This document shows, piece by piece, positions 1 through 43,681 of a stretch of 43,681 bases of DNA. Under the pieces are notes generated by a model. It was not told the DNA's origin and did no database searches. It worked only from the letters and a program-made list of their open reading frames with translations. The position numbers were made by a program, and so were the translations under genes. This DNA is from Candidatus Methylomirabilis sp. (lineage in GTDB: Bacteria > Methylomirabilota > Methylomirabilia > Methylomirabilales > Methylomirabilaceae): the NCBI RefSeq assembly GCF_028716865.1, contig NZ_JAQUOY010000023.1:1-43681 (forward strand). The letters are read 5' to 3'. Numbering within the stretch: position 1 is the first letter of the stretch; each line of letters opens with the position of its first letter.

Positions 1-407
1 CCATGCCTCTCTACCGTCTCCCGACCGATGACCTCTTCCTTCGCCCAGTCGGCGCCCTTGACTAATACATCAGGCTCAAGCGCTTCGATGATACGGCTCG
101 GGTCCGGTTCCTCGAAGATCACCACGTAGTCGACCGAGGCCAGGGCCGAGAGCAGCTCTGCCCGCTCATCCTGCGAGAGTACAGGCCGGAATGGGCCCTT
201 CAGTAATCGGACCGATGCGTCACTGTTCAGACCGACGATCAGCAGGTCGCCCAGTGTCCTCGCTTGCTGCAACAAGCGGGTATGTCCCCGGTGCAGTAGA
301 TCAAAACAGCCATTGGTAAAGACCGCCCGCTCTCCCAGCGCCCGGCGCTGCCGAACGATGACGCCCAGTTCGCAGAGCGTCTTGATCTTGCCGGCGCCAA
401 TCATCAT
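1..407 (-). CDS. rfaE2: D-glycero-beta-D-manno-heptose 1-phosphate adenylyltransferase (partial)
   Basis: Nucleotidyltransferase of the RfaE2/HldE C-terminal type, which transfers a nucleotidyl group to heptose 1-phosphate for lipopolysaccharide core synthesis in the cytoplasm. The translated strand shows FTNGCFDLLHRGHTRLL near residue 28, the cytidylyltransferase HxGH-type motif, followed by LLIVGLNSDASVRLLKG and VLVKGADWAKEEVIGRE, all characteristic of this family. The start at 407 overlaps the stop of the upstream DUF2007 gene in an ATGA arrangement, so the two are probably cotranslated. The gene runs off the left edge after about 135 codons, so the last part of a normal domain of about 155 residues is missing. 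No kinase domain precedes it, so this is the split RfaE2 form rather than bifunctional HldE. Confidence 0.9.
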   Translation of the reverse strand, partial: MMIGAGKIKTLCELGVIVRQRRALGERAVFTNGCFDLLHRGHTRLLQQARTLGDLLIVGLNSDASVRLLKGPFRPVLSQDERAELLSALASVDYVVIFEEPDPSRIIEALEPDVLVKGADWAKEEVIGRETVERH

Positions 408-664
408 TTCGCTTTCTCGGCCTTGTCCGGTAAAAGGGAGAGCAATCCGTATAGAGCGGCCTGTTCGATCAGCCGCCTCCCCTTTGCGGCATACGGAGCG
501 GAGGTCATCAGTCGGATCTCCCCAAGCGGACCGAAGGTAATCCCCTGAAACCCGCCGACTCGCATAGACCGGAGCCAGCACGGGACACCATAGCGTTGCA
601 GATGCAGGCGGAGGAGTTCCGCCTGCATCTCATCATACGTCGCATAAATCATCCGTTCAGACAT
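404..664 (-). CDS. DUF2007 domain protein
   Basis: Small 86-residue protein. The start MSERMIYATYDEMQAELLRL followed by a short YGVPCWL segment and a second half that ends in an alpha-helical KGRRLIEQA stretch matches the DUF2007 (putative signal-transducing) family, whose members carry one beta-alpha-beta unit of this size. The biochemical role of the family is not established. It sits directly upstream of the heptose nucleotidyltransferase, and its stop codon overlaps that gene's start, so they form one transcript. The link to lipopolysaccharide synthesis is positional only. Confidence 0.7.
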   Translation of the reverse strand: MSERMIYATYDEMQAELLRLHLQRYGVPCWLRSMRVGGFQGITFGPLGEIRLMTSAPYAAKGRRLIEQAALYGLLSLLPDKAEKAK

Positions 665-851
665 CTGTGGCCTATCGTAAACCGGCGCAAGTTCGATCGA
701 ACAACATGAGGCAGGGCGACTTCCCGGAGGAGAGACTGCATCGAGGGGGCGGATCAGCGCAGCGAAGTGACATCACGACTTCCAGGGGGAACCCCCTGAA
801 CGGCATCGGAGGGTGGCCCGACTCTTGGCACACCGACCAGCGGTCGGTTCG

Positions 852-871
852 GAGAGGCAATCGCCTCTCCT
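852..871 (-). terminator. Hairpin downstream of the Pal-like gene
   Basis: Perfect 8-bp inverted repeat GGAGAGGC / GCCTCTCC with a 4-base loop, six bases after the stop of the Pal-like gene. No T-run follows on the minus strand, so it may be a weak terminator or a 3'-end stabilising hairpin. The rest of 665-876 shows no convincing gene. Confidence 0.35.
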
Positions 872-876
872 CTCCT

Positions 877-1584
877 CTATTGCAAAACGAAATGGGCTCT
901 CCGGTTCAATTTCCAGGCCGACTCGTCGTGGCCAGGGGCGAAAGGCCGCTCCTTCCCATAACTGATAACCTTGATCCGCTTGACGTTGATCCCGGCGGCG
1001 ACAAGGTAATCCTTTGTCGACTTGGCGCGCCGCTGGCCGAGGGCGAGGTTGTACTCCCGCGTCCCGCGCTCATCGCAATGGCCCTCGATGATGATCGAGG
1101 CTGTCGGATTTGCCTTCAACCACCGAACGTCCTCGTTGAGGCTCTTTTTCATATCCGCCCGAATCGTTCCTTTGTCGAAGTCGAAAAAAATATCCTTTAG
1201 GGGTGACGCCTTCTTTTCTGCCGCTCCTTGAGCGGTTTCCGGCTGTGGGGTTACGGGGGGCAAGACCGCCTCAGTGGGTACCTTTCCCCTCAGCGCTGCG
1301 AAGGCGGCCTGGCACTTACCACGTATGTGGGCGTCAGGATCTGCGAACGGATTGAACTCCGTGGCCTCGTGGGTGAACCAATCCATGCAGGCTTCCGCGG
1401 CGGCGAATTCCTTAGGCGCGCGCGTTTCGGCGCCGGCGGCCTTCGCCTCGGTGAGGACGGCCTTCATGCTGTCCATCTCAGGGCGATACGACGCGGTGGT
1501 TGCGCACCCCGCGATCATTAGAGCCACCGATGCACAGAACAGCGCGAGTTGAAATACCCGACCGGTCTTCGGACTCCTGTTCAT
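877..1584 (-). CDS. Pal/OmpA-family peptidoglycan-associated lipoprotein
   Basis: Outer-membrane lipoprotein that should bind peptidoglycan through a C-terminal OmpA domain. From the ATG at 1584 the product is 235 residues: a signal sequence ending in the lipobox LMIAGC, a linker region with Ala-rich helix, then an OmpA domain with FFDFDKGTIR, ASIIIEGHCDERGTREYN and LGQRRAKSTKDYL, the classical Pal signature and its peptidoglycan-binding Asp and Arg. An upstream in-frame ATG at 1662 would place 26 extra residues before the signal peptide and overlap the preceding gene, so 1584 is preferred; a GAGGGGG stretch lies upstream of it. The region between lipobox and OmpA domain carries a conserved-looking Cys pair (EACMDW, GKCQAA). 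It follows a DUF4398 lipoprotein gene, probably in one operon. TolB is not in the window. Confidence 0.88.
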   Translation of the reverse strand: MNRSPKTGRVFQLALFCASVALMIAGCATTASYRPEMDSMKAVLTEAKAAGAETRAPKEFAAAEACMDWFTHEATEFNPFADPDAHIRGKCQAAFAALRGKVPTEAVLPPVTPQPETAQGAAEKKASPLKDIFFDFDKGTIRADMKKSLNEDVRWLKANPTASIIIEGHCDERGTREYNLALGQRRAKSTKDYLVAAGINVKRIKVISYGKERPFAPGHDESAWKLNRRAHFVLQ

Positions 1585-1642
1585 CTTCTTCGATCCCCCT
1601 CTCTTTGAGGCCGCTGTCGGCTTATAGCTGTCAACCATCAGC

Positions 1643-1999
1643 TTATTTTCTGCGCTGCGCAATCGCCTTGGCCTCCTCAGCGGCTTTCTTGGCTATGCCC
1701 GCCGCCGTCTCCGCCGCCGCCAGATCGCGCTCGAACAGCTCCCGCTCGGCCAGGATCAGGTACTCTTTCGCTTTGGCTATGTGATAGCGGGCTGAACCGA
1801 TCCTCGCTGCACCTGCGGCCTCCGCCTCGGCCACGGCCACCTTGGCTGCGCTCACAGCGGCTGGAGCCGTCCGCTCCCCGGTGACCCAATCGTAGGATTC
1901 CGGTCTGAGATGTATCCCTGAGCAGCCCCACAGTAACGCTCCCACACTAATCAAGGTAAGTGCAAGGGGCCATCGAACAGCCCCACCGCCGGTTCTCAT
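1643..1999 (-). CDS. DUF4398 domain lipoprotein
   Basis: 118-residue predicted lipoprotein. The N-terminal hydrophobic stretch ends in the lipobox ALLWGC, and the mature part is a single Ala/Glu-rich helix (KVAVAEAEAAGAARIGSARY then AKEYLILAERELFERDLAAA), the pattern of DUF4398 proteins. These are usually encoded beside OmpA-type lipoproteins, as here, where the Pal-like gene follows 58 bases later. An AGGAGGG ribosome-binding site lies about six bases before the ATG. It is probably anchored to the outer membrane; a structural or spacer role is inferred, not known. Confidence 0.75.
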   Translation of the reverse strand: MRTGGGAVRWPLALTLISVGALLWGCSGIHLRPESYDWVTGERTAPAAVSAAKVAVAEAEAAGAARIGSARYHIAKAKEYLILAERELFERDLAAAETAAGIAKKAAEEAKAIAQRRK

Positions 2000-2240
2000 C
2001 GCGTCCCTCCTATGTTTCGCATATAGAGGTGGGTAAAATCCAACGTGAACGACAACACATTGAAGACTCTACTCCTGCCCCGCCAAAGGGCTAAACGCAT
2101 ATAAACTATCACAGTCTGTTGTACCAGTCAAAGCCAATGTCTCCCCGGTTCGATCGCTCGCTCAGTCGCCTTACATGAGGATTAGCCAGAGGGAAACTGA
2201 CTGGTCCGACTGGAGCGTACCGCATAGTCGCTGGAGGCTG

Positions 2241-3683
2241 CTAAGGCTGACGATGGGTCTGTTGTTCAAGATGGTGATGGGCAAGGATGTGACGGGCCGG
2301 AGGGAGATGGGTCAGTAGGGCCGCAAGCGCCAGGGCGGCGATGACAAGGATCCACTCCAGCCGCATAAACTGGCGCAGGCGGCGGCGGATCCCCGCTACT
2401 TGGTCGCCACCTGCCCCTACGAGCCAGGCGCCGCCGAGGCGACCGATTGTTGTCACCAGTGGTCGATAACGCGCGCCGAGCGGATCGCGCAACAGCGGCA
2501 GGAAGTAATACCGGTTCACGGCAGCAAGCGTCAAGACCAGCCCCACCAGGACGACCTTGACGAAGAGGGTCAATCCATAGGAGGTCGTGACGAAGGGCTG
2601 CAACGATCTCACCTGCAACCACGCATTAAAGAGCCCCGCCACGAGCAGCGTGAACACGCAGTAGGCCGCCATCCTCGAAAAAGGGCGGCCGATCGCTGCA
2701 AGCTTGCGCGTCACCTCCTCCGTGCGAGGAGGGACAGCCACGCGCTGCAATAGGAATCCGAATGTGAAGAGACCGCCGATCCAGATGGAGACCGCAACCA
2801 AGTGGATCCAATCGATCAGGACGGGCATCGTCAGGTCTCCCCAGTCCCCGGCATGTCCAGACAGGCTTGTTGTCAGGGCGATGAGTGTGGCTGCGGAAAG
2901 GGAGAGCATAATGGTTCGCTGGCTCTGCGATACAGTCGTCCGACCGAAACCCCAGACAAGTCCCATGATTCCAATAAAGCCGAGTCGGATGAGCCAGACG
3001 ACGCCAAAGTGGGTCTGCAGCAGCACAACCGGGAGGGTGACGTGTATCTCGATAAGGCGCACGTCGCTCATCATCTGTGTTCTCAGGATCAGTTCGCCGA
3101 TAGTTGTCAGCGCCACAAGCACGATCAAACTTAGTTCCAGCCGCCGAAGTGGTCGCTCAACCGTCTCAAATGCCTGACGCGGAAGCACAACCGACCGAAT
3201 AAGGAGCAAGCGAAAAGCCAGCGCGCCGATCAGCATCGAGAGGCCGATGAAGCTGAGCCAGCGGACAAAGAGCTGCGGAATTGTAGCAGCCGCGCTGGTA
3301 GCCCAAGGCCGATCGGGCAGGCCGGGACCGATAGCAAACGAAAGACCACCTTCAGTGCGGTGGCCGTCGTGGGCGACAACGCTCCACACGATCCGGTATT
3401 GTCCTTGTGGCAGGGGCGGGAGAGACGCTTCCAAGACGGTGTGGTCGGCAGGGTTCACCCGTCCGTCCCCGTTGTCAACCTGCTGATGGCCGGCATTGAC
3501 CACCTTGATCGTGCTGAAGGCGGGCTCCAGCGCTCCGTCGAACCATAGCCTCACGCGCGGGGGCGGCGGCTGGAGCGTTCCACCTACCCGTGGCTCCGAG
3601 TGGTCGGGAAATGCATGGCCCCACGCTGTGGTGGTCAGCAGGAGCAAGCTGAGGGTGACGAAAGGCGCAGGAATGAGCTTCAC
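2241..3683 (-). CDS. CopC-CopD fusion, copper resistance protein
   Basis: 480-residue fusion of a periplasmic copper-binding CopC domain with the CopD membrane domain (YcnJ-like layout). After a signal peptide, the mature end starts GHAFPDHSEP, giving the N-terminal histidine typical of CopC copper sites; VAHDGHRTEGGLSFAIG near residue 105 supplies the second histidine motif. Residues from about 135 to 400 hold about eight hydrophobic helices with the CopD feature DWIHLVAVSIWIGGL. A last helix lies near residues 445-460 and the tail HILAHHHLEQQTHRQ is His-rich. The start overlaps the stop of the RND pump gene (ATGA), so it is the distal gene of the metal-efflux operon. Copper is the likely substrate. 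Direction of transport (uptake for CopD versus tolerance) cannot be decided here. Confidence 0.88.
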   Translation of the reverse strand: MKLIPAPFVTLSLLLLTTTAWGHAFPDHSEPRVGGTLQPPPPRVRLWFDGALEPAFSTIKVVNAGHQQVDNGDGRVNPADHTVLEASLPPLPQGQYRIVWSVVAHDGHRTEGGLSFAIGPGLPDRPWATSAAATIPQLFVRWLSFIGLSMLIGALAFRLLLIRSVVLPRQAFETVERPLRRLELSLIVLVALTTIGELILRTQMMSDVRLIEIHVTLPVVLLQTHFGVVWLIRLGFIGIMGLVWGFGRTTVSQSQRTIMLSLSAATLIALTTSLSGHAGDWGDLTMPVLIDWIHLVAVSIWIGGLFTFGFLLQRVAVPPRTEEVTRKLAAIGRPFSRMAAYCVFTLLVAGLFNAWLQVRSLQPFVTTSYGLTLFVKVVLVGLVLTLAAVNRYYFLPLLRDPLGARYRPLVTTIGRLGGAWLVGAGGDQVAGIRRRLRQFMRLEWILVIAALALAALLTHLPPARHILAHHHLEQQTHRQP

Positions 3684-6600
3684 GTCAACCTTCCTTCCAG
3701 GGCCATCTGTTGCCGGAAGACCTCTTCCCGCTCCCAGCCGAACCGCATGAACAGGGTCGGCACCACGATCATGTTCAGCAGCGTCGAGGTGAAAAGACCT
3801 CCCAGGATAACCTGGGCCAGCGGTCGCTCCAGCTCCTTCCCGGTCGCCTCGCCGAACAGCAGCGGGAGCAGACCTAACGCAGCCGCGGCGGCCGTCATCA
3901 GGACCGGCGCAAGTCGGTCCTTCGACCCCTGGATAATGGCGTCTTCCTTCGAAACGCCTTCAGCCCGAAGCTGCCGATAGTGGCTGACCAGAATGATCCC
4001 GTTTCGGGCGGCGATTCCAAAGACACTGATGAACCCGATCAGCGCGGGGACGCTCGTCACCATCCCCGTGAGCAGGATGGCCGCCACACCGCCGATCAAC
4101 GCCAAGGGGAGATTGACCATGACGAGGAGGGCGGCGCGTGGCGAATTGAACGCCTTATACAGCATAAGGAAAATTCCGACCACCGCCAGCCCGCCATACA
4201 CTATCAGCACCCTCGTCGCTTCCCGCTCACTTTCAAACTGCCCGCCGTACTCGATGAAGTAGCCGGCGGGAAGCCGGACCTCCCTGGCAATCCGGCTTTG
4301 GGCCTCGTGGATCACGCTGATGAGATCCCGATCCGCCACGTTCGCCTGCACAACAATTCGCCGCTGCAACCGCTCCCGATTGATCATGAAGGGGCTGTTT
4401 ACGATCTGCAGGTCGGCCACCAGCCGAAGCGGGATTTTGCGCCCCTCCGGCGCGTCGATCAAGAGATTTCGCATAGAGGCCTGGTCTTTGCGGGAGTCCT
4501 CATCGAACCAGGCGAACAGGTCGAACCCCCGTTGCCCTTCAATGATGCGAGAGATCGATCTCCCGCCGAAGGCCACTTCGGTCGTCTCCAGGATGTCACC
4601 CACGTCCAGACCGAGACGAGAGGCCTCCTTCCGATCGACCGCGATGCGCACCCCCGGAACATTGATGAGGGGTTCCAGCAACAGATCCGCAACCCCCTTG
4701 ATCTCTCGCATGATCTGCTCAACCTGCTGCCCTTTCGCTCGGAGTACGGCCAGGTCGGGCCCATAGAGCTTGATGGCGATCTGGGCCCGGATGCCCGAAA
4801 GGACCTCGTCCAGCCGGTGCGAGATAAACTGGCCCAGCACGGTGGCCACACCGGGAACCTGTTCCAGATGCTCGCGGATGGCACGGAGGAGCAGTTCCGG
4901 ATCGCGTTCGCTGTATCGAATCGCGATATCGAATTCACTCACATTCGGCGGCAGCGCCTCCTCATCCAGCTCTGCCCGACCCGCCCGCTGGGAGGCCGAG
5001 ATGACCTCGGGATGCTGCTTCAGAATTCGGACAATCCGCTCCCCCACGCGCATCGACTCTACAAGCGAGACACCCGGCAGCATCGTTGCCTGCAGGATGA
5101 AGTTGCCTTCGCGAAACTCAGGGAGGAAGGAGCGGCCGAGGAACGGGACGACCGCCAGACTGGCAGCAATCAGGAGCATGCAGGCGGCCATTACCCACCG
5201 GGGGTGGTGCAGCGCCCGGCGCAGGAGCGCTTCATAGGTGCGCTTCATGCTCCTGATCGTCAGGCTCTCCTGTTCCGGTTGAGCGTCCCCGCGGCGAATC
5301 AGGAGCATGGCGGCCAAGGCCGGGACTAACGTCACCGCAACCAGGAGGGAGGCAAGGATCGCAAAGATATACGCAAGGCCGAGCGGCGTAAAGATCCGTC
5401 CCTCCACCCCTCCAAGCAGAAAGATCGGCATGAAGACAATCAGGACGATCCAGGTGGCATGGACCACGGCGTGCCGGATCTCAACTGACGCCTCGTAGAT
5501 CACCTTCAGGGGAGGGTCTGGGTGGGCCTTCTCCTTATTGAGTCTAAGCCGGCGGATGATATTTTCTACGTCCACAATCGCGTCGTCCACGACCTCGCCG
5601 ATGGCGATGGCCAGCCCCCCAAGGGTCATCGCGTTGATGCCGATCCCGAACGTCTTGAGCAGCAGCACTCCGGAGATTAATGAGATTGGCAGCGCCGTCA
5701 AGGTAATGAGAGACGCCCGGACATTGAAGAGAAAGAAGATGACGACGATACTGACGACCACCACCCCTTCCAGGATCGCCTGACGCAGGTTGGCAATGGA
5801 GGACTCGATGAAGCTCGCCTGGCGGAAGACCTGCGTATTCAGCTCGACCCCTGGCGGCAGCGTCTTGCGAATCTCCTCCAGCGCCTGTTCTACCTGGTAT
5901 GTAACCGTCAAGGTATCGACCCCAAAGAGCTTCGAGACCGTTCCGATCACGGCGGGCTTGCCCTCCCACGATGCGTCCCCCCGCTTGAACTCCGGACCGA
6001 AGCGGACCGTCGCCACCTGATCCAACCGGATCGGTGTCCCGCCTCGCTCCGCCACCTTGGTCTGCTGAAGCTCTTGAAGCGACGAGATCCGGCCAGCCCC
6101 GGTGATGACGTATTCCTGGGCAGGCGTCACCAGAAAGCCTCCAGGGACACTGACGTTCGCCTTCCTGATGGCATCAAGGATCTCCTTGGCGGTCAGGCCG
6201 TATTGAAACAGCTTGTCCGAAGACAGTAGCACTTGATACTGCTTCGCGTCGCCGCCGATGGAGACTACTGAAGCCACGCCAGGAATCGCCAGCAGCCGGT
6301 TGCGGATCTCCCAATCCGAGATCGTTCGAAGCTCCATCAGGGAGACGCTGTCGCTTGTGAGCACGTATTTGACCAGCCAGCCCACCGCCGAGGTAATCGG
6401 GAGCATCATGGGACTCTTGGTTCCCGCTGGAAGCCGATCCTTGACCCCCTGGAGACGTTCGGTCACAAGCTGGCGGGCCGCGTAGATGTTCGTTCCCCAC
6501 TTGAAGACCACGACGATACTTGACAGTCCAGCGGTCGATTTCGACCGGATCACCTCCACCCCCGGAGTCCCATTAATGGCAGACTCGATCGGAAAGGTAA

Positions 6601-6793
6601 TGAGGGACTCGACGTCCTGCGGCGGCAGGCTAGGGGCCTCCGTCTGAATGACGACCTGAGGCGGGGCAAACTCGGGGAAGACGTCAAGCGTGATCCGGCG
6701 TAACGTAAACAGACCGACAACCAGCAGGACGACGAAAGCGACCACCACGAGGACGCGATTTCTCAGTGATCGTTCAATGATCCAGGCGAACAT
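3680..6793 (-). CDS. CusA/CzcA-family heavy-metal RND efflux pump
   Basis: Inner-membrane RND permease, 1037 residues, the usual length for heavy-metal efflux (HME) pumps that expel monovalent or divalent metals by proton antiport. It begins MFAWIIERSLRNRVLVVVAF, then ITLDVFPEFAPPQVVIQTEA, typical of the family. The fourth transmembrane segment carries IAIGEVVDDAIVDVENI, with acidic residues used for proton relay in HME pumps. The two large periplasmic loops and 12 membrane segments in two repeats are visible, the second repeat ending PVLMTAAAAALGLLPLLFG. It lies 15 bases after the adaptor gene and overlaps the CopC-CopD gene. Metal specificity is unproven; the neighbouring copper-binding fusion points to copper or silver. 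No outer-membrane factor is encoded in this operon. Confidence 0.92.
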   Translation of the reverse strand: MFAWIIERSLRNRVLVVVAFVVLLVVGLFTLRRITLDVFPEFAPPQVVIQTEAPSLPPQDVESLITFPIESAINGTPGVEVIRSKSTAGLSSIVVVFKWGTNIYAARQLVTERLQGVKDRLPAGTKSPMMLPITSAVGWLVKYVLTSDSVSLMELRTISDWEIRNRLLAIPGVASVVSIGGDAKQYQVLLSSDKLFQYGLTAKEILDAIRKANVSVPGGFLVTPAQEYVITGAGRISSLQELQQTKVAERGGTPIRLDQVATVRFGPEFKRGDASWEGKPAVIGTVSKLFGVDTLTVTYQVEQALEEIRKTLPPGVELNTQVFRQASFIESSIANLRQAILEGVVVVSIVVIFFLFNVRASLITLTALPISLISGVLLLKTFGIGINAMTLGGLAIAIGEVVDDAIVDVENIIRRLRLNKEKAHPDPPLKVIYEASVEIRHAVVHATWIVLIVFMPIFLLGGVEGRIFTPLGLAYIFAILASLLVAVTLVPALAAMLLIRRGDAQPEQESLTIRSMKRTYEALLRRALHHPRWVMAACMLLIAASLAVVPFLGRSFLPEFREGNFILQATMLPGVSLVESMRVGERIVRILKQHPEVISASQRAGRAELDEEALPPNVSEFDIAIRYSERDPELLLRAIREHLEQVPGVATVLGQFISHRLDEVLSGIRAQIAIKLYGPDLAVLRAKGQQVEQIMREIKGVADLLLEPLINVPGVRIAVDRKEASRLGLDVGDILETTEVAFGGRSISRIIEGQRGFDLFAWFDEDSRKDQASMRNLLIDAPEGRKIPLRLVADLQIVNSPFMINRERLQRRIVVQANVADRDLISVIHEAQSRIAREVRLPAGYFIEYGGQFESEREATRVLIVYGGLAVVGIFLMLYKAFNSPRAALLVMVNLPLALIGGVAAILLTGMVTSVPALIGFISVFGIAARNGIILVSHYRQLRAEGVSKEDAIIQGSKDRLAPVLMTAAAAALGLLPLLFGEATGKELERPLAQVILGGLFTSTLLNMIVVPTLFMRFGWEREEVFRQQMALEGRLT

Positions 6794-6808
6794 CTCACCC
6801 CTCGCACC

Positions 6809-8035
6809 TCAATGTGTGTGGCCGCCCAGTGCCGGTCCGCCGCCCTTTGCGGCAAGCCACTTTGCGTAAAGCTGGCGGCTGCCGTCCGTAATGACTCGAT
6901 CGCCAGGGGAAAGGCCGCTTTTCACCTCGGCATAACGGTCATTCCGGATTCCCAGTCCGAGGTCTGCACGGAGATACACGCCGTCCCGTTCGACGAAGGT
7001 AAACTCCACCCCCTCCGCGCTGATGAGCGCCTCAATCGGGACGGTGAGGCTCCTGTGCTGCTCTCCCACGATCACATAGACCTGGGCAAAGAGATCTTGT
7101 TTCAGCAGCCCGCGAGGATTTCCGACCTCTGCCCACACCGAAATGGTCCGCTTTACCGGGTTGACCGTCGGGCTGATGAAACTAATTCTCCCTTCGAACA
7201 CCTCATGGGGGTATGCGGAGACGGCGACTCGGACCCGTTGTCCAAGCCTGAGCAGGGGCAGGGTGTCCTCGAAGGCCTCCCCCTCAACAATCATGGTGGA
7301 GGTATCGATAATCTTCATCAAGGCAACATTGGGCTCAATTGCCTGACCAATCACGACGTTGCGCTCGACGATCGTCCCACTGATGGGGGCCGGCAGATGC
7401 AACGTGGCGACCATCTGCTCCTCACGAATCCGCGCGATCGCCTGCTGGGGCAGACCGAGAAAGTTCAGTTGGCGGGTGAGGCTCTCGATCTCGTTCAGGA
7501 CCTCGCGATGCTGGTTCTCGAGTTTCAGCAACTCCTTCCGGGCCACAATCTCCCGTTCAACGAGTTGTCGTACTCGCTCCAGATCCAGCTTCGTCAGTGC
7601 CAGCCTGTTCTCGGCCTGAATCAGGCTCAACTCCAGGCGTTCCAACTCCACACTCTTAATGTCCAACAGATCGTCTCCTCGCTTGACCCAGGTGCCAAGC
7701 GATGCATGAACACTAAGTACAATGCCCGGCACACGGCTGGTTACCTGCGCCACCCGATCGGGATGCGGCTTGACAATTCCATTGAGCTTGCGGACATCTT
7801 CAGTCGGTCGAAGCGCTACCGCCTCGGTCCTGAGACCGATGTTGTCGCGCTCTTCGGGAGTCAGTCGGATACCAATTGAAGCCTCGCCGAAACCGACCGT
7901 CTCCCCGTGCTCTCTGTCATGGGGCGCTTTGTCTGTCTCGCGCGGTGTGGGCCCGGTCTCTTGCTTGCCGCATCCGCCTGCCGCGACGGCAATCGCCAGC
8001 AATATCACGCTAATGAATTGTTTCAACTCTTGCAT
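6809..8035 (-). CDS. RND efflux periplasmic adaptor subunit (CusB/CzcB type)
   Basis: Membrane-fusion protein linking the RND pump to an outer-membrane channel. The 408-residue form starts MQELKQFISV; an in-frame start five codons earlier is possible. A lipobox (VAAGGC) follows the hydrophobic segment, so it is probably a lipid-anchored periplasmic protein. The order of parts is normal: beta-barrel and lipoyl half (GIVLSVHASLGTWVKRGDDL), a coiled-coil hairpin around residues 150-205 (LELSLIQAENRLALTKLDLE), second lipoyl half (LHLPAPISGTIVERNVVIGQ), then the beta-barrel and membrane-proximal domain. The His-containing C-terminus GGHTH may touch metal. It is followed 15 bases later by the pump gene. 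Confidence 0.88.
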   Translation of the reverse strand: MQELKQFISVILLAIAVAAGGCGKQETGPTPRETDKAPHDREHGETVGFGEASIGIRLTPEERDNIGLRTEAVALRPTEDVRKLNGIVKPHPDRVAQVTSRVPGIVLSVHASLGTWVKRGDDLLDIKSVELERLELSLIQAENRLALTKLDLERVRQLVEREIVARKELLKLENQHREVLNEIESLTRQLNFLGLPQQAIARIREEQMVATLHLPAPISGTIVERNVVIGQAIEPNVALMKIIDTSTMIVEGEAFEDTLPLLRLGQRVRVAVSAYPHEVFEGRISFISPTVNPVKRTISVWAEVGNPRGLLKQDLFAQVYVIVGEQHRSLTVPIEALISAEGVEFTFVERDGVYLRADLGLGIRNDRYAEVKSGLSPGDRVITDGSRQLYAKWLAAKGGGPALGGHTH

Positions 8036-8213
8036 CTCTCTTCTGCCCAAGCAAGATATCGGTCAATCGGAACTGCCCAACCATAGACCTTTCGCCTTCA
8101 GTAAGATGAAAAGAATGGAAAGTGGACCCCCTCGCCGGGCGGATCATACGGGTAAAAACTAGGATCTGCGCGGTCGAGGAGATGCCTACAATGCAAGAAT
8201 GCCGGCAGGCGAA

Positions 8214-8600
8214 TTAAATCTGATAGACCACGTTCAGTACGTACAACTCTTTTGAAGAAGAAAGTGCGGCGGATCGGAAGGCGAGGAGTAAGGGGCCGGT
8301 CGGTTCCTGTCGCCTGACGGCCGAGAACCGTTCGTGTGGAATGGCTTGCAGGGGCTCAGTTCGGAGGCTGATGCCGGCCTTTGCGCCGGCACCCGTCTCT
8401 TGGCCGCTCAGGGCCGCGTAAAGCTGGTGGCCATCGCAGAGGAGAGGATGGGATGAACTATGGTCGAAATCGGATAAGGTAACGCGCTGGTACGCAACAG
8501 CGCTGACTTGGTGGAAAAGGCAAAACGGATAGACCCACAACAGGCAGATAGCCGTAATGAGAGCCATGGTCGGAGCTAGCGATCCAGATCCCCGTCCCAT
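8214..8600 (-). CDS. Small hypothetical secreted protein, first gene of metal-efflux operon
   Basis: 128-residue protein of unknown function. A hydrophobic segment (MALITAICLLWVYPFCLF) gives a likely signal peptide or membrane anchor; the mature part contains His and Cys residues (DFDHSSSHPLLCDGHQLY) that could bind metal. An AAGGAT ribosome site precedes the ATG at 8600, and a good sigma-70-like promoter lies about 35-60 bases upstream, so it seems to lead the adaptor-pump-CopCD operon, although a 178-base gap separates it from the adaptor gene. Its position suggests a metal-binding accessory part, which is inference. The length and composition fit a real gene, but no family is recognised. 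Confidence 0.5.
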   Translation of the reverse strand: MGRGSGSLAPTMALITAICLLWVYPFCLFHQVSAVAYQRVTLSDFDHSSSHPLLCDGHQLYAALSGQETGAGAKAGISLRTEPLQAIPHERFSAVRRQEPTGPLLLAFRSAALSSSKELYVLNVVYQI

Positions 8601-8633
8601 TGAGTCATCCTTTTCGCGATCGAGGATAACTTC

Positions 8634-8662
8634 ATGCTATCACGGCCCATGTGTACTTTCAA
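8634..8662 (-). promoter_or_regulatory. Sigma-70-like promoter of the metal-efflux operon
   Basis: On the minus strand TTGAAA (8657-8662) and TAGCAT (8634-8639) are separated by 17 bases and lie about 35 bases before the start codon at 8600. No clear operator palindrome was seen next to it. Confidence 0.5.
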
Positions 8663-8726
8663 TCCAGAAAGCTCACAGCCGTGCTGGACTCTAGCCGACT
8701 CAGCCCTCGGGCAGAAAGACCGCTGC

Positions 8727-9848
8727 TTACATCGTTGATGATACCTTCACAAATCGATTGCCCTGGCCGACCAGGCCTCGGGGCCGAATGACGACCTTCT
8801 GCTCCGGATCGCTGACCACGTGGCCGATCTGCAAGGCCTCCCGGCCATGATGCTTCACGATCTCCACAAAGGACTCCGCATCCGCTTCAGCGACGACGGC
8901 ACAGAATCCGATCCCCATGTTGAAGACCTGGAACATCTCGTGATCGGGGATACCCCCCGATTTCTGGATCAGGGAAAATATCGGAGGGATCGGAGGAAAC
9001 CGGTCAATGACGTAGCCGACTGCGTGGGGCTTTGTATCTAGTCGCAACAAGTTCAGTAGCCCGTCGCTCGTGATGTGGGCGAGCCCGTTGATGGCCAGCG
9101 ATCGCTCAAGCGCCTCGACTACCTCCGGCACATAGATCAGGGTCGGCTCGAGAAGTTCTTCCCCCAGCGTTCGCCCAAGCTCCTCGAATCTGGTATCCAC
9201 CGAATACTTGTTCTGCGTGAACAGGACCTGCCGAGCCAGCGTCAAGCCATTACTATGGATCCCGCTGCTTCGGATGCCAATAATGACATCACCAGGAGTC
9301 ACGGCCCTGCCAACAATCACCTTATCGAGCGGAACATGGCCGACACACATCCCGACCAGATCGCATCCCCATCCCTCACGCTCTGATGCGAGCATCTCCC
9401 GGACCTGGGCGATCTCACCGCCGCAGATGGCGACCCCTGCGCGGCGCGCGCCTTCCTTCAACCCTTGCATGAGCTGATCGATGAGGTCCGGGTTCGCCTG
9501 CTGCACCGCGATATAATCCAGAAACGTCGTCGGGCGCGCGCCCACGCAGAGCACATCGTTCACATTCATGGCCACGCAGTCTATCCCGACCGTATCGAAC
9601 TTCCGCATCCTCTCTGCAACCATGAGCTTCGTACCCACCCCGTCGGTTGAGAGGGCTAGACCCATTCCATGACCGAGATCGATGACGTTCGCAAAAAAGC
9701 CGATAGGCAAGACCGGTTTCCCGACCCCTCGCACAAAGGCAAACGTTTCGCTCACCGTCTCGATCACCCGGGACAGCACCTGCTCTTCTCGCTCGACATC
9801 GACGCCGGCGCCGAGGTAGCTCGCTTCACCCTCTGGATGCTTCTGCAT
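8727..9848 (-). CDS. purM: Phosphoribosylformylglycinamidine cyclo-ligase
   Basis: PurM closes the imidazole ring of AIR in step five of purine synthesis, using ATP, in the cytoplasm. The 373-residue product carries LALSTDGVGTKLMVAERM (nucleotide-binding acidic motif), VGIDCVAMNVNDVLCVGARP, AICGGEIAQ and SSGIHSNGLTLARQ, all AIR-synthase motifs. It is slightly longer than the usual 345 or so residues because of a short N-terminal extension and a C-terminal tail. It stands alone on the minus strand without other purine genes next to it. Confidence 0.95.
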   Translation of the reverse strand: MQKHPEGEASYLGAGVDVEREEQVLSRVIETVSETFAFVRGVGKPVLPIGFFANVIDLGHGMGLALSTDGVGTKLMVAERMRKFDTVGIDCVAMNVNDVLCVGARPTTFLDYIAVQQANPDLIDQLMQGLKEGARRAGVAICGGEIAQVREMLASEREGWGCDLVGMCVGHVPLDKVIVGRAVTPGDVIIGIRSSGIHSNGLTLARQVLFTQNKYSVDTRFEELGRTLGEELLEPTLIYVPEVVEALERSLAINGLAHITSDGLLNLLRLDTKPHAVGYVIDRFPPIPPIFSLIQKSGGIPDHEMFQVFNMGIGFCAVVAEADAESFVEIVKHHGREALQIGHVVSDPEQKVVIRPRGLVGQGNRFVKVSSTM

Positions 9849-10058
9849 TTCCTCTGTCCTTTTACGTCAGAAAGCCTGGCGACGTCACCACGAACCAGTC
9901 AACCGCGAGTCAACAGTAAGAGATTCGCTGGGGCGCGTCAAGCAGTATCGTGGGTTGTCAGGGTGAAGACCACGGCTGCAATAAGAGGGTGAGCCGATTT
10001 ATACCCATTGAGGCGGCAGTGATGAATTTATCGCGTGGCGTGAATCAAGCGGGTCAGC

Positions 10059-10087
10059 TTGCGCATGGGAGCGCGAAGGAGTATGAT
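10059..10087 (+). promoter_or_regulatory. Possible promoter of hicBA
   Basis: TATGAT (10082-10087) matches the -10 consensus at five of six positions, preceded at 17 bases by TTGCGC (10059-10064), a weak -35. It lies about 55 bases before the hicB start. The surrounding 9849-10140 shows no gene. Confidence 0.35.
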
Positions 10088-10140
10088 CCGTTGGAAAAGA
10101 TCTGAAACGACTTTTCTCTTAGCCAAAAAAAGGGACGTTG

Positions 10141-10365
10141 ATGCGTTACTTCAAAGTGATCGTGGAGAAACATCCGGAGGGCTACGTGGCGTATCCCATG
10201 GGGCTCAAAGGGGTAGTGATCGGCGAAGGCGAGACCTATGAGGATGCCTTGGAGGATGTACGATCGGCCATCCGCTTCCACATCCAGACCTTTGGATCGG
10301 AGGCGCTGGAAGCTGAATCCCCCGTCCTGGACGCCTTCATTGCGGAGGCCACAGTCACGGTCTGA
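10141..10365 (+). CDS. hicB: HicB-family antitoxin
   Basis: Antitoxin of a HicAB-type module, 74 residues. The pattern YFKVIVEKHPEGYVAYPMGL followed by GEGETYEDALEDVRSAIRFH is the partial RNase H-like fold of HicB proteins (beta strands, Gly turn and helix). There is no C-terminal DNA-binding HTH or ribbon-helix-helix domain; this short form neutralises HicA by covering its active site. The ATG at 10141 has an AGGGA ribosome site; a TTG three bases earlier is a less likely start. The TGA stop overlaps the ATG of hicA. Antitoxin first is opposite to the E. coli hicAB order but common in the short-form group. Confidence 0.88.
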   Translation: MRYFKVIVEKHPEGYVAYPMGLKGVVIGEGETYEDALEDVRSAIRFHIQTFGSEALEAESPVLDAFIAEATVTV

Positions 10366-10604
10366 TGCCCACGTTTCCGGTAGATGTCCCGAAAGCAAGG
10401 GTCATTAAGCCATTGGAGCGGCTGGGCTTCCGGCTGGTCCGAGAGGGGCCGCATCTGGCGATGGTCCGCGAGAACCCGGATGGAACACAGACGTCCCTCA
10501 CCATACCTAATCACTCCGACATCAGAGGCTCGACGCTCCGCACCATCTGCATTCAAGCGGGTATCGCCCAAGACGAATTCCTGAAAGCCTACGAACAGAC
10601 ATGA
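10365..10604 (+). CDS. hicA: HicA-family mRNA interferase toxin
   Basis: 79-residue toxin with a double-stranded RNA-binding-like fold, predicted to cleave mRNA on ribosomes. VIKPLERLGFRLVREGPHLA holds the conserved histidine (here in GPHLAM, normally GSHH), and IPNHSDIRGSTLRTICIQAGI is the C-terminal HicA signature. The start overlaps the hicB stop. The catalytic region has Pro where many HicA have Ser, but the histidine is kept, so the toxin may be active. Confidence 0.88.
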   Translation: MPTFPVDVPKARVIKPLERLGFRLVREGPHLAMVRENPDGTQTSLTIPNHSDIRGSTLRTICIQAGIAQDEFLKAYEQT

Positions 10605-10703
10605 GTCGGGGCTCGATGACCCCGCGAATGCGCAGTGAGCTTTGTAGCACCAGTTTTCCTGCCCTAATCTAGCCGCGGATGAGACGCCTTGGGTACATTT
10701 GAG

Positions 10704-11192
10704 ATGCTCGGCGCCTACCTTAAAAGAATCTTCGACGTCACCAAACATGGGGACGCTAGAGAAGAAAGCTACTACTCTGGCCTGGAAGAACTCATTAACA
10801 ACTACGCAGAGTCTTCCGGCAAGAAAAAGACCCATGTCACAACCCTTCCCGAGAAAACCGGCCGCCCCGCCGCCCGGTTTGAAGGCGCAGGCGACAATCG
10901 CGTGAGGAGGTACCGATACAGCGAGCATGAGCAGCGGGTGTACATCAACGAAACTCAGTACTTTGAAGGGATCACTCAAGAAACCTGGGAATATCAGATC
11001 GGCGGCTATCAGGTGTTGAACAAATGGCTGAAGGACCGCAAGGAACGAATCCTCAGCCTCGAAGACCTCCAGCACTACTGCCGCGTCGTTACGGCGCTCG
11101 CCCGAACCATCCAGATCCAGGCCGAGATTGCCCGCTTGTATCCACAAGTCGAACAGGACACCCTGGCAGTTGAGCTGTCTCCGAAGGCTTGA
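10704..11192 (+). pseudogene. Type ISP restriction-modification enzyme, internal deletion remnant
   Basis: Open frame of 162 codons that joins the two ends of a very large type ISP (single-chain restriction-methylase-translocase) enzyme. The first part, LKRIFDVTKHGDAREESYYS then HVTTLPEKTGRP, is the N-terminal nuclease start of these enzymes. From AARFEGAGDNRVRRYRY on, with VYINETQYFEGITQETWEYQ and GGYQVLNKWLKDRKERILSL, it is the C-terminal target-recognition end. About 700-1000 residues of helicase and methylase domain expected in between are gone, with the frame kept. It cannot be an active enzyme. The ATG at 10704 is used; an in-frame TTG lies at 10689. It lies between two toxin-antitoxin pairs. 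That the fused product is made or useful is not known. Confidence 0.75.
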
Positions 11193-11401
11193 AGCGTCCA
11201 ACTAGAAGAGAACATCTGCGTGATGGCCCTCCGCTCGATCGTGCAGTCGAGAGAGTCCGTACACCCATTTCAAGCCGCATCCTCAACCGAATTGGCTATT
11301 TTCACCATACGGTAAAACTTCGTAATTTTCATCCTTACAAACCGTACTTAGGCATGATTAGAAGATGTGGCATATTACTGTTCATGGTATATTAATTGAG
11401 C

Positions 11402-11429
11402 TTGACACGTATACGAGGTGTGGTAATCT
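11402..11429 (+). promoter_or_regulatory. Promoter of vapBC, apparently leaderless
   Basis: Perfect -35 TTGACA (11402-11407), 16-base spacer, and TAATCT (11424-11429) as -10. Transcription expected about seven bases later would begin at the A of the vapB ATG at 11436, and no Shine-Dalgarno is present, so a leaderless mRNA is implied. The preceding 11193-11401 is AT-rich and holds no supported gene. Confidence 0.5.
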
Positions 11430-11435
11430 ATAGTC

Positions 11436-11711
11436 ATGGTAGTCAAACTCAAAGATACTTCACGTGAAGGTGTGGTAACGAGGATCGGTAGAGGGGCGCG
11501 GGTGGTAATTCCGGTCTCGCTCCGCAAGGCCCTGGCCCTCAGTCCCGGGGATCCCGTGGTCCTGAAGATCGAAGACGCGACGTTGCGGCTGATTCCGCTC
11601 CGTGAGGCCATTGCGGAGGCGCAACACCGCGTTCGCCGGTATATCCCGGCGGACGCCGGTCTGGTCGAGTCGCTGCTCCAGGACCGCCGGAGAGAGGTAC
11701 AGCGTGAGTAG
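11436..11711 (+). CDS. vapB: AbrB/SpoVT-fold antitoxin (VapB)
   Basis: 91-residue antitoxin. Residues 13-52 (VVTRIGRGARVVIPVSLRKA then LSPGDPVVLKIED) form the swapped-hairpin AbrB/MazE DNA-binding domain, which represses its own promoter in this family. The C-terminal helix rich in Arg and Ala (AEAQHRVRRYIPADAGLVES) is the part expected to bind the VapC toxin. The start is an ATG lying just behind the -10 element. The vapC start codon overlaps the last eight bases. Confidence 0.85.
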   Translation: MVVKLKDTSREGVVTRIGRGARVVIPVSLRKALALSPGDPVVLKIEDATLRLIPLREAIAEAQHRVRRYIPADAGLVESLLQDRRREVQRE

Positions 11712-12087
11712 GGTCGTCCTCGATGCGTCCGCGCTCCTCGCTCTGCTGAATCAGGAGGATGGAGCGGAACGAGTCGCCCCACTCCTGGCGGATGCGGTGA
11801 TTTCAACAGTGAACCTGGCGGAGGTCGTCACACGCCTAGCCATTGCAGGGATGCCGGAGGCCGCTATTCGGGATACCTTGGCCCTGCTTCCTCTGGAATC
11901 CGTCCCTCTTGATGTCGAGGACGCCATCGACCTGGGGCTACTTGCGCCCGTGACCCGGTCCTCGGGACTGTCGCTGGGCGATCGAGCCTGCCTGATTCTC
12001 GCCCGACGTCTGGGCACCACAGCCGTCACGGCGGATCAGGCATGGACGGGCATCGATGCGGGAGTACCTGTCGAGCTGATCCGTTAA
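11704..12087 (+). CDS. vapC: PIN-domain ribonuclease toxin (VapC)
   Basis: 127-residue PIN nuclease, a Mg2+-dependent RNase that in this family cuts tRNA or rRNA. The acidic residues are visible in order: Asp in VVLDASALLALLN, Glu in TVNLAEVVTRL, Asp in GLSLGDRACLILARRLG and Asp in TTAVTADQAWTG, so the active site is complete. The start is GTG at 11704 inside the end of vapB, preceded by GGAGAGAGG; the two are translationally coupled. Confidence 0.9.
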   Translation: MSRVVLDASALLALLNQEDGAERVAPLLADAVISTVNLAEVVTRLAIAGMPEAAIRDTLALLPLESVPLDVEDAIDLGLLAPVTRSSGLSLGDRACLILARRLGTTAVTADQAWTGIDAGVPVELIR

Positions 12088-12183
12088 GCGGGAGAATCAG
12101 CACAATTCTGACACAATTTCCCGGTATCGGCCGTGAGGGAAGGCAACAGCGGGCAATATAACTCGGATTTTAAAAAGAAGTGA

Positions 12184-12259
12184 TGGTGGGCAGGGGCGGA
12201 ATCGAACCGCCGACACCAGGATTTTCAGTCCTGTGCTCTACCTACTGAGCTACCTGCCC
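12184..12259 (-). tRNA. tRNA-Phe (GAA)
   Basis: 76-base cloverleaf on the minus strand. The acceptor 5' GGGCAGG pairs with 3' CCTGCCC, and the discriminator A and CCA are encoded. D-arm TAGCTCAG, anticodon loop ACTGAAAAT with GAA, and T-arm GGTTCGATTCC are present. Confidence 0.97.
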
Positions 12260-12481
12260 GAAACTACAAGGGGATGAGCCGATTACAAAAAGGCTCGATC
12301 TTTGTAGCACCGCGCAGATTATTTGTCAAGGAGTGTAGTTGCAGCTCAAACTGCACTATTGAGAACAGTGCAACCGCATGGTCTCCAGCCCCGAGATCGA
12401 TCGTTCTCACGATTGGCGAGCTTCGTCTCGGTGATGCACAATTTTGCGACATCTTAAGGAGCGTAGCCCCCGTTCAGTTGT

Positions 12482-13315
12482 TTACTGTGCGGGTGCCGCT
12501 GAGAGTTGCACCTTCGCCCAAAAGCTCAGCGGCTCGGGCCGATCGCCATGAGTTCTCGCTGTACCAGACCCTGCCCTCTCACCTGGGTCACCCCCTGGTA
12601 ATCCTCCACCGCGTTTCCCCCAACCACCACCGCGCCTCCCGCTCCCACGCCTCCCGCCTTGCCTGATCTTCGGCTCAAACTTTCCCGCCTCAATGCCGAG
12701 CTTCAGAGTCGAACCCGCAACTGCCCCGACCGCGTACGGACGATCGCTGGATGCCCGCAGAGGAACCTTCAGCTCGTACACTCCTGATCCCTGCGAATTT
12801 CCTACTCGCACGCTGATGCCCGGCACCTCGAAAGCTAAGAAGAGTTGGTGATCCTCCTTGCCGGGTCCGAGAAGCTCCAATTTCTCAAGTGATTGCTCCA
12901 CAACTTCTTCCGATTCCTCCGAACTGCGGGCATCCGTCCGATTGAATGGCGCCGATGTCTCCTGGCCCGGCAGTCCAATTGGATAATGAATCCCCAGCTT
13001 CTTACCATCTTCGGACTCCAGCCACACGGTCAACCCCGGTCCCACCATCCGCCGTCGGAACTGCTCCTCTGGAGCCATGAGACAGACATAGAGAAAGTCC
13101 GAGTCGTTTCGTATACCGAGGGAAATCTGCGAGTCTTTGAGATAAAAGAAATAGGATCTCCACTCGGTGGGGAGGCCGTCAATCACTATCTCATTGTTAT
13201 TCCACGAGCTCGATAGTTCGGCTGTGGTGCTGCAACCTCCCATGAGGGCGCTCACAAGAACGATAAGGCATGCCACACCAAAAGGCGCAACGCGCCCTAC
13301 CGCCGCTCTTCCCAA
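12482..13315 (-). CDS. Predicted lipoprotein with Gly/Arg-rich segment
   Basis: Envelope lipoprotein of unknown function. The signal segment VACLIVLVSALMGGC ends in a lipobox. The early mature part (NEIVIDGLPTEWRSYFFYLK followed by GIRNDSDFLYVCLMAPEE) resembles the start of a carbohydrate-binding family-9-like beta-sandwich, in which an IDGxxxEW strand leads. Later there is a Gly/Arg-rich stretch of about 40 residues (GGRRGSGRRGGGWGKRGG). TTG at 13315, with GGAG five bases before it, gives a normal lipoprotein signal of 27 residues; an ATG at 13396 would add 27 more residues and has no ribosome site. The gene stands between tRNA-Phe and a receiver-protein gene. A surface role is inferred. Confidence 0.65.
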   Translation of the reverse strand: MGRAAVGRVAPFGVACLIVLVSALMGGCSTTAELSSSWNNNEIVIDGLPTEWRSYFFYLKDSQISLGIRNDSDFLYVCLMAPEEQFRRRMVGPGLTVWLESEDGKKLGIHYPIGLPGQETSAPFNRTDARSSEESEEVVEQSLEKLELLGPGKEDHQLFLAFEVPGISVRVGNSQGSGVYELKVPLRASSDRPYAVGAVAGSTLKLGIEAGKFEPKIRQGGRRGSGRRGGGWGKRGGGLPGGDPGERAGSGTARTHGDRPEPLSFWAKVQLSAAPAQ

Positions 13316-13473
13316 TGATGCTCCAGACCCTCCTTCCACGATCCTGTTCCACGGACTGAGGTCCCGGCGACTAGCACTATTGGTCGGTAGGCTCATGGAT
13401 CACAGCAACCGGATCGTCATCTGCGTGGAGATAGGTTGCATTCCGGAGAAGCTAAGACACAATGGCTATACGC

Positions 13474-13917
13474 CTACTGGAAACAATCGAATTCGCCCTG
13501 ATCACGATCATCCTCAGCCGTTCCATCGGCATTACCTCCTTCTGCCGAGGGGGACGGCAAAAGGGCGCGCTTGATTGTTTCATGGAGCTGGTCGAATCCG
13601 CAGGGCTTGGGAAACACAGCGAAGGCCCCCAGCCGTTGGGCTTTCGAGGCTATCGCCTTCTCGAGGCCGGTGACGAGGACGACCTTGATCCACGGGTACG
13701 CCACCCGAATCTTCTCCAGCAGCTCGATGCCGTTCATCCTCGGCATCATAAAATCGGTAATGACGAGACCATAGGACATCGAGGACTGCCGCAGGAGTCC
13801 CCATGCGAACGCTCCATTAGGGGCGGTGGTTATGCTGTACCCTTGCCTGCCTAACAGGTCTGCCAACAGGGCGCGATTCCCCTCGCAATCATCGACCACC
13901 AAGATGCTGCCGACCAC
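13474..13917 (-). CDS. Single-domain response regulator (receiver)
   Basis: CheY-like receiver without output domain, 147 residues from the GTG chosen here. All key residues are seen: acidic pair in SILVVDDCEG, phosphoacceptor Asp in LVITDFMMPRMNGIELL, Thr in VVLVTGLEK and Lys in AVFPKPCGFDQL. The C-terminal 20 residues are polar and unstructured. A longer frame from ATG 14022 would overlap the preceding Spy-like gene by 38 bases and add 35 residues with no domain, so the GTG just before the receiver is preferred, though neither start has a strong ribosome site. No histidine kinase is encoded nearby, so the partner is elsewhere or the gene works with the sigma cassette upstream. Confidence 0.8.
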   Translation of the reverse strand: MVGSILVVDDCEGNRALLADLLGRQGYSITTAPNGAFAWGLLRQSSMSYGLVITDFMMPRMNGIELLEKIRVAYPWIKVVLVTGLEKAIASKAQRLGAFAVFPKPCGFDQLHETIKRALLPSPSAEGGNADGTAEDDRDQGEFDCFQ

Positions 13918-13984
13918 TTGTCCCGCTCGAGAAGGCTCGTCGTCTCGTGCGATATTGGAAGAAGCCCTGCGGTGGCCCCGCAAC

Positions 13985-14476
13985 TTAGTGCCCCTCCTCA
14001 AGCAGTTTCCGCATCTCCGCACGGATTTCGTTCAATCGTTGTCGACGCTGCTTCGCCTTGGCCAGCTGCTCGGGGGTGAGCAGCTTGCGAACCTCCAGGG
14101 CAACCTGCAGCGACTCGTGCATGAGGGGTTCTCGGAGCTTGCCGATCTGCTGGATCAGCGGGGCAAGGTCTTCGGCCTTCACCGGACCGGGGACATAGAG
14201 TTTCTCGGCCAACTGCTCGCGCGCAGACCGGAGCTGCCGCCGGAGGGTCTCAAACTTGGGGCGATGGCTCGCCACAATCTGTCTGACTTGCGCCTGCTGA
14301 GTCTCCGTGAGCCCCGCCCCCTGAACGAGCTGAAGGAGGAACATCTCGTCGGTTGGGTGCCCCCACCCCGCGCCCCGGCCTCCGGGCGGCTGGCCAAAGG
14401 CCGAGGCTGTCCAAAGGCCTATCGCCATGACTCCCAGCAGGATCCCCGCCCCATGCCACGTCTTATGTGTTCTCAT
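13985..14476 (-). CDS. Spy/CpxP/CnrX-like periplasmic protein
   Basis: 163-residue exported helical protein. The signal peptide is GILLGVMAIGLWTASAFG. Mature helices carry TETQQAQVRQIVASHRPKFE and LLTPEQLAKAKQRRQRLNEI, the repeated LTxxQ pattern of the Spy/CpxP and heavy-metal sensor family. A near-perfect GGGGAGGAG site seven bases before ATG 14476 decides the start over an in-frame start at 14515. The start lies inside the end of the anti-sigma gene. Position third in an ECF sigma/anti-sigma operon parallels CnrYXH, in which the periplasmic Spy-like protein senses metal. Several His (GWGHPTDEM, ASHRPK, EEGH at the end) could bind metal. The sensing role is inference. Confidence 0.8.
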   Translation of the reverse strand: MRTHKTWHGAGILLGVMAIGLWTASAFGQPPGGRGAGWGHPTDEMFLLQLVQGAGLTETQQAQVRQIVASHRPKFETLRRQLRSAREQLAEKLYVPGPVKAEDLAPLIQQIGKLREPLMHESLQVALEVRKLLTPEQLAKAKQRRQRLNEIRAEMRKLLEEGH

Positions 14477-14999
14477 GTCTATCTCCTCCCCATGAATCCT
14501 CCACTGACGCGTCATCGCGCGTCCATGTCTCTCCCAGCCCGCCCAGCACGTCGTCGTCCTCCTTGTCCAGCATCATTTCCGGCTCGGTGAGACGCCGAGC
14601 GGACTGAAGTACTTGAGTCTCCTCATCACTCGGCGCCGACAGACCGGCGGACACCTCCGCAAGGAAACCCAGGGTGCCGGCCTCGTCAAGCGTCGGCTGC
14701 CTTTGTACCAGGACCTGGGTGTCACGCCACAGCCACACTTCGACCCCCGCCACGATCACTCCCGCTGCAAGCATGGCGGCCACCATGGCCCGACGTGGCC
14801 AGAAAGCCCTCCTCCGAGGACGGACCGTGAGTGCGGATGGCATCCGTTCAAGTGCGTGGTCAATCTGCTCAAGGTCTCGGACCAACTGGCGGTAGCGGCC
14901 CGCACAGGTGGCGCAAGCCTCGAGGTGAGCCAGGTCCGCGGCACGGCCTTCACCGTAATGGATGAGCAGCAGGCTTCGATCATGCAAACAGCGTATCAT
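14463..14999 (-). CDS. Anti-sigma factor, ZAS type
   Basis: 178-residue membrane protein that should hold the ECF sigma factor inactive. The cytoplasmic part has the HLEACATC motif near residues 25-32 (HxxxCxxC, the zinc-binding anti-sigma signature), followed by one membrane helix at about residues 70-90 (MVAAMLAAGVIVAGVEVWLW). The periplasmic or distal part ends in an acidic region. The gene overlaps the ECF sigma gene by ATGA and the Spy-like gene by 14 bases, so all three are cotranslated. Confidence 0.8.
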   Translation of the reverse strand: MIRCLHDRSLLLIHYGEGRAADLAHLEACATCAGRYRQLVRDLEQIDHALERMPSALTVRPRRRAFWPRRAMVAAMLAAGVIVAGVEVWLWRDTQVLVQRQPTLDEAGTLGFLAEVSAGLSAPSDEETQVLQSARRLTEPEMMLDKEDDDVLGGLGETWTRDDASVEDSWGGDRHENT

Positions 15000-15523
15000 G
15001 AGTGCTCCTCAAGCCCCTTGCGCAGGCACGCCACCGCCCGAAACAGATGACGCTTCACACTGCCGGGGCTGAGACCCAAAACCTCGGCGACGTGCTGGGT
15101 AGACCACGCTTCGAGATGACGCAACACGAAGACCTCTCGCTGTCGTTGGGAGAGCCGCCGGAAGGCGCGCCAGATGTGCTCACGGGTCTCTCCGGTCAGT
15201 GTGGCCGCTTCCGGCGTCGGGTCACGGTCTACGATCTCGACCTCCTCGAGGGCCCCGTGCCAGAGGCGCCACCACGCCGCCCGCTGCCGATCGCGACAGG
15301 CGTTGACCGCGACCCGCGTGAGCCATGGACCCCACGCCACAGCGCGGTCTGTTGCCCGGTAACTTTCGACGAGCTTGAGGAACACCTCGTGGGTGACGTC
15401 CTCGGCCTCCTGGGAATGCCGTAACAGGAGGCGGCACAGACGCAGCAGTCGCGGAGCGTGTTCCCGGTAGAGCGCCTCACACTGCGCGTACCATGGTGAG
15501 CGGTCGTCAAGGCGTCCATCCAT
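14996..15523 (-). CDS. ECF-family RNA polymerase sigma factor
   Basis: 175-residue sigma factor with only regions 2 and 4. Region 2 shows EHAPRLLRLCRLLLRHSQEA then EDVTHEVFLKLVESY; region 4 shows FRRLSQRQREVFVLRHLEAW and TQHVAEVLGLSPGSVKRHLF, the HTH for the -35 element. Its stop overlaps the start of a ZAS anti-sigma gene, then a Spy/CnrX-like gene follows. The target promoter is not identified; no matching duplicated element was found in the region upstream, which is filled by an inverted-repeat element from 15544. Confidence 0.92.
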   Translation of the reverse strand: MDGRLDDRSPWYAQCEALYREHAPRLLRLCRLLLRHSQEAEDVTHEVFLKLVESYRATDRAVAWGPWLTRVAVNACRDRQRAAWWRLWHGALEEVEIVDRDPTPEAATLTGETREHIWRAFRRLSQRQREVFVLRHLEAWSTQHVAEVLGLSPGSVKRHLFRAVACLRKGLEEHS

Positions 15524-15543
15524 TATGTGATCTCACTACTAAG

Positions 15544-15950
15544 AACGAATGGGCCCCCCTGTTGGTTGACAGAGACAGTCGCTTTTTCTAATCCTTGCGA
15601 CCAACTGCATGGAGGGCCTTGCAGTCCTGCAAAGCGCTTCTCAGGGAGTGAAGAGGGCTGGTCCTTCCCATTGAGTCGGTCAGAGCGGAGCAGATATCTT
15701 CGTCTCATCGTCAAACGGGAGTCCCCTGTGACTTTCTGCTCGCCGGTCCGTGAATCGATGGGTCGCCTCTATTGATCTATTACGCTGGAACTCTGCCCTA
15801 GGTGACGCCAACAACACCATCGGCTTCATATCCCGCATCAACGATCAAGCGTACCTTCGTTACCGGATCGCTTCACGAAACGTATAACCACGCGACAATC
15901 AAGACGAGCAGGTCGAGTCTCCTGTCAACCAACAGGGGGGCTCATTCGTT
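15544..15950. mobile_element. 407-bp element with about 33-bp terminal inverted repeats
   Basis: The left end (15544-15576) reads AACGAATGGGCCCCCCTGTT then GGTTGACAGAGAC. The right end is its reverse complement at 15917-15950, with one substitution and one inserted base. The interior has no gene that can be supported; short frames in it are unconvincing. The layout suits a MITE or a decayed insertion sequence. No clean target-site duplication is seen: flanks are ACTAAG and AATAAA. It separates the ECF sigma gene from the PEGA-like genes. Confidence 0.55.
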
Positions 15951-16130
15951 AATAAAGGGGAAATGGACGTATCACAGAGGCAAGAGGCGACGTGGCGCAG
16001 CAGTTCGCCAAAAAGCCCAGTGCTGGCCCTTTCCTCTGTTGTTGTGCTGTGACTAAACGAATAACGAAGCGTAAAATCTAATTTTATTGAGACTTGCACG
16101 AATAATGTAGACTGTGGTTGCCTTCGTTCT

Positions 16131-16191
16131 GTTCATGGTGCGCTCGTCGAACCATGGGCGGATCAGCCTTCGACACGCTCAGGCTGAACGG
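16131..16191. repeat. Palindromic intergenic repeat pair
   Basis: Two adjoining imperfect palindromes: GTTCATGGTG..CGAACCATGG (16131-16161) and AGCCTTCGACACGCTCAGGC (16165-16191). The same kind of sequence recurs at 41832-41909. Such GAACCATGAAC and CCTTCGACAGGCTCAGG units are frequent dispersed intergenic repeats in many genomes. It lies 60 bases before the PEGA-like lipoprotein start. Confidence 0.6.
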
Positions 16192-16251
16192 AAAGGTACG
16201 CAGTTCGCGTTCTATTACCTATGTAAGACTCAATGGAAGGAGGACGAGGGG

Positions 16252-16848
16252 ATGAGAAGAACAGGCAGGTGGCTGATGCCGGGGGTAATCGCAACCCTGA
16301 TCCTCGTGACAGGATGTGCGACACCGCTGACTCCTCGCGAAAGCGGGACGCTCACCGGCGCGGGGGTCGGGGCCGCCGCTGGCGCCGTGCTCGGTGGGAT
16401 CGCCGGGTCGCCGGGGAAGGGCGCAGCGATCGGCGCGGGGGTCGGGGCGGTTACCGGTCTTCTGACAGGCAACGCCATCCAAAATGAGCAGGCGGCCAGG
16501 CCCTATCCGCCGCGGTATGCCTACGCGCCCCCGTCCCCTGCCTATCAAGTCCGGTACCCTCCGCCACCCCCGCCTACGGCAGCCCTGCAGATCGAGGCCG
16601 CGCCGCCAGAGACCGAGATCATCGTGGATGGGCGGAGGATCGGCAGCGCGGGGGAATTCCACGGGCCCGTAACGGTACCGGTGGTGGCCGGGCCGCATGT
16701 AGTGCAGTTGTACTGGAGAGGGTTCAGTATCACGAATCATATTGTGGCGTCACCCCAAACCACGGTGATCGTCAGACGGGACCTGGCGCGATCAGCGGGC
16801 GCACCTCCACCTCCGCCACCGGGAGCCTATCCTCAGCCGCCATACTGA
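16252..16848 (+). CDS. Glycine-zipper lipoprotein with PEGA-like C-terminus
   Basis: 198-residue predicted lipoprotein. A signal ending LILVTGC leads to a glycine-zipper 2TM segment (GTLTGAGVGAAAGAVLGGIA, then GAAIGAGVGAVTGLLTGNAI), a Pro/Tyr-rich linker, then a beta-rich domain with TEIIVDGRRIGSAGEFHGPV that resembles PEGA domains. An AAGGAGG site nine bases before ATG 16252 decides the start over a long upstream frame that would begin in the repeat region. The C-terminal domain is a paralogue of the one in the next gene (VASPQTTVIVRRDL versus VVSPQTTVLIKRDL). Likely outer-membrane or cell-wall located; function unknown. Confidence 0.75.
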   Translation: MRRTGRWLMPGVIATLILVTGCATPLTPRESGTLTGAGVGAAAGAVLGGIAGSPGKGAAIGAGVGAVTGLLTGNAIQNEQAARPYPPRYAYAPPSPAYQVRYPPPPPPTAALQIEAAPPETEIIVDGRRIGSAGEFHGPVTVPVVAGPHVVQLYWRGFSITNHIVASPQTTVIVRRDLARSAGAPPPPPPGAYPQPPY

Positions 16849-16963
16849 CAACAGTTATAGCCGGCCGGGATGGAGATCCAGAGTGTCGCCGGGGTAACCG
16901 TCAGAATAAATTGAACAGAGTTGCGAAGCCATCGTGGGTGACCGCACCAGAAGGAGTCGAAGC

Positions 16964-17698
16964 ATGAACATCGTCAATGAACTGCGACGCTGGAGTGTCC
17001 TGATCATCGCCGGCGCGCTTGTGATGACGGCCCCGCTGACGCTGGCAGAGGCGGCGCATGGCGGCGGCGGAAGTGGCGGGGGGCGCGGAGGATTCGGCGG
17101 CGGTGGCGGTAGAGGAGGTTTCGTCCATGGGGGAGGCTTTGGTCACGGTTTTCGTGGCCAGAGTTTTCACGGGGGGTTCCACGGCAGCGTCGTAATCGGG
17201 CTTGGCGGCTGGTGGTGGGATCCTTGGTGGTACGGCCCGTATTGGCCGTACGGACCCTATGGCTGGGGAGCGCCCTATGGCTACGGGTACCCTGTGTATC
17301 CCTATGAGGGGTATGATCCCGGATACGCCTATCCGCCCGCTACGCCACCAGTCGGGTACGAGTACGGCGGGGAGACCTTTCAGGCGCCTCCCCCCGTGAT
17401 GCCGCCATCGCAGGCTCCACCGGCCGTGAGTTCCCAGGTCCCCCCGGCCTCTGCGCCGGTGACGGCGTCTCTGCAGATCGAGGTGACCCCAGTGGAGGCG
17501 GAGATCCTGGTAGATGGCATGCGGGTGATGACGACCAAGGGGTCAAAAGGGCCGGTCACCGTTCCGGTGGCCGCCGGGGCGCACACCGTGGAGTTTCGGG
17601 TGGGCGGCGTGACGATCATCGAAAACATTGTGGTTTCGCCGCAGACGACAGTGCTCATCAAGCGGGACCTTGGGACTACAGGAGCGCCTCAGCAGTAA
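16964..17698 (+). CDS. Secreted Gly/Tyr/Pro-rich protein with PEGA-like C-terminus
   Basis: 244-residue exported protein. Signal peptide MNIVNELRRWSVLIIAGALV, then a Gly-rich section (HGGGGSGGGRGGFGGGGGRG), an aromatic section rich in Trp, Tyr, Pro and Gly (WDPWWYGPYWPYGPYGW), a Pro-rich linker, and a C-terminal domain AEILVDGMRVMTTKGSKGPV related to PEGA domains and to the preceding gene product. The ATG at 16964 has an AGAAGGAG site; an earlier GTG at 16934 is less likely. Low-complexity composition suggests a surface or matrix protein. The pair is probably one transcript (115-base gap). Confidence 0.75.
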   Translation: MNIVNELRRWSVLIIAGALVMTAPLTLAEAAHGGGGSGGGRGGFGGGGGRGGFVHGGGFGHGFRGQSFHGGFHGSVVIGLGGWWWDPWWYGPYWPYGPYGWGAPYGYGYPVYPYEGYDPGYAYPPATPPVGYEYGGETFQAPPPVMPPSQAPPAVSSQVPPASAPVTASLQIEVTPVEAEILVDGMRVMTTKGSKGPVTVPVAAGAHTVEFRVGGVTIIENIVVSPQTTVLIKRDLGTTGAPQQ

Positions 17699-17711
17699 CG
17701 GGACACTAAAG

Positions 17712-17735
17712 AGGATCGTAACGAACAACGATCCT
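17712..17735 (+). terminator. Hairpin after the PEGA-like gene
   Basis: AGGATCGT (17712-17719) and ACGATCCT (17728-17735) form an 8-bp stem with an 8-base loop, 14 bases after the stop. There is no T-run, so termination is uncertain. It lies in the convergent gap before the hbd gene. Confidence 0.35.
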
Positions 17736-17806
17736 GTGCGCTCTGCAAGGGCGCCGACCAAGACTCCCGCGAGGAACGCGAGGACAATGTTTGGGTTGAA
17801 ACAGCA

Positions 17807-18709
17807 TCACAGGCCCAGATCCGTCGCGTGCGGCGTCGAGCCGGAGTAGTCGTAGAAGCCTCGGCCAGACTTCCGCCCATGATAGCCGGCGATGACCATT
17901 GTCTTCAGAAGTGGGGGTGGCGCGTACCGCGCTTCCCGATACTCCTCGAACATGATGTTCGCGATGGCGTAGGTCGTGTCAAGGCCGACGAAATCAGCCA
18001 GCTCCAAAGGACCCATCGGATGGTTGCAGCCGAGTCTCATCGCCTTGTCGATATCTGCCGCAGACGCGACACCCGCCTCTAACGCTCGAATCCCATCCAA
18101 CAGATACGGCACCAGCAGGCGGTTCACGATGAAGCCACAGTGATCTTTTGCCGCAACCGGCTCCTTCCCGAGCGACGTGGCGAAATCGGAGACAGTCCGA
18201 AAGGTCTCCGCGCTGGTGCGAATGCTCCGGACCACCTCCACCAGCTTCATCAGCGGAACGGGATTGAAAAAATGCAGGCCGGCGAACCGATCGGCCCGCC
18301 CGGTCACAGAGGCCAGCGCCATAATGCTGATGGATGAGGTGTTGCTGACAAAGATGGTGCTCGGCGGGCAGAGGCGATCCAGGGTCCGGAAGAGATCCTG
18401 TTTCAGCGGCAGATCCTCGCTGATCGCCTCAATGATCAGGTCGGCCCCTCTCAGCTCTTCCAGGGTGATGGTCCACATGATCCGATCGAGGAGCGTCACC
18501 TTTTCCTCGACGGTCATCCGTCCCTTTTCAACCGCCCGTTGCAGCCTGCCGTCGATCGCCTGCCTCGCCTTATCCACAAAGCGCTGCTCCGCTTCCCTGA
18601 CGACGACTGCGTAGCCTGCCTGCGCGACGACCTGCGCGATGCCGGACCCCATGATACCGGCGCCGATAACTCCAACGGTCTTGACGCTCGTCATGTGCGC
18701 TCCCATCAC
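17807..18709 (-). CDS. hbd: 3-hydroxyacyl-CoA (3-hydroxybutyryl-CoA) dehydrogenase
   Basis: NAD-dependent enzyme that oxidises 3-hydroxyacyl-CoA in beta-oxidation, or reduces acetoacetyl-CoA. The 300-residue product has the Rossmann motif VGVIGAGIMGSGIAQVVAQA, FVSNTSSISI, the catalytic His region GLHFFNPVPLMKLVEVV, and the C-terminal CNHPMGPLELADFVGLDTTY. An in-frame start at MTSVKTVG (five codons in) is equally possible. It is followed, one base past its start region, by rarA and pyrF upstream on the same strand, so it may be the last gene of that run. A crotonase gene at 28.6-29.4 kb could work in the same pathway. Confidence 0.93.
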   Translation of the reverse strand: MMGAHMTSVKTVGVIGAGIMGSGIAQVVAQAGYAVVVREAEQRFVDKARQAIDGRLQRAVEKGRMTVEEKVTLLDRIMWTITLEELRGADLIIEAISEDLPLKQDLFRTLDRLCPPSTIFVSNTSSISIMALASVTGRADRFAGLHFFNPVPLMKLVEVVRSIRTSAETFRTVSDFATSLGKEPVAAKDHCGFIVNRLLVPYLLDGIRALEAGVASAADIDKAMRLGCNHPMGPLELADFVGLDTTYAIANIMFEEYREARYAPPPLLKTMVIAGYHGRKSGRGFYDYSGSTPHATDLGL

Positions 18710-20050
18710 TTACGACGGCGTACCCACCCTCCGGCGGCGCCACTTGGCAAGTCTTTGACCGATCTCGGCTTCGAGTCCACGGTCCGTGGGGTGGTAGTAG
18801 ATCCGGCCTTTCAACCGCTCAGGCAGGTAGTCCTGAAGGGCTATGGCCTCGGGCAGATCATGCGGGTACTGGTAACCGGCGCCGTATTCCAGTTCCTTCA
18901 TCAAGGCAGTTGGGGCATTCCGTAGGTGCAGCGGCACCCCTTCGAGCGGCGCCTGCTCTACATCCTGCTGCGCCTCGCCGAAGGCCTTGTAGACGGCATT
19001 CGATTTGGGCGCGGTGGCTAGGAAGACGACGGCCTGGGCCAGTGCCAATTCACCCTCAGGCGAGCCGAGGAAATGGTACGCATCTTTGGCCGCCAGCGCC
19101 ACCTGCAAGGCCCGTGGATCGGCATTGCCGACATCTTCCGACGCGAACCGAACCACGCGTCGGGCAATATACATCGGATCTTCGCCCGATGCCAGCATTC
19201 TGGCAAGCCAATAGAGAGAAGCATCAGGGTCGCTGCCCCGCAGGCTCTTGTGCAGGACCGAGATCAAGTTGTAATGCTCTTCCCCGGTCTTATCGTACAG
19301 CAGCGTCCGCCTGCCTGACGCCTCCTGGGCCATCTGTGCGGTCAACCGCCTGCTCCCGTCAGGCTGCTCCTCTACCATTTGCGCCGCCAGCTCCAAGGTG
19401 TTCAGCGATACGCGGGCATCTCCCGAGCCGAGCCCCGCGATGAAGCGCAGCGCATCGTCATCGGCCTCGATCCGAAGGCGACCAAGCCCCCGCTCCTGAT
19501 CGTCAAGCGCCCGCCGGAGGATGACGATCAACGCATCCTCCGTCAGCGGACGAAGCGTCACGACCTTCGCCCGAGACAGGAGAGGAGCAATGACTTCGAA
19601 TGAGGGGTTCTCGGTAGTGGCCCCGATCAGCACGATCGTTCCCCCTTCCACATGGGGCAGAAAGGCATCCTGCTGGGCCTTGTTGAAACGGTGAATCTCA
19701 TCGATGAACAGGAGCGTCCGCCTGCCATAGGCGCGCTCCTGCTGGGCCCGAGCGATCACCTCTTTGATCTCCTTGATCCCGGAGGTGACGGCCGAGAACG
19801 GTAGGAAGGTTGCCTTGCATCGTTCCGCCAATAGGAAGGCGAGGGTCGTCTTGCCTGAGCCTGGCGGACCCCACAGGATCAGCGACGGCAGTTCTCCCGC
19901 CTCCATGGCCCTTCGGAGGAGCTTGCCTTCTCCGAGCAGGTGCTCCTGCCCGACGTACTCCTGGAGCGTCCTCGGGCGCATCCGGTCCGCAAGCGGCGCT
20001 GCAACCTTTTGGGATGGGGTGGGCAATCGGTCAAAGAGATCTGCTGTCAT
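18710..20050 (-). CDS. rarA: Replication-associated recombination protein A
   Basis: AAA+ ATPase (RarA/MgsA) that acts at stalled replication forks. The 446-residue form starts MTADLFDRLP; a start 8 codons earlier (20074) is possible but overlaps pyrF further. Walker A is LWGPPGSGKTTLAFLLAERC, Walker B is LLFIDEIHRFNKAQQDAFLP, sensor 1 is IGATTENPSFEV and the C-terminal tetramerisation part shows YNLISVLHKSLRGSDPDASL. Length is normal. It overlaps the end of pyrF by 20 bases. Confidence 0.95.
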   Translation of the reverse strand: MTADLFDRLPTPSQKVAAPLADRMRPRTLQEYVGQEHLLGEGKLLRRAMEAGELPSLILWGPPGSGKTTLAFLLAERCKATFLPFSAVTSGIKEIKEVIARAQQERAYGRRTLLFIDEIHRFNKAQQDAFLPHVEGGTIVLIGATTENPSFEVIAPLLSRAKVVTLRPLTEDALIVILRRALDDQERGLGRLRIEADDDALRFIAGLGSGDARVSLNTLELAAQMVEEQPDGSRRLTAQMAQEASGRRTLLYDKTGEEHYNLISVLHKSLRGSDPDASLYWLARMLASGEDPMYIARRVVRFASEDVGNADPRALQVALAAKDAYHFLGSPEGELALAQAVVFLATAPKSNAVYKAFGEAQQDVEQAPLEGVPLHLRNAPTALMKELEYGAGYQYPHDLPEAIALQDYLPERLKGRIYYHPTDRGLEAEIGQRLAKWRRRRVGTPS

Positions 20051-20759
20051 CGTACACCACCGCCTTGAGCTCATCCAAGATCCGGCGGGTCGCCTTGACC
20101 GGATCGGCTGCTGCCGTAATCGGCCGGCCGATCACCAGGTAGTCCGCGCCCGCAACGGCCGCCTCATAAGGCGTCATAACCCGGCGCTGGTCCTCGGTCG
20201 GAGCCCATGCCGGACGAATGCCAGGGATAACGAGGCGCATCGACAGCGGCAGGGTGGCCCGTAGTAAGCCGATTTCGTGAGGCGATGCCACGACGCCATC
20301 CAGTCCGGCCTCCCGCGCGAGCGACGCTAAACGAACGACCTGCGCCGCAAGATCGAGCTTGCTACCAACGACCTCTTCCAGGCCTCGCGCGTCCAGGCTG
20401 GTGAGCACCGTCACCGCCAGCAGTCGCATGGGTGAGTCGATTCCAGCGACGGCGGCCTTTGCCGCCTGCAACATCGCCCGTCCGCCTGAGGCGTGGAGCG
20501 TGCACATCACTGCCCCAAGCCTTGCGGCCTCGCGGACCGCTGCAGCCACGGTATTCGGAATGTCGTGCAGCTTCAGATCCAGAAAGACCGCCCCGCCCCG
20601 CTGCCTCACCACCTCTACCGTCCGAGGGCCCTCAGCCGTGAAGAGCTGGAGGCCCACCTTGAAGAGCGTCACTGTTGGGTACAGTTGCTCAACCAGCGCG
20701 GCGGCTGCAGTCAGGTCTCCCACATCCAGGGCTACAATCAATTCTGGTGGTTTGTGCAT
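20031..20759 (-). CDS. pyrF: Orotidine 5'-phosphate decarboxylase
   Basis: Last step of UMP synthesis. The 242-residue product has the early Asp motif LIVALDVGDL, the Lys of the phosphate-binding FKVGLQLF, the catalytic FLDLKLHDIPNTVA tetrad, and the C-terminal phosphate-binding VIPGIRPAWAP and YLVIGRPITAAADP. Group I type, usual length. It precedes rarA with a short overlap. Confidence 0.95.
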   Translation of the reverse strand: MHKPPELIVALDVGDLTAAAALVEQLYPTVTLFKVGLQLFTAEGPRTVEVVRQRGGAVFLDLKLHDIPNTVAAAVREAARLGAVMCTLHASGGRAMLQAAKAAVAGIDSPMRLLAVTVLTSLDARGLEEVVGSKLDLAAQVVRLASLAREAGLDGVVASPHEIGLLRATLPLSMRLVIPGIRPAWAPTEDQRRVMTPYEAAVAGADYLVIGRPITAAADPVKATRRILDELKAVVYDDSRSL

Positions 20760-20896
20760 GCCCTCGCTTCTCTCTACGCCGATAAGCGCATCAGGTCCTC
20801 AGTTGCATGGCGTCACGATACCATGAAGCCAGGGCATTGACAAGGCAGGGCCGGGTAGGGTAAGGGTTGGGTGAACAAGGCGTGGAGGCTTGCAAA

Positions 20897-22153
20897 ATGG
20901 AGCATTGGGGGTTCGCAAGGGCCAAAGGGCGACCTGCCTACCGAAGCCTCGGCGCAGGCAGGCGAGTCTGCTGTCGCCTTGCCCTTGGGTTGCTGGTACT
21001 CTTATCGCCCGATCTCAGCCGAGCTGACCTCTGGACCGACGCGAGGGTTCAGGAATTGGCGGTGGCGGGAACCGATCACCTCCTCAACCTCGACTACGAC
21101 CTGGCCGAGCAGACATTCGCCCGCCTTGGCGACGTCGATAGGACGGGTCTACTCGCACCGTTCTACCAAGCCTTCGTGACGCTCATGCGTCTTCAGGATC
21201 GGAAGCCAACCCGCCAGGAGTTAGACGCCTTCCTGGCTGCGATGCGCACGCTTATTGCCAGGACCGAGGCGCGCCTCAAGCAGACCCCTGACGAGCCTGA
21301 CCTCTTGCTCTTACTCGGGATGGCCTGGGGCTCCAAGGCGATGATCGACGGCGTCCGAGGCAACTATTTCTCGGCATACGAGGCGATCAAGCGAACAAAA
21401 TCGTATCTCGATGCCTGCCTCTTGCGCCAACCGATCAGGTACGATGCCTACTACGCCTTGGGGCTGTACGACTATACGCTCTCCCGAGTCGCATGGTTCT
21501 ATCGGCCCTTGGTGCACCTGGTGCTTCCACCCGGTGATCGCGAGTGGGGCCTGCGAGAGCTCACGATCGCGAGCGAGCGTGGCGCCGCAACCCGGATGCT
21601 GGCGAAGCTCGCCCTTCTGCAGACCTATACCGGCATCGAGAAAGATTTCAAAAAAGCCCTGCCGCTTGCTGATGAGTTGCTCCGCCGATTTCCCGGCAAC
21701 TCGGAGCTCTACTTCCAGGCGGCTCTGGTCTACTCCGAGCTGAGACGATTCCCCGAGGCGCTGGAGGTCAGCCGTCGCATCCGCGTGAATCTGGAATCAG
21801 GCCGCAACCATTTTTCGCGAGAGATGCTGCCGCGATACCTCCAACTCATGGGAAAGATCAACATGGATCGGGGCGACTACCCCACAGCCTTGAGCTTCTT
21901 CCGGAAGACAATCGAGCAGCCGGTGCCGCGGTATGCCTGGGTGACGGCGTGGGCCTGGACCAGGACCGGCATGATCCATGATCTGCTGGGGGAGCGGGCC
22001 GAGGCGCAACAGAGCTACAGGATGGCGCTCCAGGTCGAGACCGACGGCATCGCCAAAGACGTGGCAAGGCAGTATCTTCACGAACCCTACCGCAAGGACA
22101 CGATCGGTCGTCCCCCCGCTACCGGACCGGAGGAGTATACGGGATCGCCCTAG
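20897..22153 (+). CDS. Secreted TPR-repeat protein
   Basis: 418-residue exported or anchored protein of unknown role. A signal-like segment CRLALGLLVLLSPDLSRADL is followed by helical repeats of the tetratricopeptide kind, for example YYALGLYDYTLSRVAWFYRP, NSELYFQAALVYSELRRFPE and GDYPTALSFFRKTIEQ near the C-terminus. Such proteins serve as scaffolds in the periplasm or outer membrane. GGAGG eight bases before ATG 20897 decides the start over a GTG at 20867. It is transcribed away from pyrF and toward the Spy-like gene at 22.2 kb. Confidence 0.8.
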   Translation: MEHWGFARAKGRPAYRSLGAGRRVCCRLALGLLVLLSPDLSRADLWTDARVQELAVAGTDHLLNLDYDLAEQTFARLGDVDRTGLLAPFYQAFVTLMRLQDRKPTRQELDAFLAAMRTLIARTEARLKQTPDEPDLLLLLGMAWGSKAMIDGVRGNYFSAYEAIKRTKSYLDACLLRQPIRYDAYYALGLYDYTLSRVAWFYRPLVHLVLPPGDREWGLRELTIASERGAATRMLAKLALLQTYTGIEKDFKKALPLADELLRRFPGNSELYFQAALVYSELRRFPEALEVSRRIRVNLESGRNHFSREMLPRYLQLMGKINMDRGDYPTALSFFRKTIEQPVPRYAWVTAWAWTRTGMIHDLLGERAEAQQSYRMALQVETDGIAKDVARQYLHEPYRKDTIGRPPATGPEEYTGSP

Positions 22154-22198
22154 CTCAGATCCTCAACCTACTGACCATGCTGAGGGCTACTCACGCGG

Positions 22199-22591
22199 TC
22201 ACTTGCCGCCTTGACTCAGCTTCGTGAGCTGCTCCTGAGTAAGCACCTGCCGTATCGCCTTGTAGAACTTCGTTTCCGTCTTTAGAGCCTCTTTATCTGC
22301 CACAGCCCATTCGTCGGCGATCTTGTCGATCTCTCGGTCCGAGGACTTCTTGTCTGCAACAAGGCTCATTAACTTCTGCCGGAGCGCCATGACTTTCTGT
22401 TGAGTCGCGCTCAGCGCGGATATCCGCTCTTTCTTGGCCGTATCAAGCTTGCTCCGCTGATCGGTCGAAAGCCCGAGGTTCTGGAAGGGGTCCGGCTCCT
22501 TCGTCGGCTCCTTTTGGGCCGAAGCCATGCCCCCCCCGATCAGCAGTGTTGTCGTCAGCAGCCCAATCCCCAATTTCTTCCATGCGCGCAT
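22199..22591 (-). CDS. Second Spy/CpxP-like periplasmic protein
   Basis: 130-residue exported protein: signal peptide GIGLLTTTLLIGGGMASAQ, then a helical hairpin with LGLSTDQRSKLDTAKKERIS and RQVLTQEQLTKLSQGGK, the LTxxQ pattern of the Spy family. It is much more Lys-rich and shorter than the Spy-like protein of the sigma cassette, so the two are not recent duplicates. A periplasmic chaperone role is inferred from the family. It sits downstream of glgA on the same strand, with 69 bases between them. Confidence 0.75.
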   Translation of the reverse strand: MRAWKKLGIGLLTTTLLIGGGMASAQKEPTKEPDPFQNLGLSTDQRSKLDTAKKERISALSATQQKVMALRQKLMSLVADKKSSDREIDKIADEWAVADKEALKTETKFYKAIRQVLTQEQLTKLSQGGK

Positions 22592-22660
22592 ACAGTTCTC
22601 CCCTTTCCGTTAGGTAAAATTATCCATCACCAAGCAACAACACAGTACAGTGCAATGCTA

Positions 22661-24124
22661 CTACTGTCCGCCTTTCTTCTCGGCAGCACGCCGATAGAGC
22701 TGCTCGTATTCTCGAGCCGAGCGATCCCACGTGAAGTCGGCGGCCATGGCATTGGTCATCAGCCGAGCCCACAAGGCTTTCTCACGATACAAGGCCAAAG
22801 CCTGCCAGATGGCCTGCAGAAAGGCCGTCGCGGTTGACTCCTCGAACCTGAATCCGTTCCCCTGCCCCGTCGCCGGATCAAACTGGACAACCGTATCGTC
22901 CAGCCCGCCCGTTGCGTGGACAATCGGAATCGTTCCGTAGGCCAGACTGTACATCTGGTTCAAGCCGCACGGCTCATACCGCGAGGGCATCAGGAAGAGA
23001 TCGGCGCCCGCTTCAATCTGATGCGACAGCGGGACGTCGAAGCCGATCCTGACAGCCAATTGTGACGGGTACTTGGCTGCCGCCTCACGAAAGGCCGCTT
23101 CGAGTTTCTTCTCGCCGCTTCCCAGCAGGACGAGTTGCACATTCAGCGACATCAGCGTTTCCAGGATATCGCGCAGCAAGTCAAGCCCCTTCTGCCCGGC
23201 CAGCCGGGAGATCACGGCCAGCAGCGGCACACTGGTCTTGACCGGAAGCTCGAACCGCCGCTGCAAATCCGCCTTGCACCGGGCCTTTCCGGCAAAGTCA
23301 TCGACTCTGTAGTGAGCAGCGATGTGAGGATCTCCGGCCGGGTTCCATTCCTCGGGATCGATCCCATTTAATACACCGAACAGATCGCCTTTCCGCTCCC
23401 CGAGGACGCCGTCCAAGCCAGCCCCCTGGTTCGAGGTCTGGATCTCCTGGCTGTAGCGACGGCTCACGGTGGTGAGCAGGTCGGCAAAGAGCAGCCCGCC
23501 CTTCAGCAGATTGCCCTTCCCATAAAACTCAAGGCCCGCCGGCGTGAACAGCTCCGAAGGCAGCATCAGCCTCGGCAATATTTCAGGAGGAAAGAGGCCC
23601 TGGTAGCCCAGGTTGTGGATGGTGAAGACGGTCGCAGTTCGCTGAAAAAAGGGGTCGCTGCGAAGGATGGTCTTCAGATAAACAGGCAGCAGCGCCGTCT
23701 GCCAGTCGTGGGCGTGCAGAACCTCCGGCTGAAAGGAGACCGCTCGGCATACCTCCAAGGCTGCCCGGCAAAACAGCGCGAAACGCTCCGCGTTATCGGG
23801 GTAATCCTCTGCAGATGCGGTCTGATAGAGGCCATCGCGGTTGAACGAGTGGTCGTGGCGAATAAAGTACACCGATATTCCGCTTGAGAGATGCCCCTCA
23901 AGCAGATCCACTGGTTGCGGGCCAGAGGCTGCCGGAACGCTCAGTCCGCTTTCGACGAGTCGGAGTCGGTGTCGCTGTGCGTCCACAGCGCGGTAGAGCG
24001 GCATGATGAGCCGGACATCGTGCCCAAGCCGACCAAGCGCCTTTGGCAATGCGCCAGCCACATCACCCAGCCCGCCAGTGTGGGCAAACGGCACGGCCTC
24101 AGAAGCAGCAAAAAGGATTTTCAT
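22661..24124 (-). CDS. glgA: Glycogen synthase (ADP-glucose type)
   Basis: GT5 glycosyltransferase that extends alpha-1,4-glucan from ADP-glucose. The 487-residue product starts MKILFAASEAVPFAHTGGLG with the TGGLGDV motif for ADP-glucose (KxGGLGDV in most), and has LHAHDWQTALLPVY, VFTIHNLGYQG, VISRLAGQKGLD, and the C-terminal SRYEPCGLNQMYSLAYGTIP. Length is normal. No other glycogen gene is next to it. It ends before two tRNA genes on the same strand. Confidence 0.95.
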   Translation of the reverse strand: MKILFAASEAVPFAHTGGLGDVAGALPKALGRLGHDVRLIMPLYRAVDAQRHRLRLVESGLSVPAASGPQPVDLLEGHLSSGISVYFIRHDHSFNRDGLYQTASAEDYPDNAERFALFCRAALEVCRAVSFQPEVLHAHDWQTALLPVYLKTILRSDPFFQRTATVFTIHNLGYQGLFPPEILPRLMLPSELFTPAGLEFYGKGNLLKGGLLFADLLTTVSRRYSQEIQTSNQGAGLDGVLGERKGDLFGVLNGIDPEEWNPAGDPHIAAHYRVDDFAGKARCKADLQRRFELPVKTSVPLLAVISRLAGQKGLDLLRDILETLMSLNVQLVLLGSGEKKLEAAFREAAAKYPSQLAVRIGFDVPLSHQIEAGADLFLMPSRYEPCGLNQMYSLAYGTIPIVHATGGLDDTVVQFDPATGQGNGFRFEESTATAFLQAIWQALALYREKALWARLMTNAMAADFTWDRSAREYEQLYRRAAEKKGGQ

Positions 24125-24166
24125 CCGGGCGATCCAGCCCTCTGTGCGGCATGCGATGATGAGCAG

Positions 24167-24243
<77 letters not shown>

Positions 24244-24302
24244 GCAAAAAGACGGTGATGAGTGGGAGCTATCTACCTGAATTTCAGCTCCGCTAAATTT
24301 GG

Positions 24303-24377
24303 TGGTGGGCGAAGGAGGTGTCGAACCTCCGACCCCCTGCTTGTAAGGCAGGTGCTCTCCCGCTGAGCTATTCGCCC
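24303..24377 (-). tRNA. tRNA-Val (TAC)
   Basis: 75-base cloverleaf with acceptor GGGCGAA / TTCGCCC, A and encoded CCA, D-arm TAGCTCAGCGGGAGAGC, anticodon loop CTTACAA (TAC), and T-arm AGGTTCGACACCT. It is 59 bases upstream of tRNA-Asp on the same strand, probably one transcript. Confidence 0.97.
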
Positions 24378-24542
24378 GACTGCGGCACGGTACGCCCCAT
24401 ATCGCGGAAGAAACCGGCACTCAGTATAGCTTATAGAGATCGAGTGTCAAGCCGAAATGCTGCTTAAAGTGGGGCAAGATCTTCCAGGCTCCCCCTCATG
24501 AGTGGACTGAACCGCCCGAAGAACCTTATCCTGGCGCTAATA

Positions 24543-24580
24543 GAACCGCCCTCCAAGCTGGAGAGCCCGGAGGGCGGTTC
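24543..24580 (-). terminator. Terminator of ssrA
   Basis: Perfect 12-bp inverted repeat GAACCGCCCTCC / GGAGGGCGGTTC with a 14-base loop, 14 bases beyond the tmRNA 3' end. Only a short TATT follows, so the long GC stem carries the function. Confidence 0.6.
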
Positions 24581-24593
24581 GAATGTAGGACGT

Positions 24594-24943
24594 TGGTGGA
24601 GGCGGCGGGAGTCGAACCCGCGTCCGAGAACATGTCGGAAAGAACATCTACGTGCGTAGCCTGCGTATGAATGTTCGCCCCTCTTGGCCCCCACAGGCGG
24701 GGTCCAGGAGCGACTAGCTCATGTGATCTTACCGGCCTCCCCAGAGCATGAGAGGCAAGCCAGCCCGTCTAGTCGACGCCCAGATCCCGCCCGACAGGCG
24801 AAGCGGGGTGGACGTGGCTACCCTCAGGCAGCCAGTGCTAATTCGTGGTTGGCAGTTGCTTGTGTTCCCACCTTTTTACGAGGCGATGGGTCCTCGGCAC
24901 GCAGCCCTGACGCCCTTGTCCCCGTCGAAACCGGAGCGCCCCC
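24594..24943 (-). ncRNA. ssrA: Transfer-messenger RNA
   Basis: tmRNA for rescue of stalled ribosomes, 350 bases. The 5' end GGGGGCG pairs with the 3' CGCCTCC, followed by A and an encoded CCA; the 5' segment contains CGGTTTCGACGGGGAC and the 3' end carries the T-arm GGGTTCGACTCCC. The tag frame reads GCAACTGCCAACCACGAATT then AGCACTGGCTGCCTGA, giving ATANHELALAA if translation resumes at GCA, or ANHELALAA from GCC two codons later. The ALAA end is the usual degradation signal. smpB lies directly upstream on the same strand. Confidence 0.95.
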
Positions 24944-24996
24944 ATACTAAAGACGGTACAGCGCGTGATTGGGCTTGAAGGTAGAAGACTATTTCT

Positions 24997-25025
24997 ACTT
25001 TATGTCGCCTGGCTGAAAAAGTCAA
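24997..25025 (-). promoter_or_regulatory. Promoter of ssrA
   Basis: TTGACT (25020-25025) and TAAAGT (24997-25002) are 17 bases apart, placed about 55 bases before the mature tmRNA 5' end, which would leave a leader to be removed by RNase P. It begins just after the smpB stop. Confidence 0.6.
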
Positions 25026-25028
25026 CAG

Positions 25029-25502
25029 CTATCCCAGGTCTGCGCGGCCGCGAGTGAGCTGGGCCATCTCTTTCGTCATTGCACGTCGCTTCAGGGTTTC
25101 CCGCTTATCGTACAGCTTTTTCCCTCGGGCCAGCGCCAGTTCGAGCTTGATCTTCCGTCCAGCCACATAGACACTCAAGGGGATCAAGGTGAGGCCCTTT
25201 GCCTGAACCTTCCCCATGAGCCTGGCAATCTCTTCTTTGTGCAACAGGAGCTTCCGCTTCCGATTTGGGTCTGGATTGGAACGGCTGCCGGCGGCATACG
25301 GACTGATATGGCAATTAAACAGATACGCCTCCTCGCCCTCGATCGCGGCGTAGCCGTCTTTCAGGTCGGCCCCGCCCTCCCGCAGCGACTTCACCTCGGT
25401 CCCGGTAAGGGCTATCCCGGCCTCAATGACCTCCTCGATCTGATACTCATACCTCGCCCGTCGATTGGAACAGAGGATTCTTCTTTCCTGTGCCGGTGCC
25501 AT
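25029..25502 (-). CDS. smpB: SsrA-binding protein
   Basis: SmpB brings tmRNA to stalled ribosomes. The 157-residue form starts MAPAQERRILCSNRRARYEY; EEVIEAGIALTGTEVKSLRE is the conserved core, then EAYLFNCHISPYAAGSRSN and the basic tail GKKLYDKRETLKRRAMTKEM that enters the empty mRNA channel. A start 21 codons earlier gives an odd N-terminus and is rejected. No Shine-Dalgarno is visible; a TATAGT box lies seven bases before the ATG (25510-25515), so this mRNA may be leaderless. It is next to ssrA. Confidence 0.95.
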   Translation of the reverse strand: MAPAQERRILCSNRRARYEYQIEEVIEAGIALTGTEVKSLREGGADLKDGYAAIEGEEAYLFNCHISPYAAGSRSNPDPNRKRKLLLHKEEIARLMGKVQAKGLTLIPLSVYVAGRKIKLELALARGKKLYDKRETLKRRAMTKEMAQLTRGRADLG

Positions 25503-25592
25503 GAGGCAGACTATAGCGTAGCCCAACACTACGCAGCAAGCGGAATTCCAGGCCCTGATATCCAAAGGCCAGGTTTCGAGGTCCTTTTTCCC

Positions 25593-25620
25593 TTGACAGA
25601 TCGTGGGAGATTTTGATAAG
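25593..25620 (+). promoter_or_regulatory. Promoter of the HU gene
   Basis: Perfect TTGACA (25593-25598), 16-base spacer and GATAAG (25615-25620), about 75 bases before the start codon at 25694. Confidence 0.5.
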
Positions 25621-25693
25621 AGACTGCTGGGCGGGTCGATAGGGGCGGATAGTGATTACTTATTATTAGTATTTCATTGAGAAAGGAGAGGGC

Positions 25694-25966
25694 ATGACCA
25701 AAGCGGAACTCGTGGACAAGGTTGCCAGGGATGCATGCATCACGAAAAAGGCGGCAGAGCTCGCCCTGGCCAGTGTCACAGCAGGGGTGCGAGACTCTCT
25801 CAAGAAAGGAAAGAAGGTCACCCTGGTCGGCTTTGGGACGTTTTCGGTAGCCAAACGAGCGGCCCGGAACGGGCGCAATCCCCAAACCGGTGATGTCATC
25901 AAGATCAAGGCGGCGAAGATCCCGAGGTTCAGAGCGGGAAAGGCTTTGAAAGACGCCGTCAGGTAA
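25694..25966 (+). CDS. hup: HU family DNA-binding protein
   Basis: Histone-like nucleoid protein, 90 residues, the normal size. [20 protein letters not shown] at the N-terminus, [20 protein letters not shown] with the conserved GFGTF, and [20 protein letters not shown] forming the DNA-binding arm with its Pro tip are all present. It works as a dimer that bends DNA. An AAGGAGAGG site precedes the ATG, and a strong hairpin terminator follows. HU and IHF subunits are hard to separate by sequence; [12 protein letters not shown] favours HU. Confidence 0.95.
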
Positions 25967-26023
25967 GTAGGGTTTGTTGACGCTCTGATCTATCGACCAA
26001 TCGGTCAGATGTCACAACACACA

Positions 26024-26060
26024 ACGAAGAGGAGAGAATCAGTCTCTCCTCTTCGTGTTT
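26024..26060 (+). terminator. Rho-independent terminator of hup
   Basis: ACGAAGAGGAGAGA (26024-26037) pairs with TCTCTCCTCTTCGT (26043-26056): a 14-bp perfect stem, 5-base loop, then GTTT. It lies 58 bases after the hup stop. Confidence 0.8.
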
Positions 26061-26090
26061 ATGGACGGTCAGGAACTACTTAGGCAGATA

Positions 26091-26162
26091 GGCTGAAGAC
26101 TGAAGGCTTTTAGGGGTAGAAACCGAAAATGATTGATAGACTTCAGCCTTCGGTCTTCAGCC
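26091..26162. repeat. Inverted repeat, GGCTGAAGACTGAAGGCT type
   Basis: GGCTGAAGACTGAAGGCT (26091-26108) and its inverted copy AGCCTTCGGTCTTCAGCC (26145-26162) differ at one base. The same unit in single copy, GCCTTCAGTCTTCAGCCT, occurs at 29389-29406. Probably a dispersed extragenic palindrome between the convergent hup and NYN genes. Confidence 0.6.
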
Positions 26163-26178
26163 TAAATCCCTAGAACTC

Positions 26179-26712
26179 TCATAAGCGCTTCAGAGTGGTG
26201 ATCAGGCGCTTGGCTTGCTTTGATGGGCGTCGAGCGGGGCCCTTTAGTCTTCGAGGCCCTGGGGATTCGGCAGCCGATTCGTCGTCTTCATCATCTTTTT
26301 GAAACTCGCCCCCATCCCCCTCTCGGAGCGCGCGATCCAGGCGCTCGTGAAACTCTTCGGTCGAGAGGACTAAGGCGCCGGTTCGCGAGACGTCATGCGC
26401 TACAGCTCGATCTGAGGTCACTACAACCGCCCCTGAGGGGGCTTTCTCAACAAACCGCAGGATGGCCTGATCGGCCCGCTCCCCGCGGCGCGTAAAGACC
26501 ACCTGCAGGCCGGCGGTGAGTCTCACCTGCTCGCTCATCCCGCCCCGTTCCCACCCATCGAACACAACTGTGATCCGGTGACCCTTCAGGCGTCGGTAAG
26601 TGCCTAATACCGTCAAGAGAGCGTCCCGCCCCTCCTGCAGGTCTCGGCGATCAAGGGGCTGAAACTGAGGGGAGCGACGAATCAGATTATAGCCATCAAT
26701 CACAATCCACAT
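26179..26712 (-). CDS. NYN-domain protein (YacP-like)
   Basis: 177-residue protein with an NYN/PIN-like RNase fold of the YacP type. MWIVIDGYNLIRR carries the first Asp motif (DGYN), RITVVFDGWERGGMSEQVRL the second, RGERADQAILRFVEKAPSGA the third, and VVVTSDRAVAHDV the last, so the acidic set appears complete. A 40-residue acidic then basic tail follows. It is the last gene of the thiS-thiG-thiE run (18-base gap after thiE). YacP cleaves rRNA in some bacteria; the activity is unproven here. Confidence 0.85.
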   Translation of the reverse strand: MWIVIDGYNLIRRSPQFQPLDRRDLQEGRDALLTVLGTYRRLKGHRITVVFDGWERGGMSEQVRLTAGLQVVFTRRGERADQAILRFVEKAPSGAVVVTSDRAVAHDVSRTGALVLSTEEFHERLDRALREGDGGEFQKDDEDDESAAESPGPRRLKGPARRPSKQAKRLITTLKRL

Positions 26713-26730
26713 GGATAGCACCTAGCCTGC

Positions 26731-27441
26731 TTATTCACCGGAAATCTGTACATTGCTGTCAAACTTTTCTTGACGTCTAGCGGAGCGGTTGGCATGAAGC
26801 AGGGCGGACACGGCGTCGGCTGGATCATCCGCCGTCATGACGGCGGAGATCACGGCTGCCCCATCGGCGCCTGCCGCCATCACGGAAGCCATATTCGAGG
26901 CAGTGATGCCTCCAATACCCAGGATCGGCAGCCGGACCTGTGGCCTTGCCTTCCTGAGTTGCGCCAAGCCGACGGGGGGTCCATACGCTGCCTTGGACGG
27001 CGTCGGGAACAGCGGCCCGAATACGATGAAGTCGACCCCCTCTCTCTCAGCCTCGATCGCTTCCTCAAGAGAGTGGCAGGAGACGCCAATCAGTCGCGCT
27101 GGTCCAAGCAAAGCCCGCGTCTCGGCAGGCGGCAGACTCGTTCTGGAAAGGTGGACACCGTCAATCGGTAACGCCAACGTCAGATCGACTCGGTCATTGA
27201 TGAGGAGGCAGGCGCCTCGCCCATGCACGAGAGGGAGGAGTCGCTCAGCCAGTGCATAGAGGTCTCGCGTCGAGAGATCCTTCTCGCGAAGCTGAATGGC
27301 TTTCGCCCCACCTGCAAGCGCGGCATCGACGACCGCCTCAAGGGGTCGACCTTTCGTCAAGGATCGGTCGGTCACGACGTACAGGCCCCATGAAGACGGG
27401 TGTTGGGTTGAAAGAGATGTCCCAGGTTCCACAGGTCGCAT
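26731..27441 (-). CDS. thiE: Thiamine-phosphate synthase
   Basis: ThiE joins HMP-diphosphate and thiazole phosphate to thiamine monophosphate. The 236-residue product has GLYVVTDRSLTKGRPLE, AKAIQLREKDLSTRDLYALA, CLLINDRVDLTLALPIDGVH, DFIVFGPLFPTPSKAAYGPP and LGIGGITASNMASVMAAGAD, all ThiE motifs in order. A short extension of about 15 residues precedes the barrel. The gene follows thiG and precedes an NYN gene in one operon. Confidence 0.93.
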   Translation of the reverse strand: MRPVEPGTSLSTQHPSSWGLYVVTDRSLTKGRPLEAVVDAALAGGAKAIQLREKDLSTRDLYALAERLLPLVHGRGACLLINDRVDLTLALPIDGVHLSRTSLPPAETRALLGPARLIGVSCHSLEEAIEAEREGVDFIVFGPLFPTPSKAAYGPPVGLAQLRKARPQVRLPILGIGGITASNMASVMAAGADGAAVISAVMTADDPADAVSALLHANRSARRQEKFDSNVQISGE

Positions 27442-27473
27442 GCCTGACTCGAAACTCCAAACTCGAACCCTGC

Positions 27474-28268
27474 TTATCCGATCATGCCTTCGAGCGGGCT
27501 TGAGGCGTTAGCGTAAAGTTTCTTCGGTATCCGTCCGGCCAGATACGCCAATCGCCCGGCGATCAACGCGTGCCGCATCGCGGCCGCCATTGCGACCGGA
27601 TCTTTGGCGCTGGCGATCGCCGTGTTCATCAGGACGCCGTCGCATCCCAGCTCCATGGCGATCGAGGCATCCGAAGCCGTGCCCACTCCCGCATCGACAA
27701 TAATCGGAACTCGCGCCGCCTCGAGGATGATCCTGATGTTATGCGGGTTTCGTATCCCAAGGCCGGACCCGATCGGGGCGGCAAGCGGCATCACGACGGC
27801 CGCACCGGCATCTTCCAGCTTCTTCGCCATAATGGGATCGTCGTTGGTATAGGGCAAGACCACGAAACCCTCCTTGACCAATACCTTGGTGGCCTTCAAC
27901 AGCTCCTCGTTGTCCGGGAAGAGGGTCCGCTGGTCGCCGATCACCTCCAGCTTGATCATGTCCGAGAGCCCGACCTCTCGGGCCAGCATCGCGGTCTTGA
28001 TCGCCTCCTCCGCGGTGTAGCAGCCGGCGGTATTGGGCAGGAGCGCATACCTCTTGGTGTCGATGTAGTCCAGGAGCGACTCCCGGGTTCGATCTAGGTT
28101 CACCCTTCTGACCGCTACCGTCACCATCTCGGCGCCTGAAGCCTCGTGAGCCTGCTGCATCGTTCGATGGTCCGGGAACTTGCCCGTCCCGACGATGAGC
28201 CGCGACCGAAACTCCCTACCGGCAAATTTAAGAGTGTCGCCGTTCTCCATCAAATTATGCTCCAGCAC
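27474..28268 (-). CDS. thiG: Thiazole synthase
   Basis: ThiG builds the thiazole phosphate of thiamine from deoxyxylulose phosphate, a glycine- or tyrosine-derived imine and ThiS thiocarboxylate. The 264-residue barrel shows [20 protein letters not shown], the catalytic Lys region [37 protein letters not shown], and [20 protein letters not shown]. The start is GTG at 28268: AAGGAG stands eight bases before it, which decides against ATG seven codons later. Directly after thiS (11-base gap). Confidence 0.94.
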
Positions 28269-28279
28269 CGTCTTGCTCC

Positions 28280-28486
28280 TTATCGGGATCCGCCGGCCAT
28301 GAAGGTGATAATCTCCAGTGTATCCCCTGCTTGCAGCGCAGTGCGCTCATACAGCTCGCGCTTAATGATCTGTTGATTGAGCTGGACCGCAACCCTGAGC
28401 GAGTTGATCTGCAACTCCTCCAGCAGCGTGGTGACCGTGGCGCCATCTGTCGTTTCGAACGTCTTCCCGTTGACAGTGAGTTCCAT
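28280..28486 (-). CDS. thiS: Sulfur carrier protein ThiS
   Basis: Ubiquitin-like carrier of 68 residues whose C-terminal diglycine is thiocarboxylated and gives sulfur to Thi[21 protein letters not shown], then [20 protein letters not shown] and [14 protein letters not shown] are typical. Unusually, the chain does not end at GG but continues with Ser-Arg before the stop, so the diglycine is not C-terminal as read. A tandem ATG at 28489 is the only close alternative start. No thiF or thiH is seen in the operon. A coding error or a needed trimming step are both possible. Confidence 0.85.
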
Positions 28487-28579
28487 CATAAAGCTCTTTC
28501 TGATCAAGGAAAGCTATCAGCTAAACGCTTCCGTGTTTTGACCTTATCCCACGTATGACGACTTGTCAACGCACCCTCA

Positions 28580-29371
28580 TCACTCCTGCCCACTGAATAC
28601 CGGCGTGCGCTTCTCGGCAAAAGCCCCCACCCCTTCGCGAAAGTCCGCAGTCTGGCTGCTCAGCGCAACAAGCTGGGCCTCGTTCTCCATCTGGGTCTCC
28701 AGGCTTGCCTGGTCGCTCATGTACAGGAGTCGCTTAGCCTGCCCGAGGGCGAGCGTCGGGCCTTTGGCCAACTCGTTCGCCAGGGCGTCTACGGCGGTAA
28801 CAAGTTCAGCGTCCGGCACCACCCGGTTCACCAGTCCCCATGCTTTCGCCTCGTCTGCCGTCAGAACCCGGTTGGTAAAGGTCAACTCCACCGCTCGTCG
28901 CAACCCAACCAATCGAGGAAGAAAATAACTCGAGCCGGTATCAGGGGGGAGCCCGATCTTCGTATAGGCCATGGTGAATCGAGCAGACTCAGCCGCCACC
29001 GCCAGATCGCAGGCCATGGCCAAGCCCATCCCGGCGCCGGCGGCCACCCCGTTCACCCCGGCGATGATCGGTTTTGACATCCGACAGATAGATGAGATCG
29101 CGCTGTGGAGAGAGGCCAACAACTGTTGTATGTGCTGGGCGAGGGTATCGGTATGTTCGATGAACTCCCTGACATCTCCGCCGGAGCAAAAGGCCTGGCC
29201 GGCGCCCGTCAGCACGACTGCGCGAACTGCTCGGTCCTCATGGCAGGCAAGGACCGCCTCCAGCAGCTCCTCCACCATCTGCCCGTTCAGGGCATTGTAA
29301 CGATCAGGCCGGTTCAGGGTGATGGTGGCCACCGAGCCCTTTACCGTGTGGATCAGTGCCGTATAGGCCAT
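28580..29371 (-). CDS. Enoyl-CoA hydratase/isomerase family protein (PaaG-like)
   Basis: 263-residue crotonase-fold enzyme acting on acyl-CoA esters. ITLNRPDRYNALNGQMVEEL, then AGQAFCSGGDVREF (oxyanion hole) and GVNGVAAGAGMGLAMACDLA are clear. The active-site segment GLPPDTGSSYFLPRLVGLRR carries Asp where hydratases have Glu, as in PaaG-type isomerases with a single catalytic Asp. The exact substrate is not known. It may act with the 3-hydroxyacyl-CoA dehydrogenase at 17.8 kb. It stands between the thiamine genes and a LabA-like gene. Confidence 0.88.
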   Translation of the reverse strand: MAYTALIHTVKGSVATITLNRPDRYNALNGQMVEELLEAVLACHEDRAVRAVVLTGAGQAFCSGGDVREFIEHTDTLAQHIQQLLASLHSAISSICRMSKPIIAGVNGVAAGAGMGLAMACDLAVAAESARFTMAYTKIGLPPDTGSSYFLPRLVGLRRAVELTFTNRVLTADEAKAWGLVNRVVPDAELVTAVDALANELAKGPTLALGQAKRLLYMSDQASLETQMENEAQLVALSSQTADFREGVGAFAEKRTPVFSGQE

Positions 29372-29388
29372 TCTGCTCCTACTTAACG

Positions 29389-29406
29389 CCTTCAGTCTTC
29401 AGCCTA
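29389..29406. repeat. Single copy of GCCTTCAGTCTTCAGCCT repeat
   Basis: Identical in kind to both arms of the inverted repeat at 26091-26162. It falls between the crotonase start and the LabA-like stop. Confidence 0.5.
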
Positions 29407-30162
29407 TTACGCAGCCTCCGCGAAACTGGTGATGATATACGTCCCACTCTTCGGGTCCCGCTTCAGCTCGATAATATTGTGTTTAGCGGCGTCTTCCAGC
29501 AGCTTGGAAAAGGCGCTGTACCCGTAGTAGCCTTCGTTAAAGGATGGCCGCTTGCGGATCATCGTCTGTTTGACCATTGAACCCCAGAGCACCTCTTTAT
29601 TCTCCCGCATGAGGGCCTGGATCGAGTCGCCCAGGAGCTCGAACACTTCCACTTTCTTCTCAGGCAGACCGGAGAGGACGGGTGGTTTCTTGGGGGAGCG
29701 AATCAGGTCTTCGTAGTAGATGAATTCGTCGCAGTTGTCCACCAACAGCTCCGAGACTGAATTCTTCACGCCGAGACCGATGACCTCCTTGTTGTTCTCC
29801 CGCAATTTAGAAACCAAGGGCGAAAAATCGCTGTCACCGGAGACGATGACAAAGGTGTCGAGGTGCTCCTTGGAGTACGCCATGTCCATCGCGTCCACCG
29901 CCAGCCGGATGTCGGCGCTATTCTTGCCGCTGATTCGCTTCTGTGGGATGTCGATCAGTTCGATAGCCGCTTCGTGGAGGTGCCGTTTGTATTCGGCGTA
30001 GCGTCCCCAGTCGGCGTAGGCACGCTTGACCATGATTTTACCCTTCTCCACGAGCCGCTCGAGCACGAGGCCGATCTCAAACTGCTTGTGCTTGGCCTGT
30101 TTGATACCAATCGCGATATTCTCGAAATCGATGAAGAGGGCAAGTCTCTTCTCTTCGTTCAT
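29407..30162 (-). CDS. LabA-like NYN-domain protein with C-terminal LOTUS-like part
   Basis: 251-residue protein. The N-terminal NYN domain shows RLALFIDFENIAIGIKQAKH, then KNSADIRLAVDAMDMAYSKE and FVIVSGDSDFSPLVSKLREN, with the conserved acidic residues of a putative RNase. Residues from about 170 (EVFELLGDSIQALMRENKEV, then LWGSMVKQTMIRKRPSFNEG and YSAFSKLLEDAAKHNIIELK) form an OST-HTH/LOTUS-type winged helix that may bind RNA. GGAGAAAGGGG precedes the ATG. Cyanobacterial LabA affects clock output; the role in this organism is unknown. Confidence 0.87.
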   Translation of the reverse strand: MNEEKRLALFIDFENIAIGIKQAKHKQFEIGLVLERLVEKGKIMVKRAYADWGRYAEYKRHLHEAAIELIDIPQKRISGKNSADIRLAVDAMDMAYSKEHLDTFVIVSGDSDFSPLVSKLRENNKEVIGLGVKNSVSELLVDNCDEFIYYEDLIRSPKKPPVLSGLPEKKVEVFELLGDSIQALMRENKEVLWGSMVKQTMIRKRPSFNEGYYGYSAFSKLLEDAAKHNIIELKRDPKSGTYIITSFAEAA

Positions 30163-30378
30163 TGAGCCCCTTTCTCCTTAACGCTTTTCAGGCAGTGCCG
30201 AGGGCATGACGGATGATCTGCGTGTCCGCCGCGCAGCCCCCCTTCGTTCCCAATAAGCCTAAACATGCCATCTTGAGCCTGTCAACAGGTTTCATTAGAC
30301 TGCTCTACTTGGAGTCCCTCACTCCCCTCCCCGACTCAGTTCCTCGACCGTCATCAGCTCTTTCCGGATCGTCTCTTG

Positions 30379-31584
30379 TCATTTCTGATGGGAAGTCGCC
30401 ATGCCTTTTCCAGCCCACCGCTCCACTACCATAGCGGCAAGGCCTTGCCGGCTTGAGCGGCTGACGATGAGCCACACCACCGCGAGCAGAATGTAGGCAA
30501 TGGCATAGAGGTGGCGAAAGAAGGGATCTGTGAAGAACAGTTGTGTGGCAAAGAGGCCGAAGATAAGACCGGCCTCTGCCAGAGAGAATGAAAGATTGGC
30601 CAGGACAGCCACCGCAAAGAGGGATTGGGCCGCTGTCAGAAATATCTCCTCTATCTGTCTGGCATCCAGGTGCATCGGTCCCAGATGGCCGGCAGAAAGG
30701 TTGTAGGCAAGGGGGAGCGTGCCGATCAAGAGGGTCCATTGATTCACCTTGGAGGATACAAGCGTGCCGATGCTGACCCCGGGGTGCCCACGAAGCGCGA
30801 AGACGATCGCCACAATGAACTCGGGTGACTCGGAGGCCAGCGGCGCCAGCCACTGCACCAACAGAAACTCTTCAATCGCGAATGTCCGGCCTGTGGCCAG
30901 CAACCCCTCGGCGAAGGGCTCGGCCGACAGATAGATGCCGAGCCCGGCATAGACGAACATCGCAATAGTAGCCGACCGACGCAGGTTCGGTTGCAGTTGC
31001 ATCAACAGTTCCCCGACCCCTCCATCCAGTTCGGGTTCGACGACCTTCGCCTTCGAGGCCGCAATCATGTATGACACAAAGATCGCCAACAGGACGGCCG
31101 AGTCGAGCCATGAGAGGGTTCCCTTCAATGGAATCATAAAGCTATAGGTGGTGGCGAGCACAAGATGAAGGAGTTCGATGGAGCGAGATCGGTCAAGGAC
31201 GACCTGTCGATGTCGGGTCTTGAGCCAGAATGTCACGACAACGGAGGCCCACCCAAGGCCGATCAGCAGGCGATTCGCGCCGGTCATGTTAGCGGTGGCG
31301 TAAGGAATGTAGGTCGGGTCCTTGCCGGCGGACCAGGCGAAGTAGATGTCTACCGCATATTCCGGCAGTACGGCGATCAGCGCGAGAAAGGCCAGCGCAA
31401 GCGCCTGCGGGATATCAGCTTGTGCGACCTCGGCCGCCCAGGACAGAATAAACGCCGCCCCAAAGATGGCCAAGCCGGCACCTACCACCTCCCACTGAGG
31501 TGGCAGGTGAACGCCGGAAAGTCGGATACCTATCCACTGCAAGGGCAAAAGGATGGCGATGGTCAACCGCAGCGTTGCATTCAT
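30379..31584 (-). CDS. Sodium/calcium exchanger family membrane protein
   Basis: 401-residue cation antiporter of the CaCA superfamily. Start [20 protein letters not shown] chosen because the upstream frame (to 31767) runs back through the neighbouring VTT gene and is hydrophilic. Two inverted alpha-repeats are visible: [20 protein letters not shown] with [12 protein letters not shown] and [15 protein letters not shown], and [20 protein letters not shown] with [20 protein letters not shown]. About ten or eleven membrane helices. The Glu and Asp residues match the Ca2+ site of the family (first repeat Glu in PEYAVD, second in SPEFIV). Specificity is not proven. Confidence 0.8.
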
Positions 31585-31627
31585 CGCCGGGATCCCGATT
31601 GGCCTCCCAGACCCACCTTCCAGAGGC

Positions 31628-32371
31628 TCATCCGACTTCCTGGTCCCTCGCCATATCTCGCTTCCGCCGCTGCCGCCGATAATGATCGAGCTTGATCCAT
31701 CTGAAGAGCGGCTCCCGATACAGGTAGAGCAAGAGGAGCGCCAAAGACAGGAAGATGACGAGGGCAATCAGACTGCCGTAGTGAGCGGTCCGGACCTGCC
31801 TCCCTTGTAAGGAGAGAAGCCAGGTGCCCGGAATACGGCCCACGGTACTGAGCAAGAAGAAGATGCCGAACGACAGGGGGCTGGCGCCAAGAATAAAGCA
31901 GAGGAAGTCCTTCGGGAAGCCGGGGAGGAGAAAGAGCAGGAAGGTAATCCACTTTCCCGTAGTTCGCGTGAGGAAGAAGAACATGTCGTAGGTCTCGGTT
32001 GTAACGAACCGGCGGGCAAAATGGTGTCCCAGCCAACGACCCAGACCGAAGGCAATACAGGAGCCGATAGTTAGGCCGATGGTGGAATAGATGAGACCCG
32101 TCAGCGTCCCGAAAAGATACCCACCGATGACACCCGTCGCCTCACCGGGGATCGGCGCAACCACGACCTGGAGGGCCTGGAGCCCGATAAACACGAGAGG
32201 TCCCCACGGTCCGAACTGTTTGACGTATCGGGCTAAAGCCTGTTCGTTGGTGTAGGGCTCGATCCACTCCCAGTACCCTCCCAGGTCGAGCCAATCGCCC
32301 CACAGGGCATAGGCGGACACCAAGCCGACCACGGCCACGAGGACCGTGGCAATCATCACGGTTTTCTTCAT
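31628..32371 (-). CDS. VTT (TVP38/TMEM64, SNARE-associated) domain membrane protein
   Basis: 247-residue membrane protein of the DedA/VTT group, thought to move lipids or act in membrane homeostasis. Segments [40 protein letters not shown] and [20 protein letters not shown] are the VTT core, then [20 protein letters not shown]. The C-terminal helix is followed by a basic tail. ATG 32371 chosen; an upstream GTG at 32404 would add 11 residues. It precedes the cation exchanger, with 43 bases between, likely one operon. Confidence 0.85.
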
Positions 32372-32844
32372 CGGCGAACGTTGCTCGAGCGACTTGGACC
32401 ACACGGAACTAGTCGCGGCGTCCTGCAGGGAACGGCAGAACCAAGTCGGCCTGGGTCAGAACTTCCATCGCCTCGTCAAGCTGATCAGGCCGCGGGCATG
32501 GCTCAGCACAGAGCCCAGCCAATGAACGCGCTGAAATGAAACGACGACGTGGGGGGCTTGACTTGGAATGCTTAGGGTGCAGTATCGTCATGTCTTGCAG
32601 CTTTCTTACCTGTTAAGTCGCACTACTGTCAAGAAAAATCCTTCCAACCTGCCCGGCAGCAGACTGGCGCCGGCCTTTTCCCCTCAAAGCGGATGGGCCG
32701 GCCGCCTTGACATTGCGGGACCCGTGGCTTATCCTACTGTGCACGGCTGGGCCGAGCCGGCTTGAGCCGATGAGCGTACCACAGCAAAAACGTGCTGTTA
32801 TCGGTCGACCTCTCTTGAGGCTGGTCGAAAAGGAGGTAGCATTT
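32372..32844. other. Intergenic stretch without supported gene
   Basis: A divergent region of 473 bases between the VTT gene (minus) and the FmdB gene (plus). Short frames occur but have no recognisable product, and no clear promoter or repeat was identified. Confidence 0.5.
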
Positions 32845-33126
32845 GTGCCGATTTACGAGTACGAGTGCGAGGTGTGTCAGCATAGGTTCGAGGTAATCCA
32901 AAAGGTCTCGGACAGACCGATCAAAAAGTGCGTGTTGTGCCAGGGAAAAGTCTACAAGGTACTCTCCGCCCCAGGCTTACTCTTTAAGGGGTCGGGGTGG
33001 TATGTGACCGATTACGCCAACCCCGAGCGGAAAAAGGCGGTGGAGGCGGAGAAAAAAGCCGCCTCGTCCGATAGTGGAGGCACGAAGGCCGAGAGCAAGG
33101 AGTCGAAGAAGCGCGGGACCCATTAA
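32845..33126 (+). CDS. FmdB family zinc-ribbon protein
   Basis: 93-residue small protein of the FmdB family (putative regulatory zinc ribbon). From GTG 32845: PIYEYECEVCQHRFEVIQKV, then KKCVLCQGKVYKVLSAPGLL with two CxxC pairs that bind zinc, then FKGSGWYVTDYANPER, and a Lys/Glu-rich low-complexity tail. AGGAGGT stands seven bases before the GTG and decides the start over longer frames from 32707. Its function is not settled in any organism; partner proteins are not adjacent. Confidence 0.85.
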   Translation: MPIYEYECEVCQHRFEVIQKVSDRPIKKCVLCQGKVYKVLSAPGLLFKGSGWYVTDYANPERKKAVEAEKKAASSDSGGTKAESKESKKRGTH

Positions 33127-33175
33127 CTTGAACCAGAACAGCCCGGCCTTGGTTCGTTCGTCCTGGCGCGTGACA

Positions 33176-34009
33176 TTACATAGCATCGATAAACTCCAAT
33201 GAAGGCACGGACGCGAGTTGCCCCTCCGCCTCCAACAACGTGAAAAACAGGTGAAGCCCCTGAAGATGCCGTGGAGTCAGGTCGAAGGAGAGACGCTCCT
33301 TCAGGTAGATCGCGCAGGTGTCCCGGTCCAGTTCAACCCGTTGGCAGACCGCCTCGCAGATCTCGTCAAGCCGAGCGAGGCTGTAGCGCTTGGAACTGAG
33401 CAGGGCGCGATAAAGTCGATGGGTTTCCTCCCGATGATCGCGATAAAAGTCCCGGCGGACCGCCCAGACGGCAAAGACAAACGGCAGACCCGTCAATTCC
33501 TTCCACCCCTGGCCAAGATCAAGAGTGAAGGGGAATTGCCCTTTCGCCCGAAGCGCCGGATCCCCGATCATCAAGACCCCAGCGACATCCTCCTGGGGCA
33601 AGTCGGTCGTCTCTGCCTCGACAGGTAGAAACCGAGGTCTCACCCCGAATATCTTCGCGAGCAGGAGCTTCACCAGAAAGACCGATGTAAGGGAATCCCT
33701 GCTCAGGCGGACCGGCTTCCCGTCGAGGTCGCCCGGCTTCACCCGACTTAAGAATAGGACACTTTCGGCCGGGCCATCCGAGCCGATCGCCAGGTTCGGG
33801 AGGATCAGATATCTGTCCGAATGATGCGCATACTCGATGGCGGAGATGACCGACAGATCGAGTTCCCCCGCCCGCAGCATACGGTTCAACTCGGCAGGCG
33901 TCCCGTCAACGATCCGGCATTCTGCCGGAATTGCGCCCTGCTCGATCCCGTAATAGACCGGCTCACAATTGATGTAGGCTACCCTGCCTAATGTGACTGT
34001 CGGTTGCAC
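33176..34009 (-). CDS. mqnA: Chorismate dehydratase (menaquinone biosynthesis, MqnA)
   Basis: 277 residues; MqnA makes 3-enolpyruvylbenzoate from chorismate, the first committed step of the futalosine menaquinone pathway. GRVAYINCEPVYYGIEQG and DGTPAELNRMLRAGELDLSV, then ISAIEYAHHSDRYLILPNLA and GDPALRAKGQFPFTLDLGQG match the family. It starts within the last 22 bases of the amidohydrolase gene, so the two are coupled. MqnC, MqnD and MqnE are not in the window. Confidence 0.9.
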   Translation of the reverse strand: MQPTVTLGRVAYINCEPVYYGIEQGAIPAECRIVDGTPAELNRMLRAGELDLSVISAIEYAHHSDRYLILPNLAIGSDGPAESVLFLSRVKPGDLDGKPVRLSRDSLTSVFLVKLLLAKIFGVRPRFLPVEAETTDLPQEDVAGVLMIGDPALRAKGQFPFTLDLGQGWKELTGLPFVFAVWAVRRDFYRDHREETHRLYRALLSSKRYSLARLDEICEAVCQRVELDRDTCAIYLKERLSFDLTPRHLQGLHLFFTLLEAEGQLASVPSLEFIDAM

Positions 34010-35271
34010 CCTGTTACACCCTCGCGTTGATACAGCATCTTACCTTCCACCATGCTCAAAACGACCGAGTCATCCGAGGCCTGGCTAAGGAGTGATCCAT
34101 ACGGGTCGGCATCGTCGAGGTGATCAATGGCCAGGGCAATGAGGTCCGCGCGCTTACCTGGCGCAAGCGACCCGATGGCCTCGGCCATCCCGAGTGCCGC
34201 GGCCCCGCCAAGCGTGGCCATAGTCACGAACTGCTGCGCTGTGACCGCCCCGCCATAGAGTCGGTGCGCAAAACGCATCTCGTCCCAGAGGCTCAGCGTG
34301 TCGTTGCTGGCCAGTGAATCGGTCCCCAGGCCGACCCGCAATGATGCCGCAAGGAATCTGGGTAGCGGCGCAATTCCCACTCCAAGGTTGTGATTGCTCC
34401 GAGGGCAGACGGCCAGCGCCACTGCCCGCTGTCTCAGTAACTGGAGGTCGGAGATCCCCACATGAACCAGGTGGACGGCCAGTAACCGCTCCGAGAGTAA
34501 GCCGGCCCGGTCGAGGAACGCAACCGGGCTTTCGCCACAGACTCGATGGGAGGGCGAATGCCGACCTACGGCGGGCAGCAGCGTAGTGGCAATCGGCCCG
34601 AGCCCCAACCCGATATACGTCACCTCCTCTGGAGATTCGGCCAAGTGCATGGTCACCGGGAGGCGTCGGCGCTGCAGCAGTTCGGCGCAGCGCAGTAAAA
34701 GCGGCTCGGACAGGCTGTACGGCGCGTGGGGCGACAGGCCGACCGACAACAGACTTCCACTCGCTTGAAGTTGAAGCGACCGAAGGGCCTTCTCGGCTGC
34801 GTCGAGCCGTTCTGTGGCCTGCTCAGGATCAAGTCCCAGGATCTCCTGAAAGATAATGCCCCTGAGCCCCGCTGCCTTGAGGGGGACTACACTACTGCCG
34901 GACGTCGTAATGTCGGCCACACAGGTTACGCCGCTTCGAAGCAGGACTGTTGCGCCCAGTCGAGCTGACGTGGCGAAGCACTCGGCATCCAACTCGGAGC
35001 GAAGATCGAGCAGAGCGGTGACCCATTCAGTGAACGATCTGCCGAAAGGAAGGCGGCCATGCAGCCCGGTCAGCTCCAGGTGGGTGTGAGCATTGACCAA
35101 GCCTGGAAGAAGGGCTACGCTCCCCAGATCGTCGTGAGGCTCTGTCGGGAAATCCCTGATCAGCGCGGACGCCTGACCCACGGCGCAGATGGCCCCATCG
35201 CGGATCAAGAGGCCGCCGTCTACAAGAGGAGGACCGGAAATCGGAAGGACAAGACGAGCAGTCAGGATCAC
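33988..35271 (-). CDS. mqnX: Amidohydrolase, probable aminodeoxyfutalosine deaminase (MqnX)
   Basis: 427-residue metal-dependent deaminase of the amidohydrolase superfamily. The metal site LLPGLVNAHTHLELTGLHGR, then VGLSPHAPYSLSEPLLLRCA, MHLAESPEEV, CPRSNHNLGVGIAPL and VGLGTDSLASNDTLSLWDEM are visible in order. In futalosine-pathway bacteria such enzymes deaminate 6-amino-6-deoxyfutalosine. Assignment as MqnX rests on the overlap with mqnA; 5-methylthioadenosine or S-adenosylhomocysteine deaminase is the main alternative. It is part of the yicC to mqnA operon. Confidence 0.78.
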   Translation of the reverse strand: MILTARLVLPISGPPLVDGGLLIRDGAICAVGQASALIRDFPTEPHDDLGSVALLPGLVNAHTHLELTGLHGRLPFGRSFTEWVTALLDLRSELDAECFATSARLGATVLLRSGVTCVADITTSGSSVVPLKAAGLRGIIFQEILGLDPEQATERLDAAEKALRSLQLQASGSLLSVGLSPHAPYSLSEPLLLRCAELLQRRRLPVTMHLAESPEEVTYIGLGLGPIATTLLPAVGRHSPSHRVCGESPVAFLDRAGLLSERLLAVHLVHVGISDLQLLRQRAVALAVCPRSNHNLGVGIAPLPRFLAASLRVGLGTDSLASNDTLSLWDEMRFAHRLYGGAVTAQQFVTMATLGGAAALGMAEAIGSLAPGKRADLIALAIDHLDDADPYGSLLSQASDDSVVLSMVEGKMLYQREGVTGCNRQSH

Positions 35272-35283
35272 GGCAGCCGCATG

Positions 35284-35895
35284 TCAGCTTTCAGATGATC
35301 GTTGGCGGCTGTGCGGGTGTCGCCTGACCGCCTCGGCCTGCTCCAGTTCCGGTGGAGTATTGACGTTCATGAATCCGAGGAGAGGAGGGTCTACCGCCCT
35401 GAGCGCCGGTTCCTCGATGATCTTGACCTTGACCTTCGGGAAGAACCGGACAATCTTCAGCGCGTGGGCGTCGATAGCCTCTTTAATGAACGGGAGGCAC
35501 GACCTGGCGTACACGGCATGCAGCGGCTGCAACTCGCCTCCCACACGTGGGACTACCACATCCCACCCTTCGGCCTCGCGGATCAAGAGCTTGATCAGGT
35601 CGGCGTTGAGGAAAGGCATGTCGCAGGCAACAAAAAAACACGCGGGGTGACTGGCAGCGCTCAGCCCTGTATAGATCCCGCCGAGCGAGCCGGAGTCGGG
35701 GATCAGGTCTGGGACAACCTTGACGCCGAGGTACGCATAGTTCGGAGGGTCATTGGCAATAATCAAGACCTCCGGGAAGAGCGCCTTCAGGCAATCTACC
35801 GTCGCCTCGATCAGCCGCCTGCCCCCGAAGTCGATAAAGGCCTTATTGAAGCCCATCCGCGAGGACTTGCCGCCCGCCAGCACAATACCCGTCAC
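35284..35895 (-). CDS. mobA: Molybdenum cofactor guanylyltransferase
   Basis: 203-residue nucleotidyltransferase. From GTG 35895: TGIVLAGGKSSRMGFNKAFI, the LAGGxSxRMGxxK signature, then VVPDLIPDSGSLGGIYTGLS and FFVACDMPFLNADLIKLLIR. It transfers GMP to molybdopterin to form the bis-MGD cofactor. The GTG lies two bases after the rpoZ stop; longer frames start in Arg-rich non-protein-like sequence, so the GTG is chosen. It is followed by mqnX. Confidence 0.88.
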   Translation of the reverse strand: MTGIVLAGGKSSRMGFNKAFIDFGGRRLIEATVDCLKALFPEVLIIANDPPNYAYLGVKVVPDLIPDSGSLGGIYTGLSAASHPACFFVACDMPFLNADLIKLLIREAEGWDVVVPRVGGELQPLHAVYARSCLPFIKEAIDAHALKIVRFFPKVKVKIIEEPALRAVDPPLLGFMNVNTPPELEQAEAVRRHPHSRQRSSES

Positions 35896-35897
35896 CT

Positions 35898-36344
35898 TCA
35901 GGCTTCGTCCTCTACTTCCGCCGGCTCTTCCAGGGCATCGAGATCGGTCACCTCTAATTTTTCTATCTCCTCGCCCGATTCGGCGAGAAGCTCCACCGGG
36001 GGTTCCTCTAACTCGGCCCCCTCCTTTTCCTCTTCTTCCTTCTCGACGATCTCCTCCTCGCCAAGGGTATCCCCAACGGAGAGGCTTCGGAACCAAGTCG
36101 CTCCGGCCTCCGGGCCAATCAGTTCCACTGCCCCCGTCCCCTCTACAGGCTTCATTTCATAAGCCAGCCTGCCGGCGCCTATTTCCTCCAGGGCGATATA
36201 CGTCGGCTTGTTACTCTTCGGGGCGATCAGGTGCTCGGCCCCGCGCATCAACTGTTTCGTGCGCTTGGCGGCGATGATCACCAGGCGATATTTGCTATCC
36301 ACGTGCGTCAGAAGTTGTTCCAAAGGGACAAGCGGCATATCCAA
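35898..36344 (-). CDS. rpoZ: RNA polymerase omega subunit with long acidic tail
   Basis: Omega helps assemble RNA polymerase by holding the beta' subunit. Residues 1-65 (LLTHVDSKYRLVIIAAKRTK then QLMRGAEHLI, and ALEEIGAGRLAYEM) match the core of omega. The usual length is about 70-110 residues; here 148, because residues from about 93 onward form a very acidic tail (EEEIVEKEEEEKEGAELEEP and on). It sits 13 bases after gmk and two bases before mobA, the standard gmk-rpoZ pairing. Confidence 0.87.
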   Translation of the reverse strand: MDMPLVPLEQLLTHVDSKYRLVIIAAKRTKQLMRGAEHLIAPKSNKPTYIALEEIGAGRLAYEMKPVEGTGAVELIGPEAGATWFRSLSVGDTLGEEEIVEKEEEEKEGAELEEPPVELLAESGEEIEKLEVTDLDALEEPAEVEDEA

Positions 36345-36357
36345 GATCCTCCCAGCC

Positions 36358-36966
36358 TCAGTCGATTCCCATATTCAGAAAGGAGAGATCTACTCGATCT
36401 CTTCGGGATCGCTCGGCAGTGATAATGCAGCAAAGCTGCTTGACGGCCTTTTCGAAGATATCGTTCACGACAATATACTGGTAATGCCGGTAGTGTTGCA
36501 GTTCCTCCCTGGCCATAGCCAGGCGACGGCGGATCTCCTCCTCTGAATCAGTCCGCCGCTGCCGGAGCCTGGTTTCCAACAGATCGAAGGTGGGGGGAAC
36601 GACAAACACAAACACCCCCGTTCGGTAGTCCTGTCTGAGCTTGGCCGCCCCCTGCGTGTCGATGTCAAGGATGACATCAAGACCTTCCGCGAACTGTTTC
36701 TCCAACAGCGGGCGGCTGGTGCCGTAGAGGTGACCATGTACGTGAGCCCACTCTGCGAATTCGTCCGCCTCGATCATCCTTCGGAAGGTGGGCTCGTTCA
36801 CGAAGTGATAGTCGCGCCCGTCCTGCTCGTCTGGCCGGGGCGCACGGGTTGTATACGAGACAGAGTGGACCAGACGGGGCAACCGCCGCGCGGCCTCCTG
36901 ACACAAGGAGGTCTTCCCACCCCCGGAGGGGGCCGACACAACCACCATCATCCGCTGCCGATTCAT
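36358..36966 (-). CDS. gmk: Guanylate kinase
   Basis: Phosphorylates GMP to GDP. 202 residues with P-loop [20 protein letters not shown], the GMP-binding [20 protein letters not shown], then [20 protein letters not shown] and the lid region [20 protein letters not shown]. Normal length. The start overlaps the remA stop by ATGA. Order yicC-remA-gmk-rpoZ is conserved in many bacteria. Confidence 0.95.
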
Positions 36967-37244
36967 TCTGTTCGCGAGCCTTTACCCGACCGACCGGAAA
37001 GCACATCGGCCTCGAACCGCTGGGTGATCGTCTCGGTCTGGATGGCCGACAACACAACATGGTCGCTATCGGTCACGATGATCGACCGGGTGCGCCTGCC
37101 GTTGGTTGCGTCAACCAACTTGCCGGCCTGCTTGGCTTCGTCCTTCAACCGCTTCATTGGGGCCGAACCGGGATCGACGATGGCGATGATCCGGGCAACC
37201 GCCACCATATTTCCGAACCCTACGTTCAGCAGTTTCGCGGCCAA
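36963..37244 (-). CDS. remA: RemA-like (DUF370) regulatory protein
   Basis: 93-residue protein of the DUF370/RemA family. [20 protein letters not shown], then [20 protein letters not shown] and [20 protein letters not shown] are family hallmarks, with basic residues expected to bind DNA. RemA controls matrix and osmoprotection genes in Bacillus; in other phyla its role is unknown. It lies between yicC and gmk (15 bases from yicC). Confidence 0.9.
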
Positions 37245-37259
37245 GGCATTCGTCCTTTC

Positions 37260-38141
37260 TTACTCGACGTTCTGGACCTGCTCCCGGAGCTGTTCCAGGA
37301 TACTTTTTAATGTTATCACATCGTGCGAGGTCTTGGCATCGTTCGCCTTGGCGCCGATAGTGTTGACCTCGCGTTGCATCTCCTGCAACAGGAACTCCAT
37401 CCGTCGGCCGTGCGGACCCTGTTGTTGGATGAGATCCCGGAACTGTCGGAGATGGCTTGTGACTCGCGTGGTCTCTTCCGCGATATCCGAACGCTCAGCC
37501 AGGATGGCGACTTCCTGTTCAAGTCGGCCGGGATCGACCGATTTCCCCTCCAGCAGGCGCTGGAGCCGAAGCTCCAGACGATTCTTGTAGCTTTGCACGA
37601 CTTCCGGCGCGCGGGCGACGATCGTCGCCAAGGTGGCCTCGACCAGATCCAGGTGACCGAGCAGGTCGGCCTCGAGCGCCTTTCCCTCCTCCCGTCGCAT
37701 CTCGACGACGGCATTCATCGCTCCTTCAAGGGCAGTCCTGACCGCCACCCAATCAGCATCCCCCGCCCCCGATTCCTCGCCTTCCAGGTCAAAAAGGTCT
37801 GATCGGGAAAGTAGCAGTTCCAATGTTACCTCTCCTGTGAGACCGAGTTCCGACTGAAGCGTCTTGGCGGCATCAAGATACGCATGGGCCAGCGGCCGAT
37901 TGAGACGCAGCGTGCAGGACTGCTCACCCGTCAACTCCTCAAGCACCGTCACGTCAAACCGCCCTCGCGCGAAGCGTCCTTGCAGGGTCTTCAGGATCTG
38001 CAACTCCAGGGCGCTCAGCCGCTTTGGGAGCCGGGCACGAACATCGAGATAACGATGGTTGACCGACTGCAGTTCGCAGACGTATCGTTTTGAGGAGGTA
38101 GCGCACTCCCCTTGCCCGAACCCAGTCATACTGCTTAACAT
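37260..38141 (-). CDS. yicC: YicC-family endoribonuclease
   Basis: 293-residue protein of the YicC family, members of which cleave RNA. SSMTGFGQGECATSSKRYVC and ELQSVNHRYLDVRARLPKRL lead; RGRFDVTVLEEL follows and RDLIQQQGPHGRRMEFLLQE and REVNTIGAKANDAKTSHDVI end it, as in the family. The start at ATG 38141 is preferred over 38186, which adds 15 non-conserved residues; an ATG four codons later is possible. A sigma-70-like promoter lies about 100 bases upstream, so yicC is the first gene of the long operon. Confidence 0.92.
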   Translation of the reverse strand: MLSSMTGFGQGECATSSKRYVCELQSVNHRYLDVRARLPKRLSALELQILKTLQGRFARGRFDVTVLEELTGEQSCTLRLNRPLAHAYLDAAKTLQSELGLTGEVTLELLLSRSDLFDLEGEESGAGDADWVAVRTALEGAMNAVVEMRREEGKALEADLLGHLDLVEATLATIVARAPEVVQSYKNRLELRLQRLLEGKSVDPGRLEQEVAILAERSDIAEETTRVTSHLRQFRDLIQQQGPHGRRMEFLLQEMQREVNTIGAKANDAKTSHDVITLKSILEQLREQVQNVE

Positions 38142-38235
38142 CTCGTCACGGCCTCGGTAACGTTGGCATGAGGGTTGCCACAACACTGGATGGGTGAGCG
38201 CGAAGGGGTGCCGCGCGGGGATTTTTTATTATATT

Positions 38236-38264
38236 AATTTAGCCATAATCGGCAGTTCTGTCAA
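38236..38264 (-). promoter_or_regulatory. Promoter of the yicC-remA-gmk-rpoZ-mobA-mqn operon
   Basis: Perfect -35 TTGACA (38259-38264), 17-base spacer, and TAAATT (38236-38241) in an AT-rich stretch, about 95 bases before the yicC start. A TATAAT lies a few bases further downstream and may be an alternative -10 for another start. Confidence 0.6.
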
Positions 38265-38294
38265 ATCAAATTCTCGACCCTCCACTCTCCTTCC

Positions 38295-39935
38295 TCATGT
38301 CTGACCCTTGGCGTCCTCTTCGGACGAGGTCTCGCCTTCACCTCCATAGCCTCGCTCAACCAGGTGCCTTTCGATATCCTCTTTCGCAAAACCGATTCGT
38401 CGGGCCACTTTATCGGCATGGCTCACCCGTGAGATTCCCTCGATCAATCGATAAGTTGGGGAGCTATGGACAAATTCCGCCTGGCGATACAATCCAACGT
38501 CTCTTTTTTGAAACTGCTCCGCCAGCTCGTGATTGTGGGTGACCAGAATCGTATTGTTGCCGACTTGGTGAAATCCCCCGAGGATGGTGCGGGAGATTTC
38601 CAGTTTCTCTTGATAGGTGGTTCCCTCCGCCAGCTCATCCAGAATGACCAGGCTTTTGGGAGACGATGCGAAAAAGATGGCCTTCGTGCGCTGTAACTCC
38701 GTTCCGAATCTCCCCTCCCGGTCAGCCAGCGAGTTGCTTTCCGGAGCCTGATAGAAAATCCGATCAGCCACCGAGAGCTGCGCCGCCTCAGCGGGCACAT
38801 AGCAACCGATCTGCGCCAGCAGTTGCACCTGGGCAATGGTTTTGCAGAAGGCGGTTTTCCCGCCTCCATTTGGGCCGGTAATAAACGCCAATCGAGCCCC
38901 GTTCAGGTTGAGATCGTTGGGCACGTAGTCGGTATTCCCTTTCCCCAGGATAGGGTTTCTGACCGTTTTTAAGATCATCGCGTGCTGATCTGCATCAATG
39001 AGCGTCGGTAAAACGGTCGAACTTCCGAACGCTTTAGCATAACGATAAAAAGACAGCAGTTCATCGATCTGCCCTAACGCCTCTAGTGCCTGCTGAACAT
39101 CGCGGGAGTTTCGATAACCATCCCGCAAGGGATAGATGATACTGTCCCTGTCAAAACCCCCAACGATAGGTCCATACAACATAAATGAGGGAAGTAAAAA
39201 AACCAACACGACGGGCATTGCATGTTGGGAGATCCCGAAAGCGGGGGCGTAATGCAGCAGAAGACCCAGCGCAATCAAGAGCGTGACGATCAATCTTGGC
39301 TTGAAGAGGGTTGGTCTGAATTTGATAGCAGGGGTCAGGAGCCACTTTTCAGCCTTCGTCTTGATGGCCCTCTCCGTCAGGTAGGCAGGACCTTCCATCA
39401 AGGCATGCGATCGTGTGGAGCCAAACGCCTTGAGCGCGTCGAGACGCGCTCGAAGATAGGGGCTTTCAGGTGCGGGCAGAGCATGAGCACCCTTGGCGAG
39501 ATCGAGCATGAGCTTCGTCCCTTGCCGGTAGGTTTTATGCCCATACCCCCCTGTTTCCATTTTGTCCCGGGGATCCCCCAAGGTGCCGAGGAAGGTCCCA
39601 AACAGCAGACGGTAAAATTCCTCCTCCTGTTTCGCGGCATCCTGCACCAGTGCTTCGATCCGCGCTCGCAGATCAGCCTTCGAGCCCAGCTCCCGGAGCG
39701 CGTCCTGCTTGGCCGTGATGGCCTCGATCGAACTTAACGGGTGGGCCAAGGAGCGGTACAGCGTGGCTTGCCCGACGATGGTGCCGGCGCAATTGACGGC
39801 GTCAAAGAGTCGATCGACTTCGATCGTGTTGAACGTGCTCTCATCGAGCACGCCTTCACCAGTTTTCGCCGCCCTGGCCGAGCGAACGGACAGCTCCTTG
39901 CCGATGGCTGTCAGAAGAGGTTCATGCATTCGCAT
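38295..39935 (-). CDS. Membrane-embedded MutS-like ATPase
   Basis: 546-residue MutS-family protein without the mismatch-recognition domain. Residues 35-200 resemble the MutS core helices (FNTIEVDRLFDAVNCAGTIV and on). Two hydrophobic segments at about 215-232 and 240-258 look like a membrane hairpin inserted within the core. The ATPase follows: Walker A FITGPNGGGKTAFCKTIAQV at about 351, an MutS signature-like DREGRFGTELQRTKAIFFAS at about 405, Walker B SLVILDELAEGTTYQE at about 428, and the switch His in ILVTHNHELAEQF. It is not MutS1 or MutS2 (no Smr domain). Function unknown; no operon partner. Confidence 0.82.
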   Translation of the reverse strand: MRMHEPLLTAIGKELSVRSARAAKTGEGVLDESTFNTIEVDRLFDAVNCAGTIVGQATLYRSLAHPLSSIEAITAKQDALRELGSKADLRARIEALVQDAAKQEEEFYRLLFGTFLGTLGDPRDKMETGGYGHKTYRQGTKLMLDLAKGAHALPAPESPYLRARLDALKAFGSTRSHALMEGPAYLTERAIKTKAEKWLLTPAIKFRPTLFKPRLIVTLLIALGLLLHYAPAFGISQHAMPVVLVFLLPSFMLYGPIVGGFDRDSIIYPLRDGYRNSRDVQQALEALGQIDELLSFYRYAKAFGSSTVLPTLIDADQHAMILKTVRNPILGKGNTDYVPNDLNLNGARLAFITGPNGGGKTAFCKTIAQVQLLAQIGCYVPAEAAQLSVADRIFYQAPESNSLADREGRFGTELQRTKAIFFASSPKSLVILDELAEGTTYQEKLEISRTILGGFHQVGNNTILVTHNHELAEQFQKRDVGLYRQAEFVHSSPTYRLIEGISRVSHADKVARRIGFAKEDIERHLVERGYGGEGETSSEEDAKGQT

Positions 39936-40248
39936 ACTCCCATTGAGAAAGTCACCAGTAGTAGGGTAGCACCTCCTGCCCCCTGCTGGCTAGTCCTGTG
40001 GTGGCATCATTCTTGGCCATACACTCCCCTCCCCTCGACTTTTCCAGCCATCTGATCACGGTACGGGCGGCTCGCTGTCGGAAGACTGGAAAGGCCGACA
40101 CAGGTGCAGTGTCTCCCGTCGTCCGCATTCAGACAAATTTCTTGTTAAGTGCCGGAAAAGGTTATAGAGTTTGGGCTAGCCTCAAGAACGGCTGGTCGAA
40201 ATAGACTGGTCAGCTTCCATAATAGTTAGGCCCTGACGGATCATCACG
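39936..40248. other. Intergenic stretch without supported gene
   Basis: A divergent region of 313 bases between the MutS-like gene (minus) and the TIGR02391 gene (plus). No recognisable gene, clear promoter or repeat was seen. It marks the left border of the right-hand accessory island. Confidence 0.5.
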
Positions 40249-40968
40249 ATGACAGCGAAACTGTACGACCTTTCCGCGGAGGAAACCCAGTCCCTGCCGG
40301 TCGATCGACTCGCGATGCTGGTACTTGCTCATCTCGTGGAAACAAGGGAGTGGAATGAATACAACTTCCTGAACAGTGGCGTCAACCGGCGAGTACCAGA
40401 TCAAAGCCTGCGTTGCTGGGCTGAGGCGCTCAATTGGCTGATTTCTCAGAATGCGGTCGCTCGCAATACCCCCCGTCAGTCCAACCCCCAAGCGATTTTT
40501 GTCACGCGGCTCGGCCACCGAGTTCTTAGGGAAGGTAGCGAAACGCTTCGGGCAACAGCGCGGCTCGATGTCGACTTGCACAGCCGACTTACTAAGGTGC
40601 GCTCTCAATTTCTGATGGGTGAGTACGAACTCGCAGCTTTTGCGGCGATGAGAGAAGTAGAAATCCGAGTTCGTGAGCTTGCAAGAGCAGAATCGTCCCT
40701 TCTTGGCGTCAAATTGATGCGAAAGGTGTTCGGAGATGGAGGCGCGTTGGCCAATTCGGGTCTCGATGCTGGAGAACGGGTGGGAATAATGGAGTTGTTC
40801 GCCGGGGCGATCGGCACGTTCAAGAATCCACCGAGCCACAGGCAAGTGGACTACAGCAATCCAACGGAAGCATCAGAAGTTGTGCTGTTGGCCGACCTGC
40901 TAATGAGGCTGCTGGATCGATACTCCACAAGTGCGGACAGCACTGGTCCTGGTCAACACGGAGCCTAA
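40249..40968 (+). CDS. TIGR02391 (Ymh-like) family protein
   Basis: 239-residue protein. The C-terminal half, LDVDLHSRLTKVRSQFLMGE then YELAAFAAMREVEIRVRELA, followed by GIMELFAGAIGTFKNPPSHR, is the Hypoth_Ymh/TIGR02391 pattern, which is common in accessory and phage-defence contexts. The N-terminal 100 residues contain a winged-helix-like stretch (SLRCWAEALNWLISQNAVAR). The HR of PPSHR is a conserved family point, and the helical C-terminus resembles HEPN folds. Biochemical activity is unknown. It begins the island; about 105 bases separate it from the MntA gene. Confidence 0.78.
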   Translation: MTAKLYDLSAEETQSLPVDRLAMLVLAHLVETREWNEYNFLNSGVNRRVPDQSLRCWAEALNWLISQNAVARNTPRQSNPQAIFVTRLGHRVLREGSETLRATARLDVDLHSRLTKVRSQFLMGEYELAAFAAMREVEIRVRELARAESSLLGVKLMRKVFGDGGALANSGLDAGERVGIMELFAGAIGTFKNPPSHRQVDYSNPTEASEVVLLADLLMRLLDRYSTSADSTGPGQHGA

Positions 40969-41074
40969 CATGGCTTGCAACCGATAGCGGCTGGTGGGAT
41001 CCTGGATCGCCGCGCTGAAGCCTAACGTTGGCGGCTCGCAAGTAGCGAGGTATCATAGTCGAAAGAGGTGCGGC

Positions 41075-41383
41075 ATGGTTCGTGTGCTTGAGGACAAGCG
41101 TGAGGCAATCGCGGAGGCGTGCGCTCGTTTTGGCGTGGCGCGCCTCGATGCCTTCGGTTCCGCGCTGCGGGACGACTTCCGTTTAGGCGAGAGCGACGTG
41201 GACCTCCTGGTCGAATTTCGCCCTATGGATCCGTTTGCGCTCGTAGATGCGTACTTCGGGCTCCTTGATGAACTCCGAGAAATCCTTACCACCGATGTCG
41301 ATCTCGTCATGAGCGATGCGATCAAAAACCGCTACATCGCGGCGAACGTCGAACGCACCAAACAGGCTTTGTATGCAGCGTGA
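41075..41383 (+). CDS. mntA: MntA-like antitoxin nucleotidyltransferase
   Basis: 102-residue minimal nucleotidyltransferase. The signature FGSALRDDFRLGESDVDLLV gives the GS...DxD motif, with 11 residues between GS and the first Asp rather than the usual ten, and the third Asp is in TTDVDLVM. MntA antitoxins add AMP units to the partner HepT toxin to silence it. GAAAGAGG precedes the ATG at 41075. The end overlaps the partner gene by 11 bases. Confidence 0.87.
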   Translation: MVRVLEDKREAIAEACARFGVARLDAFGSALRDDFRLGESDVDLLVEFRPMDPFALVDAYFGLLDELREILTTDVDLVMSDAIKNRYIAANVERTKQALYAA

Positions 41384-41732
41384 GATCCGCGCCTACCTAC
41401 TCGATATCATTGAGGCCTGCGATGCAATCGTCTCTGCCACGCACGACCTGGACTTAGACGCATACCGCGGGAATCGCCTCATTCGCTCGTCGGTAGAGCG
41501 CGAGTTCATCACCATCGGCGAGGCTATCGGCGCCATGTCACGCCTCCACCCGGAGTTGTTCGATCAGATATCTCAAGCGCGGCGAATCGTCGACTTTCGC
41601 AATCAGCTAACGCACGGGTACGCGACGGTCAACGACACCATCGTGTGGGGAATCGCGATCCGTGACGTTCCGGCGCTTCGGCATGAGTGCGAAAGACTCA
41701 TGGCCGAGATGGGAAATCAGGAGGCGAAGTAG
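41373..41732 (+). CDS. hepT: HepT-like HEPN ribonuclease toxin
   Basis: 119-residue HEPN (DUF86) protein, a type VII toxin expected to cleave RNA as a dimer. The four-helix layout ends in VDFRNQLTHGYATVNDTIVW, which includes RX4HXY (RNQLTHGY): the Arg and His are the RNase site, and the Tyr is the residue AMPylated by MntA in characterised pairs. The start MQREIRAYLLDIIEACDAIV overlaps the mntA end, so the pair is translationally coupled. An upstream start at 41316 lies inside mntA and is rejected. Confidence 0.9.
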   Translation: MQREIRAYLLDIIEACDAIVSATHDLDLDAYRGNRLIRSSVEREFITIGEAIGAMSRLHPELFDQISQARRIVDFRNQLTHGYATVNDTIVWGIAIRDVPALRHECERLMAEMGNQEAK

Positions 41733-41796
41733 ACTAACCAGGATATGGAGGCCACGCGGGCAAGCCACGCGCCTCTCCCTGATCGGACGACAGCAA

Positions 41797-41940
41797 CTAG
41801 TGTAGTGCATCCAACGCTTCTTGACATTTACCGTTCACCCTAAGCCTGTCGAAGGGTACTGTATTGTGGCTAGTCCAGTTCATGGTTCGACAAGCTCACC
41901 ACGAACGGGATGTAAAGGGATTTATGGCGCACTACACTAG
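41797..41940. mobile_element. 144-bp MITE-like element with 12-bp inverted repeats
   Basis: CTAGTGTAGTGC (41797-41808) and GCACTACACTAG (41929-41940) are perfect 12-bp terminal inverted repeats. GCAA lies directly outside both ends (41793-41796 and 41941-41944), a 4-base target duplication. No gene inside; the interior is filled with palindromic units of the type seen at 16131. The right repeat carries the stop codon of the purU fragment, so the insertion hit the 3' end of that gene. Confidence 0.65.
41832..41909. repeat. Palindromic repeat units inside the 144-bp element
   Basis: CGTTCACCCTAAGCCTGTCG with AAGGG (41832-41856), and GTTCATGGTTCGACAAGCTC followed by ACCACGAACGGG (41878-41909), the latter an imperfect palindrome. 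Both are related to the pair at 16131-16191. Confidence 0.6.
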
Positions 41941-42138
41941 GCAAACACTACGGTCTTATTGCCATACACCAGGACCTTATCCTCCAGGTGCCAGGTGACG
42001 GCCCGCGCCAGCACCATCCGCTCCACATGGCGGCCGATCCGCTTCAGGTCCTCCACACTGTGGCGGTGATCCACTCGCTCCACATCCTGCTCGATGATCG
42101 GCCCGGCATCCAGGGCGTCGGATGGCGGGTGCTGGAGT
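41937..42138 (-). pseudogene. purU: 3' fragment of purU (formyltetrahydrofolate deformylase)
   Basis: About 66 codons on the minus strand that translate as [20 protein letters not shown], then [20 protein letters not shown] and [20 protein letters not shown]. This is the C-terminal end of PurU, a hydrolase that releases formate from 10-formyl-tetrahydrofolate. The rest (about 210 residues, including the ACT domain and the catalytic Asn-His-Asp core) is absent; the upstream sequence does not continue the family. The stop is TAG within the inverted repeat of the 144-bp element. It is a broken, non-functional remnant. Confidence 0.85.
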
Positions 42139-42176
42139 AATTGACAACACGGCTCAGCGTTGGTATTCTCTCCAAC

Positions 42177-42473
42177 ATGAAGGCTATGCCCTTGCTCCTT
42201 CGGCGAGTGATCGTTGCTGCAGACGCATTCGTTGAGGTCGTAGTGTGGGAGGTTCCAGAGCCGATATCTCCATCAACTCATGAATTCAAGTACCGGCTTG
42301 CGTATGTCGTTCGTGGCCAATGCGTGCTGCGATATGACAATGAGCAGGGAAAGGGTGATCACCGGCATACCGAAACAACCAAAGAGCCTTATAACTTTTC
42401 TACGCCTGATCAACTGATGGCCGACTTTGCAGCCGACGTAGCGAGGTGGAATCATGAACACGGTCGTGCTTGA
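42177..42473 (+). CDS. TumE-like (DUF6516) toxin
   Basis: 98-residue protein of the TumE/DUF6516 family. The core [20 protein letters not shown] then [20 protein letters not shown] has the GDHRH stretch conserved in the family. It is paired with an HTH protein of the TumA type, as in characterised TumE-TumA modules. ATG 42177 chosen over 42141 because the sequence starts to fit the family there; an ATG three codons later is also possible. No ribosome site is strong. The two genes overlap by 20 bases. Confidence 0.75.
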
Positions 42474-42801
42474 AGTTCGTTCTCTCAAGGAAACCCTGAT
42501 CGATGCCTCACGGGCAATGAAGACGGGTCGCGCGAAGCCCGAGGCGCGTATTAGCTTTGCTACGCCGGAACTCCTTTGGCAAGTCCTGACGGCGAAGCGC
42601 TGGGAGCTTCTTAAGGCGCTTTGCGGGGCTGGCCGCGTATCTATCCGCGAGGCTGCGCGTCGGGTTGAACGCGACGTGAAAGCTGTCCATGGTGACGTAA
42701 GGGCGCTTCTGGAAGCTGGGATACTGAACCGCACACCCAATGGGCGCATTGAGTTTCCGTTCGACGCCGTGAGGGTAGAGTTCCTACTGAGAGCAGCATA
42801 G
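42454..42801 (+). CDS. TumA-like HTH antitoxin
   Basis: 115-residue protein with a winged-HTH domain: LLWQVLTAKRWELLKALCGA, then GRVSIREAARRVERDVKAVH and ALLEAGILNRTPNGRIEFPF, matching the HVO_A0114/TumA DNA-binding group. It is expected to bind the TumE toxin and repress the operon. The start lies inside the end of the toxin gene, so the two are translationally coupled. Confidence 0.78.
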   Translation: MNTVVLEVRSLKETLIDASRAMKTGRAKPEARISFATPELLWQVLTAKRWELLKALCGAGRVSIREAARRVERDVKAVHGDVRALLEAGILNRTPNGRIEFPFDAVRVEFLLRAA

Positions 42802-42889
42802 GCCGGAAGGGGCCGGTGTCGAACCATGGTGTGCAGCCGAATGGGCCGTCGGCCCGCTGCTGACGCCTATCACTAGAGGAACACGTCTG

Positions 42890-43501
42890 GTGTCCGAAGA
42901 AAAGGCTCACACTTTCTTGGGCTGGCTCAAGCAGCCGAATTCCTGGCTGTCGCTGAGTGCCGCTATAGTGTCGATAGTCACGTTTTATCTGGTTCAAGCA
43001 AGTCCGGGCAAGCTAATGGTTGTCCTGCCAGTCGAAGTTGGCGCAATATACTTAAGAGGTAACTTGGAGCTACTTGTACCGGTGACCTTAACAAACACAG
43101 GTGCTCCTCGCACCCGTCGGCACGTGGTGACAGTGCTGGCCGAACTCCGACCGCAAGAGCAAGCCGGTATTAAGCCCGTGGTGCTGCGTTGGGCATCAGA
43201 GAAAAAGTTCATGGGTTACCTTGCCTTCAATAAGGAGTTCCCGGGTGAGGGAGAACCGGACGTAGAGGACTATGAAGTATATGTGTCAAGAGCTGCTCCT
43301 TTCGCTGTATCTGGTGGCCAATCGATTACAAAGGTGATGAAATTCAAGCAGAAAGCGGGAGTCCTGGAAAAGAGCTGGTTAAAAAGCTTTGAACTGAAGG
43401 TGATAGCCAAGACAGAGGACAACGAGTTTACACGGACCGCTGTTTTCAGTTGCGCTATCGAGATAGGGGAAGTAAAGACTGATTGGTGCGAGAGACTCTG
43501 A
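42890..43501 (+). CDS. Unknown membrane-anchored protein
   Basis: 203-residue protein without recognised family. One N-terminal membrane helix (WLSLSAAIVSIVTFYLVQAS) is followed by a beta-rich domain (GNLELLVPVTLTNTGAPRTR then VVTVLAELRPQ, and so on) that looks like an extracytoplasmic immunoglobulin-like or NEAT-like sandwich. An AGAGGA ribosome site lies before the GTG at 42890. It follows TumE/TumA by 88 bases in the same direction, and precedes an insertion sequence. A link to the toxin-antitoxin pair is positional only. Confidence 0.65.
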   Translation: MSEEKAHTFLGWLKQPNSWLSLSAAIVSIVTFYLVQASPGKLMVVLPVEVGAIYLRGNLELLVPVTLTNTGAPRTRRHVVTVLAELRPQEQAGIKPVVLRWASEKKFMGYLAFNKEFPGEGEPDVEDYEVYVSRAAPFAVSGGQSITKVMKFKQKAGVLEKSWLKSFELKVIAKTEDNEFTRTAVFSCAIEIGEVKTDWCERL

Positions 43502-43573
43502 AGAAGTATCGGGCAGCGAGACGCGTGACCTCTAACACAGTGCTGGAGAGGGCCGAGTACCTCCCCCAATAAA

Positions 43574-43681
43574 GTGGACACCCACACCTAACAATGGAGG
43601 GGGGTCCAATGCGAGGCGTCAAGCGCTGTCAGGTGTCCACAGGACGGATGAAGAAGCATCGCTACAGCAATGAGTTCAAGG
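43574..43681 (+). mobile_element. Left end of an insertion sequence, IS3-like (partial)
   Basis: The gap after 43501 leads into AAAGTGGACACCC at 43571. GTGGACAC (43574-43581) recurs inverted as GTGTCCAC (43633-43640), a terminal-repeat-like pair. The start of a transposase frame follows. The element continues past the window end, so the family and the right end cannot be fixed. Confidence 0.5.
43609..43681 (+). CDS. Transposase N-terminus, IS3 OrfA-like (partial)
   Basis: Frame from ATG 43609 (a GGAGGGGGG run precedes it) reads MRGVKRCQVSTGRMKKHRYS and NEFK, which resembles the start of IS3-family OrfA proteins, where KKxRYSxEFK leads into the HTH. Only 24 codons lie in the window, so assignment is tentative. 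An internal ATG at 43648 is another possible start. Confidence 0.5.
   Translation, partial: MRGVKRCQVSTGRMKKHRYSNEFK

Follow-up and report, generated by a model that had tools for sequence, protein, structure and literature searches.

Both ends of a type IIG-like restriction–modification gene joined in one short frame in Candidatus Methylomirabilis

Truncated and corrupted restriction–modification (R-M) genes occur in complete genomes; descriptions exist of roughly one hundred solitary restriction genes that are truncated, mostly put down to genome rearrangements (PMC3488263). The solved relatives of the enzyme family considered here are the type ISP proteins LlaBIII and LlaGI (PDB 4XQK, 5FFJ) and the type IIG protein DrdV (PDB 7LO5). 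The guide subdomain of LlaGI has no part in target recognition and steers DNA through backbone contacts; the methyltransferase domain, the core and the jaw carry the recognition loops (PMC4872093). The locus described here lies in a 43,681-nucleotide stretch of Candidatus Methylomirabilis sp. (contig NZ_JAQUOY010000023.1), which we call the window. It too holds a broken R-M gene, but one that has kept both of its ends, fused in frame.

Two ends of one gene in a single frame

The remnant frame lies on the forward strand at 10704–11192 and has an ATG start, a TGA stop and 162 codons. When an intact relative of 1057 aa (from genome G132) was searched against all contigs of the window's own genome, exactly two matches were obtained, both within this one open frame. 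The N-terminal piece (10704–10859, forward strand) corresponds to residues 15–66 of the relative with 69% identity and, in an alignment with 65 intact proteins, represents the start of the type IIG nuclease domain, ending before the PD...ExK motif. The C-terminal match (10863–11162) corresponds to residues 954–1053 with 56% identity. The C-terminal piece itself extends to the stop codon (10863–11192, forward strand) and was assigned to the guide subdomain of the target-recognition domain from its Pfam match (Type_ISP_C, PF18135, positions 250–325 of 342, remnant residues 51–124, E = 2e-17), its predicted fold and its matches to LlaBIII and LlaGI. Both halves are ~50–70% identical to their counterparts in intact homologues, where the two lie ~2.7–3 kb apart within a single frame (one 1057-codon frame in G132); using the remnant as query, G132 and G029 were each matched in two places ~2.8 kb apart, at the start and the end of one large gene. 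Relative to the 1057-aa protein ~887 codons are absent. Residues 67–953 had no match anywhere else in the window's genome, and the remnant is the sole Pfam occurrence of Type_ISP_C there. Comparison with full-length proteins confirms what the original prediction had proposed: both pieces are homologous to one protein, and the remnant represents two ends of one R-M gene, in order, fused in frame by an internal deletion.

The frame had been said to run unbroken across a junction near TGRPAARF, and alignment with the 65 intact proteins placed the breakpoint there, to a range of codons (52–57, KT/GRP/AARF, 10857–10874, forward strand). On the N-terminal side the intact proteins nearly always read KTE[A/T/S/G]GNPDF, with the N of GN present in 65 of 65, and on the C-terminal side they read roughly ELDPP.ARF. 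The remnant reads KT--GRP/AARF, and the join therefore falls within these codons. It immediately precedes the active-site D of the nuclease, and the ExK of YIEAK is lost as well. The data contain no close intact parent, which limits the placement of the join to this range of codons, and the direct repeats found in the window flank a hicBA cassette and not the junction.

A 321-codon antisense ORF (10236–11201, minus strand) spans hicBA and the remnant and is probably a by-product of codon usage. Because it crosses the same DNA, the absence of stops in the remnant is by itself weak evidence; the kept conserved residues are the stronger evidence. The nearest relative of the gene within the same order (L013, G029:C131) is itself frameshifted into frames of 680 and 393 codons.

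We then asked what kind of enzyme the parent was. It had been taken for a type ISP enzyme, and the intact relative does contain a Type_ISP_C domain together with an N6 methyltransferase that begins near residue 315. However, no helicase domain was found in it, whereas a type ISP enzyme would carry an SF2 helicase-like ATPase between the nuclease and the coupler, and it matched the PADLOC model for type IIG enzyme-methyltransferases (PDLC03610) with E = 1.4e-268. Judged by its domains and the PADLOC match, the parent family belongs to the single-chain type IIG enzymes (nuclease, coupler, methyltransferase and target-recognition domain, without helicase) and not true type ISP, the latter term being a domain label here and not an enzyme type. 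The intact relative aligns with DrdV at the N-terminal nuclease and the methyltransferase and is of similar size. The parent family has the C-terminal guide subdomain in common with LlaBIII and LlaGI but is helicase-less and shorter (about 1050 aa versus 1578 aa). The remnant halves correspond to both ends of a type IIG protein of the PDLC03610 and DrdV kind, and annotation may be misled into calling the remnant a 'type ISP restriction enzyme'.

Retained pieces and age of the remnant

In contrast to an intact type IIG enzyme, the remnant lacks the nuclease catalytic residues, the coupler, the methyltransferase and most of the recognition domain. The D...ExK active site is absent, as the cut precedes the PDF...YIEAK segment found in nearly all intact relatives. 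The N6-adenine methyltransferase motifs (DPA.GT, NPPY) are missing from the remnant and from the rest of the genome. Only the Type_ISP_C portion of the recognition domain was kept, without the sequence-reading core. The remnant thus has none of the three features of a functional type IIG enzyme that we looked for (nuclease site, methyltransferase, recognition core) and, like a decaying pseudogene, has lost essential domains.

The kept C-terminus had been described as the recognition end of the enzyme. It instead begins near LlaBIII residue 1467 (hand count on the alignment), inside the guide (1448–1578), and the recognition loops are all gone. A role as a DNA-binding or decoy protein had also been suggested; this idea is weak because the guide reads no target sequence, the catalytic residues and methyltransferase are gone too, and no related gene on which a decoy could act is present in the genome. 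A sequence-specific DNA binder is not plausible. In the AlphaFold2 model, pLDDT was ~95 for the guide part and ~69–85 for the N-terminal part, which makes it plausible that the C-terminal piece would fold by itself; the best PDB fold matches of the model were LlaBIII and LlaGI, although they were weak (E 0.02–0.15).

Of 50 positions that are at least 85% conserved in the intact proteins, 47 are kept in the remnant. The three departures are K50E and N54R, both next to the junction, and D143A, and intact proteins depart from these conserved positions in similar numbers. In a neutral simulation, which assumed 0.08 indels for each substitution and a simple bias toward transitions, the combination of no stop and at most one further conserved change was unlikely beyond ~0.03–0.05 substitutions per site. 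The remnant is young or constrained, and neutral decay fits only up to that distance. This bears out the prediction that the deletion is recent or the frame still kept. DNA near the remnant's site differs by 10–28% between congeners, so the intact frame would need no more explanation than a deletion that postdates the species split. Shine-Dalgarno strength was considered as a sign of decay and proved uninformative, since a Shine-Dalgarno sequence is clear in only 26 of 61 intact relatives. The remnant region yielded neither a sigma-70-like promoter match nor a terminator, which is weak evidence.

Independent losses in other genomes

A single-protein scan of the genome contigs with the remnant frame alone gave no match, whereas a profile scan succeeded and returned 80 loci; ~870 further genomes were then searched. 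The query consisted of the two gene ends only, which biases the sample toward two-ended remnants. Such losses were found in seven genomes besides that of the window, five as simple deletions and two in which other genes have taken the core's place. On the 1057-residue scale of the parent, the window breakpoint is 67/955. L018 is an intact frame of 163 codons with a breakpoint at 112/995, and L044 is a short frame with an internal stop and a breakpoint at 46/935 (approximate, read from the sequence); both align over nearly the whole query. L056 retains more (about 370–390 aa, in frame, breakpoint about 245–265/925, again approximate and read from the sequence), and L030 is frameshifted at its join (65/850). 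L186 (215–1996, G428:C139) is a shortened type IIG frame of 644 codons, in frame, with a breakpoint at 537/1007; here the nuclease and the beginning of the methyltransferase are fused to the final 48 residues. In L187 (224–2405, G503:C1; 152/997) an AbiEii gene and an AbiEi-like gene, reversed, occupy the position of the core. In L188 (306–2865, G467:C89; 100/990) that position is filled by a DNA methylase gene in reverse orientation, beside a 200-aa ORF on the opposite strand.

As the breakpoints are all different, the losses are independent events. Close homologues of the same short length had been named as the finding that would point to a genuine short family; L018 and L044 are of this kind, and their different breakpoints mark them as separate deletions and not as one family. 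Among the copies of close relatives in the ~870 additional genomes the full-length form predominates; three have both ends but an altered middle, and there is no further frame of the remnant's short kind. One-ended remnants seem to be present and common, with candidate short frames at G529:C20, G580:C48 and G876:C7. The remnant had no match in phage records; viral contigs gave one match, to an ordinary relative, and plasmid matches all had less than 60% identity and fell short of 80% coverage of the frame.

The frame is kept at the junction in five of the six simple internal deletions, against an expectation of one third (binomial p ~0.02, by hand). We set this aside as a test of selection: ranking by tblastn is biased toward joins that keep the frame, and in one of the five a stop follows further on.

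The deletion or replacement of the core across the set suggests that the interior of the type IIG gene may be a turnover spot in defence cargo. L187 and L188, where defence genes stand in place of a defence gene's core, may merit a systematic look.

A variable cargo spot and the origin of the remnant

The remnant lies between a hicBA cassette and a vapBC-like pair. Upstream are a small HicB-like ORF (10141–10365, forward strand), which had no Pfam match over the cut-off and was assigned by context as the hicA partner, the same short frame being found beside hicA in congeners, and a hicA toxin-like gene (10365–10604, forward strand; Pfam HicA_toxin, E = 2.6e-11). Downstream are a MazE/AbrB-type, vapB-like antitoxin gene (11436–11711, forward strand; Pfam MazE_antitoxin, E = 1.8e-7) and a vapC-like PIN-domain toxin gene (11704–12087, forward strand; Pfam PIN, E = 1.3e-11). 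The cargo is bordered on the left by a purM-like gene (8727–9848, minus strand; name read from the sequence), conserved and syntenic in congeners, and on the right by tRNA-Phe (12184–12259, minus strand; ARAGORN, Rfam RF00005). In the genus, window 9850–12260 is a variable cargo spot whose toxin–antitoxin modules differ between species. The purM–tRNA-Phe interval is nearly empty in congeners L184 and L185 (about 150–170 bp), and in L177–L183 it holds hicBA and other toxin–antitoxin or unrelated genes. The type IIG gene is absent from all 14 congener genomes searched. This pattern fits lateral arrival at the cargo spot.

Very probably the remnant is a young, non-functional leftover of a type IIG gene. 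An R-M gene of this type would have been acquired laterally into the purM–tRNA-Phe spot; one deletion or a few steps then removed ~887 codons, and with them the nuclease catalytic residues, the coupler, the methyltransferase and that part of the recognition domain which reads the sequence, as comparison with intact relatives shows. The joining of the ends in frame would be chance, and the outcome a young remnant of 162 codons, incapable of restriction or methylation and probably functionless. Independent losses elsewhere point the same way, several of them clearly broken (the L030 frameshift, the L044 internal stop). Against this, the conservation of 47 of 50 positions would also be expected under purifying selection, a confident fold is predicted for the C-terminal piece on its own, and five of six simple deletions are in frame, though the search favours such joins. 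So read, the remnant is a clean example of the loss of a large defence gene, with the core gone and both ends readable in frame.

It is unlikely that the fused frame is instead expressed and maintained as a small protein, in which a helical N-terminal piece is followed by a folded guide that may touch the DNA backbone or bind partner proteins. The intact conserved sites, the pLDDT of about 95 predicted for the guide, the backbone contacts of the guide in LlaGI, by analogy, and the other in-frame short or shortened forms (L018 of 163 aa, L056 of about 370–390 aa, L186 of 644 codons) would be consistent with such a protein. However, the active sites and recognition loops are gone and the guide reads no sequence, the genome has no related intact gene to regulate, the remnant is absent from sister species, and two comparable remnants, L044 and L030, have already been disrupted. 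With a different breakpoint in each case, no shared functional unit has been preserved. The positive evidence for retention is the intact frame and the conserved residues, both of which are explained by a recent deletion. Slightly less probable still is the wider proposal that type IIG genes repeatedly give rise, by in-frame core loss, to small proteins consisting of an N-terminal piece and a guide, some of them retained to bind DNA or proteins.

The genome is a 53-contig draft, and the join might be an assembly error; this is very improbable, as the missing middle is on no contig of an assembly that is 99.98% complete and the join lies inside a contig with conserved flanks. Least probable of all is membership in an ancestral short protein family: L018 and L044 are comparable to the remnant in length and can be aligned with almost all of it, but their joins differ from that of the remnant, no junction is common to several genomes (L018, L044, L056, L030 and L186 all differ), each half is homologous to full-length enzymes, and ~870 further genomes hold no other such frame.

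Around hicBA, two pairs of imperfect direct repeats (9983–9999 with 12268–12284, and 10637–10651 with 12297–12311) echo, on either side of the cassette, short sequences just upstream of tRNA-Phe, and are possibly marks of hicBA insertion. A 55-bp segment matching window 10009–10063 is present on both sides of hicBA in L177 and L178 (G014:C29, G007:C55).

Follow-up and report, generated by a model that had tools for sequence, protein, structure and literature searches.

A MutS-like ATPase with a probable membrane hairpin, found in Methylomirabilis and in distant methane- and ammonia-oxidising lineages

A gene in a 43,681-nucleotide stretch of Candidatus Methylomirabilis DNA (hereafter the window) encodes a MutS-core ATPase that is in all probability tethered to the membrane and works outside ordinary mismatch repair. 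What the protein does there is more tentative. Our best explanation, that it is fixed to the inner membrane and remodels a client there, perhaps the copper membrane monooxygenase (CuMMO) of methane and ammonia oxidisers, is offered as a possibility that we would put clearly below even chances. The gene and the parts of its product are as follows.

38295..39935, minus strand: MutS-like ATPase gene, an open reading frame of 546 amino acids, with the probable start, Met3, at 39929
39321..39857, minus strand: core/lever-like helical region (MutS domain III), residues 27-205, placed by a sub-threshold Pfam MutS_III match at 42-295 and by the best model alignment (MSH3), which starts at residue 27
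39237..39293, minus strand: first hydrophobic helix (probable transmembrane), residues 215-233, from hydrophobicity and the model
39162..39218, minus strand: second hydrophobic helix (probable transmembrane), residues 240-258, from hydrophobicity and the model
38853..38876, minus strand: Walker A, GPNGGGKT, residues 354-361, from motif and alignment
38634..38651, minus strand: Walker B, LVILDE, residues 429-434, from motif and alignment
38535..38537, minus strand: switch histidine, H467, from motif and alignment

Translation probably starts at Met3, leaving the first two residues untranslated, because the open frames of four of the eight other genus copies in alignment A1 (L004, L007, L009 and L010) begin at that residue. 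Pfam recognises MutS_V (PF00488) at 101 bits against a cut-off of 30.2. MutS_III stays below threshold in the window protein (29.1 against 34.1) and in L082, and exceeds it in L068 and L020; in the predicted structure, this core/lever domain III precedes domain V. The complete Walker A, Walker B and switch histidine claimed in a sequence-only reading of the window are present and aligned with those of MutS1 and MutS2. Across 31 aligned rows that include ATPase domains of MutS1 and MutS2, the key ATPase columns are invariant or nearly so, the window protein keeping TGPN..GK, the Walker B DE, the GT that follows it and the switch TH. The gene is under purifying selection in the genus, with a whole-gene dN/dS of 0.11-0.19 across eight genus pairs that include the window copy. 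The window protein stays below the cut-off of every NCBIfam model, as do its relatives L068 and L020 and also L015 and L016, two proteins with a hairpin in the core that are discussed below.

The same reading held that the protein lacks mismatch-recognition and Smr domains, and the Pfam scan of the window protein agrees, returning no match to MutS_I (PF01624), MutS_II (PF05188), MutS_IV (the clamp) or Smr (PF01713). In the window genome, rated 99.98% complete, the only MutS_V matches are the gene itself and an 806-residue MutS2; the search found no canonical MutS1 in it. With the mismatch domains absent and MutS2 as the only other MutS_V match, known mismatch repair gives no explanation of the protein, as had been suggested, and a role in ordinary mismatch repair is unlikely.

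Two hydrophobic segments had been noticed at about residues 215-258, and they hold up well: the windows 215-233 and 240-258 have KD values of 2.15 and 2.03. When the residues were shuffled, 10 of 20,000 shuffles yielded two windows of at least 2.0 with starts 19-45 apart. Such a pair at 1.8 or above occurs in none of 84 soluble MutS1/MutS2 open reading frames, one single window of which reaches 2.06; these frames are not independent, many being near-copies, and of 81 MutS stretches only 10 are left at 80% identity. Alignment A3 comprises 17 rows from three lineages, the other rows being 43-85% identical to the window protein, and all 17 keep both segments (KD at least 1.77). Ahead of the hairpin, 48 of 256 A3 residues are lysine or arginine, compared with 9 of 206 in its loop and 53 of 289 beyond it, and this K/R-poor loop between K/R-richer flanks is the pattern expected if both ends of the hairpin are cytoplasmic. 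Within the hairpin alone dN/dS is 0.04-0.39 (the eight pairs with the window copy), suggesting that it is often freer to change while remaining hydrophobic. Charged residues do occur: eight of the 17 rows have one or two of them in the first-segment columns, or a single one in the second segment.

A first AlphaFold2 model built on 20 close sequences had a mean pLDDT of only 47.2 and was set aside. The second reached a mean pLDDT of 78.0 and a pTM of 0.76; its alignment extended the first 20 rows by one further relative and ten stretches of MutS1/MutS2 ATPase domain, an addition that biases the ATPase part of the model towards MutS and not the core, where the alignment holds family members only. 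Residues 27-527 of this model match MSH3 (8rz8_B: Z 34.8, rmsd 5.5, 456 residues) and residues 31-525 match the MutS2 core (7vuk_B: Z 30.3, rmsd 6.8, 425 residues); MutS and MutS2 chains make up the fold matches listed. The hydrophobic segments lie in two helices, 213-233 and 240-254. An hhalign comparison with a three-row MutS/MutS2 profile sets most of the first helix opposite a gap near residue 490 of a Geosporobacter MutS and, with low local confidence, the second against about 501-520, within the Pfam clamp domain of that protein (437-527). The DNA clamp of MutS thus seems, on the alignment, to be replaced by a predicted membrane anchor, because hhalign places the hairpin in the clamp region and not in the conserved core.

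The model does not suggest that the segments are buried in a soluble fold, a concern raised along with the original observation: it gives two helices, which hhalign places at the clamp and outside the core, but ten-residue pLDDT means over 211-260 are only 43-74. That low confidence, together with the charged residues in eight A3 rows, would fit a soluble MutS-like protein whose hairpin is a buried or dimerising element. We think this improbable, given that hydrophobicity is kept in every A3 row, that the loop is poor in lysine and arginine, and that none of the 84 soluble frames looks alike. The fold matches bear on another reading as well, in which a MutS2-type DNA or ribosome factor is held at the membrane and acts, for example, on the translation or replication of membrane-protein genes. 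MutS and MutS2 chains are what the model resembles, and ribosome rescue is a reported function of MutS2 (PMC12292046); the window protein, however, has no Smr domain and its hairpin falls within the clamp region, and such a factor seems unlikely to us.

Our surveys of the family covered two phyla, that of Methylomirabilis (NC10) and Pseudomonadota. Another Candidatus Methylomirabilis genome carries a relative 91% identical to the window protein (L017). In a 95-genome set of the phylum, the gene is present in 12 of the 15 genomes of the genus Methylomirabilis, three of these matches being partial and at contig ends, versus none of the 80 others. PF02461 (pmoA/amoA), scanned in 33 of the 95 phylum genomes and in the pseudomonadotal genome G451, was found in 10 of the 15 genus genomes, all of which have the MutS-like gene, and in none of the 18 other phylum genomes tested. 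Two further genus genomes have the gene with no PF02461 match, and PF02461 is likewise absent from the three genomes without the gene, of which one is 94% complete. The pmoA of the window genome lies on contig C9, a different contig from that of the MutS-like gene. A scan of GTDB contigs with two short peptide patterns, a design that cannot show absence in other groups, returned 19 loci: three from Methylomirabilis/Methylomirabilota and 16 from Methylobacter/Methylococcales, the latter at 51-54% identity to the window protein.

In Pseudomonadota we used an even draw of 398 genomes, centred on a Methylobacter genome chosen for having the gene, with a family cut-off of E <= 1e-60. The gene occurs in two of the 398 (the centre and G451), and PF02461 exceeds its cut-off in three (the centre, G451 and G536), a fourth match falling below it. 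Two of three CuMMO genomes and none of the 395 without therefore have the gene (Fisher p 3.8e-5 with the centre counted, a value that, like all our Fisher p-values, ignores shared ancestry); with the chosen centre removed the figures are one of two against 0 of 395. Across 251 genomes of Methylobacter's order the gene is found in 210 and PF02461 in 207, with 178 having both, 32 the gene only, 29 PF02461 only and 12 neither (Fisher p 0.042, a weak association). Of the PF02461-only genomes, 23 are no larger than 2.8 Mb, and these may be incomplete or reduced.

G451 has three amoA copies, one of them between genes that read as amoC and amoB, and an AmoA that presumably resembles the Nitrosomonas enzyme; judged by this AmoA, its family reads as ammonia-oxidising. 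Its copy of the ATPase has the hairpin. Among 110 genomes of that family, 90 have the gene, 63 PF02461 and 58 both, leaving 32 with the gene only, five with PF02461 only (1.0-2.2 Mb in size) and 15 with neither (Fisher p 0.002). G536 has two pmoA copies, and its PmoA looks like that of alphaproteobacterial methanotrophs, as we take it to be. At E <= 1e-30 the gene was found in none of 239 genomes of the G536 family, a search made with profile A3, which had no known-positive run of its own (the related A2 found G451), in a family whose CuMMO status is known only for G536 and the members of the 398-genome draw.

The protein was initially treated as a lone oddity. It is indeed a MutS-core ATPase with a probable hairpin, but its family is common to gammaproteobacterial methanotrophs and to a Nitrosomonas-like family. 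Co-occurrence with CuMMO is strict in one direction of the even draw, with the gene in none of the 395 Pseudomonadota without PF02461, but not in the three groups, which contain 32 + 32 + 2 gene-only genomes whose missing PF02461 could reflect assembly gaps. Nor is the gene present in all CuMMO bacteria: the alphaproteobacterial gap (0/239 in the family of G536) and the 29 + 5 other CuMMO genomes without the gene argue that the ATPase is not a general CuMMO requirement.

A tree of 32 proteins places Methylomirabilis, Methylococcales and the G451 family each in one group and joins Methylomirabilis to the Methylococcales side, where it may branch beside or within that order, since bootstrap support for Methylococcales as a single group is 60% (200 trees). 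Lateral transfer of the gene between phyla appears likely, because identity of the window protein to the Methylococcales proteins, which belong to another phylum, is 48-58%, and to the G451 protein 43%. CuMMO operons are themselves thought to have moved laterally, and enzymes of NC10 and proteobacterial methanotrophs are described as sharing a group in some of the published trees but not in the rest (PMC6215863).

The surroundings of the gene in the window are as follows.

37260..38186, minus strand: yicC, the downstream neighbour, named by Pfam for the window copy (other copies were recognised by reading the starts of open reading frames)
40249-40968, divergent from the MutS-like gene: gene for a TIGR02391/Ymh protein (Pfam/NCBIfam)
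40994-41732: probable toxin-antitoxin module, a pair formed by a nucleotidyltransferase (PADLOC PDC-S09, 106 bits) and a HepT-like ribonuclease
42141-42801: probable second toxin-antitoxin pair, made up of a TumE toxin-family gene and, after it, an HVO_A0114 gene

With yicC on one side and the Ymh gene and the two pairs on the other, it is fair to describe the locus as isolated and bordering an accessory island. yicC adjoins the gene in 7 of the 10 genus loci in which the downstream side is present (the window included), and it is not thought to be part of the function of the ATPase. The genes of the window island give no sign of partnership with it, and the island looks incidental. In another member of the genus (L096, 9993-16185), the gene is followed by a restriction-modification or defence-like island with a nucleotidyltransferase-HEPN-like pair, names given by reading. 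A defence-like island beside the gene was noticed only in the window and in L096, among loci that were not all annotated for such islands. The best PADLOC match of the protein is a partial one to mad8 at 31.8 bits. A defence gene was rejected as the main reading because the compared loci of Methylococcales and the G451 family keep the gene in different surroundings, though its window neighbours are toxin-antitoxin-like.

A plasmid or phage gene was likewise rejected, no plasmid or phage record covering 80% of the query. The only viral match is to an IMG/VR contig (L109) that looks like DNA of a Methylococcales host, where an integrase gene adjoins dusA (names by reading); it is probably a prophage at a dusA site. 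Scans of viral contigs with the L015 and L016 proteins returned no relatives. As a separate observation, five plasmids (H57-H61) carry CuMMO subunit A genes, in Methylomagnum, Mycobacterium, Mycolicibacterium and two Rhodococcus strains.

Outside the genus the neighbours change. Methylococcales loci have dusA- and folE-like genes just upstream in 12 of 15 cases, hemH in 7 of 15 and purT directly after the gene in 6 of 15 (folE, hemH and purT are named by family match for L020, dusA by reading); purT reappears in the G451 family three genes downstream, in 1 of 16 loci. In 12 of those 16 the gene and a periplasmic adaptor gene are divergently oriented, the adaptor usually having ABC ATPase and permease genes after it (MacAB-like); in the other four (L241, L242, L243 and L247) the gene lies between a TolC-family gene and the hopanoid-associated hpnA; names in this family rest on matches for L237 and L241 and otherwise on sequence clusters. 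No partner gene conserved across the three lineages was seen in the compared loci, most of whose neighbours are unannotated.

The MacAB-like, TolC-family and hpnA neighbours favour a tethered ATPase that serves export through the envelope or the handling of lipids, its link to CuMMO being indirect, through lineages with much inner membrane. Such neighbours were not seen in the examined loci of Methylococcales (dusA, folE, hemH and purT) or Methylomirabilis (yicC), however, and synteny within one family is not independent evidence, so that we regard an export or lipid role as unlikely. Methane and ammonia oxidisers meet hydroxylamine or NO, and the three lineages all carry CuMMO and hence meet copper; the protein could then serve against reactive nitrogen or copper stress and not CuMMO itself. 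Against this, no shared stress-gene neighbour was noticed in the compared loci, again mostly unannotated, and we give the stress role little chance.

Our preferred reading of a membrane-fixed remodelling ATPase would work as follows. The MutS-core ATPase, probably a homodimer, would be fixed to the inner membrane by a two-helix hairpin at the tips of its levers, the site of the DNA clamp in MutS, with both ends of the hairpin in the cytoplasm. ATP-driven opening and closing of the dimer would act at the membrane and not around DNA, the capacity to bind DNA having presumably been lost. Most likely it would use ATP to assemble, remodel or reactivate a client in the inner membrane, a role for which KamC offers a comparison, and the best present candidate for that client may be pMMO/AMO, the copper membrane monooxygenase, or the part of the membrane in which this enzyme sits. 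CuMMO or its surrounding membrane leads the candidates because of the distribution of the gene and because of precedents for MutS-like proteins as reactivases and in metalloprotein assembly, such proteins having been proposed to assemble metalloprotein complexes (PMC9164220). Any link to CuMMO is nonetheless tentative, with the odds against it. A machine dedicated to CuMMO (its assembly, copper loading or reactivation) in NC10, gammaproteobacterial methanotrophs and betaproteobacterial-type ammonia oxidisers, with the clamp turned anchor, is more doubtful still. The most cautious statement is that the protein is a lineage-associated accessory factor.

The question matters for methane oxidation. 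Isolated pMMO is reported to be less active than whole cells, with missing components suspected, and copper-dependent growth on methane requires PmoD, a protein described as exclusive to CuMMO-bearing genomes (PMC6189053). An ATPase that is probably membrane-bound, is conserved in methane and ammonia oxidisers only distantly related to one another and is rare elsewhere in our sample is a concrete knock-out candidate for such a missing component; if our reading is true, a DNA clamp of MutS has been turned into a membrane anchor. Among the literature matches listed we found no description of this protein, Krishnan et al. 2020 (ABC ATPases) lying outside that scope. A 2004 phylogenetic profile is reported to group Methylococcus MCA0346 and MCA2963 with pmoC3 and a Nitrosomonas gene (PMC517821); MCA2963 could conceivably correspond to the MutS-like gene.

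Compared with known systems, the window protein shares with MutS1 the domain V ATPase and its motifs and the core/lever fold, but has no domains I and II and carries a hairpin in the clamp region; the MutS1 models score 145.9 bits (NF003810, cut-off 480) and 119.5 bits (TIGR01070, cut-off 641.7). Like MutS2 (TIGR01069), it begins at the core, without domains I and II, and matches the fold of 7vuk, whereas it has no Smr domain and reaches 125.9 bits against a cut-off of 400. KamC (NF052383), the lysine 5,6-aminomutase reactivase ATPase, is by its NCBIfam name a MutS-like ATPase with a non-DNA role; the window protein scores 105.8 bits against a cut-off of 300, over the ATPase region only, and no aminomutase gene was found among the window neighbours scanned. 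Similar in design are "MutS family" proteins of Bacteroidota and Bacillota, L015 (WP_022275341.1) and L016 (WP_013483470.1), which have MutS_V preceded by a hydrophobic hairpin, lying in L015 inside the MutS_III match (L015 alone of the comparison proteins has MutS_III limits available). They differ in having one or more extra N-terminal hydrophobic segments, a longer stretch from hairpin to P-loop and a different P-loop. The window protein, too, has its hydrophobic hairpin within the domain III region, before MutS_V; hhalign of the window family against the two-row core-hairpin profile aligns residues 278-521 only. Because core-hairpin MutS-like proteins exist in these phyla, in Bacteroides and Ruminococcus, the architecture, as read from sequence, is not unique to methane and ammonia oxidisers. 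What is new is this MutS-like family, its probable clamp-site anchor and its distribution; the core-hairpin design itself is wider.
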